Assembly: GCF_017654505.1 (NCBI RefSeq)
Contig: NC_054559.1
Coordinates: 2,984,781-3,048,780, forward strand
DNA: 64,000 bases
From: Polyodon spathula
Taxonomy: Eukaryota > Chordata > Actinopteri > Acipenseriformes > Polyodontidae
Reading direction: 5' to 3'
Positions 1 to 64,000 of the stretch are shown piece after piece. The position numbers and the translations under genes are program-made. The notes below the pieces were generated by a model. That model did no database searches. It had not been told where the DNA came from and worked only from the letters and a program-made list of their open reading frames with translations. Position 1 is the first letter of the stretch. Every line of letters begins with the position of its first letter.

Positions 1-1040
1 TTGCTCCTTGAAATGGTAATATTATTTTACTCTGTTGATCTGTTATGAAGTAATTTAAGCTTTCAATGGAAGGTCCAGTTATTTACATCCTAAATACAGG
101 CCACTGTTATAGTGACTGAATTAAGTCTGACCTTCTTCACTGTTCATACAAAATCCAGTCAAAGCAGGTTTTAAGACAACCTTTGCTTTTTGTCAATCTT
201 AGGGTTGACTAATATGAAACACTATTGTAAGCATTTTCAGTACTCATGATTTCAAACCAATATCCAAGTTAAAGTTTTAACACGTCCCACGCTTTCCATT
301 CCCATCTCTTCCTGCCAGGTTCTAATTAATTTCTGTTATGTATAGAAAATGATTATTTGTAAGATAAACTCCTTTCTTCAGTTATCCGAAAGGTATTAAC
401 TTTCGTTAATATTAATGAGATCACTCATTATAGAGAGGATCTTGGCTTTTAAATCGCTGACCATCAAAAATCCCCGCTTCATCAGCCAAAACCAATGACC
501 TATGGAGCAGCATCCGAATACAGTGCCGAATTGGGATTTTTTTAGAAAACGCTGACAAAGTTTGTTGTCCATACTTGTATAAAAAGACAGTCCAGATGCG
601 TATATCACTGTTCTTCACTAGAAACAATTTGCAGTAATGTAGCCTACCTGTACTGTACATTTCTGCACAATGAGGATTTTAGAAATAGGTCACACAGCAT
701 ATCCCTTCAATGGTTTGTTACCCATAATCCTCCTGGAGCCCGAGATAGTGTTATTTTACTACCTTTGGTTACGTTGGTTTGTTTTTCAAGGTTTATTTAA
801 TCCTTCTGGTACTCATGTACCGTGTGGTACTTTTCAAAACACTCCTCCAAACAGAGGCCTGGCTGAGAAGGACAGCGTGGATAGTAGTAACGTGCATCCC
901 TCTGTTTGCCTTTGCGGGAACATACACAGCAATTTGTTTTAGGATAGGATTTTCTCCCAGATTCTGGCAGCATTAAATAAAATGCAATTCACTAAGCCTT
1001 GCCACAGTCTTTCAATCTCTGGTTCAAGAATGTGAGCTGA
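1..1040. other. MAPK8IP3 intron, no feature recognised
   Basis: AT-rich sequence with only short chance ORFs. I see no conserved protein, splice-bounded exon or classifiable repeat here. Confidence 0.5.
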
Positions 1041-1316
1041 AGCTCTGGTGCTGTACTCAGGTACACTACGCAGGCATTGCACAGTGAGATCTGGTGCTGT
1101 ACTCAGGTACACTACGCAGGCATTGCACAGTGAGATCTGGTGCTGTACTCAGATACACTACACAGGCATTGTACAGTGAGATCTGGTGCTGTACTCAGAT
1201 ACACTACGCAGTCGTTGCACATTGAGATCTGGTGCTGTTCTAGGGTACACTACACAGGCATTGCACAGTGAGATCTGGTGCTGTACTCAGGTATTGTTAA
1301 TGTTATTAAACCTGCA
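1041..1316 (+). repeat. 46-bp tandem repeat
   Basis: About six copies of a 46-bp unit beginning GATCTGGTGCTGTACTCAGG, at about 1041, 1087, 1133, 1179, 1225 and 1271. Copies differ by point changes only (g/a at the GGTACAC position, GTCGTTGC for GGCATTGC). It lies in a MAPK8IP3 intron. Confidence 0.9.
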
Positions 1317-2745
1317 TTATAATGACAATGATAATAATAACAAGTAAACAATAGAATAGTTTAACAATCATATTTGTAAGCAAAGATGGTATTCATGCAA
1401 GTTAAACAAATACGTATAAATCATGAGAAGAAACATGTAATGTATTTAATGCCGTGTCTTTCCTTAGTAGTGCTGTTATTAGGTGGTCAGTCTTTGTATG
1501 TACAGCCAGATAGTCATTTGCAGTCTGAGTGAAGTATCCATTATGAAAATAAATATTTATACCTGTTGTAACAGGGGAGACCCGTGCTGACTCTCTGGGC
1601 GCATTCATAGTGCTGCGGAAAGAGGGCCTATAATAACTGCCTGTTAGTCACGGCATTGACACGGAGAGGTGGAAAAGAGGGTGTGTGGGTTTTCCCCATC
1701 TCTGAGTGGCTGAGGGGCTGGCTTTGGGGGGTGCTGCACTGATAAAATGACACTCTGGGGTTCCCTCGGGTCTGCCCCCTCGGAGACAAAACAAGCCAGC
1801 CAGCTGGCGGAAGCTCTGCCACCGGACCGAGCACGGCTGGATGAAAGAAATAAATTAAAACAAAACAGATCATTAATTAAAAAGAGGAAGGAAAAAAACA
1901 AACAACCAAAAGAAAAGAGAAAGATTGTAGAAATCTTTGTTGCAAACAGAAAATAAAACTGGACACCTGTGCGATGTTTCCAAATACACCTTTCTGTCTC
2001 CGGTGTGTCAAGTGAATTACCCACCACCCTTCCACACCTGTCAACACTAGCAAGTTGCTGTTTCCTGTGTCCTAAGTACCTCTGTGTTTTCGAGAGAATA
2101 ATATGATTGTGGGCTGTGGTAAGCGCGGACCGTCACCCTGTTACACACCATAACGTTGTTAAAATTGTCACTAATATATGTTTATTTTATTTATTTATTT
2201 TTTTAATGTATACCATAACATTGCCACTGTGCTGCAGTGAAAAAATATATATTAATAAGAAACATCTGCTACAAATCAAGGATTACTGTATATTACCTAC
2301 AGCACAGGAAATGATTAGGAGCCAGGAAGTTGAGTGTAAACTCCTGGGGTTTGTTTGAAAAAGCTTGAAAAACCAATAGAGTGATCAAAAAAACATAATT
2401 GTAGAAAGAAAAAGTCTTAAATCAAACCCTTTTTCCATGCTACAACTCTACAGAATTCACTGATAATGTAGATTGACTGGTGGGCAGGGCATGAATTTAT
2501 CTATCGCCCCCAGTGTTAAATTAAGACTAGCTCTTCCCTTGATGCAGTATACCAATAAGGTATTAACTGCTGTTCATACTTTAATGTATCAGCTAAATCT
2601 GGAGCACTCCCTGGACAAAGCGCTACTGAATACCATTAACCAAGTCCCTGTCTGATGTGTCCTGTTTCAGGGTTCAGTCTGTCTGTCTGTTTGTAAAACT
2701 GTGCTGAAGAATCATGTGTGCGTGTTCTCCCCTACTGCTGCTGTT
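1317..2745. other. MAPK8IP3 intron, unclassified
   Basis: Contains chance ORFs on both strands, including a Lys-rich one at 1747-1956, without family features. Base composition and stop density suggest neutral intron sequence. No repeat family recognised. Confidence 0.4.
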
Positions 2746-2747
2746 TC

Positions 2748-2850
2748 ATAAGAAAGTTTAGGAGCGAGAGGAGGCCGATCAGCCAATTAGTGCTCATCAA
2801 GGTCCTAGTAGCTGATTGATCTGAAACGTATTCAAACTGGATCCCACTGA
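2748..2850 (-). mobile_element. old truncated LINE 3' tail
   Basis: A short decayed copy of the LINE tail family seen at 10230-10685: it keeps the ATAAGAAAGTTTA-GAGAGGAGGCC-AGCC order and a GTAGCTGATTGATC block. Heavily diverged, so this is an old insertion. Confidence 0.55.
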
Positions 2851-3274
2851 TTCAATATTAGCTGTATGGCTTCAGCATAACTATGCGGGCTGCTTCTGAA
2901 GAGACTCCAAAACGATGAAGTGCAACTGCGATCTGTACTGCCTGTGCATTGGAAAAACTCTATGTGAAACCATTCACAATGAGAAATGCAGCTTTTGAGG
3001 AGTCTGTTCAATAACTGATCAATCATTTCTAGCAGAACCAATAATAGAGAATGCTAAAATAAACTGCATGTTAAGATCTGAATGCAACTCTATTGTAGCT
3101 GAGGCAGTGAGTTTCAGAATACACACAACTAGTTTTTTAAATCAACATTTTTCACTTTTTTTATGACACTGATGACTCTAGTTTTGTATTTACAGCTATT
3201 GAAGGGGATGTAAGCTACTGGCATAATAGTTTTATTAGTTTAAACGTGTTAAAAAAAAACATAGCTACAGTTTA

Positions 3275-3620
3275 TATATAAATAGTATTCAGACCCTCGC
3301 ACAGTTTTCATGTTTTGTTGCTTTAAAGCTTGCAGTCATGATGATGACACTTTGCAGTAGGAGTTAATATGTGTTATATACACAACCTACTCCACACATT
3401 CAAAGCAAAAACAAAAAGAAAGAAGCAAATAGATGATATGAAATGCAAATGGAAAAGTCATTATTGCATAAGTATTCAGATACTGTGGCAAACCTAAATT
3501 AATTCAGGTGCACAAAATGACCTTAACAAGCCAGACAGTTAGTTATCTGTGCAATATTAGTGGTTCTCATGATTTCAGAATAAAAACACCTGTCTCTGTG
3601 AGGTTCTTTGGTCCGGTAGT
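3275..3620. mobile_element. Tc1/mariner-like terminal remnant
   Basis: The phrases AGTATTCAGACCCT at about 3283 and GCATAAGTATTCAGATACTG at about 3466, in opposed context with GTTTTGTTGC and GGAAAAGTCATTATTGCA between them, are the usual subterminal parts of fish Tc1-like elements. No transposase remains. Confidence 0.5.
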
Positions 3621-4109
3621 GAATTTCTGGATATGAGGTGTATGCGGGAAACTGAAGTACTGTCCCCTGACACCGCAGTCAGATTGGTGTGTAAAGTCTG
3701 TTTCGATCGTCAACTTAATCTGACATGACTTGGACGTGAATGTGTCCGACAACTAACAAAAACATATTTTGATTTCCAAAAGGATGAAAACGTACTAGAA
3801 TATGTGTGCCTTGCATGTAACGAGTTCACAAACTCACTTCAAGACCTGGCTTCAGTCTCCTTCGCAGCTGCTCTCCTTACTTCCTTAGTGTCATTTGAAA
3901 CTCCACCATTCATCACAGCTTTCTATTGAGATGGCACTTTCGATGCAGAAATTCACAATAAATGAACATGTGCAATTTATTTTTAATACGCAAACAATTA
4001 ATTTAATTTAATTTAATTTGGGACTATATTACACTGCTGATGTATACACAATAAAAGTTTACTGGTTTTGTCTTAATTTAATTGTGTTTTAATTATTTTA
4101 ATGATTTTT

Positions 4110-4275
4110 CTTCCCACAAATGACAGGTAGCCATGTTATAAGCGGTATAAACCACTTCAGGCCATGTGATTCCCATGATATATACTACTTCTGGGATGGG
4201 TAAAGGCCCGAGGCGTCACCCCAGGCGTGGTATATGTCATGAGAACCGCACGGCCCGTCATGGTTTATACCTTAC
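4110..4275. mobile_element. small inverted-repeat element (MITE-like)
   Basis: Palindromic arms read GGTATAAACCA...TGATTCCCATGATATATAC and GGTATATGTCATGAGAACCG...ATGGTTTATACC around a short centre. Terminal GGTATAAACC is inverted at both ends. Superfamily not assigned. Confidence 0.5.
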
Positions 4276-4384
4276 TTAAACTGTAGCTATGCTGTTTCTA
4301 TATATTTTTGCAGTACTTTACCTGTAACCTACTGTACAGCGGTGTTGCTGCTTGTGTTGTCAGAGACAGCAGGTTTTTGTTACA

Positions 4385-4745
4385 AGTCCTGTATACTGCA
4401 CAGCCCTGTTACAGTAAGTACTGTGTACTGCATAGCCCTGTTACAGTAAGTACTGTATATGGCGCCAGCCCTGTAACAGTAAGTACTGTATATTGCACAG
4501 CCCTGTTACAGTCAGTACTGTGTACTGCACCATCCCTGTTACAGTAAGTACTGTATATTGCACAGCCCTGTTACAGTAAGTAATGTATACTGCACAGCCC
4601 TGTTACAGTAAGTACTGTATACTTCACAGCCCTGTTACAGTAAGTACTGTATACTGCATAGCCCTGTTACAGTAAGTATTGTATACTGCATAGCCCTGTA
4701 CAGTAAGTACTATATACTGCACCAGCCCTGTTACAATAAGTGCTG
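4385..4745 (+). repeat. 32-bp tandem repeat
   Basis: About eleven copies of a 32-bp unit with core CCCTGTTACAGTAAGTACTG, alternating GTATACTGCACAG and GTATATTGCACAG variants. Each copy contains CAGTAAGTA, a good match to a splice donor, so the array is a string of donor-like sites in a MAPK8IP3 intron. Confidence 0.88.
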
Positions 4746-4929
4746 TATATAAGAGCTACAGCTCCTGCCCTGATACACAGCAGCTGGCTGCTTGAGCAGA
4801 CACATCCAGCCTCGGCTGGGGCATGGTCTAGAATAGCGGGGTGGGGGGCGCAAGGGTTATGTAACTCCCATTGAGCACTGTGGATCTGGAAGCTTCTTTC
4901 CACTACCTTCCAGTCTGACAGAGAGCTGC

Positions 4930-5300
4930 AGTTCCATATGCTGTACCCAGTGCAGGCCCTGGCAAGCTATGTTAACAGGATGAAAAGTTTGAGGCAGTCC
5001 GGATGATGTGTTGTCTGCTCTGGGATGAAGTCCCATGATCAAGCCTTATTTAGGCAGAGGATCTCTGATTGGATAGCTGACACATGCAAGACTGCGTATG
5101 AGCTGGCCAACTTTCCCCCTCCAGAAAAGCTCACTGCCCAGTCCTTCAGGTACATGGTAAATCTGTGGGCTTTATTCCAGAGGGCATGTGTCAATGACAT
5201 TTGCAATGCAGTGGTGTGGGCTACTCCTCATACCTTTACTAGGTTCTACAAACTTAGGTCTTGGAGCCGCAAAACCCTGATTTTTGGAACTGAGTATTAA
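4930..5300 (+). pseudogene. DIRS-type tyrosine recombinase remnant
   Basis: Plus-strand translation gives LYPVQALASYVNRMKSLRQS, then (after a stop) FRQRISDWIADTCKTAYELA, KLTAQSFRYMVNLWALFQRA and DICNAVVWATPHTFTRFYKL. This order (PVRAL..Y, WI..I..AY, H-x-x-R, SW..F, ICxAAxWxSPHTFxRFY) is that of the C-terminal tyrosine recombinase of DIRS-like retrotransposons. The Tyr of RFYKL is present, but the usual HSTR is QSFR, so the conserved His is lost. An in-frame stop splits the domain. It is a dead fragment, not a host gene. Confidence 0.65.
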
Positions 5301-5380
5301 GGGTGGCTTCTGGGTCAGTCCTTACCATTAGACATAGAGGTGAGTTCTCCCTCTATTTTTTTTAGCTCTAGCTACTTGTA

Positions 5381-5900
5381 CTGGGGTTCCTCATAACGGT
5401 AAGGTAGTTCTTTAGGTTAAATATCCATTATATTGCGCCAAGCTTTTGTGGTTGTACATTTATTTATCAGAACCCTGGTTCCCAGAAACAAAAATCAGAC
5501 TTGTACTGGGGTTCCTCATGGTAACGTGCAAGGTAGTTTGGCTTAGCCTTGTCGTACTCCAGTTGGTCTGCAATATTGCCTTGCGACAGCTTTAGTATTC
5601 ATGTTCATTAGGTAATGGTTACATTTCATATTTTAAAGGGAGCGTTAGGTTATTATCAGAACCCTGGTTCCCAGAAACAAAAATGTAACCATTAACCTTC
5701 AGGGTCATTGTGTTCATGATTGCAGCAGGCTTCAAAGAAAAGTGATGACGATGTTTGTGTCAGCAGACCTTTTATGCACTTGGGGAGCAGGCACAACTGC
5801 ATCACAGGCACTACGTACAACTACGTATATCTGTTCAGATTTCAGGGTCTTTAGGTTAAATATCCATTACGTAATGGTTACATTTCTATTTCAGGGAACA
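5381..5900. repeat. repeated, partly inverted termini next to the DIRS remnant
   Basis: ACTGGGGTTCCTCAT occurs at about 5381 and 5502; TCAGAACCCTGGTTCCCAGA at about 5468 and 5656; TTTAGGTTAAATATCCATTA at about 5411 and 5850; and TAATGGTTACATTT at about 5613 and 5872 with its inverse at about 5681. The mix of direct and inverted copies just past the recombinase fits the split terminal repeats of DIRS elements. Confidence 0.5.
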
Positions 5901-5904
5901 AGGG

Positions 5905-6690
5905 ATATGATTTTTGAAAGAATAGTGTAAATATATACATGTTTATCACTTGAAAATAAATACAGCAAACGTTTGCCTCATTTATCCAGTACCTGTTACA
6001 CTTAGGAACCTGACAGCCTGTTTAGTTTGCTTCCAGTAAATGATCAGACACACTGCATAGAGCTGCAATTTTTAAAAAAATGTATTCAATGAAAACAACA
6101 CCAGCTGCATCAAAGATTGGAATATTTCTGCTAAAGATTGCTCTGTCCAATACAAGAAGGGGACATTCAACATGTCTGTTATTTTTGCATGTATTTATGT
6201 TTTTATTTTGTTTGATAATTCACTGATGGTGAAAATAGAATGCATTTAAAAAGTGAACATAAAAACTAAAAATTCTACAATTTAGCATTTACTGTGTTTC
6301 GCTAAGCATGTCAATATTAAGGAACATTTGTTATATAATAACTCGAAAGAAAATTAAACATTTTTGCAAAGCTGTTTTTTCTGTTCAGTTGTGAAATATC
6401 TTGAAATACCTATTTTTAGACCGCAAAATGCAGTAAAATAAGATTTTTTTTACTGTGAAAAAAAGTAACCCTACCATTGTATGTATATATTATCACGTGC
6501 GATGCATTAGCAGGTAATGTTGTGTTTTAATTAGGAATCTCAAGACCCTGCAAACAGTGACTGAATGGGTAATAGTCTGAATCTTCAGCAAATCTTTTAC
6601 GATATTAGTCATCAGTGCAAAGGTTAAACTAATTCGGTCAATACAGTTCTAATAGACCTTTTTTTGAAATTATTGCAGCTGATAAAATAA
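5905..6690. other. MAPK8IP3 intron, no feature recognised
   Basis: AT-rich stretch with poly-T and poly-A runs and no coding or structural signal that I can name. Confidence 0.4.
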
Positions 6691-7075
6691 CTCCTATGTT
6701 GTACTTCCATTAGCTACATAGGTCTCAGATGTGCAGTTTTGAAAGAAACATTTTAAATCATGGTATCAACTACTTATGGTTTAGTGTCAGGAATCTGTTA
6801 CACTTGCACTTGCTATGTCACTGCACCTCAGCAGTGTCTCATGGGCATGTTACTGGTCAGTCAATAAGGGAAGCTGATAGTTGGTTAAAAACAGGAAAGA
6901 AGACATTGAAGGGATGGAGTGAGTTTCACCCTCCAGGCAAAACTGTCTAAAAACATGGCTTGCAACAGAGAGTTTTCAACCCAGACTAGCAGATCACGCT
7001 TTCAAATAAAAATACAAGTTTACTGTGCATTTGAGACCTGTATAAAGAAAATGAACACAGGAAAGATTTAGTGAA
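6690..7075. repeat. foldback repeat family, copy 1
   Basis: A member of a family with inverted halves. One half carries CCATTAGCTACATAGGTCTC and CTCAGCAGTGTCTCATGGGC; the other carries AAACAGGAAAGAAG, CTCCAGGC and GCTTGCAACAGAGAG, ending with CATTTGAGACCTGTATA. It ends about 25 bases before a MAPK8IP3 exon. Copies lie at about 15200, 27150, 28480, 43010, 44770, 48140, 50745, 59080 and 60840. Confidence 0.7.
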
Positions 7076-7096
7076 CAAAGTCCCTTGTTTTTGCAG

Positions 7097-7276
7097 CCAA
7101 TAAGACGTCCCCTTCGTCCCTGGAGGGCGCTCGGTCGGGAGGAGTGATCCACGTGTACGCCGATGACAGCACGGAGCGCACGGCCGGGAGCTTCATACCT
7201 TACTGCTCCATGGCCCAGGCGCAGCTCTGCTTCCACGGGCACAGGGATGCTGTCAAGTTCTTCGTGTCAGTGCCAG
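7097..7276 (+). CDS. MAPK8IP3: MAPK8IP3 third-last coding exon
   Basis: The exon starts two bases into a codon after acceptor ttttttgcag and ends with the first base of a Gly codon before gtacaac. It encodes [15 protein letters not shown] through the [15 protein letters not shown] segment of the C-terminal propeller. A foldback repeat ends about 25 bases upstream, and an old LINE tail begins about 10 bases into the next intron, so the exon is tightly boxed in by repeats. Confidence 0.95.
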
Positions 7277-10200
7277 GTACAACACCAGAGAGAGACCATT
7301 GCAGAGCTACCAGACTAATCCCAGGGATTAAAGGAAAGAGCTACGGAGACAGGAAGGACAAACTGAATCTGTTTATCTTAGAACAAAGAATTAGGGAGGA
7401 CATGATTTAAGTCTTTCAAATCTTAAAAGGAGTTGGCAAAGTTAATCCCAACCAATACTTTAAGCACAGAAACCAGGACCAGAGCACAGTTGGAAATTCA
7501 TCCAAGCTAGATTTAGGACCGTGGGAAGGAGACCCGTCTTTACACAGTGGTGAGGGTATGGAGTGGGGTATCTAGTCATGATGTTGAAGGAGATCCGTCT
7601 TTACAGAGTGGTGAGGGTGTGGAATGGGGTATTGCCTCAAAGACGGCTGTAGTGGGTGACGCCAGACCAGAAACGGGCCAACACAGAACAGACAGAGACG
7701 TGGAGTTTGTCTGACGAGTTTTTTTTTTGTTCCTGGGTAGTAAGTGTTATTTCCTAATTGCTTATGCCTCAAAGGTATAGAAAATGGCTATTATTCCCAA
7801 CAAACTTTGCTTTTGTGACCAGGACAGTGATATTTAAAAATATCACTATTTCCAATGGGAAAACGGGCAAGTATTCACATTTCTGACTGTATTCACATAA
7901 AGTCAGAAAAAAACAACATATGAATCCAAATTAACATTTATTTATACTAAAGTAATACAAAAATGACTACAAAAGATTTAGAAGTGAGTAGTTTTTTGAG
8001 ATTTACGATTATACTGTATTTTTATTACTGTATAACGAAGACACACATTTGCCCGTTTTCCCATTGGAAATAGTGATATTTTGAAATATCACTGTCCTGG
8101 TCACAAAAGCAAAGTTTGTGGGGAATAGTAGCCATTTTCTATACCTTTGAGGCATAAGCAATTAGGAAATAACACTTACTACCCAGGAACAAAAATTGTG
8201 TTACATAGTGTAATTAAACAGACAGAAAATAAAAGGTTTTGAAAGACAAACAAAACACAGGACATGGCACTGGTAGCCAAAACAAAGAGACAAACAAAAA
8301 TGGACTACACAGACAAACCGGTGAGCTGCTATTTTGCTTACTATTCTGAGTTACTGTTACCTCTGTCTCCAATCCCATTTTCCACTCACCGAACACCCAA
8401 CCCCGAGTGAGTGAAAACATGCAGCTTTTATGCAGCTGTACCGAGACTCGATTACTAATCAGTCTTTTAATTGGAGTCTCGGTACAACTAGACGTGAATT
8501 AATTAAGTGCAATTCCCTGTGCTCACATATTATTACATTTTATCTGCACGTGAAGTGTTGTGCAATCCTCATGCCTAAATACAAATATGCATTTTAAACA
8601 CTCATGCTCGTAACCCATATTATATCTCATGTATCAATGACTATACACGAACATTAACACACTACACGCAACATAAAACACAAAAATACACACAGGGGTG
8701 GAGCAACATTGCCACATATACCCCCCTCCTCCCTCTTCACAACCACTGGCTCCCTAGCTGACAGCAGAAAGGCTGTCAGCTTACCGACTGGTAGCAGAGC
8801 CATAATGGCTTCCGGGCTGGCTCTTCCAGCCCAGCACATCCCCATAGCTGGTGGCGACCCTTGGCGAAACAGTTCTGGCGACCCCAGGCGATGCGGAGCA
8901 GCAGGCAACCCCAGGCGATGCGGAGCAGCAGGCATCCATGGGTGAAGCGAGGCAGGCAATCATGGATGAAGCGAGGCAGGCAATCATGGATGAAGTGAGG
9001 CAGGCAATCATGGGTGAAGTGAGGCAGGCATCCTTGGGTGAAGCGAGGCAGGCATCCTTGGGTGAAGCGAGGCAGGCATCCTTGGGTGAAGCGAGGCAGG
9101 CATCCTTGGGTGAAGCGAGGCAGGCATCCTTGGGTGAAGCGAGGCAGGCATCCTTGGGCAATGCTGTGAAGGCATCCTTGGGCAATGATGTGAAGGCATC
9201 CCTGAGTGATGACATGAAGGGAGTCAGGACAAGCTGGGGTGCGGGTTTTGGCCCTCCTCCTCCTCCTGTGGTCGTTGCTGCCGCTTTCCTCTCCCACTTC
9301 TTCTGTCCATTTCTTTATTATTTTTTTTTTGTAATCCAAACCCCCCCCCCCCACCCCCCCCCCACACACACACACACACACACCCACACAGGGTTGGGTA
9401 ACAAAAAGGGGGTTTTTTAGACCCAAAGCGAGACCAAAAAGATCTCCGTGTGGGTTACTGTTGTGTGAGGCCACTGGTCTAGGAGGACACTGGTCAACCA
9501 TATGTCCACAAATGTAAATACACAAGAAAATTGGTCCTGTGTGGTGTGAACCAGTGGGCTGTAGTTGGTGACGTCAGACAAGAACCAGGAACCAACAAAT
9601 AAACAACAGAGAGGTGTAGTTTGGTGAAGATGAGTGCTTGGTTACACTCAGCATGTAATAATTAAACAGAAAGAAAATAAAAGGTTTGAAAGACAAATGA
9701 AAAACAGGACATGGCACTGGTAGCCAAAACAAAGAGAAAAACAAAAACGGACTACACAGACAAACATGGTGAGCTGCTATTATGCTTACTATTCTGATTT
9801 ACTGTTACCTCCGTCTCCAATCCCGTTCTCCACTCACCGAACACCCAACCCTGAGTGGGTGAAAACATGCAGCTTTTATGCAGCTGTACCGAGACTCGAT
9901 TGCTAATTAATCATTCAATTAGAATCTCGGTACAACTGGACGTGAATTAATAAAGTGCAATTCCCAGTGCTCACATATTATTACATTTTACCTGCATGTG
10001 AAGTGCTGTGCAATACTCGTGCCTAAATATAAATATACAGACGAGCGTTGGGTCTAATAATAGGGTGTACCCATGTACTGATACATCAACATTAATGTAG
10101 TCACGAAAGTGCCAAAACCACATGTTAATTTGTTATGGGTGTCCCCATTTCCAAGGTAAACTGTCATGTTAATGACTCCTCTGGACAGAAATTGAGTCAC

Positions 10201-12277
10201 CACTCCCATACTTTACCCATCAGATGAGTATAAAACATAAGAACATAAGAATGTTTACAAACGAGAGGAGGCCATTCGGCCCATCTTGCTCGTTTGGTTG
10301 TTAGTAGCTTATTGATCCCAAAATCTCATCAAGCAGCTTCTTGAAGGATCCCAGGGTGTCAGCTTCAACAACATTACTGGGGAGTTGATTCCAGACCCTC
10401 ACAATTCTCTGTGTAAAAAAGTGCCTCCTATTTTCTGTTCTGAATGCCCCTTTTTCTAAACTCCATTTGTGACCCCTGGTCCTTGTTTCTTTTTTCAGGC
10501 TGAAAAAGTCCCTTGGGTCGACACTGTCAATACCTTTTAGAATTTTGAATGCTTGAATTAGGTCGCCACGTAGTCTTCTTTGTTCAAGACTGAACAGATT
10601 CAATTCTTTTAGCCTGTCTGCATATGACATGCCTTTTAAGCCCGGAATAATTCTGGTCGCTCTTCTTTGCACTCTTTCTACTCATGATTGAGGCAGAATC
10701 ACTGGGATGCATTAACCTTTCCGCTACGGTGAAAATACTGCCTGTTTGAGGTATGACTGACATAACTTGACTCTACATCTGTTAACTCATCAACATCTCT
10801 GTAAATAAATAAATACATTCTTTCAGGTCGGTAAGCATTCTTGATTATGTAAAGCAATTTAGTGTGCTCTCCGGTAATGCTGCACTTTAATGATGCACTT
10901 CATAATAAAATGTATCTCTATTTGCCTGGGGCTTTATTGAAATACATTTTGATTGGAGAGTCATCCCTCTGTTTATCCTCTGAATATTTCACTAGAGTTA
11001 TTATTTTGTTCACTTATTTTTGGGTTTATAAACATTTCGGATGATTTCTGGTAAGCTTGTACTTGTTCGCTGAAACTACTGATTAAAAATAAAACTTCCT
11101 CGTCTAGCTTTGTCTATTTAACTTTACTTTTGTTTTGAAACTGTATAAACCTTCCTTGACTGGTTGTTGAAGCCTTTGGAGATGTAAGCATTTGGTAAGC
11201 AACCAATGGTTGTTTAAAAAGGCATAAATAGGCATGCAACGTCATCATTACATCACCGTTCATGTATGAAGGATTTCTTTGCGGCGCCGTTAGCGGAACT
11301 GTTAAGCCAAAAGCTACCAACCGTTCCAATTTTCCCGGGACAGTCCCCTTTTTAGGGAACACGTCCAGGTGTCCCGACGGGTTAGTAAACTTGTACTTTT
11401 GTCCCGCTTTTGGGTAGTTGTCCCATCTGTGTTCCATTTTTCACAACCGTCTGTGTTTGGCCACAGACTCAATGCTTATTAGGCACCACCCTGATGTGCT
11501 GCCTTGCTATTTACAGTATTTCTGCCGTGTTGACTAGCATCTGATGTGCTGGTGCTGTCAGTTTGAAAATGCTTTGTAAGTACGCCCCTCTGTATTATTT
11601 ATTGATTTTAATGCAAAGCACTTTGGGATTTATTTTAATGAAAACTGACTATATAGTTTGCGCCTCTTTGGAGTTTCACAATGAACTGTTACACAATGAA
11701 TATTCAGCAATATTCAGTAACGTAAAAATACATTAATAAGCGATCAGTGATGTTAAAAGCAATTCTGGAGTAACGATCAGACCTATAGTGGGTGTGCATG
11801 TTGTGGTAAGTAAATCAATTGTTATTATTATTATGATTAATAGTAGTCGTAGTAGTAGTGGGAGTAGTAACAGTGTTATGTTTAGGCAGGGATTTCCGCA
11901 TCGTGTGTTTCACAGATATAGTGTAGTTTGGTACAGTATTAACAGGATGCAATGCATGATGCTGCAGCTGTCACTGAATTAAAAAAAAGATGGTTTTCGT
12001 AAACTCATGTCTAGTTTATATTGATAACATTCCATAGTACTGTAATCTGTTTGGAATAAATATTTTAGTAACACCCTATTACGTTAAACTTGCTTTAGGC
12101 TTGAGGCGAATGTTAACTGCAGGACTATTAAAACAATCACGTCGGAGGGAGAGGGATGGAGCGAAATGTAGGTGGGCAGTGCAATCATCGATATTTATTC
12201 GAACGATTATATTTTGTGTGCCCAATTAATCGATTGCTATTTTTAGGCTTAACTGACAGCCCTAAAATAAATAAATA

Positions 12278-12317
<40 letters not shown>

Positions 12318-14116
12318 TGTAGACGTTAGTAGCAAAGTAACGGTGCCCTTTGTTATGTTGCTCTTAAACAGCGGTTGCATTTATGTTATTTATGCATTTA
12401 TGTTATTCCGGGTTTAAAAGGCATGTCCTATGCAGACAGGCTAAAAGAATTGAACAAAGAAGACTACGCAGCAACCTGATTCAAGTATTCAAAAATTCTA
12501 AAAGATATTGGCAATGTCGACCCAAGGACTTTTTCGACCTGAAAAAAGAAACAAGGACCAGGGTCACAAATGGAGATTAGACAAAGGGGCATTCAGGACA
12601 GAAAATAGGAGGCGCTTTTTTACACAGAAAATTGTGAGGGTCTGGAACCAGCTCCCCAGTAATGTTGTTGAAGCTGACACCCTGGGATCCTTCAAGAAGC
12701 TGCTTGATGAGATTCTGGGATCAGTAAGCTACTAACAACCAAACGAGCAAGATGGACCGAATTTTATAACTCGTAAAGTATCCGGCTTTTTCTGATACTT
12801 AAAACAGTTACAGTACCTGCTACATTCTGTTCAAGTATATTTGTTCCTAAGACACTTCCGAAAAACATTAATCAAACTCATCCTCTAAGAGTACATTTAT
12901 TTTCTTTTACTTTAAAATGTAGGTTACATGTTTACAAATAAAATATTTGTGTCATTATGAAGGAAACAATGCCCAACTGCACAAATAGATACTATATATA
13001 GCATGCAATAAGCAAGCTTTGTACAGAACTTGCATTCACTTCCCATGCTCATTTTTTGTCTGTTCTTTTGTATGATCCTTATACAGCTGTATTTTCTTAG
13101 TTCCGATCACGTCAAAGCAAACAGTTTTTTATTTTGTTTTTATTTTTTTTACATATTGCGGAAATAAATGCTAGAATAATCGGAGAACGAATTTGCCTTG
13201 TAAAACAAACTTTTTAAGCACATGTCACAGAGACGGCCGAAGTGGAAGGCGTCAGACCCAGGAAAAGGAATGAACACAAAGACTGATGATGTGAAATGAT
13301 GATGACGCTTGCTTGCGCCAGTTTATTGTAAATAAAAGGTATAAACACGAAAACAGAAACAGGACACGGCACTGGTAGCCAAAATAAAACAGACAAACAA
13401 AAACGGACTAATACTTAACAAAAACGGTGAGCAGCTAGACACACAAACAAACAAGGTGAGTTTTAAATAAACAGGTATCGTGCTGGTCCCACCAGCACAT
13501 AATAGCAATTGAAATGTCTAATTCGCCTACCCTCTTTCTTCCGTTCTCCACTCACCGAACACCCAACCGCGAGTATGTGACAGCGTGCATCTATATATAC
13601 TGTTGTGCTGGGATTCAATTACCAATTAATTATTCACTTGAATCCCAGCACGTGAATTAATAAAGTGCAATTCCCCGTGCTCACATATAACATATATGTC
13701 ACATATCACATATAATATCACATATTACTATATTTTACTTGCACGTGAAGTGCTGTGCAATCCTTGTGCCTAAATACACATATACATTTTTAAACACTCG
13801 TGTTACACAGACCCGTTTATATCCCGTGTACCAATGACTATACACCAACATTTAAACACACCACACGCAACACATAACAGATAATATACACAGGGGCGGG
13901 CACTTTGTAACAGCGCAGTACAGACTTTTGGGGTTTTTCGGTTTATCTGGATGAGGACGACTGCTGAGGATTTACAACGACACAACGTCAATACAACATA
14001 AATGTTTCTGTTAAGGGGTGGCTGTGTTGCCGTTTTTAATGGTAAGGAAAGTGTCCCCAGAGAAATGTTGCTCGTAAGCGACGGTTGCAACTAAACTGAT
14101 TTACATTTTTTAAACA

Positions 14117-14186
<70 letters not shown>

Positions 14187-14653
14187 CATGAGAGTAGGTG
14201 TTAAAACTTGATGCTGATATTGGACTCAGCTCTCGCCAAGATAAGCACCAACTAAGAAACAGCTTCTTTTACTGTAAACTAATGTGATCCATCTGCGTTT
14301 CCTTCCATATGATGATGTAGATATCCTTCTGCCTGGTGTTGATGGCTGAAGTGTAATGCTGGCTCCAGGGATCAGCCTATTTTGCCTCCCTGGCGCATCA
14401 GCACACACAACGGCTGCAATGCTGGCTCCAGGGATCAACCACAGTGTGGTCTCCCTAGCGCATCAGCATGACAACCGTCTGGACTGAGCTGAGTAGGGTA
14501 CTGCTCTGGGGTCTTCAAGTGGGCACCTTCCACCCTTGTTGTTTAGTGGACTAGCCAACGACACCTCAAGAGGGTTCGACAGTGATTCTGGCGTCCCACC
14601 ATCGACGTTGCATTCTTTCTATGATGCTTGAGGTTCGCTTGAGGTTCCAAGGG

Positions 14654-14712
<59 letters not shown>

Positions 14713-16085
14713 CCACACTGGGTCCACAACATCCAAACCCACCAAGCCTAATACCCGAAGATTATAACATACTGTCGGAAACTTTTATAAGGGAGGTTTA
14801 GGCTTTTGGAAAAAAATGTTTGAGTTGGTCTTCATTTATTATTGTGAAATTTTAAAATGCAGGCAATGTGCTGGCCACCCTGAATGGAAGCGTTCTCGAC
14901 AGCCCGACAGAAGTTCCTGGCTCCACAGCACCCCCTGAAGCCGACTCCCAGCGCCTGCACAACGTCCTGGTACTGAGTGGAGGAGAGGGCTACATTGACT
15001 TCCGCATTGGTGTGTAGCGCAGCACGGCACAGCACGCTCTGATTTTTTTAATGTATTTCACCTTTATTTCAGGAACTTTGTATAAAAATCTGCATGGATA
15101 TAACTCAAAGAAAAACTATCCACTAACGTCTGAGTCTCTCAGTCCACAGGCTGCAGCATGTAGCAGGTTTATCCCTGATAAATCCTAAGCACATTTGCTA
15201 TAGAAGTAAATGTAGCTAACAAAATAATTATATTAATCTTAAGTATTTTGCACCTTCATTAGTTATAGCAAACACATATTTTCATTTTAAAACATGATAT
15301 CTGGTACTGCACTTGGTTAAAGAAAGTCTGTTACTGCTGTACTCCCTGGATCATTTCACCCCAGCAGTCTCCTGGGCATGTTGGTGGCTAAAGGCATGGC
15401 AATCAAAAGGGGAAGCAGCTGATTGATTATTGACAGGAAAGAAGCCATTGTAATTCCATAAATTGTACCCATTTTGCACTTCCATTAACTACATTGGTCT
15501 CAAATGTTAAAGAAGCACTTGTTATACTCTCCAGTAAGCTGCTTGATGAGATTCTGGGATCAATAAGCGACTAACAACCAAATGAGCAAGATGGTCCAAA
15601 TGGCCTCTTCTCGTTTGTAGACTTTCTTATGTTCTTATATAGCAAAGCCAATAAAGGGGTGGGGACAATGTCACCATCCAGTTGACCAAGGTAAGCTAAA
15701 AGCCTGGCTTGCAAACAAAGATTTATAACCTAGTGTAGTACCAGATTTCATGTTTTAACATGTGTTTCTTTTTAAACTGTACATTTAAAACCAATATCAT
15801 GAATAGAGATGCATGGCAGAGAAAATGTATGGAAATATTTTGCTAGCTACAATTACTTAAATATATGAGACCTGCTTCTTTGACTAGCTAGTGTAACTAG
15901 CAGTTCACCCAGGCCTCAATCCAGCTTTAACATGATGCTGTTGAATGTGTGCCTCTGTCCTAGGCGATGGCGAGGATGACGAGACAGAGGAGGGTTCCAG
16001 CGAGGCTCCACAGGTCAAATCCACCCTGTCCAAGGCAGAGCGCAGCCATATCATCGTCTGGCAGGTGTCCTATGTGCCAGAGTGA
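7097..16085 (+). CDS. MAPK8IP3: MAPK8IP3 (JIP3) 3' part, last three coding exons
   Basis: C-terminal part of JNK-interacting protein 3, a scaffold that links JNK-pathway kinases and kinesin/dynein cargo transport in the cytoplasm. Three coding exons are visible: 7097-7276, 14863-15009 and 15964-16085, all joined in phase (180, 147 and 122 nt) and ending at TGA 16083-16085. The translation gives the family's conserved C-terminal WD40/propeller region, including [63 protein letters not shown] and the extreme end [12 protein letters not shown]. Splice sites are canonical (ttgcag and CCAG|gtac; atgcag and ATTG|gtgt; tcctag). The paralogue SPAG9/JIP4 has a similar propeller, but the DSPTEVPGS linker and the neighbour NME3 fit MAPK8IP3. 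Upstream exons are outside the window: no exon encoding the preceding propeller segment was found in 1-7096. The intron of 7.6 kb between the first two exons is packed with mobile elements. Confidence 0.95.
7285..7637 (+). mobile_element. old LINE 3' end (ORF2 C-terminus)
   Basis: Translates to decayed pieces of the LINE ORF2 C-terminus: [33 protein letters not shown], then a distorted RTENRR..FTQ..VRVWN region. Compare the better copy at 10301-10672. It is a much older subfamily (NPNQYFKH in place of DPRDFF). Confidence 0.65.
7724..8212. mobile_element. long-TIR hairpin MITE nested in an LTR
   Basis: Left arm TTTTTGTTCCTGGGTAGTAA..., right arm the near-exact inverse ending ...TTACTACCCAGGAACAAAAA then TTGTGTTACATAGTGTA. 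The arms are about 200 bp and include CCAATGGGAAAAC and ACAAACTTTGCTTTTGTGAC. It interrupts the LTR: matching LTR sequence stops at about 7718 and resumes at about 8213 (AATTAAACAGACAG). A second copy is at 16882-17544. No coding capacity. Confidence 0.85.
8850..9215 (-). repeat. 24-bp minisatellite inside the LTR element
   Basis: About fifteen 24-bp units, plus-strand core GGCATCCTTGGGTGAAGCGA, in the internal region of the LTR element. 24 bp keeps frame, so on the minus strand they read as an 8-residue repeat (TQGCLPRF). The related element at 46860-47090 has far fewer, more diverged units. Confidence 0.88.
9341..9391. repeat. poly-C / (CA)n tract
   Basis: A C-rich homopolymer run followed by (CA)n within the internal region of the LTR element. 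Such runs are prone to sequencing length errors. Confidence 0.85.
10228..10690 (-). mobile_element. LINE 3' end, ORF2 C-terminus plus tail
   Basis: The minus strand encodes the last ~115 residues of a CR1/L2-clade LINE ORF2, open from 10672: [80 protein letters not shown]. The tail ends with tandem TTCTTATG. 5'-truncated; a young copy, since it is still open. Confidence 0.8.
10691..12265. other. MAPK8IP3 intron, mostly unclassified
   Basis: No gene. At about 11270-11450 there is a decayed repeat with self-complementary GTCCCGACGGG / CCCGGGACAGTCCC stretches, probably a DNA-transposon remnant. At about 11820-11870 there is a degenerate AGT-rich trinucleotide stretch. The rest shows nothing I can name. 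Confidence 0.4.
12278..12318. repeat. (TA)n(CA)n microsatellite
   Basis: About 18 bases of TA repeat followed by about 24 bases of CA repeat. Confidence 0.9.
12395..12765 (+). mobile_element. LINE 3' end, second copy
   Basis: Plus-strand copy of the same LINE tail with frameshifts (two overlapping ORFs at 12383 and 12508). It keeps [20 protein letters not shown] and [20 protein letters not shown]. It ends near the CCAAACGAGCAAGATGG block, without the TTCTTATG tail. Confidence 0.78.
13223..13912 (-). mobile_element. solo LTR with near-matching 5-bp target duplication
   Basis: A 690-bp LTR, minus strand, of the family at 7637-10045 and 45790-48101. It starts TGTTACAAAG and ends GTGACA (TG...CA). 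The flanks are GCACA on one side and GCGCA on the other, a 5-bp target-site duplication with one difference. No internal region remains, so it arose by LTR-LTR recombination. Confidence 0.75.
14117..14183. repeat. (TA)n microsatellite
   Basis: An uninterrupted TA run of about 65 bases. Confidence 0.95.
14190..14650. repeat. interspersed repeat with internal duplication between TA tracts
   Basis: A GC-richer block with two copies of GCTGGCTCCAGGGATCA followed by CTCCC(T/A)(G/A)GCGCATCAGCA, 50-60 bases apart. It sits between two long (TA)n tracts, which suggests a mobile unit whose ends seeded TA expansion. I do not assign a family. Confidence 0.4.
14654..14709. repeat. (TA)n microsatellite
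   Basis: A TA run with a single phase break (TATAATATA) near 14681. Confidence 0.93.
14863..15009 (+). CDS. MAPK8IP3: MAPK8IP3 second-last coding exon
   Basis: Acceptor aaaatgcag and donor gtgtgt bound a 147-nt exon that encodes [14 protein letters not shown] to GEGYIDFRI. The middle linker ([14 protein letters not shown]) is the variable stretch of the family. Phase 1 on both sides keeps the frame with the flanking exons. Confidence 0.94.
15190..15875. repeat. foldback repeat family, copy 2, with nested LINE tail
   Basis: Left half contains TTTTAAAACATGATATCTGG and CTCCTGGGCATG; right half contains the inverse GCTTGCAAACAAAGATTTAT, AACCTAGTGTAGTACCAGAT and ATGTTTTAACATGTG. A LINE tail (15533-15645) lies inside it. 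This is the clearest example of the family's inverted symmetry. It is in the last MAPK8IP3 intron. Confidence 0.72.
15533..15645 (+). mobile_element. LINE 3' tail, about 110 bp
   Basis: Carries only TAAGCTGCTTGATGAGATTC, the CAACCAAATGAGCAAGATGG block and the terminal TTCTTATGTTCTTAT. A severely 5'-truncated insertion that dates after its foldback host. Confidence 0.78.
15964..16085 (+). CDS. MAPK8IP3: MAPK8IP3 terminal coding exon
   Basis: Acceptor tgtcctag precedes an acidic stretch [14 protein letters not shown], then a [19 protein letters not shown] terminus and TGA at 16083-16085. The terminus agrees with vertebrate JIP3 almost residue for residue, so the stop is secure. A short GACA repeat follows at once in the 3' UTR. 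Confidence 0.95.
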
Positions 16086-16866
16086 GGACAGACAGACAGA
16101 CAGACAGAATTGCACCCCCTCCCCCAAAACAGCACCCTGCATCCTACCACTGAAAAACAACAACACTGAGAAATCTGCTTCCACTGGAACCTCCATGTCC
16201 CCCGTCCAGCCCCCCCATGCTTCTGGTCTACAGGGGATTGCCACGAAACTTGTAACAAAGCTAATGAAGTTAAAAGGAACTTACTAAATCCAATGACAAA
16301 CAACAAGAAAGGTTTCCAGTCAAAAAGTTTGCCATTGAATTTATTATCACTTGCTATGAAATCTGCTTGAAAGATGCAAAGAAATCAGTCCACTGTATTG
16401 AATCCTGGAGGGATTTGTGATGCTGGTGCCAATGTCTTTGTATTGGTGGAATTGACAGTCCAGTTTTGAGGCTGCTTCATAGAGCAGTCTCTTTACCAAA
16501 TTTACTGTGGAGTGTCAAAAACGGTTAGAAAGTCGACCAAATAATTCCAGCATATTATACCTAATTTCCTTTGCTTTTTAGGTCTTGTGTTCTTGTATGA
16601 AAGATGCACACATTATGGTATAAGTGAAAATTTATGAGAAAGGCCACATGGTGAATGACTTTAGGCTGATTTCACAGACCCTGATTAGCAGTGATTTTGG
16701 ATTACTTTGCCTAAAGTAAGATTAGGTAATCTGAGATTACCGCTAAATACGGTCTGTGAAACCAACTCTTAGTTTTCATTGTCTCTGCATTTAGTGCAGG
16801 ACTGAAAAATGTACAAGATTGTTTTATTTATTTATTATTAATTCCTGAGGGGAAAAACACATTAAA
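16086..16866 (+). promoter_or_regulatory. probable MAPK8IP3 3' UTR with candidate poly(A) signal
   Basis: No gene signal follows the MAPK8IP3 stop. A (GACA)n stretch lies at 16087-16108. The first canonical or near-canonical poly(A) signal I see downstream is ATTAAA at 16861-16866. A short MITE-like inverted repeat at about 16667-16765 would lie inside the UTR. The UTR extent is inferred from the signal only. Confidence 0.35.
16667..16765. mobile_element. 100-bp inverted-repeat MITE
   Basis: Ends are TTTCACAGACCCTGATTAGC and the inverse GCTAAATACGGTCTGTGAAA, around a short AT-rich centre. It lies in the probable MAPK8IP3 3' UTR. Confidence 0.55.
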
Positions 16867-16881
16867 ATGAAATGTTTATGA

Positions 16882-17471
16882 TAACACTATGTAACACAAT
16901 TTTTGTTCCTGGGTAGTAAGTGTTATTTCCTAATTGCTTATGCCTCAAAAGTATAGAAAATGGCTATTATTCCCCACAAACTTTGCTTTTGTGACCAGGA
17001 TAGTAATATTTCAAAATATCACTATTTCCAATGGGAAAACAGGCAAATGTGTGTCTTTTTGTTCACAGTCGGAAAAAAACAACATATGAATCCAAATTAA
17101 CATGTATTTATACTAAAGTAATACAAAAATGACTACAAAAGATTTAGAAGTGAGCAGTTTTTCGAGATTTACGATCATACTGTATTTGCAGTATAATCGT
17201 AAATCTCGAAAAACTACTCACTTCCAAATCTTTTGTAGTCATTTTTGTATTACTTTAGTATAAATACATGTTAATTTGGATTCATATGTTGTTTTTTTCT
17301 GACTTTATGTGAACGAAAAGACACACATTTGCCTGTTTTCCCATTGGAAATAGTGATATTTTGAAATATCACTGTCCTGGTCACAAAAGCAAAGTTTGTG
17401 GGGAATAATAGCCATTTTCTATACTTTTGAGGCATAAGCAATTAGGAAATAACACTTACTACCCAGGAACA

Positions 17472-17532
<61 letters not shown>

Positions 17533-17544
17533 ACACGGTGTAAT
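16882..17544. mobile_element. long-TIR hairpin MITE, copy 2, with TA expansion in one arm
   Basis: Near-perfect inverted arms of about 280 bp on each side of a centre near 17185. The left end AACACTATGTAACACAATTT reappears inverted at the right end as TTGTTACACGGTGTAA, but a (TA)n tract of about 54 bases (17475-17528) has grown inside the right arm. It is the same family as the copy nested in the LTR. Confidence 0.85.
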
Positions 17545-18380
17545 GTGTGCATGTTCATACCCAAAAATCTGTACAAATTGACGGTAATTTAAATGCAAGA
17601 TTTACTGGATGCACCCCTGAAAGATAACATAGCAGCCAAAGCCATCCACAACCCTAACAACTGTATATATGGTATTATTATTTTAAAAAGTATTTATTTA
17701 TTGTTTTAAAGAGCATTTAACACAGTCGATACCAAACCTCAAAGCAAGTCAAGCAAACCAAACATAGGAAATTACAGGAAAACACAATTCAAGAGAGTAG
17801 GAGAGAGCACAGGGGTCAGAAGTGAAGCTAAGAAAACAGAGATACTGACCTCCAAACGACAGACATCTCAACTAGCAGTCTTTAACGACAAATTATTTTC
17901 TTTTAGTACTTCTAAATCAAGCACTTGAGCGTTTAATGGTTATGGATGGGAAGACTGCACTGGCACTATAGCAGGACAGCCTCCATGCTGTGTAACATTC
18001 TTGAGCCAGAGCTCAGGATTTCTTGCTTCCAGACATCTAGCCAAAAGAAGCTGCAGCTCACAGGGAATATCTGCACCCAAGTCAAAGAGAGCAGCGGTCT
18101 TAGCAAGGGTCCACCATGGGACTCTACTTAATAACTGTAAAGACTGTTTAATGGAATCAGGATTTGTTTGGCATCCTGGGATTTCAGTAACATATTGCCT
18201 CGTGGCATTTCTTAATTAGCAAGCTTTGGTCGTGTTGCTCCGGTTCCTTGGCCGGTGCAACGTTCATCAAGTTGAGGGCAAGGTTCTTTAACTGCAGTAG
18301 TTAGAATCCAGACCCCAACTGCACTCCAATAACTCACTACCCGCCAATCTGCTACAAACTGCAGACAAGCTACACAAGAA
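17545..18380. other. intergenic, unclassified
   Basis: Between the hairpin MITE and the 36-bp array. No ORF with family features. Possibly part of an old interspersed repeat, but I cannot name it. Confidence 0.35.
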
Positions 18381-18394
18381 CTCATTACCCCAGT

Positions 18395-19132
18395 GGTGCC
18401 CCACTGTGACCAGCAGCAAGGGGAGCGTTGGCAGTCTTAGTCCGTGCTGCCCCGCTGTGACCAGCAGCAATCTCAGTCCATGCTGCCCTCTTTGATCAGC
18501 GGCAGTCTCAGTCTGTGCTGCCCCGCTGTGATCAGCGGCAGTCTCAGTCCGTGCTGCCCCGCTGTGACCAGCGGCAATCTCAGTCCATGCTACCCTCTTT
18601 GATCAGCGGCAGTCTCAGTCCGTGCTGCCCCGTTGTGATCAGCGGCAGTCTCAGTCCATGCTGCCCTCTTTGATCAGCGGCAGTCTCACTCTGTGCTGCC
18701 CCGCTGTGACCAGCGGCAGTCTCGGTCCGTGCTGCCCTGCTGTGATCAGCGGCAGTCTCGGTCCGTGCTGCCCCGCTGTGACCAGCAGCAGTCTCAGTCA
18801 ATGTTGCCCCCATTGATCAGCGGCAGTCTCAGTCCGTGCTACCCCGCTGTGATCAGCGGCAGTCTCAGTCCATGCTGTCCCGCTGTCACCAGCAGTAAGG
18901 GGAGCGCTGACAGTCTCAGTCCGTGCTGCCCCGCTGTGACCAGCAGCAGTCTCAATCCGTGCTGCCCCCTTTGATCAGTGGCAGTCTCAGTCCATGCTGC
19001 CCTGCTGTGACCAGCGGCAGTCTCAGTCCGTTCTGCCCCGCTGTGACCAGTGGCAGTCTCAGTCCGTTCTGCCCCGCTGTGACCAGTGGCAATCTCAGTC
19101 CGTGCTGCCCCGCTGTGACTAGCAGCAAGGCC
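18395..19132. repeat. 36-bp tandem repeat array
   Basis: About twenty copies of a 36-bp unit, core GCTGTGACCAGCGGCAGTCT then CAGTCCGTGCTGCCCC. Variants swap GACC/GATC and AGCGG/AGCAG; occasional longer units carry AAGGGGAGCG. 36 is a multiple of 3, so three plus-strand and several minus-strand ORFs stay open as 12-residue repeats. That is a by-product of period, not evidence of a gene. Confidence 0.9.
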
Positions 19133-19445
19133 AGAGGTATGCTGGCCAGCTCTATCTCTCCGCTCTGTTATGTTTGTAAACTACCTTGTTTGTTGTGTCC
19201 CAAGGGCTTGTACACTCGCTACTTAGTATCCTGATGTACGAAGAGGCTTCTTGTAAAGACTGCTGTAAGATTATCTCCCTGCTTCTTTCCCTTTGCTATC
19301 TAATACTCATTAAACATGGAACTTTATCTGTATGTAATAAACATATTCATGTTATGAAACACAGGTGTGTGTGTATGTGTGTGTACACCTCCGCTTCATC
19401 GCTGTACATTATATCCTGTAGCAGGCTCAACGAAATCCATGCCAC

Positions 19446-19447
<2 letters not shown>

Positions 19448-19528
<81 letters not shown>
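19448..19528. repeat. (GT)n(TA)n microsatellite
   Basis: About 30 bases of GT followed by about 50 bases of TA. Overlapping ORFs rich in CV, IY and TH are artefacts of it. Confidence 0.95.
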
Positions 19529-19529
19529 C

Positions 19530-21360
19530 ACCCCAACCCAACATATCCCCCAAAATGTGTTGCTAATGACCCCATTGCGATGCAGAACATCCAATATATA
19601 CTGGGTCCAATATATTATAAAAATGTTTCATCAATATCAGGGTGTATTATATATCTAATTTTTAAATATAAGTTATGTCTGGTTTCAAAACTACTGCCTA
19701 AGTTTTGTTTTCACAAACATCCAATTTCTTTGTGTGAAAATGTCACATACAAGTTCACTTACAGTAACATATTCACATTGTGGACATAGCTGCTGCCATT
19801 TGAAATTTGAATACATACAATGCATTGCTCATCACCAAATACATTCCATCCAGTGTTTTTATTTTACCATGAAAAATGTGCTTCCTTGGTTCCAGCTTTG
19901 CCCCAATTTATTTGATATATTTACATTGAAAACAGCAAGAGTGAAAACTCTTAGATTTACCAGTTTCACAGCCAGCTTTCATTTTAAAGATTGAGGATCA
20001 ACACACAGAAGTCATTGACATTGTTAAAGAATAGATACCAGCCACTGGTTACTACTATATATCATAGAAAAAAATGAAACAGACCAGTAAACAGATTTAA
20101 TCTTGTTAATTATCAACATTTGGTCACAGCAAGTAGATGTTTGATGTAAACCATACAAAATGAGAATACAAAACATTAGAAACATGGTATGTATCATTCA
20201 TTTGTTTTTTAAGGCTACACCAGCACCTGTTCGAAGAGGATGTGGTCGATAGATCCTGCTGAGCCAAGACTGAACAAGTTGCTCTGAGTCTGGAGTCCTG
20301 TTAGATTGAGGGGTGTTGCATGTGTCTGCAAAGGAGACTATTCATCTAATCCTTCACATGTTAACACTCATATATTCTGAGATAAAACTATAAAAAGACC
20401 TGAATTAAATCAGCCACTGCCACGCATATACTTTATAATGTCTTTGGTACCACCGACATTTTTACTTCAGGCATTAGCCTTAGCACCTGCCCTGATTTAC
20501 CACTCATTTTGGCTTGCCTTACCTTCTCCAGAGTAATGTAGTCTAATAAATGCCTGCAACCAGACAGGTTACTTTTTAATAGTTGTACCCGATTGTTAAG
20601 TTCTATGTTTAGTTAAGCAGGACAAGGATTTCAGCAACATGTGTACTTGATTGATATTTTTAATGGTCTTGGTTTAACAGTTAACAAAAGTAAAGCAAAT
20701 AAAACTCCCAGTCATTTGTAACATTCAGCTGGTTTAACTAAGGACTTTAAAATCCTTTAAAAAGCCAGCCAACCAGGTCCCAATATGCTTGCTTAGTGTA
20801 CCTTGAACAAACAGATATTTGTCCAAGCAATACAATAAGTAAACTGCACTGTAATTTCAAGAATAGTTTTTAATTGAAATAACCAATGCTTAAAATTATC
20901 ACTTACACTTCACTGTACCAAGGTGCTTTTTGTTTTTTGATTGCTTGCTCAATATGGATACGCACACTTCAAGAATGCTACTAAACTAGTTTCTTCTTGT
21001 GTCTGATCGCTCATACAGCCTCATTCTGAGACAGACGAATGGAGTGACAAACACATGAAGGAAGTTTTTACTTTAAATAGAAAATCAAAAGATTTTCAGC
21101 ACAAAGTTACAAGCAATCATTAATATTGCTTTAGAAATGTAAGACATGCCTTTATAATCTGTGGTTATCACAAAAACAATCTTTAAATCAGACATGGTAT
21201 CTATTTCTACCCTCCTGTCTATCTGAAAAATGCAGACTCAAACAATGGCTGAACTTTAGCCCAGGACACAATGCAGTGATGTACATTCAGCTCAGGTGGA
21301 TCATTTCTGAGACAGTGTTTTATTCACACAAAGGTAAATTAACTAGGGAATTACTTTTCA
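19530..21360. other. intergenic, no gene recognised
   Basis: AT-rich sequence between MAPK8IP3 and NME3. Short ORFs have no family features. No repeat family identified. Confidence 0.4.
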
Positions 21361-21363
21361 ACT

Positions 21364-21583
21364 TTTACTCGGGATCGTTCACCAGGAGAATAAAAAGATC
21401 TTCTAAACATCGCAGTGCATCCAGTTCACGCTCCTTCATGCAGCAACGCTGGTGCTCTGATTAAAATCAGTGGTGTAGTGGTATGAACAGAAAACAAGCA
21501 CTGTTGCAGAGGGAGCGTGATCTGGATACACTGCGATCTTTAGAAGACATTTGTACTCTCCTGGTGAACAACTCTGAGTAAAT
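21364..21583. mobile_element. 220-bp foldback element
   Basis: Arms of about 70-75 bp: left TTTACTCGGGATCGTTCACCAGGAG...CATCGCAGTGCATCCAG..., right ...CTGGATACACTGCGATC...CTCCTGGTGAACAACTCTGAGTAAA. The outer and inner parts of the arms match, with small changes. Confidence 0.65.
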
Positions 21584-21860
21584 GTTGAGAAATGTATTGC
21601 CCAGTTAATTTATCACCCATGACGTGTGATTAACAATTCCAAGAGTTGCTTAAAAATATAATGCTGTGGTATGGACAACCCGGGACACAGCAAAGATAAC
21701 ATAGCACTGACCATAACACAGACTCACGGCGGGCCTGGTGAATTGACAGGTCTAGATCAGTTAGGAGCCCCCAGTCCTTGAGCAGTGAGGAGCGAGACAA
21801 GAGAGGAATGGAAATGCAAATATGATGGTCTAAACCAGTTAGCCATCAACTACGAGCTAA

Positions 21861-21890
21861 TGTGTGTGTGTGTGTGTGTGCGCGCCTGCC
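21861..21890. repeat. short (GT)n microsatellite
   Basis: About 20 bases of GT followed by GCGCGC. Confidence 0.85.
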
Positions 21891-21917
21891 TTCTAGTTGC
21901 AAAGAACATAACAAAAT

Positions 21918-21923
21918 TTTAAT
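21918..21923 (-). promoter_or_regulatory. candidate NME3 poly(A) signal
   Basis: ATTAAA on the minus strand, about 150 nt after the NME3 stop. A canonical AATAAA is at 21324-21319 as the alternative distal site. Position and motif are the only evidence. Confidence 0.35.
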
Positions 21924-22073
21924 TAGTGCATGGCTTTATATGGTTTATACTGTCAAAAACAAACTGTGAATGATGAACTTGCAGACTTATTGAACTGTAG
22001 TTTGTATTCTTTACAAGAAAGCCTGAGGAATGTGTGATCTCAGGAACTGCGTGTGTCTGTGTGTGTCAGTGCT

Positions 22074-25704
<3,631 letters not shown>

Positions 25705-25734
25705 TATTGCATCAGCACCACACTCACACTGGAC

Positions 25735-25815
25735 AGGACCGGAGCGCACGCGCACTCACACAAACCAAACAAAGAAGGGGGCGGGGACGTCGCGTCACTG
25801 CGGCGGTGTAAGACT
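25735..25815 (-). promoter_or_regulatory. NME3 core promoter region
   Basis: A short CpG-rich island lies just upstream of the NME3 start codon in an otherwise AT-rich region. It contains a GC box (GGGGGCGGGG at about 25778-25787), a palindromic CRE-like GACGTC followed at once by GCGTCA, and CGGCGG. This fits a TATA-less housekeeping promoter. No transcription start can be fixed from sequence. Confidence 0.6.
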
Positions 25816-26224
25816 TGTGGAAATTAAGCTGCAGTGGATTTTTTTTTGATGCTGACTTCTGTCGTTTCAGACATCTCAACGTAATGTAACCAAGGCTTTC
25901 ATTAATACAAACGTGCTGAAACCCTATCACATTACAATTAAAACACTTTGTTTTATATATATTTGTATTTATTTATTCATGTATATAGGATAGAGATTTG
26001 CTGGCTAGGGTGAACCAGGGTTTAATACAGTTTTTAAGCATGACTACTGTTTTCACATTTAACTAAGAACATAGAAGAACCTGTGACTGCTGCTAAACTA
26101 CTGTGTCTTCCCTTTCCAATTCGTGGCTGTTTAATAAACATATGTACTGTTTTCACCCTAGCATTTTCCACACTTAATTTAGTATAGTAACCTTGCTCCA
26201 TTTTGAGGTTTCTCCTCTAATCAG

Positions 26225-26580
26225 TACTTTCTGTTTTCTACATGTTAACTACTCCCTAATCCATGTACATGCATTTCCTTGAATCCTTACCGCGTTCAGT
26301 TTGAGAATTAATCTTTTATGCAGGACTTTGTCAAAAGCTTTCTGAAAATGTAAATAAACCATGTCATGTGTTTTGCAATTATCCATTATCGATGTTGCAT
26401 CCTCAAAAAATCAAGCAGGTTAGACACGATCCCCCTTTCCTAAAACCATGCTGACTGTCTCCCAGGATACTGTTACCATATAGGTAATTTTCCATGATGG
26501 ATCTTATTATAGTTTCCATAAGTTTACATATAATAGAACTCAGGCTTGTTGGTCTGTAGTTACCTGGTTTGGTTTTGTTT
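26225..26580 (-). mobile_element. LINE reverse transcriptase fragment
   Basis: Minus-strand translation gives NYRPTSLSSIICKLMETI, ILGDSQHGFRKG and, in another frame, FQKAFDKVLHKRL, the standard blocks of CR1/L2-type reverse transcriptase. Frameshifts and base losses show it is old and dead. Lies between NME3 and MRPS34. Confidence 0.75.
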
Positions 26581-26689
26581 CACACACCGGACTTTTGCTG
26601 CAGAAAAAAGTTTACACAGCCAAAAAGAAAGTCCCAGAAAGAGTACACAGAACTGCACACAAAAAGGAAGTTAGAAAGGCCAAGGACTG

Positions 26690-26965
26690 GGGTGACACAC
26701 CTGGGTGCTGCAGAGTTCACAGCCTCCCAGCTCATCACACACCGGACTGCGATGACACACTTGGGTGCTGCAGAGTTCACAGCTCCCAGCTCATCACACT
26801 CTGGACTGGGGTCACACCTGGGTGCTGCAGGATTCACAGCTCCCAGCTCATCACACTCCAGACTGGGGTCACACCTGGGTGCTGCAGGATTCACAGCTCC
26901 CAGCTCATCACACTCTGGACTGGGATCACACCTGGGTGCTGCTGAGTCCACAACCTCCCCGCTCA
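26690..26965. repeat. 57-60-bp tandem repeat
   Basis: About 4.7 copies; unit with GGGTGCTGCAG and TTCACAGCTCCCAGCTCATC. The period is 60 for the first copy and 57 thereafter. Both lengths keep frame, which explains the repeated ORFs on both strands. Confidence 0.88.
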
Positions 26966-27149
26966 GTCACACTCACCAGGCTGCGGTAGGAAGCGATGAA
27001 GAAATCATTGTCACACCTTTGCTGGGCATGCCTCAGGCTCTTGGAAGAGGAATGCCTTTATACAGTCAATTCATTCTCTGCACCAGTGCTGTTTATACAG
27101 GACTGCCCACTGTGAACCTGTGTCATATGTATCTACTGTAGGTCTCAGA

Positions 27150-27615
27150 GTTGCTATTTTACAACAAACACGTGCTACAGCAAACATATATTTTTATTTT
27201 ACGATTTTTTATGTTGATGGCTGAAAGCATGTCAGTTAATAGGGGAAGTAGCTGATTGGTTATTGACAGGAAATAGTTCATTGTAATTGCATAAATCTTA
27301 CCCATATTGCTCCTCCATTAGTTAAATAGGTCTCAAACGCTCAGTAAAACAGACAACTATCTGGTTGTACACTAGGTTGAAGAAAACTCCCAAGTTTGCT
27401 TGCCTTGCCTGCCAGTGTTACTGCTTTACTCTCAAGAAGTGCAATGCAGTCTAAAAGCAGAGATTTATTTTATCTAGTGTAGAACCAGATATCCAGTTTT
27501 AAAATGAAAATACATTTGCTAAAACATGTGCTTCTTTCAAAACTGCATGAGGGTACGTACATGGCGGAGAACATTTAAGGAACTATTTTGTTAGCTACAA
27601 AACTGCAATGAATAT
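27150..27615. repeat. foldback repeat family, copy 3
   Basis: Contains GGAAGTAGCTGATTGGTTAT and TTGACAGGAAAT with the flanking inverted GTTTGCTTGCCTTG / AACCAGATATCCAGTTTTAA and ACATGTGCTTCTTTCAAAAC blocks. It lies downstream of MRPS34. Confidence 0.65.
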
Positions 27616-27828
27616 AATGTGGGCTTTTTTTGTATATGAAAGCACAGGGAGAGTGACATTGGTTAGGGAGGAACATTATCTCACTAAGTCATTTGGCTGA
27701 CTTGGTCAAATGAGTTTATTTTGAGCACTGTGTCTTGTAGCACCAGTTATATTATCTAAACTGTCAGAGTAAGTCTCAAAGCCAGGTGTAAATTTTATGT
27801 TATTTGCTTTACTTCAGTAATGGTCAAT

Positions 27829-27834
27829 TTTATT
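27829..27834 (-). promoter_or_regulatory. candidate MRPS34 poly(A) signal
   Basis: AATAAA on the minus strand at a typical distance after the MRPS34 stop. The call rests on position and motif only. Confidence 0.5.
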
Positions 27835-28025
27835 TTATGGAATTAAAAGTTACAGTAGGTACACATTTACTAAAGGGGAAAACAAACTTAACATGACTGT
27901 TTCTATCAATTTGCACAGAACTAGAATTTAACCCATTTTGCATTGCATTCCCTGTGCATTCGGCAACATGTGGCGTGATGCACAGCACTCTGTTCTCTCA
28001 GCAGGGATCCCAGTTTCCAAATCAC

Positions 28026-33026
<5,001 letters not shown>

Positions 33027-33589
33027 TCTCCACTCTGCAGTACATGGGGATGAGAAAACAGTGAACACTGACCTGGGTCTCAATGAGGGATCCTTCAGCA
33101 TTAAAATACAGGCACCTCTCACAGGATAACTCTGAAGTGCAGCTAATTCCCAACTTTCCTCGTCCTGATACTCCGTTGCGTTAACAGTGTTGGGCTTGTC
33201 TGCTCCTTTAAGATTTTAGCTACTTCAGTCAAGTCCCACCAATTGCTGTTTATTCAAAAAATATTTGCTCAAAATAAGTGATACCACGTTGCACTCTCGT
33301 TAACATGATACGGGGAGTCTCTGTTACAATGCAAATAGCACTGTCTATCTGAAACGGTAATTAACAATACGATTCTGCAGCGGTCAAAACAAAAACCGAG
33401 CCACCTAAATATACTGAAATATACACTTTTTCAGTATTACAAGCAAAAACCTAGTTTTTGATGTTACATATTCGATAGCCTATTTAATCATACGCCTGTT
33501 TATGACCAGAAAACTCTAGATAAACCCTCTCGTTCTCTATATATTATTTTCGTTTTGCTAAACTAAATATTAAACGAAATCCCGAACCT

Positions 33590-33730
33590 GTTTCAATATT
33601 GACCTCAAGTCAGCTTCACACGTGACCCCCTGGGAACGGACCTGGGATTATTCCTTCCGCCAACAAGCAGAGCTTGCAACACATTAGTTCCGCCTGCTGC
33701 TGCCGCCGCCTTGTTCAGTATGTATGTTTA
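33590..33730. promoter_or_regulatory. divergent MRPS34 / EME2 promoter segment
   Basis: Between the two head-to-head genes, this is the only GC-richer stretch in an AT-rich 1.6-kb interval. It holds two ETS-like cores (CTTCCG at about 33654 and TTCCGCC at about 33690) and a GCCGCCGCC run. MRPS34 and EME2 are also divergent neighbours in human, so a shared promoter is plausible. The exact start sites and any 5' UTR exons are not visible. Confidence 0.45.
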
Positions 33731-34660
33731 GTATATATCATAACTTTTGGTTGATTTAAAAGATTTTTGTGCACCTGTAGTGTTAGTCTTTGATATCATA
33801 CGAAACTATGTTTCGCTTCCATTGGACAACAGCAAATGAAATTGAACTTCAGGGAATTCTGAATGTTTTTATAACAAGACTAGACACATTTTTATAGTCT
33901 AGTCTATTTATCTTGAATACTTGTCTGCACCGTTTATTGTTCAATTCTTACTATTTTATTGGATTAACCTTTTATTCATGTTACCTGCTGTATTCTGTTT
34001 TAAACTGACAATGTAGTTTATTTTAATTTGATTTTTTTTATCGCCGTGACACGCTCTGTCTGTGACAATTCTTTTGTGAAGGCGATATTCTAAATACAGA
34101 TTGATGACTGATAGTTGAGATTCTAAATTATAAAGGATGCAGCTAATTTACCACATCTTTCTGATGTGTTATAGTTTTAAATCTCATTCATAAATAGGTG
34201 TTGTTTCTGATTTATGTGCCATTCTTTGCAGCATTGCAATATGTATTGTTTTATGTATTAATATATTTAGCGAATGAATGTTAGCAATAATTCCAAAGAG
34301 GTAATATCTTTATGTTGCATTTAGTGGTGCTGATTAGGTGGTGTTTCTGAATGGTTATGGAGACGCGATCCTGCGTTTTCTGGTGAAATGCATGCTGCTA
34401 CGCAAGTGCAAACAGCTTAACAAAAGAGGATTGCAGGACAAAATCAGACCCGTTTTAAAGCTCGATAATTAGAAATAGTTTCCCTTGTAGGTTTTATAAA
34501 TAGCCTATTTACCAAAACCACGCGTGGTTTAACTTAAATGCGTTACTCAGTTGGCTAAATTTTCACATGTATAGAGAATTCGGCATTTTTTTTAATATAG
34601 AAAATCAGTCACATTTAAATAATGTGTAGCTTTTAGTAACTTCTTAATTGTACGATAATA
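33730..34660. other. upstream of EME2, no further feature
   Basis: AT-rich sequence between the putative divergent promoter and the EME2 start codon. If transcription starts near 33700, the 5' UTR would be about 1 kb or contain an intron. I cannot tell which. Confidence 0.35.
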
Positions 34661-34674
34661 ATAAATAATTAATA

Positions 34675-35197
34675 ATGTCAACATTTCATGCAGCTGACAG
34701 GATGATAAAAAGGGCCAAAACCTGGGAAATCTCAGACTCTGACGCAGAAAGTGATACAGAAAACCACCTCCCCAGGTCTCAGACTGGAATTTCAACAGTC
34801 ATCCCCGAATTTAAATGGTGTCTATCAAACTGTGACAAGGAAACCACCATCAACAAGAACAACAACGCAGAGCATTATGACCAAAGTGTTAATGAAATGC
34901 CAAACAATTCCATGCACAAGAAAGATGTGCTGGCCCCTCCATCGACAACCATTGGTTCTGTTAGCGACTACCACAGCCCTACAGGGAAGAGGAACCGAAG
35001 AAGAAAGCAGGAGGAAATAGAAGCAGACAAAATAAAGGCTGAACAGAAGAAAGAACGCGAAGCCCAGAGGAGAGAAAGGGAGAGGGTGAAGGAGGAGAAG
35101 AGACTGGAACAGCAAAAACGAAAGCAAGCAGCAGAGCTGCTCAGATGCTACCGGCCTGATCAGTGTTTCAAGTACATGACCGTCTGTATTGACCCAG
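34675..35197 (+). CDS. EME2: EME2 exon 1 (coding)
   Basis: 174 codons plus one base: the [11 protein letters not shown] motif, a low-complexity Asn/Ser stretch, the charged helix, and the start of the nuclease core [20 protein letters not shown]. Donor CCCAG|gtgagt. The start codon lies 9 bases after an in-frame TAA. Confidence 0.92.
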
Positions 35198-38100
35198 GTG
35201 AGTGTCTGTGTGTGTGAGAGATGCCAACATAGAACACATTGCCTCCACTTTAACCACTAGAACACGCAGCCTCCCAGCTCTCACCAATAGACAACACTGC
35301 CTCCCTCACAGTCGCTCAGCTCTATCCACTAGACTACACAGCCTCCCAGCCCCTCTGCTGTCATCAATAGACCACACTGCCTCCAGTCCCTCTGCTCTAA
35401 CCACTAGACCATACTGCTTCCCAGTCTCTCAGCTCTCACCAACAGACCACACTGCTGTGAAAGAATGAAAGTAGTCGATTTAAATCATGATTTAAATAAT
35501 TTTCATTTACTACACTATTTTATATAGTTTCTCAAGGAAAAGACATGACATTTTAAAAGCCTTTTATGAACACAAACATTGTAAACTATTACTGTCTATA
35601 CACTAAAACTTTTTTTTTAAATATTTAAATTTAGTAATCGCCAATTGATTTTACCCTGTTTTTCTCCCAATTTGAAATGTCCAATTGTATTTAGGCTCAG
35701 CTCACTGCTACCACCCCTGTGCTGACTCAGGAGTGGTGAAGATGAACACACCCTGTCCTCTGAAGCGTCAGCCAACTGCTTCTTTTCACTCTGCAGGCCC
35801 GCCATTCTGCCAGCCCAGAGCTACATTGTTGGAGGACAATGCAGCTCTAGGCAGCTTACAGGCAAGCCTGCAGGCACCCAGCCAATCTACAGAGGTCGCT
35901 CCTATCCACGGTCAGCAGTGGAATAGCCTGGACTTGAACCAACAGCCTCCAGGCTACAGGGCTCATCCTGCACTCCATGCGGAGCTCCTTTACCAGATGC
36001 GCCACTCAAGAGCCCCTTACACTAAAACTCTTAGGGCTGTATTCTAATCATAGCGCAAATGCGACTGGAAGCGCTAACTGCGCTTCCCCCAACCCCCTGA
36101 TTCTTCTGTGGCGCATAAATGGAGTGAAGATGTAAAAAACAGTACTGCACTGAAATGGTATTCTGAAGACATGTCTTGCCCCGTTATAGAGCACCTGCCC
36201 CATCATTAACATATTCGCTAAAGTGATTCTGATGACAGTACAGTGGGGTCCCAAATAGACAATTGAGCTGTGTTAAGACCCGCTGAAACTAGGTTTATTT
36301 AGTGGTGCAATCAGGAACTTTAACAATTGAACACACTATAAAAAGCAAAGTAGTCCCAGGTAACAATTGCGTGTGTTTGGACTGACACAGAAAGAGGAAT
36401 CAAAGAAAGAAAAGAATAACTTGGATGAGGGGTATTTTTCTCTAGCGTATCCATTGCTAAATGCTTGTAGTTCACATATTGCAGTTCACATTTAGAGGAT
36501 GCCACAATGATAAATAATTTACTTTCGGTATTAATTTATGATCTAACATCCTTAAATTTATAGTTTTGAGTACTGTAGAACTACAACTATGGTACTATAA
36601 AAAAAAAATCCATAATAAAATAATAAAAATAAATAAATAAATAAAAAAAACAAAAATCTAATTTAAATAAAATGAGTAAGATTTTTGAAAACGAAAATCA
36701 CCAACCCTAGTGTTGCTATGAAAGTAAACGTAGTGTTGCTATGAAAGTAAAGTAAACATAGCTTGCTATGAAAGTAGACGTAGCGTTGCTATGAAATGAA
36801 AGTAGACGTAGCGTTGCTATGAAAGTAGACGTAGCGTTGCTATGAAATGAAAGTAGACGTAGCGTTGCTATGAAAGTAGACGTGAAAGTAGACGTAGCGT
36901 TGCTATGAAATGAAAGTAGACGTAGCGTTGCTATGAAATGAAAGAGACGTAGCGTTGCTATGAAAGAAAGTAGACGTAGCGTTGCTATGAAAGTAGACGT
37001 AGCGTTGCTATGAAATGAAAGTAGACGTAGCGTTGCTATGAAATGAAAGTAGACGTAGCGTTGCTATGAAATGAAAGTAGACGTAGCGTTGCTATGAAAG
37101 TAGACGTAGCGTTGCTGTGAAAGTAGACGTAGCGTTGCTATGAAATGAAAGTAGACGTAGCGTTGCTATGAAAGTAGACGTAGCGTTGCTATGAAATGAA
37201 AGTAGACGTAGCGTTGCTATGAAAGACGTAAAAGTAGACGTAGCGTTGCTATGAAATGAAAGTAGACGTAGCGTTGCTATGAAAGTAGACGTAGCGTTGC
37301 TATGAAAGTAGACGTAGCGTTGCTATGAAATGAAAGTAGACGTAGCGTTGCTATGAAAGTAGACGTAGCGTTGCTATGAAATGAAAGTAGACGTAGCGTA
37401 GCGTTGCTATGAAATGAAAGTAGACGTAGCGTTGCTATGAAATGAAAGTAGACGTAGCATTGCTATGAAAAGACAGTAGACGTAGCGTTGCTATGAAAGT
37501 AGACGTAGCGTTGCTGTGAAAGTAGACGTAGCGTTGCTATGAAAGTAGACGTAGCGTTGCTATGAAATGAAGTAGCGTTGCTAGTAGACGTAGCGTTGCT
37601 ATGAAAGTAGACGTAGCGTTGCTATGAAAGTAGACGTAGCGTTGCTATGAAATGAAAGTAGACGTAGCGTTGCTATGAAATGAAAGTAGACGTAGCGTTG
37701 CTATGAAAGTAGACGTAGCGTTGCTATGAAATGAAAGTAGACGTAGCGTTGCTATGAAAGTAGACGTAGCGTTGCTATGAAATGAAAGTAGACGTAGCGT
37801 TGCTATGAAATGAAAGTAGACGTAGCGTTGCTATGAAAGTTGCTAGCATGCTGTGAAAGTAGACGTAGCGTTGCTATGAAATGAAAGTAGACGTAGCGCT
37901 TGCTATGAAAGTAGACGTAGCGTTGCTATGAAATGAAAGTAGACGTAGCGTTGCTATAGAAATTGCTAAAAGTAGACGTAGCGTTGCTATGAAATGAAAG
38001 TAGACGTAGCGTTGCTATGAAAGTAGACGTAGCGTTGCTATGAAAGTAGACGTAGAAAGTAGACGTAGCGTTGCTATGAAATGAAAGTAGACGTAGCGTT

Positions 38101-41100
38101 GCTATGAAAGTAGACGTAGCGTTGCTATGAAATGAAAGTAGACGTAGCGTTGCTATGAAAGTAGACGTAGCGTTGCTATGAAAGTAGACGTAGCGTTGCT
38201 ATGAAATGAAAGTAGACGTAGAAAGTAGACGTTGCTATGAAATGAAAGTAGACGTAGCGTTGAAATGAAAGTAGACGTAGCGTTGCTATGAAATGAAAGA
38301 GACGTAGCGTTGCTATGAAATGAAAGTAGACGTAGCGTTGCTATGAAATGAAAGTAGACGTAGCGTTGCTATGAAATGAAAGTAGAGCGTTGCTATGAAA
38401 GTAGACGTAGCTTTGCTATGAAAGTAGACGTAGCGTTGCTATGAAATGAAAGTAGACGTAGCGTTGCTATGAAAGTAGACGTAGCGTTGCTATGAAATGA
38501 AAGTAGACGTAGCGTTGCTATGAAATGAAAGTAGACGTAGCGTTGCTATGAAATGAAAGTAGAAAGTAGACGTAGCGTTGCTATGAAAGTAGACGTAGCG
38601 TTGCTATGAAATGAAAGTAGACGTAGCGTTGCTATGAAAGTAGACGTAGCGTTGCTATGAAAGTAGACGTAGCATTGCTATGAAAGTAGACGTAGCGTTG
38701 CTATGAAATGAAAGTAGACGTAGCGTTGCTATGAAATGAAAGTAGACGTAGCGTTGCTATGAAATGAAAGTAGACGTAGCGTTGCTATGAAAGTAGACGT
38801 AGCGTTGCTATGAAATGAAAGTAGACGTAGCGTTGCTATGAAATGAAAGTAGACGTAGCGTTGCTATGAAATGAAAGTAGACGTAGCGTTGCTATGAAAT
38901 GAAAGTAGACGTAGCGTTGCTATGAAAGTAGACGTAGCGTTGCTATGCTAGACGTAGCGTTGCTGTGAAAGTGACGTAGCATTGCTATGAAGATGAAAGT
39001 AGACGTAGCGTAGCGTAGCGTTGCTATGAAATGAAAGTAGACGTAGCGTTGCTATGAAATGAAAGTAGACGTAGCGTTGCTATGCTATGAAAGTAGACGT
39101 AGCGTTGCTATGAAATGAAAGTAGACGTAGCGTTGCTATGAAATGAAAGTAGACGTAGCGTTGCTATGAAATGAAAGTAGACGTAGCGTTGCTATGAAAG
39201 TAGACGTAGCGTTGCTATGAAATGAAAGTAGACGTAGCGTTGCTATGAAAGTAGACGTAGCGTTGCTATGAAAGTAGACGTAGCGTTGCTATGAAAGTAG
39301 ACGTAGCGTTGCTATGAAATGAAAGTAGACGTAGCGTTGCTATGAAATGAAAGTAGACGTAGCGTTGCTATGAAATGAAAGTAGACGTAGCGTTGCTATG
39401 AAAGTAGACGTAGCGTTGCTATGAAAGTAGACGTAGCGTTGCTATGAAATGAAAGTAGACGTAGCGTTGCTATGAAAGTAGACGTAGCTATTGACTATGA
39501 AAGAAGCGTTGTAGACGTAGCGTTGCTATGAAATGAAAGTAGACGTAGCGTTGCTATGAAAGTAGACGTAGCGTTGCTATGAAAGTAGACGTAGCGTTGC
39601 TATGAAATGAAAGTAGACGTAGCGTTGCTATGAAATGAAAGTAGACGTAGCGTTGCTATGAAAGTAGACGTAGCGTTGCTATGAAAGTAGACGTTGCTAT
39701 GAAAGTAGACGTAGCGTGCTATGAAATGAAAGTAGACGTAGCGTTGCTATGAAAGTAGACGTAGCGTTGCTATGAAATGAAAGTAGACGTAGCGTTGCTA
39801 TGAAAGTAGACGTAGCGTTGCTATGAAAGTAAACGTAGACGTGAAAGTAGTTGCTTGCTGAAAGAAAGTAGACGTAGCGTTGCTATGAAATGAAAGTAGA
39901 CGTAGCGTTGCTATGAAATGAAAGTAGACGTAGCGTTGCTATGAAAGTAGACGTAGCGTTGCTATGAAATGAAAGTAGACGTAGCGTTGCTATGAAATGA
40001 AAGTAGACGTAGCGTTGCTATGAAATGAAAGTAGACGTAGCGTTGCTATGAAAGTAGACGTAGCGTTGCTATGAAAGTAGACGTAGCGTTGCTATGAAAG
40101 TAGACGTAGCGTTGCTATGAAAGTAGACGTAGCGTTGCTATGAAATGAAAGTAGACGTAGCGTTGCTATGAAATGAAAGTAGACGTAGCGTTGCTATGAA
40201 ATGAAAGTAGACGTAGCGTTGCTATGAAATGAAAGTAGACGTAGCGTTGCTATGAAATGAAAGTAGACGTAGCGTTGCTATGAAAGTAGACGTAGCGTTG
40301 CTATGAAATAGACGTAGCGTTGCTATGAAAGTAAGACGTAGCGTTGCTATGAAAGTAGACGTAGCGTTGCTATGAAAGTAGACGTAGCGTTGCTATGAAA
40401 GTAGACGTAGCGTTGCTATGAAATGAAAGTAGAAAGCTATGACGTAGCGTTGCTATGAAATGAAAGTAGACGTAGCGTTGCTATGAAATGAAAGTAGACG
40501 TAGCGTTGCTATGAAATGAAAGTAGACGTAGCGTTGCTGAAATGAAAGTAGACGTAGCGTTGCTATGAAATGAAAGTAGACGTAGCGTTGCTATGAAAGT
40601 AGACGTAGCGTTGCTATGAAAGTAGACGTAGCGTTGCTATGAAAGTAGACGTAGCGTTGCTATGAAATGAAAGTAGACGTAGCGTTGCTATGAAAGTAAG
40701 ACGTAGCGTTGCTATGAAAATGAAAGTAGACGTAGCGTTGCTATGAAAGTAGACGTAGCGTTGCTATGAAATGAAAATGTAGACGTAGCGTTGCTATGAA
40801 AGTAGAAAGCGTTGATGTAGCGAAAGAAAGTAGACTTAGCGTTGCTATGAAATGAAAGACGTAGCATTGCTATGAAAGTAGACGTAGCGTTGCTATGAAA
40901 TGAAAGTAGACGTAGCGTTGCTATGAAATGAAAGTAGACGTAGCGTTGCTATGAAAGTAGACGTAGCGTTGCTATGAAAGTAGACGTAGCGTTGCTATGA
41001 AATGAAAGTAGACGTAGCGTTGCTATGAAAGTAGACGTAGCGTTGCTATGAAAGTAATTGCTACGTAGCGTTGCTATGAAAGTAGACGTAGCGTTGCTAT

Positions 41101-44100
41101 GAAATGAAAGTAGACGTAGCGTTGCTATGAAAGTAGACGTAGCGTTGCTATGAAAGTAGACGTAGACGTGCATTGCTATGAAATGAAAGTAGACGTAGCG
41201 TTGCTATGAAATGAAAGTAGACGTAGCGTTGCTATGAAAGTAGACGTAGCGTTGCTATGAAATGAAAGTAGACGTAGCGTTGCTATGAAATGAAAGTAGA
41301 CGTAGCGTTGCTATGAAAGTAGACGTAGCGTTGCTATGAAAGAAAGACGTAGCGTTGCTATGAAAGTAGACGTAGCGTTGCTATGAAAGTAGACGTAGCG
41401 TTGCTATGAAATGAAAGTAGACGTAGCGTTGCTATGAAAGTGAAAGTAGACGTAGCGTAGCTATGCTATGAAAGTAGAAAGTAGACGTAGTTGCTATGAA
41501 ATGAAAGTAGACGTAGCGTTGCTATGAAAGTAGACGTAGCGTTGCTATGAAATGAAAGTAGACGTAGCGTTGCTATGAAAGTAGACGTAGCGTTGCTATG
41601 AAATGAAAGTAGACGTAGCGTTGCTATGAAATGAAAGTAGACGTAGCGTTGCTATGAAATGAAAGTAGACGTAGCGTTGCTATGAAAGTAGACGTAGCGT
41701 TGCTATGAAAGTAGACGTAGCGTTGCTATGAAAGTAGACGTAGCGTTGCTATGAAATGAAAGTAGACGTAGCGTTGCTATGAAATGAAAGTAGACGTAGC
41801 GTTGCTATGAAAGTAGACGTAGTGTTGCTATGAAAGTAAATTACGTAGTGTTGCTATGAAATGAAAGTCGATGTAGCGTTGCTATGAAAGTAGAAGTAGA
41901 CGTAGAAAGTAGTTGCTATGAAAGTAGACGTAGCGTTGCTATGAAATGAAAGTAGAAAGTAGACGTAGCGTTGCTATGAAAGTAGACGTAGCGTTGCTAT
42001 GAAAGTAGACGTAGCGTTGCTATGAAATGAAAGTAGACGTAGCGTTGCTATGAAAGTAGAAAGTACGTAGCGTTGCTGAAAGTGAAAGTGTGAAAGTAGA
42101 CGTAGCGTTGCTATGAAATGAAAGTAGACGTAGCGTTGCTATGAAATGAAAGTAGACGTAGCTTTGCTATGAAAGTAGACGTAGCGTTGCTAGAAAGTAG
42201 ACGTAGCGTTGCTATGAAATAGCGTTGCTATGAAAGTAGACGTAGCGTTGCTATGAAATGAAAGTAGACGTAGCGTTGCTATGAAATGAAAGTAGACGTA
42301 GCGTTGCTATGAAAGTAGACGTAGCGTTGCTATGAAAGTAGACGTAGCGTTGCTATGAAATGAAAGTAGACGTAGCGTTGCTATGAAATGAAAGTAGACG
42401 TAGCGTTGCTATGAAAGTAGACGTAGCGTTGCTATGAAATGAAAGTAGACGTAGCGTTGCTATGAAAGTAGACGTAGCGTTGCTATGAAATGAAAGTAGA
42501 CGTAGCGTTGCTATGAAATGAAAGTAGACGTAGCGAAAGTTGCTATGAAAGTAGACGTAGCGTTGCTATGATATGAAAGTAGACGTAGCGTTGCTATGAA
42601 AGTAGACGTAGCGTTGCTATGAAAGTAGACGTAGCATTGCTATGTTACAGAAAATAGACTGGTAAGGACTTGAGGCTACAGGTTTAAAGCAAGGTGTAAT
42701 GCAGCCTAACTTTCCCTGTGACACAGCTGTGTTGGAGGAGGCTGGCTCTGAGATCCTGTGGGAGTCTGTCCACACGATGGAGTCTAGGAGTATGGTACAG
42801 CCCCAGCCTGTTCCCTGCAGCATCACCTGGACCAGAGAGAGCCCACAATGCAGCACCACAGATATGGTAGGTTCACATTTGCTAAATATTACCGTTGCCA
42901 CAGTAACAGTTGAGCATTTAGTCTAGGAAAAAAAGCAGAATTAGCCAGAGCTTGACTGAATTCTTTAAAACAGGAGTTGACAAAGTTAAACCCAATCAGT
43001 ACTTTAAAGTAATTGTAGTTATCAGAATAATCACTTCCATGAGCTACATGGTTCTCTTTCTTTTCAAAGAAACACTTGATATAGAAAACATGTATTTTCA
43101 TTTTAAAACAGATCTTTGAGTTAAACAAAAAAAAAACATTCTCAGCCTTGCCTTCCAGGAGACCAGTTATTGCAGAACTTTCTTCATCATTTCACCTCAG
43201 CAGTCTGTTCTGGGTCATGTTCCTGGCTGGAAAGCATGTCAGTCAACAGGAGAATTAGCTGGTTGGTTAATGACAGGAAAGAAGCCAGCGAAGGGGTGGG
43301 GACAATTTCATGGTGGAGGGTTCCATTGTTCTGATGGGGAGTGGGGAGTCGGTGGAGGGTTCCCTGGTTCTGATAGGGAGGGGGAGTCAATGAAGGGGAT
43401 TAGGGGTTCCCTGGTTCTGAAAGGGAGGGGAGAATCGGTTCAGGGGTTCCCTGGCTCTAGTGGGGAGGGGGAGGAGTCAGTGGAGGAGTTCCCTGATTCT
43501 GAGGAGGGAGTCAGTGTTCCATTATTCTTATGGGGAGGGGGGAGTCAATGGAGGGTTCCCTGGTTCTGACAGGAATGAGGGAGTCAGTTGAGGGGGTTCC
43601 CTGGTTCTGATGGGGTGAGGGGAGTCAGTGGAGGGTTCCATGGTTCTGACAGGGAGTGGGGGGCGGGGTAAGTGTAAGGGTTGAGGGGTTCCCTGGTTCT
43701 GAGGGAGGAGTCAGTGGAGGGTTCTATGGTTCTGACAGGGACGGGGGAGTCAATGGAGGGTTTGAAGGGTTCCCTGGTTCTGAGGGAGGTTTATCTCCTG
43801 CAGGCAGAGAAGGAGCAGAGCTCAGTGAAAGAGGAGCAGATTGTGATGCTGGTTTCTCAGGAGGAATTTCTAGAAATGACTGTCTCCATGAAACAGGTAA
43901 GCCCTCCTATAGACATTGTGCTTCTCAGTTACAATTACTGAACAAACTCTTCATCACCACCCCGCTAGATGTGTCAGAATGATACACATGAAATCTGGAA
44001 TATTAATAATATTAAGCATCTGGAAATCTATAGCGTTATTGGAGAATAAAGTTACCACTGAGACACCACTCCTGACGTATAAAAGTAAGGACCCTCCGTT

Positions 44101-47100
44101 AACAGAGTGGAGAGCGCTGATGCCCAGCTTTAATGAAAGAGGATATATTGGAATAATTAACCCAAGGGGGAATGAGTTCAAGATATTGTTTTCAAGAGTA
44201 GATGCTTTATCTACAAAGACAATTGGACCAGTGAAACTGGACTGGAACCAACAGAACTCTCTGTCTTTTTGAGTTTCCTCTTCTTGAACTCTCTGTCTTT
44301 TGAGTCTGTGCCCTGTCTTGAAGCAGCTGTTGATTAGTGTTCAAGCTGCTAGTCTGCGTCCTTGAAAACAATAATAATCTCATAGACTCCAGTTGGTGAT
44401 TGCAGATGGAAAAAGTGAAGATATAGATAGAGATTCTCAGACCACCTCCCCACCCTCGCTCCACTGTTAAAGGATCAAATCCTCAACCAACTTCTGAATA
44501 TAAACAGCTTCACATGACATGACCACAGACTGGGGGCTCTAACACATTAAAATGATTGATTGTTTGACCCTTTGGATATTTTCTCTGATTGATCCATTCT
44601 GTAACTCTGAACTGCATGATTGAATCACTTATTTACTCCTCTAGCTATTCTGTGTTCAATACAACTGCGTTACTTTACTAGAGTTGTTGTATGTTGTTTT
44701 GGATACACTTTTGTCATATATTTGAACCCTTGAAGTATTGTAGTTGGTTTTCCCAGTTAATTTGACCCAGGAGATGGTTGTCTTAAACAATGAAACACCC
44801 TGAATCTTCATGACACAAATATGGATTTTCATTTTAAAACATGATATCTGGCACTCCTCTAGGTTATAAAAACATTCTGTTTGCAAACCTTTCTTTTACA
44901 CTGTCTTGCACTTCCTGGGTCACTTCACCTCTAGAGTGAACTTGTCCCACCCCTTCAGGACATGCCAGCTGCTTCCTCTAATCACATGAGACTCTGCTGG
45001 GGTGAAATGACCAGGGAAGGAAAGCAGTAACAGACTGCCTGGAAGGCAAGGTGATTGATAACATGGTGTAGAGATCTGTGTTGTAGTGTCGTGATCTATA
45101 TAGTATTGTAGAGATCTATGTAATTTGTAGTGTAGAGGTCTGTGTAGAGATGTGTGTAGTGTAGAGATTGTGTAGTTTGTAATGTAGAGGCCTGTGTAGT
45201 AGTGTAGAGGTCTGTGTAGTGTATAGGTCTGTGTAGTAGTGTGTAGTGTAGAGGGCTGTGTAGTGTAGAGGTCTGTGTACTGTGTAGTGTAGAGGTCTAT
45301 AGTGTGTAATGTACAGATGTGTGTAGTGTAGAGGTCTGTGTATTGTAGAGCTCTGTGTAATAGTGTGTAATATAGAGGTGTGTGTAGTTTAGAGGTCTGT
45401 GTATTGTAGAGCTCTGTGTAATAGTGTGTAGTGTAGAGGTCTGTGTACTGTGTAGTGTAGAGGTCTGTGTAGTAGTGTGTAGTGTAGAGGTCTATGTACT
45501 GTGTAGTGTAGAGGTCTATAGTGTGTAATGTAGAGATGTGTGTAGTGTAGAGGTCTGTGTAGTTTAGAGTCTGTAGTTTAGAAATCTGTGTAGTGTATAG
45601 GTCTGTGTAGTAGTGTGTAGTGTAAAGGTCTGTGTAGTGTAGAGATCTGTTTAGTACCAGATGGGGTTATAAAATGAAAATACATGTTTGTTATACATGT
45701 GTTTCTTTCAAAACTGCACATTAATTGAATGAGGAAGGCTTTTAAGTCGTGGCACTTTGGATTCTCTAACAAGCTCAATGCCAGAGTAACTTAAAGTAAC
45801 TTAAATTCAAGCACATAATTGCTATTTTGTGCTGGAAGGACCAGCAAGATACTTGTGTGTTTGTTAGGACTCAAAGAGTTTTGTTTGTCTGTTCGTCTGC
45901 TGTTTGTTTAGTGTTAATCCATTTTGTTTGTATTTATTTTGGCCTCAAGTGCCGTGTCCTATGTTTTCTGTGTCATTCAAACCTTTATTTTCTGCTCTGT
46001 TTAATTATTAAATGCTGAGCGCAACGAAGCGCTCAGCTTAACCAAACTCCACGTCTCTGTCTGTTCTGTGTTGGTCCCTGTTTCTGGTCTGACGTCACCC
46101 ACTACAGCCGTCTTTGTGAAATGTGGTGTCAGACCGGGACAACAGCGCCTCCTGAACTCAGGCCAGAGCAGGTACTGCATGGGGATATTTCTCTTGCATT
46201 AAAAAAAAAATGGGAAAGAACAGCAGAAGGCAGCAGCCACAACACCAGCTGGAGGAACAGATACCCGGGTGTTACTGCTGCGCTGGGACGGGTCATTCCA
46301 GCACAAACTGTCCCTGGTACCCCCTTGGGCAGCGACCCCAACTATGCCCCATCTGCGGAGGTAAGCACTACATGTCCCATTGCCCTGTACATCAGAAGAG
46401 GGAGGAGCAGGGATCGCCCCAGTTTCTACAACCAGCAGGGGTGGTAGACTGCTGCTCCCACCACCCCAGCAGCAACAGCCACAGCGGCCAGAGGAGCCAG
46501 AGAACCTGTTCCCCTGGTGCACTTGGTGCGGAAAGGAGGATCACCGTTGGAGGGACTGCTCCAAGGTGCCACCGAGCTGGTGCGGGCGATGTGAGGAAGG
46601 GGGACACGACTGGTCAGGATGCCCCTATGCCAGTGCCCATGAGATTCCAGCGCCCAGACGGGGGGACCACGAGAGTCCACAAGGAGAGCCGCACCAGTCC
46701 CCTGCAAGTGAGGGAGAGCCGCACCAGTCCCCTGCAAGTGAGGGAGAGCCTCTGTTGCCAGGACACTACACGCCGCTCCCACCTCCATTGCTAGGAGACT
46801 ACACAGCCGCTGCATAGGCTCCTGAGGGAAACACAAGGAAGAACCACCCGGCCGCAGTGGCTACGAAAAAGGCCAAAACCTGCACCCCAGATTGTCCTGA
46901 CTCCCTTCACGTCATCACTCAGGGATGCCTGCATGACACCACCCAAGAATGCCTTCACGTCATCGCCCTGGGATGCCTGCTCCGCATCGCCCGAGGTTGC
47001 CTGCTGCTCCGCATCGCCCGGGGTTGCCTGCTGCTCCGCATCGTCTGGAATCACCGGAATTGCTTTGTCAGGGGTCGCCACCAGCTCTGGGGATGTGCTG

Positions 47101-50100
47101 GGGCTTGAAGAGCCATCCCGGAAGCCATTAATGGCTCTGCTACCTTTCCACAGTCAGCTAGGGAGCCGCTGGTTGTGAAGAGGAGGAAGGAGGTCTGGAG
47201 ACCACCAACCCCAGCAGCAGTATCGCTGCCGGAGATCATGGGGGAGATCAGGAGACCTGCTGTCATGGCAGCATTTTCGCTACAGGAAGTGCTGTGGCCG
47301 AAGCCACACAAGGCGGTACGGGGAAGGGGAGGGGCCAGGTCTGGAGACCATCAACCCCAACAGTCTTTCCGCTGTTGGAATTGCCCCGGCTGAAGGAGTC
47401 AGCCTGGGAGCTGTCGGCACATCTGCTGACAGCCTCACCTTTGGCAGCATTTCCGCTACCAGTGGTACAGTGGGAGGAGAGGCTCGTCCCGCTGTCAGTA
47501 CGTCTGCTGACAGCCTTGCCAGTAGCAGCCTGGCTACTGGCAACATTGCTGCCTATGAACCCCTTAAAGTGCAGGTAAAATATAATAATACGTGAGCGCA
47601 GGAAATTGCACTTCATTAATTCACGTGCAGTTGTACCGAGACTCCAATTGAATGATTGATTAGCACAACACAATCTTGGTACAGCTGCATAAAAGCAGCA
47701 TGTTTTCACTCGCTTGCGGCTGTGTGTTCGGTGAGTGGAGAACGGGTGTGGAAAGGAGAAAGTAAAAAAATGAAGTAAATTAAATTCAAGCACATAATTG
47801 CTATTTTGTGCTGGAAGGACCAGCAAGATACTTGTGTGTTTGTTAGGACTCAACGAGTTTTGTTTGTCTGTTCGTCTGCTGTTTGTTTAGTGTTAATCCA
47901 TTTTGTTTGTCTATTTATTTCGGCCTCAAGTGCCGTGTCCTGTGTTTCGTTTGTCTTTCAAACCTTTTATTTTCTGCTCTATTTAATTATTAAATGCTGA
48001 GCGCAACGAAGCGCTCAGCTTCACCAAACTCCACGTCTCTGTGTTATATGTTGGACCCTGTTTCTGGTCTGATGTCACCAACTACAGCCGTCTTTGTGAC
48101 AACCCTCTAACAATCCTACCTGTTGTTCACTTCCATTTGAATCATACTGTAGGTCCCACTTGTCCAAAGAAACACATCTTACAGTAAACACGTATTGTTA
48201 TTTTAAAACATAAATTATACTACCCTGGTTAAAGAAACCTCTGCAAGCCAAGCTTTCAGTTAGTGCTGCACTTCCCTGAGTGACATTTGTCTCCACCCCT
48301 TCACTGGCTTCTTTCCTGTCAATAACCAATCAGCTGCTCCCACTATTGACTGACATGCTTTCAGCCAGTAACATGCCCAGGAGACACTGCTGGGGTGAAA
48401 TGTCCCAGGAAAACTGTACCAGAATTCCTGAAAGGCACGGCTTTTAAACAGATTAACCTAGAGTAGTGCCAGATAACTATTTTAAAATGAAAATACATAT
48501 TTGATATGTGTGTTTTCTTTTTGTTTTGAGATCTATGTAATTAATGGAAGTGAAAAATGGTTAAGATTTTTGGAATTATTTTCTTAGCTAAAATTCCTTT
48601 CAATGTGCTTTATGGATTACATTAGATTTGGTCACTGGAGTTTAACATTTTGTTATTGGGCTTTAGAAGGCCACAGTTCCTCTCTAAAAATACCCCAGTT
48701 TGCAATGAATTCTGTTGTTTGCATTGAAGCGGCTGCTGTGTTTGTAGATTGGAACCTGAATGTGTTTGAATGTGTTTTCTCTTGGTACAGAGCCAGCTTG
48801 GTCTTGTGCAAGATGATGTATCTGATTCAAAGTCTTCCCTCCTGTTTGATTTTCTTCAGAAAGAACCTGGAAAGATCGGCACTCTTGCAGTGCTGGGCTC
48901 CGATCCACACAGCTGGTAAATGTTCTCTCAATGTATAGTATTCTGCTGGTATCGCGACGGGGGTGTATTGGAGGAGGCTGTATCTACGCACATCAAACAT
49001 ATATCTGGAGAACCGCTTCTCCAATTTTCATGACACTCAGGATTAACATTATTTTATTATGTCTGTCAGTCCTAATTGTTGTTCTGTATGATACTGTTTG
49101 ACAGCTCTGTTTTAAATGTACAGCTGTGGCAATGGGGGATGGGTGTTACTGACAGGCTTCTTTAACTTGTGCAGACACTTCAAAAGGGCAATCTTATTCA
49201 GACTGTGTTAGTCATGCCTGAAACGCTTGTATGGGTGAATGAGTAGCGTCATGGTCAAAGCTGGGTAGGAATGAGACTTGGAGACAGGAAGCTGCAGTTT
49301 AAATCATGTTTATTTACCAAGACAGGAGCCAAAGAAACAGAGGAACAAAATAAAGGTACAAAATAAAGAAAATAAATATTTTAAACAAACACTCCCTAAT
49401 ATTTAGGCTGGACAGCTGCCTTCACTGAATTATCCCTCTCCTTGTTCAGGCTGGACAACCGCCTTCACTGAATTATCCCTGTCCTTGTTCAGACTGGGCA
49501 GTCATATTCACTGAACCCTCTCTCTTAAGCCGGACACACCCTGCACGACGACTCTTATCTGAGTTTGCACAGATTCTGTTATCAGTTGTGCTCAGTTTTG
49601 GTTTGACGCCACAATTTAGTTTTTCCCGACTGGGTGTCGCATGCTGCTAAGACTGAATTACTGACCAAAAGTAGATACTGATACATTCTGTGTATGTAAA
49701 TTTAATTAATGCTGCCCTGTACACAATTTTGTATTAATGTAGCCCAACATATCGACCCTCATTATGCAGGGCATAGTATGCTGATTAGACGACGGAGACA
49801 GTGCTGCAAGGCAACCAAAAGAAGCGCTTGGCCTGTTAATTTATCTGTTGACTGTTTACACTGTGAAAACGCTTCAGGCAGTGTTTGACTTTTTGTATAG
49901 TTTGTCTACCTGCGGTAAATAAAATCCAACCTGTTGATTTTTATTTGGCTTAGGCAGGTTTTTTTTTTTTTTTCTCAGCGTGTGGATCTAGGGGCTTGTG
50001 ATTTCTGATCGATTGGAGATTGACGCTCCGGTTACTTCTGTTTTAGCGCAATAAGAAAATATAGGCTGCTGGTAGATTGATAATAAAAAGGTAAATTGAT

Positions 50101-53100
50101 CATTTAACTTTAGATTTAGTAAACGCCTAAAAAAAACTATTCAAATGTTCACATATCTGGTATTTTTTTAATTCAGGACAGCAATTCAAGACTATTTTTA
50201 CCAGTGGAACTAAAGCTGTCAATATTCCGCCATCTTGTATGACAAGTTACATAACAAGCTATGTCACTTAAAACTGCTTCACCATTGGTTGACACCGTTA
50301 TGACTAATCGGTCTCAGTCAGACTTGATCAGCAACTGGCGCACACAGACAGACTGATCACATCTGAACGAAACTGCGTCTGAAAAAGATTCAACATGTTC
50401 AATCTTCAGATCTGCATAATCTTGGTTTTAAGGGCATGGACACACTGCTACGATTCATCCAGTTGAGATGAGATGAGTCGGGACGGCTTGAGTCGGGCTG
50501 TGTGCACCGGGCTGCAGTCCGTGCATCAAACCATATACCACGTGGCTGGGGCTTGATTGGCCATCAGACCTCATCCTCAGTGTCGCTATCCTGTGTGCCC
50601 ATGTCTTGATGCTGGCTCTGCAGGACTGTATTTAAGCTGTTGGCTGCCTTGCTCTTGTTTCAGGTATTTTCAGAGAGGGGTCTGGAGAGGGCGCAGAGGC
50701 CTTGAGGTGACAGAGGCTGATATCGAAGAGGTAAGTGTTGAGCAAGGGATTGTAGCTAAAAAAATAATTCCACGCCATGCACATACATTCACTGTGCAGG
50801 GCTTGTGTATTTTCATTTTAAAACATGTCTTCTACTACACAATCTTAGAGAAATCACTGTGCAGACCTTGCATTCAGATTGGCTTGCGTTTCCTTGGTCA
50901 CCTGGAGAGTGACTTTGTTGCCACCCCTCAGGGCCTTCTTTTCTGTCAGTTACAACCAGCTGCTCCCCCTATTGACGGTCATGCAGACATGAAGAGGACC
51001 CCAAAGAGATAAAATGACCAAGGAAATGAAAGATTTTCAGGCAGGCAAGGCAAGCAACCATAGAATGTTCTTTATCCTGTCCGGCTAAAATGAAAATTCC
51101 TATTCATAATATAATGTGTTTTTTTCGAACCTGCACATTTGAGGTCTATAAAAATAATGTGTTAAGTGCTGACACATTGTTAACTGCACTGGGTCTGTGT
51201 GGCAGTGTTTCTCAGGGTGCTACTCTCCTCTAGATGCTGGTCTCCATGCAGCTGCAGAGACACATTGTTAACTGCACTGGGTCTGTGTTGCAGTGTTTCT
51301 CAGGGTGCTGGTCTCCATGCAGCTGCAGAGACACACTGTTAACTGCACTGGGTCTGTGTGGCAGTGTTTCTCAGGGTGCTGCTCTCCTCTAGATGCTGGT
51401 CTCCATGCAGCTGCAGAGACACATTGTTAACTGCACTGGGTCTGTGTTGCAGTGTTTCTCAGGGTGCTGGTCTCCATGCAACTGCTATCTCCATGCAGCT
51501 GCAGAGACACACTGTTAACTGCACTGGGTCTGTGTGGCAGTGTTTCTCAGGGTGCTGCTCTCCTCTAGATGCTGGTCTCCATGCAGCTGCAGAGACACAT
51601 TGTTAACTGCACTGGGTCTGTGTTGCAGTGTTTCTCAGGGTGCTGGTCTCCATGCAGCTGCAGAGACACATTGTTAACTGCACTGGGTCTGTGTTGCAGT
51701 GTTTCTCAGGGTGCTGGTCTCCATGCAACTGCTATCTCCATGCAGCTGCAGAGACACACTGTTAACTGCACTGGGTCTGTGTGGCAGTGTTTCTCAGGGT
51801 GCTGCTCTCCTCTAGATGCTGGTCTCCATGCAGCTGCAGAGACACATTGTTAACTGCACTGGGTCTGTGTTGCAGTGTTTCTCAGGGTGCTGGTCTCCAT
51901 GCAGCTGCAGAGACACACTGTTAACTGCACTGGGTCTGTGTGGCAGTGTTTCTCAGGGTGCTGCTCTCCTCTAGATGCTGGTCTCCATGCAGCTGCAGAG
52001 ACACATTGTTAACTGCACTGGGTCTGTGTTGCAGTGTTTCTCAGGGTGCTGGTCTCCATGCAACTGCTATCTCCATGCAGCTGCAGAGACACACTGTTAA
52101 CTGCACTGGGTCTGTGTGGCAGTGTTTCTCAGGGTGCTGCTCTCCTCTAGATGCTGGTCTCCATGCAGCTGCAGAGACACACTGGTTCTGTGTGGCAGTG
52201 TTTCTCAGGGTGCTGCTCTCCATGCAACTGCAGAGACACATTGTTAACTGCACTGGGTCAGTGTGGCAGTGTTTCTCAGGGTGCTGCTCTGCTCTAGGTG
52301 TTGGTGTCCTTGCAGCTGCAGAGAAACACTGGAGTTCTATTCCTGGAGTCCTGGGAGGAGCTGAGCAGGCATGTCTGTGCTGTCACCAAAGCTGTAGCAA
52401 ATCGGCCTTTCAGGTAAGTGCTGACAAGCCCAATCTACTGAGAAAACCTATTATTTGGGTGCAGTAACTTAAATGTGGGGAGCACCATTTAAAACACTAA
52501 CGATCTCTTTCAATTTCAATGTCCTGTCATTAAAATCCATCCCCTGCAAGTCTATAAATTCATGAAGTTGGCGCATCAGTGTAATTAAAACTTTGATGAC
52601 CAGACATATATACACAATTCTACAGAACATTGTAGAATTAGCAATTAAATGTTAAATCACAATGTGATAAGCAAATAGTGACAGGATAGTCAGACACCCT
52701 GCTACACCCTTAGTATCTGATATTCCAAATCATTCAAACAAAATAATGTTATTACCAAGTTTTATTACAGTTGGATAAGCGCTTCTCCAGATATGTGTGC
52801 AGTGTGCAGTGTGACATGCGTGTGCACGACTGTCTCCACTGTATCCCCTTTGCACAGGATAAGAATAGCTTTATTGGCATGACCTTTATTTAGGGTCTCC
52901 CAAAGCAATGTTATTGTGCTCAATGGTGACTATGGTTACAGATTATATTTAACAGCAACAAATACACTACAAACAGGAAGGGCAGTGTTTTAAATTGTGT
53001 CTCTCTGCCTGTGACTAGCTAAAATATAATCTTGTGTCAGTATTGTTTGGAATTTTATGAAAATGAGTTTTGTTTTGGGAAAATCATAACTGTTGCATCC

Positions 53101-56100
53101 ATACACTAGAAGACACCCATCTTCCCTCTATATATCCCAGTCAGGCTTTTATTCATTGTCTGTCATTTTTGTAGACCATTTGCTATTTGTCTGTCTGAGA
53201 GCCTTCAATTCATCCCAGTAATTACCATCAGGTCCCAAACACCACTTCTCAGAAGAGCCTGCTGCTATCTGCTGCTTTCCTTCCTTCATACAGAATCATT
53301 TTGCTCCTTTTTTTCCATTTTTCCTGACAGCACATGCAATGGTGCAAATGGATGTGGTGGGTTAGGTTATTTGGAGAATTGTGAGCTGGGCTGCAACAGG
53401 ATTGATTGACACCACAAGTTATATACAGCCATCTATTTTTGGCACCAGAAACAGTGAGGACTGCAGAGTCGATAGAGACCCAGCTCTGTGTTTCACTTGG
53501 TAGCATCACAAAGAACATGCTAATGTTCACAGTGGAATATCACAAAGAATATGCTAAGGTTTACAATGGAACATGCTAATATTCACAGTGGAACATCAGA
53601 AACATCATTCTAATATTCACAATGGAACACCAAAAAGAACATGCTAATATTTTCAATGGAACATCACAAAGAACATGCTAACATTCACAATGGAACATCA
53701 CAAAGAACATGCTGATATTCACAATGGAACATGCTAATATTCGCAATGGAACACCAGAAGAACATGCTAATATTTTCAATGGAACATCACAAAGAACTTG
53801 CTAACATTCACAATGGAACATCACAATAACATGCTGATATTCACAATGTAACATGCTGATATTCACAATGGAACACCAGAAGAAAATGCTGATATTTTTA
53901 ATGGAACATCACAAAGTACATGCTGATATTCACAATGGAACATCACAAAAACATGCTGATATCCACAATGGAACATCAGAAGAACATGTTAATATTCACA
54001 ATTGAACATCACAAAGAACATGCTAATATTCACAATGGAATATCACAAAGAACATGCTAATATTCACAATGGAACATCAGAAAGAACATTCTGGTATTCA
54101 CAATGGAACACACACCCTATGCACTGTGCCCACGACCTGCTACGTTTAATGTATCACCCCTTGTATAATGCATTCCTCTGGTATAGCACAGGCGTAAAGC
54201 AAAGAATAATACGAATAGGATCAATCGTACTTTAAACTGTGTTTAATATACTATATACTACATTTGTGTCAATTAACCCTAAACTGTACGCTTGTTGTAA
54301 AGTTAGACAATCCCAATATATAACCATTGGTTTTAGTTCTAGTTTTCTCAAACTAAATGAAGGCTGGACTGACTTATGATACACAAGTATACAGCACATT
54401 GTGTACACAATGTGTCCCCTGTGTATTGGGCCGGGCAATGCTTCTACAATTTGAATTAACAGTGGCTGGGTAGGACAGAGCCCTGCACGTACATACGGGG
54501 CAGGGCAAAGCCCTGCTTGTAAATAAATGTATTGTTTTGGTTTTAGAACTGGTGTATTTAATGAATGGTTTGTAAAGATGTATTGTGTGATTTGAAGGTG
54601 GTGGTTTGTTGTTGTATGTTTTGTTTGGGATTATTTATAGGGGAAATATTGTTGTATATTATAAGTGTGAGACTGCATGGTCGACAGTTAGTGATTATTG
54701 ACTAAGTGACTGTCGACCACGTAGATATAAAAACCCTGTGTAGAATGTGTCCATTTTCAGATTTATTGATTCATTTATTGCTAAACTGGATATGGTTGCA
54801 TCTATAAAAACCCTGTGTAGAATGTGCCCATTTCCATATTCATTTATTGCTAAATGGTCACATGTATAAAAACCTGCAGCTTTTGTTGTTCACGGGTCGG
54901 GTTGTACAGAGAGGATGTACGTGAGAGAGCGAGACGAATTCAAACAAAAGTAAAAAGTAAAGAAATGCAACATGTGTTAGTTTTCGAGATTTGTTTTTGT
55001 TTGACCATTTATTTTGCTCCATGAGCAGTGGTTTTTGTGAGCGTGGTTTTTGCTTAAACACTTTTCCCCTGCAAGTACCTGTCTGTCTCTGTATCAGCTT
55101 CCTGGTCTGGGGATGTCATTACTGCTGTCTTGCAACAAACCCGTAAGAATATTTAAAAACTAGAAGAGATCATTTGGCCAGTTTGTGCTCGTCCGGTTCC
55201 TAGAAGCTGGATAATCTCAAAACTTTGGCATGTTAATTGTTAAAGAATCCCAGTGATTCAGCATCAACAATGTGACTAGGTAACCCATTCCCTCTCTATG
55301 TGAAGAAGTGTCTCCTTCAGCAACATGACTAGGTAACATTCCATCCCTTCACCACTCTCTTTGTGAAGAAGTGTCTCCTTCCCTGTGGCTTCTCTTCACT
55401 TTTCAACTGTGCCCTCTGGTCCTGGTTTCTGTGCTGTGATTCAAGTATTGGTTTTGAGTTCTGTATCAATTCAACCACAGGCCCCCTTATTCTTGTTTGT
55501 TCCAGGCTAAATTGATTCTGTTCTTTCAGCCTATTTTCATAGCTCAGTCCTTTAATCGCTGGGATTAATCTGGTTTCTCTTTATTGAACTCTAACAATGT
55601 CCTTTTGATGCTGTGGTGACCAGAACATAACATTGTAAGTGCAGCCTCATCAGTGTGTTATACAAATTGATTTGATTTGTGAGTGTGAGTTGTGCATGCT
55701 GTCTCAATGTGCGTCTCTAGGAAGCAGATGCAGGAGCAGGCGGAGGTGCTGCCGTTCTGCGCGGATGGCTTGTGGGCTGGAGGGGTGAGAGTGGAGAAGG
55801 ACGGTGCGGGGCTGAGGCAGGTCTGGCAGAGGCAGCTCCAGCAGCTCAACAGAGTGAGCCCTGCAATGGCAGCAGCCGTAGCAAGTGTCTACCCTTCCCC
55901 TCAACTGCTACTGCAGGTAAGCAAACCATACAGACCACTGGGCAAGTTAGTATCCTAAAGATGCAATAAATAGGGTGTTCAAAACTAAAAACAGTAGTCA
56001 GATCAGAGCCTTCAGTTCTCCTGAGCTGCTGTGGGGAATTGCTGCGGTGAGGGAACGTAATCTAAATTCGGGAGGAAATCGAGGTCATACGATTAAAATG

Positions 56101-56685
56101 GGATACAGAGTGACTAACAATTGTAATTGGACGTGGATTTGACTCCCTTCTCCGCGGAGAATGTGAGCGGAGCAGAGTGCAAAATTCTGCTCACTGCACA
56201 TAATGTCCTCCGCTCCCTCTGCTCCTTCTTCTATTCTGCTCCATTGCTTGTGATCCCCGCTGCAGACAAAATAGGCACGCTGAAGAAAAAAAAGAGCAGA
56301 AAAAAAAACAACTGTGCTGTGTTCTTCTCAGTGCTGTGAAAGAGTGGGCCGGAAATGTCCACTCCACGTTCTGCTCTAGCAACTCCCCTGCTCCACTCCC
56401 CCGCTCCATATACAATCGGCACGCTCCGCTCATGCGCCGACTCTCCCCAGAGGCAGATTGAGAATGATGACATCACCGCTCCTGTTCCTCTTCTCTTCTG
56501 TTTCCTCTGCTCAGGCCTATGAGGAGTGCAGCTGCGAGCGGGACAGAGTGAACCTGTTAGCGGATATAACTGTGAGGGCTGGGGAGGGTGCGAGAGAGAG
56601 GCGGCTTGGGCCTGAGCTGTCACGCAGGCTGCATCTCTACATGGGAGCCAGGAACGCTGAGCTGGTTCTGGATTCATGCGGGTGA
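34675..56685 (+). CDS. EME2: EME2 structure-specific endonuclease subunit, complete, eight coding exons
   Basis: Non-catalytic partner of MUS81. The dimer is an XPF-type nuclease that cleaves replication forks, flaps and nicked junctions in the nucleus. Coding exons are 34675-35197, 42727-42866, 43804-43896, 48791-48915, 50664-50730, 52298-52413, 55721-55916 and 56515-56685; all junctions are in phase and give 476 residues plus TGA. Residues 12-27 hold the EME2 hallmark [13 protein letters not shown]. Residues about 100-158 form a very charged Arg/Lys/Glu helix. The degenerate nuclease core spans about 160-360 ([48 protein letters not shown]), and the HhH2 region about 385-470 ([37 protein letters not shown]). 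The human protein is 379 residues; the extra length is mainly N-terminal. An in-frame TAA at 34666-34668 supports the start. EME1 lacks the WEISDSD start and is not syntenic here. Introns 1, 2, 5 and 6 carry large tandem arrays. Confidence 0.95.
35225..35460 (-). repeat. tandem array of tRNA A-box-like segments
   Basis: About five units of 40-48 bp. On the minus strand each reads like GTGTGGTCTAGTGGTTAGAG followed by CTGAG, close to the D-arm/A-box end of a tRNA-derived SINE. It starts just 28 bases after the EME2 exon 1 donor. Confidence 0.6.
35600..36022 (-). mobile_element. tRNA-derived SINE, about 420 bp
   Basis: Minus-strand head GGGGCTCTTGAGTGGCGCAT contains box A TGGCGCATCTG (36004-35994), and box B GGTTCAAGTCC is at 35940-35930, about 60 bases apart as in a tRNA. 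A unique body and the tail GGGTAAAATCAATTGGCGAT follow, ending in an A-rich stretch. Both pol III boxes are intact, so the copy may be fairly young. It is in EME2 intron 1, antisense to the gene. Confidence 0.8.
36045..36700. other. EME2 intron 1, unclassified spacer
   Basis: Between the SINE and the satellite; includes an A-rich stretch at about 36600-36660. No family recognised. Confidence 0.4.
36707..42645 (+). repeat. 5.9-kb satellite, interspersed 23- and 28-bp units
   Basis: Roughly 230 tandem units with core GTAGACGTAGCGTTGCTATG. The core is followed either by AAA (23-bp unit) or by AAATGAAA (28-bp unit, an extra TGAAA). The two lengths alternate irregularly. Most units are identical; rare ones carry AGCATTG, TGCTGTG, or broken or duplicated segments. 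The first units (GTAAACGTAGTG) and last units (TAGCATTG, TTACG) are more diverged than the middle. The core contains a small hairpin TAGC-GTT-GCTA. It fills most of EME2 intron 1 and ends about 80 bases before exon 2. No real coding capacity. Confidence 0.95.
42727..42866 (+). CDS. EME2: EME2 exon 2
   Basis: Acceptor ctgtgacacag, then [20 protein letters not shown] and the [12 protein letters not shown] block shared with mammalian EME2, ending DM|gtaggt. The intron 1 satellite ends only about 80 bases upstream, so branch point and polypyrimidine tract must lie in that short gap. Confidence 0.92.
43010..43310. repeat. foldback repeat family, copy 5
   Basis: Contains TCCATGAGCTACATGGTTCT, ACATGTATTTTCATTTTAAA, CACCTCAGCAGTCTG and GACAGGAAAGAAGCCAGCGA. 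The G-rich minisatellite of EME2 intron 2 begins in its right half (GGGGTGGGGACAATTTC). Confidence 0.7.
43290..43795 (+). repeat. G-rich minisatellite beside EME2 exon 3
   Basis: About a dozen irregular units of 35-50 bp around GGGGAGTCAGTGGAGGGTTC and CCTGGTTCTGA(T/C)GGGGAGG. Runs of three to six G recur every few bases on the transcribed-strand complement, so RNA and DNA could form G-quadruplexes. The array stops about 10 bases before the exon 3 acceptor. Confidence 0.88.
43804..43896 (+). CDS. EME2: EME2 exon 3
   Basis: 31 codons, phase 0 at both ends: [20 protein letters not shown] and [11 protein letters not shown]. Acceptor tatctcctgcag, donor CAG|gtaagc. A G-rich minisatellite abuts its acceptor. 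Confidence 0.92.
44275..44770. other. EME2 intron 3, unclassified
   Basis: No gene. An open frame at 43916-44272 has no family features. A small direct repeat CTCTGTCTTTTGAG lies at about 44260-44300. Nothing else can be named. Confidence 0.35.
44770..45735. repeat. foldback repeat family, copy 6, split by a tandem array
   Basis: Left half (44800-45060) has ATTTTCATTTTAAAACATGA and CACTTCCTGGGTCACTTCAC; the right end (45645-45735) has TTAGTACCAGATGGGGTTAT and AAATACATGTTTG. Between them an irregular array of TGTAGTGTAGAGGTCTGTG units (about 45065-45650) has expanded from the family's own AGAGAT..TAGTGTAGTACC segment. Confidence 0.7.
46124..46140 (+). other. putative primer-binding site (tRNA-Leu-like)
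   Basis: TGGTGTCAGACCGGGAC starts 4 bases after the LTR end. TGGTGTCAGA is the usual complement of the acceptor stem plus CCA of tRNA-Leu; the last seven bases match less well. Confidence 0.5.
46210..46817 (+). pseudogene. gag-like ORF with four zinc knuckles, frameshifted
   Basis: A basic start [20 protein letters not shown] is followed by two knuckles in one frame (C-x2-C-x4-H-x4-C in [14 protein letters not shown]; variant [13 protein letters not shown]) and two in another frame ([14 protein letters not shown] and [14 protein letters not shown]). The frame change lies between about 46400 and 46490. A 27-bp duplication (AGGGAGAGCCGCACCAGTCC) follows at about 46680-46745. Zinc knuckles bind the element RNA. 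No capsid homology was recognised. Confidence 0.65.
48140..48590. repeat. foldback repeat family, copy 7
   Basis: Contains TTGTCTCCACCCCTTCACTG, GGCTTCTTTCCTGTCAATAA and CAGGAGACACTGCTGGGGTG, with the outer AAATACATATTTGAT and TTTTAAAATG blocks. Same orientation-ambiguous, inverted design as the other copies. In EME2 intron 3. Confidence 0.7.
48791..48915 (+). CDS. EME2: EME2 exon 4
   Basis: Acceptor tcttggtacag, then [20 protein letters not shown] and the strand [16 protein letters not shown], which parallels human ARPHLAVIGLDAYLW. The donor TG|gtaaat splits the Trp codon. Confidence 0.9.
49405..49530. repeat. 43-bp tandem repeat, three copies
   Basis: Unit with CCTTCACTGAATTATCCCT and CCTTGTTCAGGCTGGACA; the last copy is diverged. 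EME2 intron 4. Confidence 0.8.
49540..50660. other. EME2 intron 4 remainder
   Basis: No gene or named repeat. Includes a poly-T run (49959-49973) and a GC-richer part near 50450-50640 of unknown meaning. Confidence 0.35.
50664..50730 (+). CDS. EME2: EME2 exon 5, 67 nt
   Basis: Short exon encoding [20 protein letters not shown] and EE. It completes the Trp codon started in exon 4, and its length of 67 nt restores phase 0. Acceptor cttgtttcag, donor GAG|gtaagt. Similarity to mammalian EME2 is weaker here, but the phase fit is exact. Confidence 0.85.
50745..51160. repeat. foldback repeat family, copy 8
   Basis: Contains TGTATTTTCATTTTAAAACA, TTGCCACCCCTCAGGGC, CTTTTCTGTCAGTTACAACC, GGCAGGCAAGGCAAGCAACC and CACATTTGAGGTCTATA. 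The EME2 intron 5 minisatellite begins immediately after it. Confidence 0.7.
51165..52297 (+). repeat. EME2 intron 5 minisatellite containing exon 6 acceptor copies
   Basis: Units of about 70-100 bp built from GTTAACTGCACTGGGTCTGT, GGCAGTGTTTCTCAGGGTGC, optional TGCTCTCCTCTAG and ATGCTGGTCTCCATGCAGCT. Six units keep a full CTCCTCTAG acceptor (AG at 51232-33, 51391-92, 51567-68, 51814-15, 51973-74, 52149-50). Their spacings are 159, 176, 247, 159 and 176, so a 582-bp block of three units is tandemly duplicated. The unit matches the true exon 6 acceptor and its first 30 bases at 25 of 30 positions. Confidence 0.93.
52298..52413 (+). CDS. EME2: EME2 exon 6
   Basis: Acceptor ctctgctctag in phase 0, then [38 protein letters not shown] and donor CAG|gtaagt. 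This is the strongest EME2 block (human [17 protein letters not shown]). Its acceptor and first 30 bases are the template, or a member, of the minisatellite filling intron 5. Confidence 0.93.
52420..53510. other. EME2 intron 6, first part
   Basis: No gene or named repeat identified. Moderately AT-rich. Confidence 0.35.
53515..54112 (+). repeat. about 34-bp tandem array, EME2 intron 6
   Basis: About 17-20 irregular units of AACATGCTAATATTCACAAT followed by GGAACATCACAAAG. Some units lack the ATCACAAAG part, giving shorter periods. Intervals vary from about 20 to 36 bp. Confidence 0.88.
54120..55140. other. EME2 intron 6, middle part
   Basis: A duplicated segment ATAAAAACCCTGTGTAGAAT with TCATTTATTGCTAAA is seen at about 54727-54786 and 54806-54850, and an inverted TGGTCGACAGTTAGTGATTA / AGTGACTGTCGACCA lies at about 54678-54718. 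Probably part of an LTR or other element, not assigned. Confidence 0.4.
55145..55610 (-). mobile_element. old LINE 3' end in EME2 intron 6
   Basis: A diverged minus-strand relative of the LINE tail at 10228-10690: the order AGAGATCATTTGGCCAGTTT, GTGCTCGTC, CCAGTGATTCAGCATCAACA, TGTGAAGAAGTGTCTCCTTC and CCTCTGGTCCTGGTTTCTGT is kept. It holds an internal 50-60-bp duplication around AACATGACTAGGTAAC. Confidence 0.7.
55721..55916 (+). CDS. EME2: EME2 exon 7
   Basis: Acceptor gcgtctctag. Encodes [20 protein letters not shown], then [20 protein letters not shown] and [19 protein letters not shown], the first helix-hairpin-helix. Donor CAG|gtaagc. GC-rich compared with its introns. Confidence 0.94.
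56515..56685 (+). CDS. EME2: EME2 exon 8, terminal
   Basis: Acceptor cctctgctcag. Encodes [20 protein letters not shown], then [20 protein letters not shown] and VLDSCG with TGA at 56683-56685. It contains the second part of the HhH2 region and the normal family end. Confidence 0.94.
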   Translation, partial: AYEECSCERDRVNLLADITVRAGEGARERRLGPELSRRLHLYMGARNAELVLDSCG

Positions 56686-58455
56686 CCAGAGTGGAAGAAA
56701 GATCTGAGGTAACCAGCTGGGGTGCTTCGGATTGATGGTTCTGCTGTTTTAAATGGCAGATCCACTTGGAACAGCTGTGTGTGTGTTTGGTTGCATCAGT
56801 GTCATTGTATTACAAAGTAGGGAAGGAAACATGCAGCTAGTCACAACACAAAGAGGGGACTTTTCTGGGTTCAGGTTGAAATGATGCAGCTGAAACATTG
56901 CCAAACAACGGGGGGGTGGGTGTGTACACTGACATAGCTGGGGAGATCTATGTTACTTACCCTCCCATAACAAAGGAACAAGAGACTCTGTAAATGAATC
57001 TCCTATAATTGGAGCTGATGGTTCCATTTGCATTTTTTCAATATATGCTACTTGATGTTATCAAAATATCCCAATATGTTTTTTTCCTGCTTCTGCTTGA
57101 TGTATAAAATCTTTTTTTTTTTTTTAAGTCAGATTTCACACAGACCTTGTTCTCTTCCATTAAGCAGGTACACGGTCAGCCTCAGTTAGAATGGAGGTTG
57201 GCTGGCAGGACCCTTTCCAATGTGCCTCTCTGATATGAAGTTACCTACTGAGTGTTCAGTGGGAAGGATGCTGAATGCAGGATTTAAATCTTATCAGTGA
57301 ACTACCAGAAAAACACTAAAGGCTGGCAAATATACGTTTAAATGGCAGCTTTACAAAAATGGGATTCTTTACTGTTGTCTTTTTGAAGATTGAATTGTAG
57401 TCTACAGATGAGATTGAGTTGTACACCCATTTCTTATTGTGGTTTGCACACCAAGTCCATGATAGTAATGCATTAATTCTGGTATCCATTTTGATTCTGT
57501 ACGATTTAGCTGCTTAAAATGAAACTAATCCGATGTGCTGTGGAGTTTAAAGTGTGTGTTCCTAACTCAATTTATTACAGAATATGTTACATATTATGTA
57601 TTGCCATCATTTCGTAGGTCTCGGATTTTCCTACATGTAAAAACCACACATTATGGTAAAGGTGAATGTGATTTTTTGAATGGTAACTTGTTTGATGCTG
57701 TTAGAGAAGAATATTTATCAAACGCTCCTTGCAGGTACTTCAATGTTACAAATTCAAGAGGTCGCAAGAAGCTGACATTGAAAATGCGTCAGTCACAGGA
57801 AAAGCAGGAAATTGACTCAAATCTGAGCCAGTGAGTCTGGCTTCAAGAGTCCTTTTAAAGAAAAAACATTTATGTTTAATATAATGTGCTCCTTTTTCAT
57901 ACAGTAAAATGTGAGCTAATGAGTGTTCTGAGTCATTTTAAAGAAAATAAATGGCATTTAAATAAATGGCAAACATAAATTATTTTTTTTTATACATAAA
58001 TGCGCTCAGAGCCATTGCCAACAACAAAAAAACGTTCAGAAGAATCAGCTCACCTGTTTCAGATGAGGTCCTTCAGCAGGAAGTGCAGCACGGAAAAATG
58101 TTTTATGTTTATGAATGCTATGAAACAAATACCTTTCAAAATCAAAAATGATGTCTGAGCTGACACTTGGTTTGATATGTAAGACTCTCTTCATGCCTCC
58201 TAAATGTTTCATGTTTAACCCTTAATCTATGTTTAAAATTAATCATGAACTGGCACAAAAAAATTCTAATAAAAACTTTTTTTTTTTCACAAACTCTACC
58301 TTCAGTAACTCCAACCTTCAATGTGTTTGTTTATATAGTGAAAGTCAAGAGCAAACCTGCTAACTGTTCAGGATTAACAAAACAACTAATATAGTAGAAA
58401 ACATTTCCCTCCAAGAGCTCACCAAGTCGGCAATGGTCCTGTCATCCACTGCATT
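56686..58455. other. EME2 3' flank
   Basis: Probable 3' UTR and beyond. A 99-residue open frame at 57535-57834 and a 61-residue one at 57966-58151 have no recognised family or splice context. No poly(A) signal before 57946. Confidence 0.35.
57946..57966 (+). promoter_or_regulatory. candidate EME2 poly(A) signals
   Basis: Two AATAAA hexamers at 57946-57951 and 57961-57966, about 1.26 kb past the stop. They are the first canonical signals downstream. This implies a 3' UTR of about 1.3 kb if used. Inference from motif only. Confidence 0.35.
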
Positions 58456-58463
58456 GTCTAAAT

Positions 58464-58769
58464 CAGCGGTTCTCAATCCTGGTCCAGGGGGAACACTGCC
58501 CTGCTGGTTTTTGTTCCAACCAAGCGCTCATTTTTCATAATTGAACCCTTAATTTAACTAAATTTGCCTAATCTGATCTTTTTAATTATTTTAAACAGAT
58601 GGAGATTTCACTTTATGTATAAAATTGTATAATAAACTTAATTTCTTTAACTTTTCATAAACTGTTCTATTTAAAAAGTCAAATTAAGCTAATTATTAGT
58701 TCCATTAAGGGTTCAATTATGTAATTGATCGCTTGGTTGGAACAAAAACCAGCAGATTGAGAACCACTG
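58464..58769. mobile_element. hAT-type MITE with perfect 8-bp target duplication
   Basis: A 306-bp element with ends CAGCGGTTCTCAATCCTGGT and (inverted) CAGTGGTTCTCAATCTGCTG, flanked by GTCTAAAT at 58456-58463 and again at 58770-58777. An 8-bp duplication and CA(G)...CTG ends are the hAT signature. Subterminal inverted TTGTTCCAACCAAGCG / CGCTTGGTTGGAACAA extend the palindrome. No ORF. Confidence 0.9.
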
Positions 58770-59079
58770 GTCTAAATAATACATCTGGTCTAAAATCTCT
58801 TCATTTTCACTGTTTCCTTGCCTAGGTAACCAACTAGTGCTTTTCACACCTTCGTGAGATGAATGTGCAAAATCAACACTCTCTAAATGGGACCATTTGG
58901 AGTTCTTTCACATAGTGATAGAAGACATTGAAAAGGACTTCTAGCCAAACATTTTTATTACATTTATTTAGTTTATTTTAGTATTTCTTCATGTCGCACT
59001 ATTTTACTAGTATTTCTTGTGTGTCACTAGAGAATATAGAAAGATTATTAAACCAAAAACTAGAGCAGGCAGAATTCTC

Positions 59080-59400
59080 CCAAAGCATAGCAATTTTAGC
59101 TATATGGTTTTACTGTTGGAATTGTGACTTAAAAAAATCATTCTATATAGGTCAGAAATATGTAGCATTTTCATTTTAAAACTTCTGGTACTACTTTAGG
59201 TTAAGTAAATCTCTGTTTGCAGGCTTTGTGTTCAGAGAGCATTTCACTTTTAAAATGTATTCCCTGGAGAAGGAAGTTGTCCCCACCCCTTCTGGGCCAC
59301 CTTTCCTGTCAGTGTCCAACGAGCTGCTTCCTCAAATGACTGACATGCTCTCAGCCAGTAAGATTTGAGGACTTGCATGAAGGGTGAGATTTATGACAGT
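59080..59400. repeat. foldback repeat family, copy 9 (half)
   Basis: Contains GTAGCATTTTCATTTTAAAA, GGTTAAGTAAATCTCTGTTT, GTTGTCCCCACCCCTTCTGG and CAGTGTCCAACGAGCTGCTT. The second half is missing, so the copy is truncated. Confidence 0.65.
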
Positions 59401-59727
59401 GTTATGGTAGACGGTGTATATGTGATGTATGGGGACACTGAAAGTCTTCCAGAATGCCCTGAATTGTTTACAAGAAAGGCATTACATCATCACTGCTGAA
59501 TCCTGCGCTGTCTGTATTGAAACACACTTTTACACATACTGCTAGCTCTTGGAAAGTGTAATAACCCACTGTATCATAAATATGGTGACAGTGAAGTGCA
59601 AAGAGCTAGCAAATCTACACAGACATAGCTGCAGCCAGGAGACGGAAACAGGGTGATAACATCAGAGAGGGGATGGGTCAGTGACACAACATTAACAGTG
59701 AAGCAATATTTCTGTTTTATCTCAGAA

Positions 59728-60621
59728 ATGGATTCTGGAAAAAATATAGATTTTTTAACTTGCGTAAAGTGCCGCGTGATCCAGAACTTGCATAAACTAG
59801 TAAGTATGCTAGAAATGAAGCTGGAAGAAATGAGACCGCAACAGGATCTTGAGCTGGCACTCCCACAATTCATGGAAGTCTGCACCACCCCTAATAGAAT
59901 GAAAGCCACCAGGGAAATAGGTCAGAATAGCTGTGTTCAGGTAGGCAGAAGCAGGGGAAAAAAGAAACTTCGTCAAACACAACCACCAGAAATCAAAACC
60001 ACCAACAAATTTGAGTCGTTTCAAAATTTTGATGAGCAAAACCAACAAGAGAACGAAAAGAACAACATCCAGGACCCTATTGACAGTGGTGACCAGACAG
60101 CAAAAATAGGGGAGGTCATGATTGTTGGGGATTCCATATTGAGAAATACGGCAAGTTGAATTCGCAGTTTGGACCCCCTTACTACAACAGTGTGCTGCTT
60201 TCTGGGAGTCTCTGTCAAGCACATCACTGAGAACGTGGACAGGCTCCTACATCGAACAGGAGACGACCCGGTAGTAGTCGTCCACATCGGTACAAACAAC
60301 ATTGGAAGAGACAGACCAAAATCCCTGCAAAACAAATTCAGAGAGCTAGGAAGGAAATTAAAAGAGAAAACCAAAACTGTGGTATTTTCTGGTATACTAC
60401 CCGCACCTTGCAAAGGACCATATGGACAGCTGGAAATAATTAATCAAAACGCATGGCTGAAGACGTGGTGCACACGGGAAGGCTTCGCCTATCTTGATCA
60501 TTGGACCACATTCTACAACGAGGACTATCTGTATAGATGGGACGGACTGCACTTAATTAAAAAGGGAACGAGTCTACTTGGAGAAAAGATCCTTGAGCAG
60601 GTTCAGAAGCATTTAAACTAG
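59728..60621 (+). pseudogene. LINE ORF1 with SGNH esterase-like domain, one internal stop
   Basis: ORF1 of a CR1-like non-LTR retrotransposon. From ATG 59728 the protein opens with a Cys pair (LTCVKC) and a coiled-coil-like stretch (LHKLVSMLEMKLEEM), then a low-complexity linker. An esterase/SGNH-hydrolase region follows, with block I VMIVGDSILR (GDS nucleophile), block III VVVHIGTNNIGRDR (GTN) and block V WDGLHLIKKG (DGxH). Esterase domains are known in CR1 ORF1 proteins. A single in-frame TGA at 60157-60159 separates block I from the rest; the frame is otherwise open to the stop at 60619-60621. No ORF2 follows. It is outside host genes. Confidence 0.82.
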
Positions 60622-60664
60622 AAAGGAAGGGGGGAGAAATCAACAAAAAAACAGAAGGGAGACT

Positions 60665-60855
60665 GTCCCTACCAGCGGGGACCCCGCCTTGTACACGGTC
60701 GTGCCTTTACCAGTGGGGACCCAACTCTGCACATTGTACGGCCTTGCCTTTACCAGCAGGGACCCCGCCTTGCACACTCTGCGGCCGTGCCTTCACCAGC
60801 AGGGACCCCACCTTGTACACTGTGCGGCTGTGCCTTTACCTGCGGGAACTCCTAT
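60665..60855 (+). repeat. 43-bp tandem repeat
   Basis: About 4.5 copies of a unit with TTTACCAGCAGGGACCCCGC, CTTGTACAC and GTGCGGCCGTGCC, placed directly after the LINE ORF1. The end merges into foldback copy 10. Confidence 0.88.
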
Positions 60856-61130
60856 TTTCAAGCCATGCTTCTGATTTCATGGTCCCCTGTAGAGTGCAAT
60901 TGTTCCCACCCCTTCAGTGCTGCCTTTCCTGCCGACCCCAAAAACACTGCTGAGGTGACCTAGGAAGTGGAGCAGTAACAGACTTCCTGGACTTCAAGGC
61001 AAGCAAACTGACAACTTTGTTCGACCTAATACCAGATGTTTTAAATTGAAAATACTGTTTGCTGTAGCATGTGTTGCTTTGAAAACTACTCATTTGAGAC
61101 CTCTGTAGTGAATGGCACTGCGTGATACAT
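60840..61130. repeat. foldback repeat family, copy 10
   Basis: Contains GTTCCCACCCCTTCAGTGCT, GCCTTTCCTG, ACTGCTGAGGTGACCTAGGA and GACCTAATACCAGATGTTTT. The left outer part is replaced by the 43-bp array. Confidence 0.65.
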
Positions 61131-61139
61131 TAATGGGAG

Positions 61140-62630
61140 TATTTTATTAACTTTACACTGAATTGCAGAGCTCAGCAGGTAAGATTTTGAACATTACTTT
61201 GATACCTTAATTTTAATTCTTCACAGTTCAGTCCGCTCCACAGTATGGTATTTTCAGTCTTCTGGTCAAACTTGCTCTCACTGCTGTACAAGCCTTTTGC
61301 TTAAGAACATGTGTGTTTCAGCACTGACCCATTTATTAATATACAAATAATAAGAATATATATGCTCTGCCACTCATTCCTCAGGGAGAAGATTGGTGAA
61401 AACCACATAACTGTTAAGTGGCTTTGTAGCAAATTCCATTAGTCCAGTATAAAGAATTGCTGGACATGGCTGTTCCAGAGTTAGTCCTCACAGGGCTGCT
61501 TGCTCTGCACCAGGTTCCGTAGTGCCGGAGTTAGTCCTCACAGGGCTGGTTGGTCTATTATTATTATTAATTTCTTACAGTTATATACAAAAAATACATA
61601 TCAAAAATTACAGTACAATCAAGAACAAGATACAAAATACAATGACTTCAATCCTAATAAGAGCAAATACAAAACAGTATGATTTGAGATCGGGGCAGTT
61701 CAAGAGCAGATAACAGTGTTGATAGTCACATCAGGGTTAGATACAAGTGCAAGTGAAATATAAAATACTATAGATTGGGTTCAGTGCAGGATTAAATACA
61801 GTAAAATAGGGAGCAGCACTCAGCCCAGCTTGTTCTGCAGCAAGTGCTTGAGCCCCGGGGCAGAGGAAGGACGCTCAGGGTGTCCACACTCTCTGGGAGC
61901 AGCTGTCGGAGCCGTGCATAGTGCCAAGGAAATTCATGGTTAAATTAATTTTAATATAAGCATTTTCCAGATATTTAATTCAGACTCTTGTCTGTGTGTC
62001 ATGCTGTGGAGACTGGGTTGTTAACACCGATTCCATAACATTCTTAATCAGATCTTTCAAAGTTGATAAGGCACAAACTGTTAACTGTTTGAAGCTCACC
62101 TTCCAAAATACATTCCATTTCTAACACACCCTTTTTATGTGACACGCAACTGTCTATCAAATACTGTGAACCAATGGAAGAACCAACAAAGACTTTACAG
62201 TACAAGGGAATGCCTATACATTGTGTTATTTAAACTCAAAACAAGGATTTTCTTTTCTTATCTCTGGGCTCTCTCTGGGTGCTCTGGATTTGCTCTTTCT
62301 TCAAAACATCTCATTGCTCTCAATTCATCAAACTCTGAATTTCTTCAACAAAGATGCAGTGATGTAATCTTCAAAACTGTCCCAGAGAAGATGGGCTTCC
62401 TCTGGAATGACGAAACTTTTGCCTGCAGACTTCACAGAGATACTGCTAACTTCTATAGAGAGGACGACCGTGTTAAGACTTTGTTTTAAACATCACACCA
62501 ACAGAATAAGTGTCAAACTCATTACAAGTAGCTGAACTGAAGCCATGCTTTTGATGATATCACAATACGTAATGTGCTTCTATTTAACTAGATGTTGAAC
62601 ATTGTGCATGCTTACTTAGCCACATTGAAG
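61140..62630. other. 3' intergenic region, unclassified
   Basis: No gene recognised. A direct duplication GGAGTTAGTCCTCACAGGGC is seen at about 61480 and 61529. The 116-residue frame at 62139-62489 lacks any family feature. Confidence 0.35.
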
Positions 62631-62639
62631 CTAAGTACA

Positions 62640-62840
62640 CAGAAAACAAAACACTGGTACACAAAACTAAACTAAACACTGGTACACAAAACAAAACACT
62701 GGTACCTAAAAGAAAACACTGGCAAAGAAAACAAAATACTGGTTTCATAAAACAAAATACTGGTACACAAATCAAAATACTGGTACACGAAACAAAACAT
62801 TGGTAAACAAAACAAAAACACTGATACACAAAACAACAAC
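62640..62840. repeat. 21-26-bp tandem repeat
   Basis: About nine irregular units around ACTGGTACACAAAACAAAAC. Minus-strand ORFs rich in CFVYQC are artefacts of it. Confidence 0.85.
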
Positions 62841-62844
62841 TATA

Positions 62845-64000
62845 TACAGCAATTCCACAAGTAGCAATTGTTTTCTTTTTATATCTTACTTCTTATGTTC
62901 TTCCTCTCTGAACAACCAACCCTGATGAGCGGCTGATCCGCTCTTTATATACACGTGACCATCTCCAACTTGGAAATCACTTCATTAATTTGGAGATGGC
63001 CACATTATGCATGTGTTTAGCTGGATGGGGAATTTTAACCACATCCATACCGTATAACAGTAATAATAAACATTGTGTTTAAACACCAAACAATACCTTT
63101 AAATCATATTATAATCCAGGGCTGGCAATGGAAAATAAAACAAGCAATGTGATTGGTTGAGCAAGGTTCCAGCTGTCCGTATATTGGATGAGTACGGAAA
63201 GTTGGAGCCTTGTCACATATTCGAAATCAATGCTCTGCCTCACAGAATTTAAAGTATCGGACGGTAGCCACCTTGCTTTTATAGTTACAGATGTACAGCA
63301 GAGTGATGTACAAACTGAGTGACCAATTACCCGCAGAAAATCTCAAAGTAGTAAGTAGACATGACGATTTGGATGAAGAACAATTAAATGAACTGGAAGA
63401 CAGCAACAAAAAAAAAAAATAATGTAAAAATCGGTCTCTACTAGTCATCCCGACTTTGTCACTTAAAATAATGTATTTTTAGCTGTTTGTAAACGCTACA
63501 GAAAAACACAAAAAAGATACTTCTGCACATAATCTGACACATACCTTGAAGATTTACTAAAATCCAAGACGTATTTTTTTCATTCCTCCAGTCTGTTCTG
63601 CTCAAACAGTGTATCTGCACTGTCAGAGACAGGGAAAAAAAATAACTCAGTGCTGTCTCAACTCCGCCACCTGGTGTATCTTTTTAATGGCATTGTCCAC
63701 AAAATCTAAACTACAGATGTAATTTCTTTTGCATGTTCCAATAAAATTAATTTACTCAGCTTAACTTAGTGTGAAGTTCAAAGTTATACTTTACGTTATT
63801 ACTTTATTGGTGTAAGGATATAAATATATAAATAAATAAATAAATATTTTTTTGCTCTAAACATGATTTTGCTTTTTTTTTTTTTCCAAATCCAGTGCTT
63901 GAGCTGGATTATAAATGCAGTAAGGCCCTTCAGGTTGTCCGTATACGGTGGATATAGACCTCTAGGGGGTTGGAGGCACTTAACTTTGCTGGGCTTTATT
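62845..64000. other. 3' end of window, unclassified
   Basis: AT-rich. A short plus-strand frame at 63294-63422 is acidic and Lys-terminated but unsupported. TGTCCGTATA-type words occur at about 63175 and 63938 and may mark a transposon. The neighbour expected from mammalian synteny (SPSB3) is not seen. Confidence 0.35.

Follow-up and report, generated by a model that had tools for sequence, protein, structure and literature searches.

Intron 5 of EME2 in the paddlefish Polyodon spathula contains a minisatellite whose units carry copies of the gene's own exon 6 acceptor together with the start of that exon, placing six decoy acceptors upstream of the real one. We consider the array to be probably a "mirage" that arose by tandem duplication of the acceptor and exon start and that is mainly silent, with low-level leakage into decay-prone transcripts. 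The analysis covers a 64-kb stretch of P. spathula DNA, here called the window; positions are counted from its first letter.

Gene identity and exon structure

Joined exons 5-8 match the Pfam family EME1-MUS81_C, and their top match among PDB sequences is human EME2 (E 1.7e-50), with EME1 a close second. The top entry of a protein search was "probable crossover junction endonuclease EME2 isoform X2 [Polyodon spathula]" (P0002), whose 444 residues are all found in the window, in the right order and spread over eight plus-strand blocks. On these matches the gene that contains the array is EME2 of the paddlefish, a DNA-repair gene. By letters alone V285, at the exon 5/6 border, could be assigned to either side of intron 5; we place it at the start of exon 6 because a donor, GTAAGT, follows 50730 and an AG ends at 52297. 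The database protein is consistent with use of this acceptor, and the P0002 blocks and the donor and acceptor positions bear out the gene, exon 6 and phase 0 proposed by an earlier interpretation made from the letters alone (the sequence-only reading). Exon 6 is annotated as skipped in a relative, the sterlet, whose isoform P0006 joins exon 5 directly to exon 7 (IEE-EAGAGGG), which suggests that the EME2 exon 6 acceptor may be weak.

Upstream in the gene, paddlefish isoform X2 enters exon 4 at 48860 (region 48770-48916). Sterlet isoform X1 has a longer exon 4, and since the counterpart of the longer form is open in the window just upstream of 48860, an alternative exon 4 acceptor is likely. 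Much of intron 1 is filled by a 5.9-kb minisatellite (36718-42624; 28-nt unit, about 223 copies). The minisatellite of intron 2 (43312-43789) comes to within about 14 bases of the boundary of exon 3 (start 43804) and excludes it, and a third, with a 34-nt unit family (ATGGAACAT...), lies in intron 6 at 53506-54114. Long overlapping open frames in intron 3 (46156-47575) have cysteine motifs that we take to be CCHC-knuckle-like, perhaps belonging to a transposable element.

Anatomy of the array

Tandem Repeats Finder, together with cutting of units at GACACA[T/C]TG, resolves the intron 5 minisatellite into 14 units with lengths of 88, 71, 88, 88, 88, 71, 88, 88, 71, 88, 88, 88, 59 and 88 nt (Table 1); these begin at 51171, not at 51165 where the sequence-only reading had set the start. 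The six type A units carry CTCCTCTAG followed by ATGCTGGTCTCCATGCAGCTGCAGA, and every one of them has the parts of an acceptor: a branch-point-like TTAAC, pyrimidines, an AG and an exon start. The combination of CTCCTCTAG with exon-like sequence, which the sequence-only reading had seen in the repeat unit, is thus present in 6 of the 13 units upstream of the real one. That reading had placed all six decoy AGs and the real one exactly, but AGs are far more numerous than its six acceptor-like sites: intron 5 has 102, the real acceptor included.

Nine places in the array match the first 30 bases of exon 6 at 25 or more of 30 positions, namely the six decoys and the three B units, which lack the AG. 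No match of this quality was found elsewhere in the window, either on the minus strand or on the plus strand outside the array. Chance is excluded as an explanation, since in 60 first-order Markov resamplings of intron 5 the best match to the exon 6 start was 21/30. When 14 EME2 boundaries were compared with the window (the score for the exon 2 start being void), only the exon 6 acceptor had adjoining tandem copies that include the boundary; the exon 1 donor had one 22-base cross-boundary match, far off, at 19445-19466.

Table 1. Positions of the array, its units and the flanking EME2 exons in the window
Feature	Position	Strand	Remark
EME2 coding exon 5	50664..50730	+	encodes P0002 residues 263-284 and the final base of codon 262
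Exon 5 donor GT	50731-50732	+	exon 5 3' end in phase 0, last base 50730
Whole minisatellite	51171..52322	+	unit order A B A C A B C A B A C A D R
Unit 1, type A (88 nt)	51171..51258	+	decoy AG ending 51233; 2 differences from the other A units
Unit 3, type A	51330..51417	+	decoy AG ending 51392
Unit 5, type A	51506..51593	+	decoy AG ending 51568
Unit 8, type A	51753..51840	+	decoy AG ending 51815
Unit 10, type A	51912..51999	+	decoy AG ending 51974
Unit 12, type A	52088..52175	+	decoy AG ending 52150, the closest to the real AG (147 nt upstream of it)
Type B units (71 nt, 3 copies)	51259..51329 (unit 2), 51594-51664, 51841-51911	+	exon-like, without CTCCTCTAG
Type C units (88 nt, 3 copies)	51418..51505 (unit 4), 51665-51752, 52000-52087	+	without CTCCTCTAG
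Unit 13, type D (59 nt), shortened	52176..52234	+	without CTCCTCTAG
Unit 14, type R	52235..52322	+	real acceptor (AG ending 52297) and first 25 bases of exon 6
EME2 coding exon 6 (116 nt)	52298..52413	+	donor GT at 52414-52415

Origin and turnover

The direction of copying was read from an alignment of 120 of the 701 EME2 proteins found, in which some rows are isoforms of one species. In these rows residue 289 (exon 6 codon 5) is L in 117 of the 117 with a letter, and residue 285 (codon 1) is one of V, A, G and I, again in 117 of 117. The decoys have methionine codons at both positions, and M occurs at neither in the 117. Because the residues of the exon are conserved and the M's of the decoys are absent from these proteins, we infer that the exon sequence is old and that the decoys are altered copies of it, in support of the suggestion in the sequence-only reading that exon 6 seeded the array. 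A further candidate trace of an older exon was H at codon 10, which the decoys encode and which the three Acipenser rows that have a letter there share, the paddlefish exon having N. Most of the aligned rows have N, however (109 of 120), and the base sits at a unit junction, so codon 10 decides nothing and we rejected this candidate.

The array would owe its origin to a tandem duplication that took in the 3' end of intron 5 and roughly 25-34 bases at the start of exon 6. The repeat unit opens with intronic GACACATTG, and the copied part ends in the exon at GAAACACTG, a similar sequence; these short matches make slippage or unequal exchange between the two a plausible start, and the duplication probably happened in this way. 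The units of the array are consistent with recent turnover: 5 of the 6 A units are identical (unit 1 is the exception), as are all 3 B units and all 3 C units, and exact repeats of 377, 277 and 206 bases occur inside the array, with the 377-base copies 582 bases apart. By contrast with this uniformity, a comparison of R with any A unit shows 7 mismatches in 88 positions, three within the 63 intron bases and four within the 25 exon bases. Recent homogenisation or expansion has thus affected the centre of the array but not its working edge. The sequence-only reading had allowed that array and exon edge exchange sequence; with identical inner units and seven differences in the real edge unit, such exchange is not supported at present.

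Two other accounts of these patterns have to be weighed. A pre-existing minisatellite might have spread into the edge of exon 6, or might overwrite that edge repeatedly, and the last unit does continue unbroken into the exon. However, the exon-start residues are conserved in the aligned EME2 proteins as well as in human EME1 and EME2, and the real unit has kept its seven differences from A units that are otherwise nearly identical, which makes spread into the exon highly improbable. The other account concerns unit number, which comes from one assembly and one sequence and could in part be an assembly error where inner units are identical; the long exact repeats are what would invite such an error. 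Differences between edge and inner units, and the alternation of three unit types, show that an array of at least smaller size exists, and we hold a partly erroneous count to be improbable.

Acceptor strength and choice of site

We scored acceptors only roughly, using consensus frequencies. On this rough scale the six decoys score 7.91-8.05 against 7.56 for the real site, six array AGs of another kind (7.79) also outscore it, and it ranks 14th among the AGs of intron 5. The highest rough score in the intron, 10.86, belongs to an AG at 50949, outside the array and after a long pyrimidine run. Compared with the real exon 6 site, four other EME2 acceptors score higher (9.29-11.55) and that of exon 7 lower (3.66), again by the rough score. 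Concealment of the decoys by RNA structure was considered and rejected: in local RNA folding the mean unpaired value is 0.27 for the real site and 0.42-0.45 for the decoys, which are no less accessible.

GTTAAC is present in all six A units and in R. Its branch-point-like A is 50 bases away from the acceptor AG in units 1, 12 and R, and other AGs intervene, two in units 1 and 12 and three in R; the three of the real unit, at 52261, 52269 and 52279, are 36, 28 and 18 bases upstream of 52297. Under the scanning model (Smith et al. 1993, as described in PMC10946897), even the real site would have to win over AGs that are nearer, unless it has a different branch point. Use of 52279 would read GGT GCT GCT CTG CTC TAG, with a stop at the sixth codon. 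The exon up to the exon 6 donor measures 116 nt from 52297, and would measure 263, 439, 598, 845, 1021 or 1180 nt from the successive decoys upstream. Most likely 52297 is favoured by its nearness to the exon 6 donor; splicing would go mainly to this nearest site by exon definition.

Predicted outcome of decoy splicing

Reading from phase-0 exon 5, all six decoys lead to an in-frame stop before the exon 6 donor. For 51233 and 51815 the stop is the TAG of the next decoy, for 51392, 51568 and 51974 it is the TAA of GTTAAC, and for 52150 it is the in-frame TAG of the real acceptor (52295-52297). The sequence-only reading had foreseen this last case, with both distance and TAG right; its statement that some decoys would truncate EME2 holds as to the stops and falls short as to their number.

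Under the usual exon-junction rule a transcript is expected to decay when its stop precedes later exon junctions, and this is expected of decoy transcripts because exons 7 and 8 lie downstream of the stop. Occasional use of a decoy, above all 52150, would put the stop before the junctions of exons 6/7 and 7/8, and nonsense-mediated decay should remove the decoy-spliced transcripts. The array would then be nearly neutral, with its length free to change. A protein search with the tail formed by exon 5 and decoy 52150 gave 4 candidates, none at E<=10. The absence of a database protein with this tail is weak evidence, as decay-prone products would rarely be found in such databases. The open frame 51925-52464 gave 633 candidates in a protein search, none at E<=1, and Rfam gave 0 matches at the gathering threshold in the window.

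Comparison with known systems

Mirages are described from lancelets as minisatellite-like tandem copies of an intron-exon boundary, in the globin genes BflGb6 and BflGb9, in Adh3, in troponin C and, added by PMC3902484, in PGBD5 (PMC3087553, PMC3902484). According to the account of BflGb6 in PMC3087553, the copies comprise the 3' end of an intron and the 5' part of the next exon, the units are 81-100% alike, the edges are left out of homogenisation, splice signals occur in many but not all copies, and splicing is regular by RT-PCR; for the Adh and troponin C mirages, PMC3902484 says that no aberrant mRNAs result. The paddlefish array resembles these lancelet arrays in its tandem boundary copies, in having signals in many copies and in an edge outside homogenisation. 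It differs in size: the two BflGb6 haplotypes have 6 and 3 units, each of 150-160 bp, compared with 14 units of 59-88 nt in the one paddlefish sequence. Three testable anatomical features of mirages are found here, namely a tandem array beside an exon, a unit that spans intron end and exon start, and an authentic boundary that is the end unit, outside homogenisation. Judged by this anatomy the array would belong to the mirage kind, on the acceptor side and in a fish, and paddlefish EME2 looks like a clear fish case.

In vertebrates, the 25-bp VNTR in intron 18 of human ABCA7 also starts at an exon edge with a repeat that includes a splice signal: its first two bases are the exon 18 donor, and when the donor of the following unit is used, one unit is retained and the frame shifts (PMC5954066). 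That array differs in being on the donor side, in its 25-bp unit, in its association with disease and in having been demonstrated with RNA, whereas the paddlefish array is on the acceptor side and its units include coding sequence. Among fish, alleles of seabream myostatin-2 intron 1 differ in repeat number, and in one of them a predicted acceptor outscores the real one (0.99 against 0.98; PMC3045353); this is one extra predicted acceptor near the intron 5' end, not a run of boundary copies. In potato RdRp, duplication across an intron end and the start of the next exon made a new intron, the duplicated piece carrying, as here, branch site, pyrimidine tract and acceptor (PMC4974935), and intron gain by tandem duplication is also treated in Drosophila (PMC2891723). 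In those cases a new intron arose; none is evident in paddlefish EME2. We rejected intron gain in this gene, as two sterlet proteins share the exon 5/6 junction: in P0006 IEE is followed directly by exon 7, and in P0005 VLVS is joined to exon 3. In duplicated human genes, according to PMC2812944, new introns may form from variable repeats that lie at exon-intron boundaries. The open-access literature searched yielded no vertebrate acceptor-side mirage.

Functional alternatives and significance

Instead of being mainly silent, the decoys might act as a functional brake, diverting a tissue-dependent or repeat-number-dependent share of transcripts into decay and so tuning EME2 dosage. The rough scores, which put the decoys at or above the real site, and the early stops of all six are in keeping with this, as is the effect of array length on splicing in human ABCA7 (PMC5954066). 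Against it, database proteins include no decoy product (such decay-prone products being rarely annotated), and lancelet arrays of like kind are reported in PMC3087553 and PMC3902484 not to disturb splicing; we think a brake unlikely. We give about the same small chance to a more specific proposal, that this is an acceptor-side mirage of a vertebrate, with a unit number that differs from one individual to another and determines the loss of EME2 pre-mRNA to decoys, the real acceptor's TAG serving as the stop of its nearest decoy. If true, it would amount to a length-variable dosage dial on a subunit of a structure-specific nuclease, and to a lasting reserve of ready-made acceptors from which exons or introns could be gained. 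A recent, mainly silent duplication is the most likely reading.

The six decoys and the real acceptor resemble each other closely, and the database protein uses only the last of the seven sites. They offer a natural test of spliceosome choice among copies whose main difference is position, the candidates for the chosen site being the one nearest to the donor, the first after the branch point and the strongest. The array would also carry the lancelet mirage type over to the acceptor side of a fish gene, beside the donor-side ABCA7 VNTR of humans, and suggests that such arrays may repay a systematic look.
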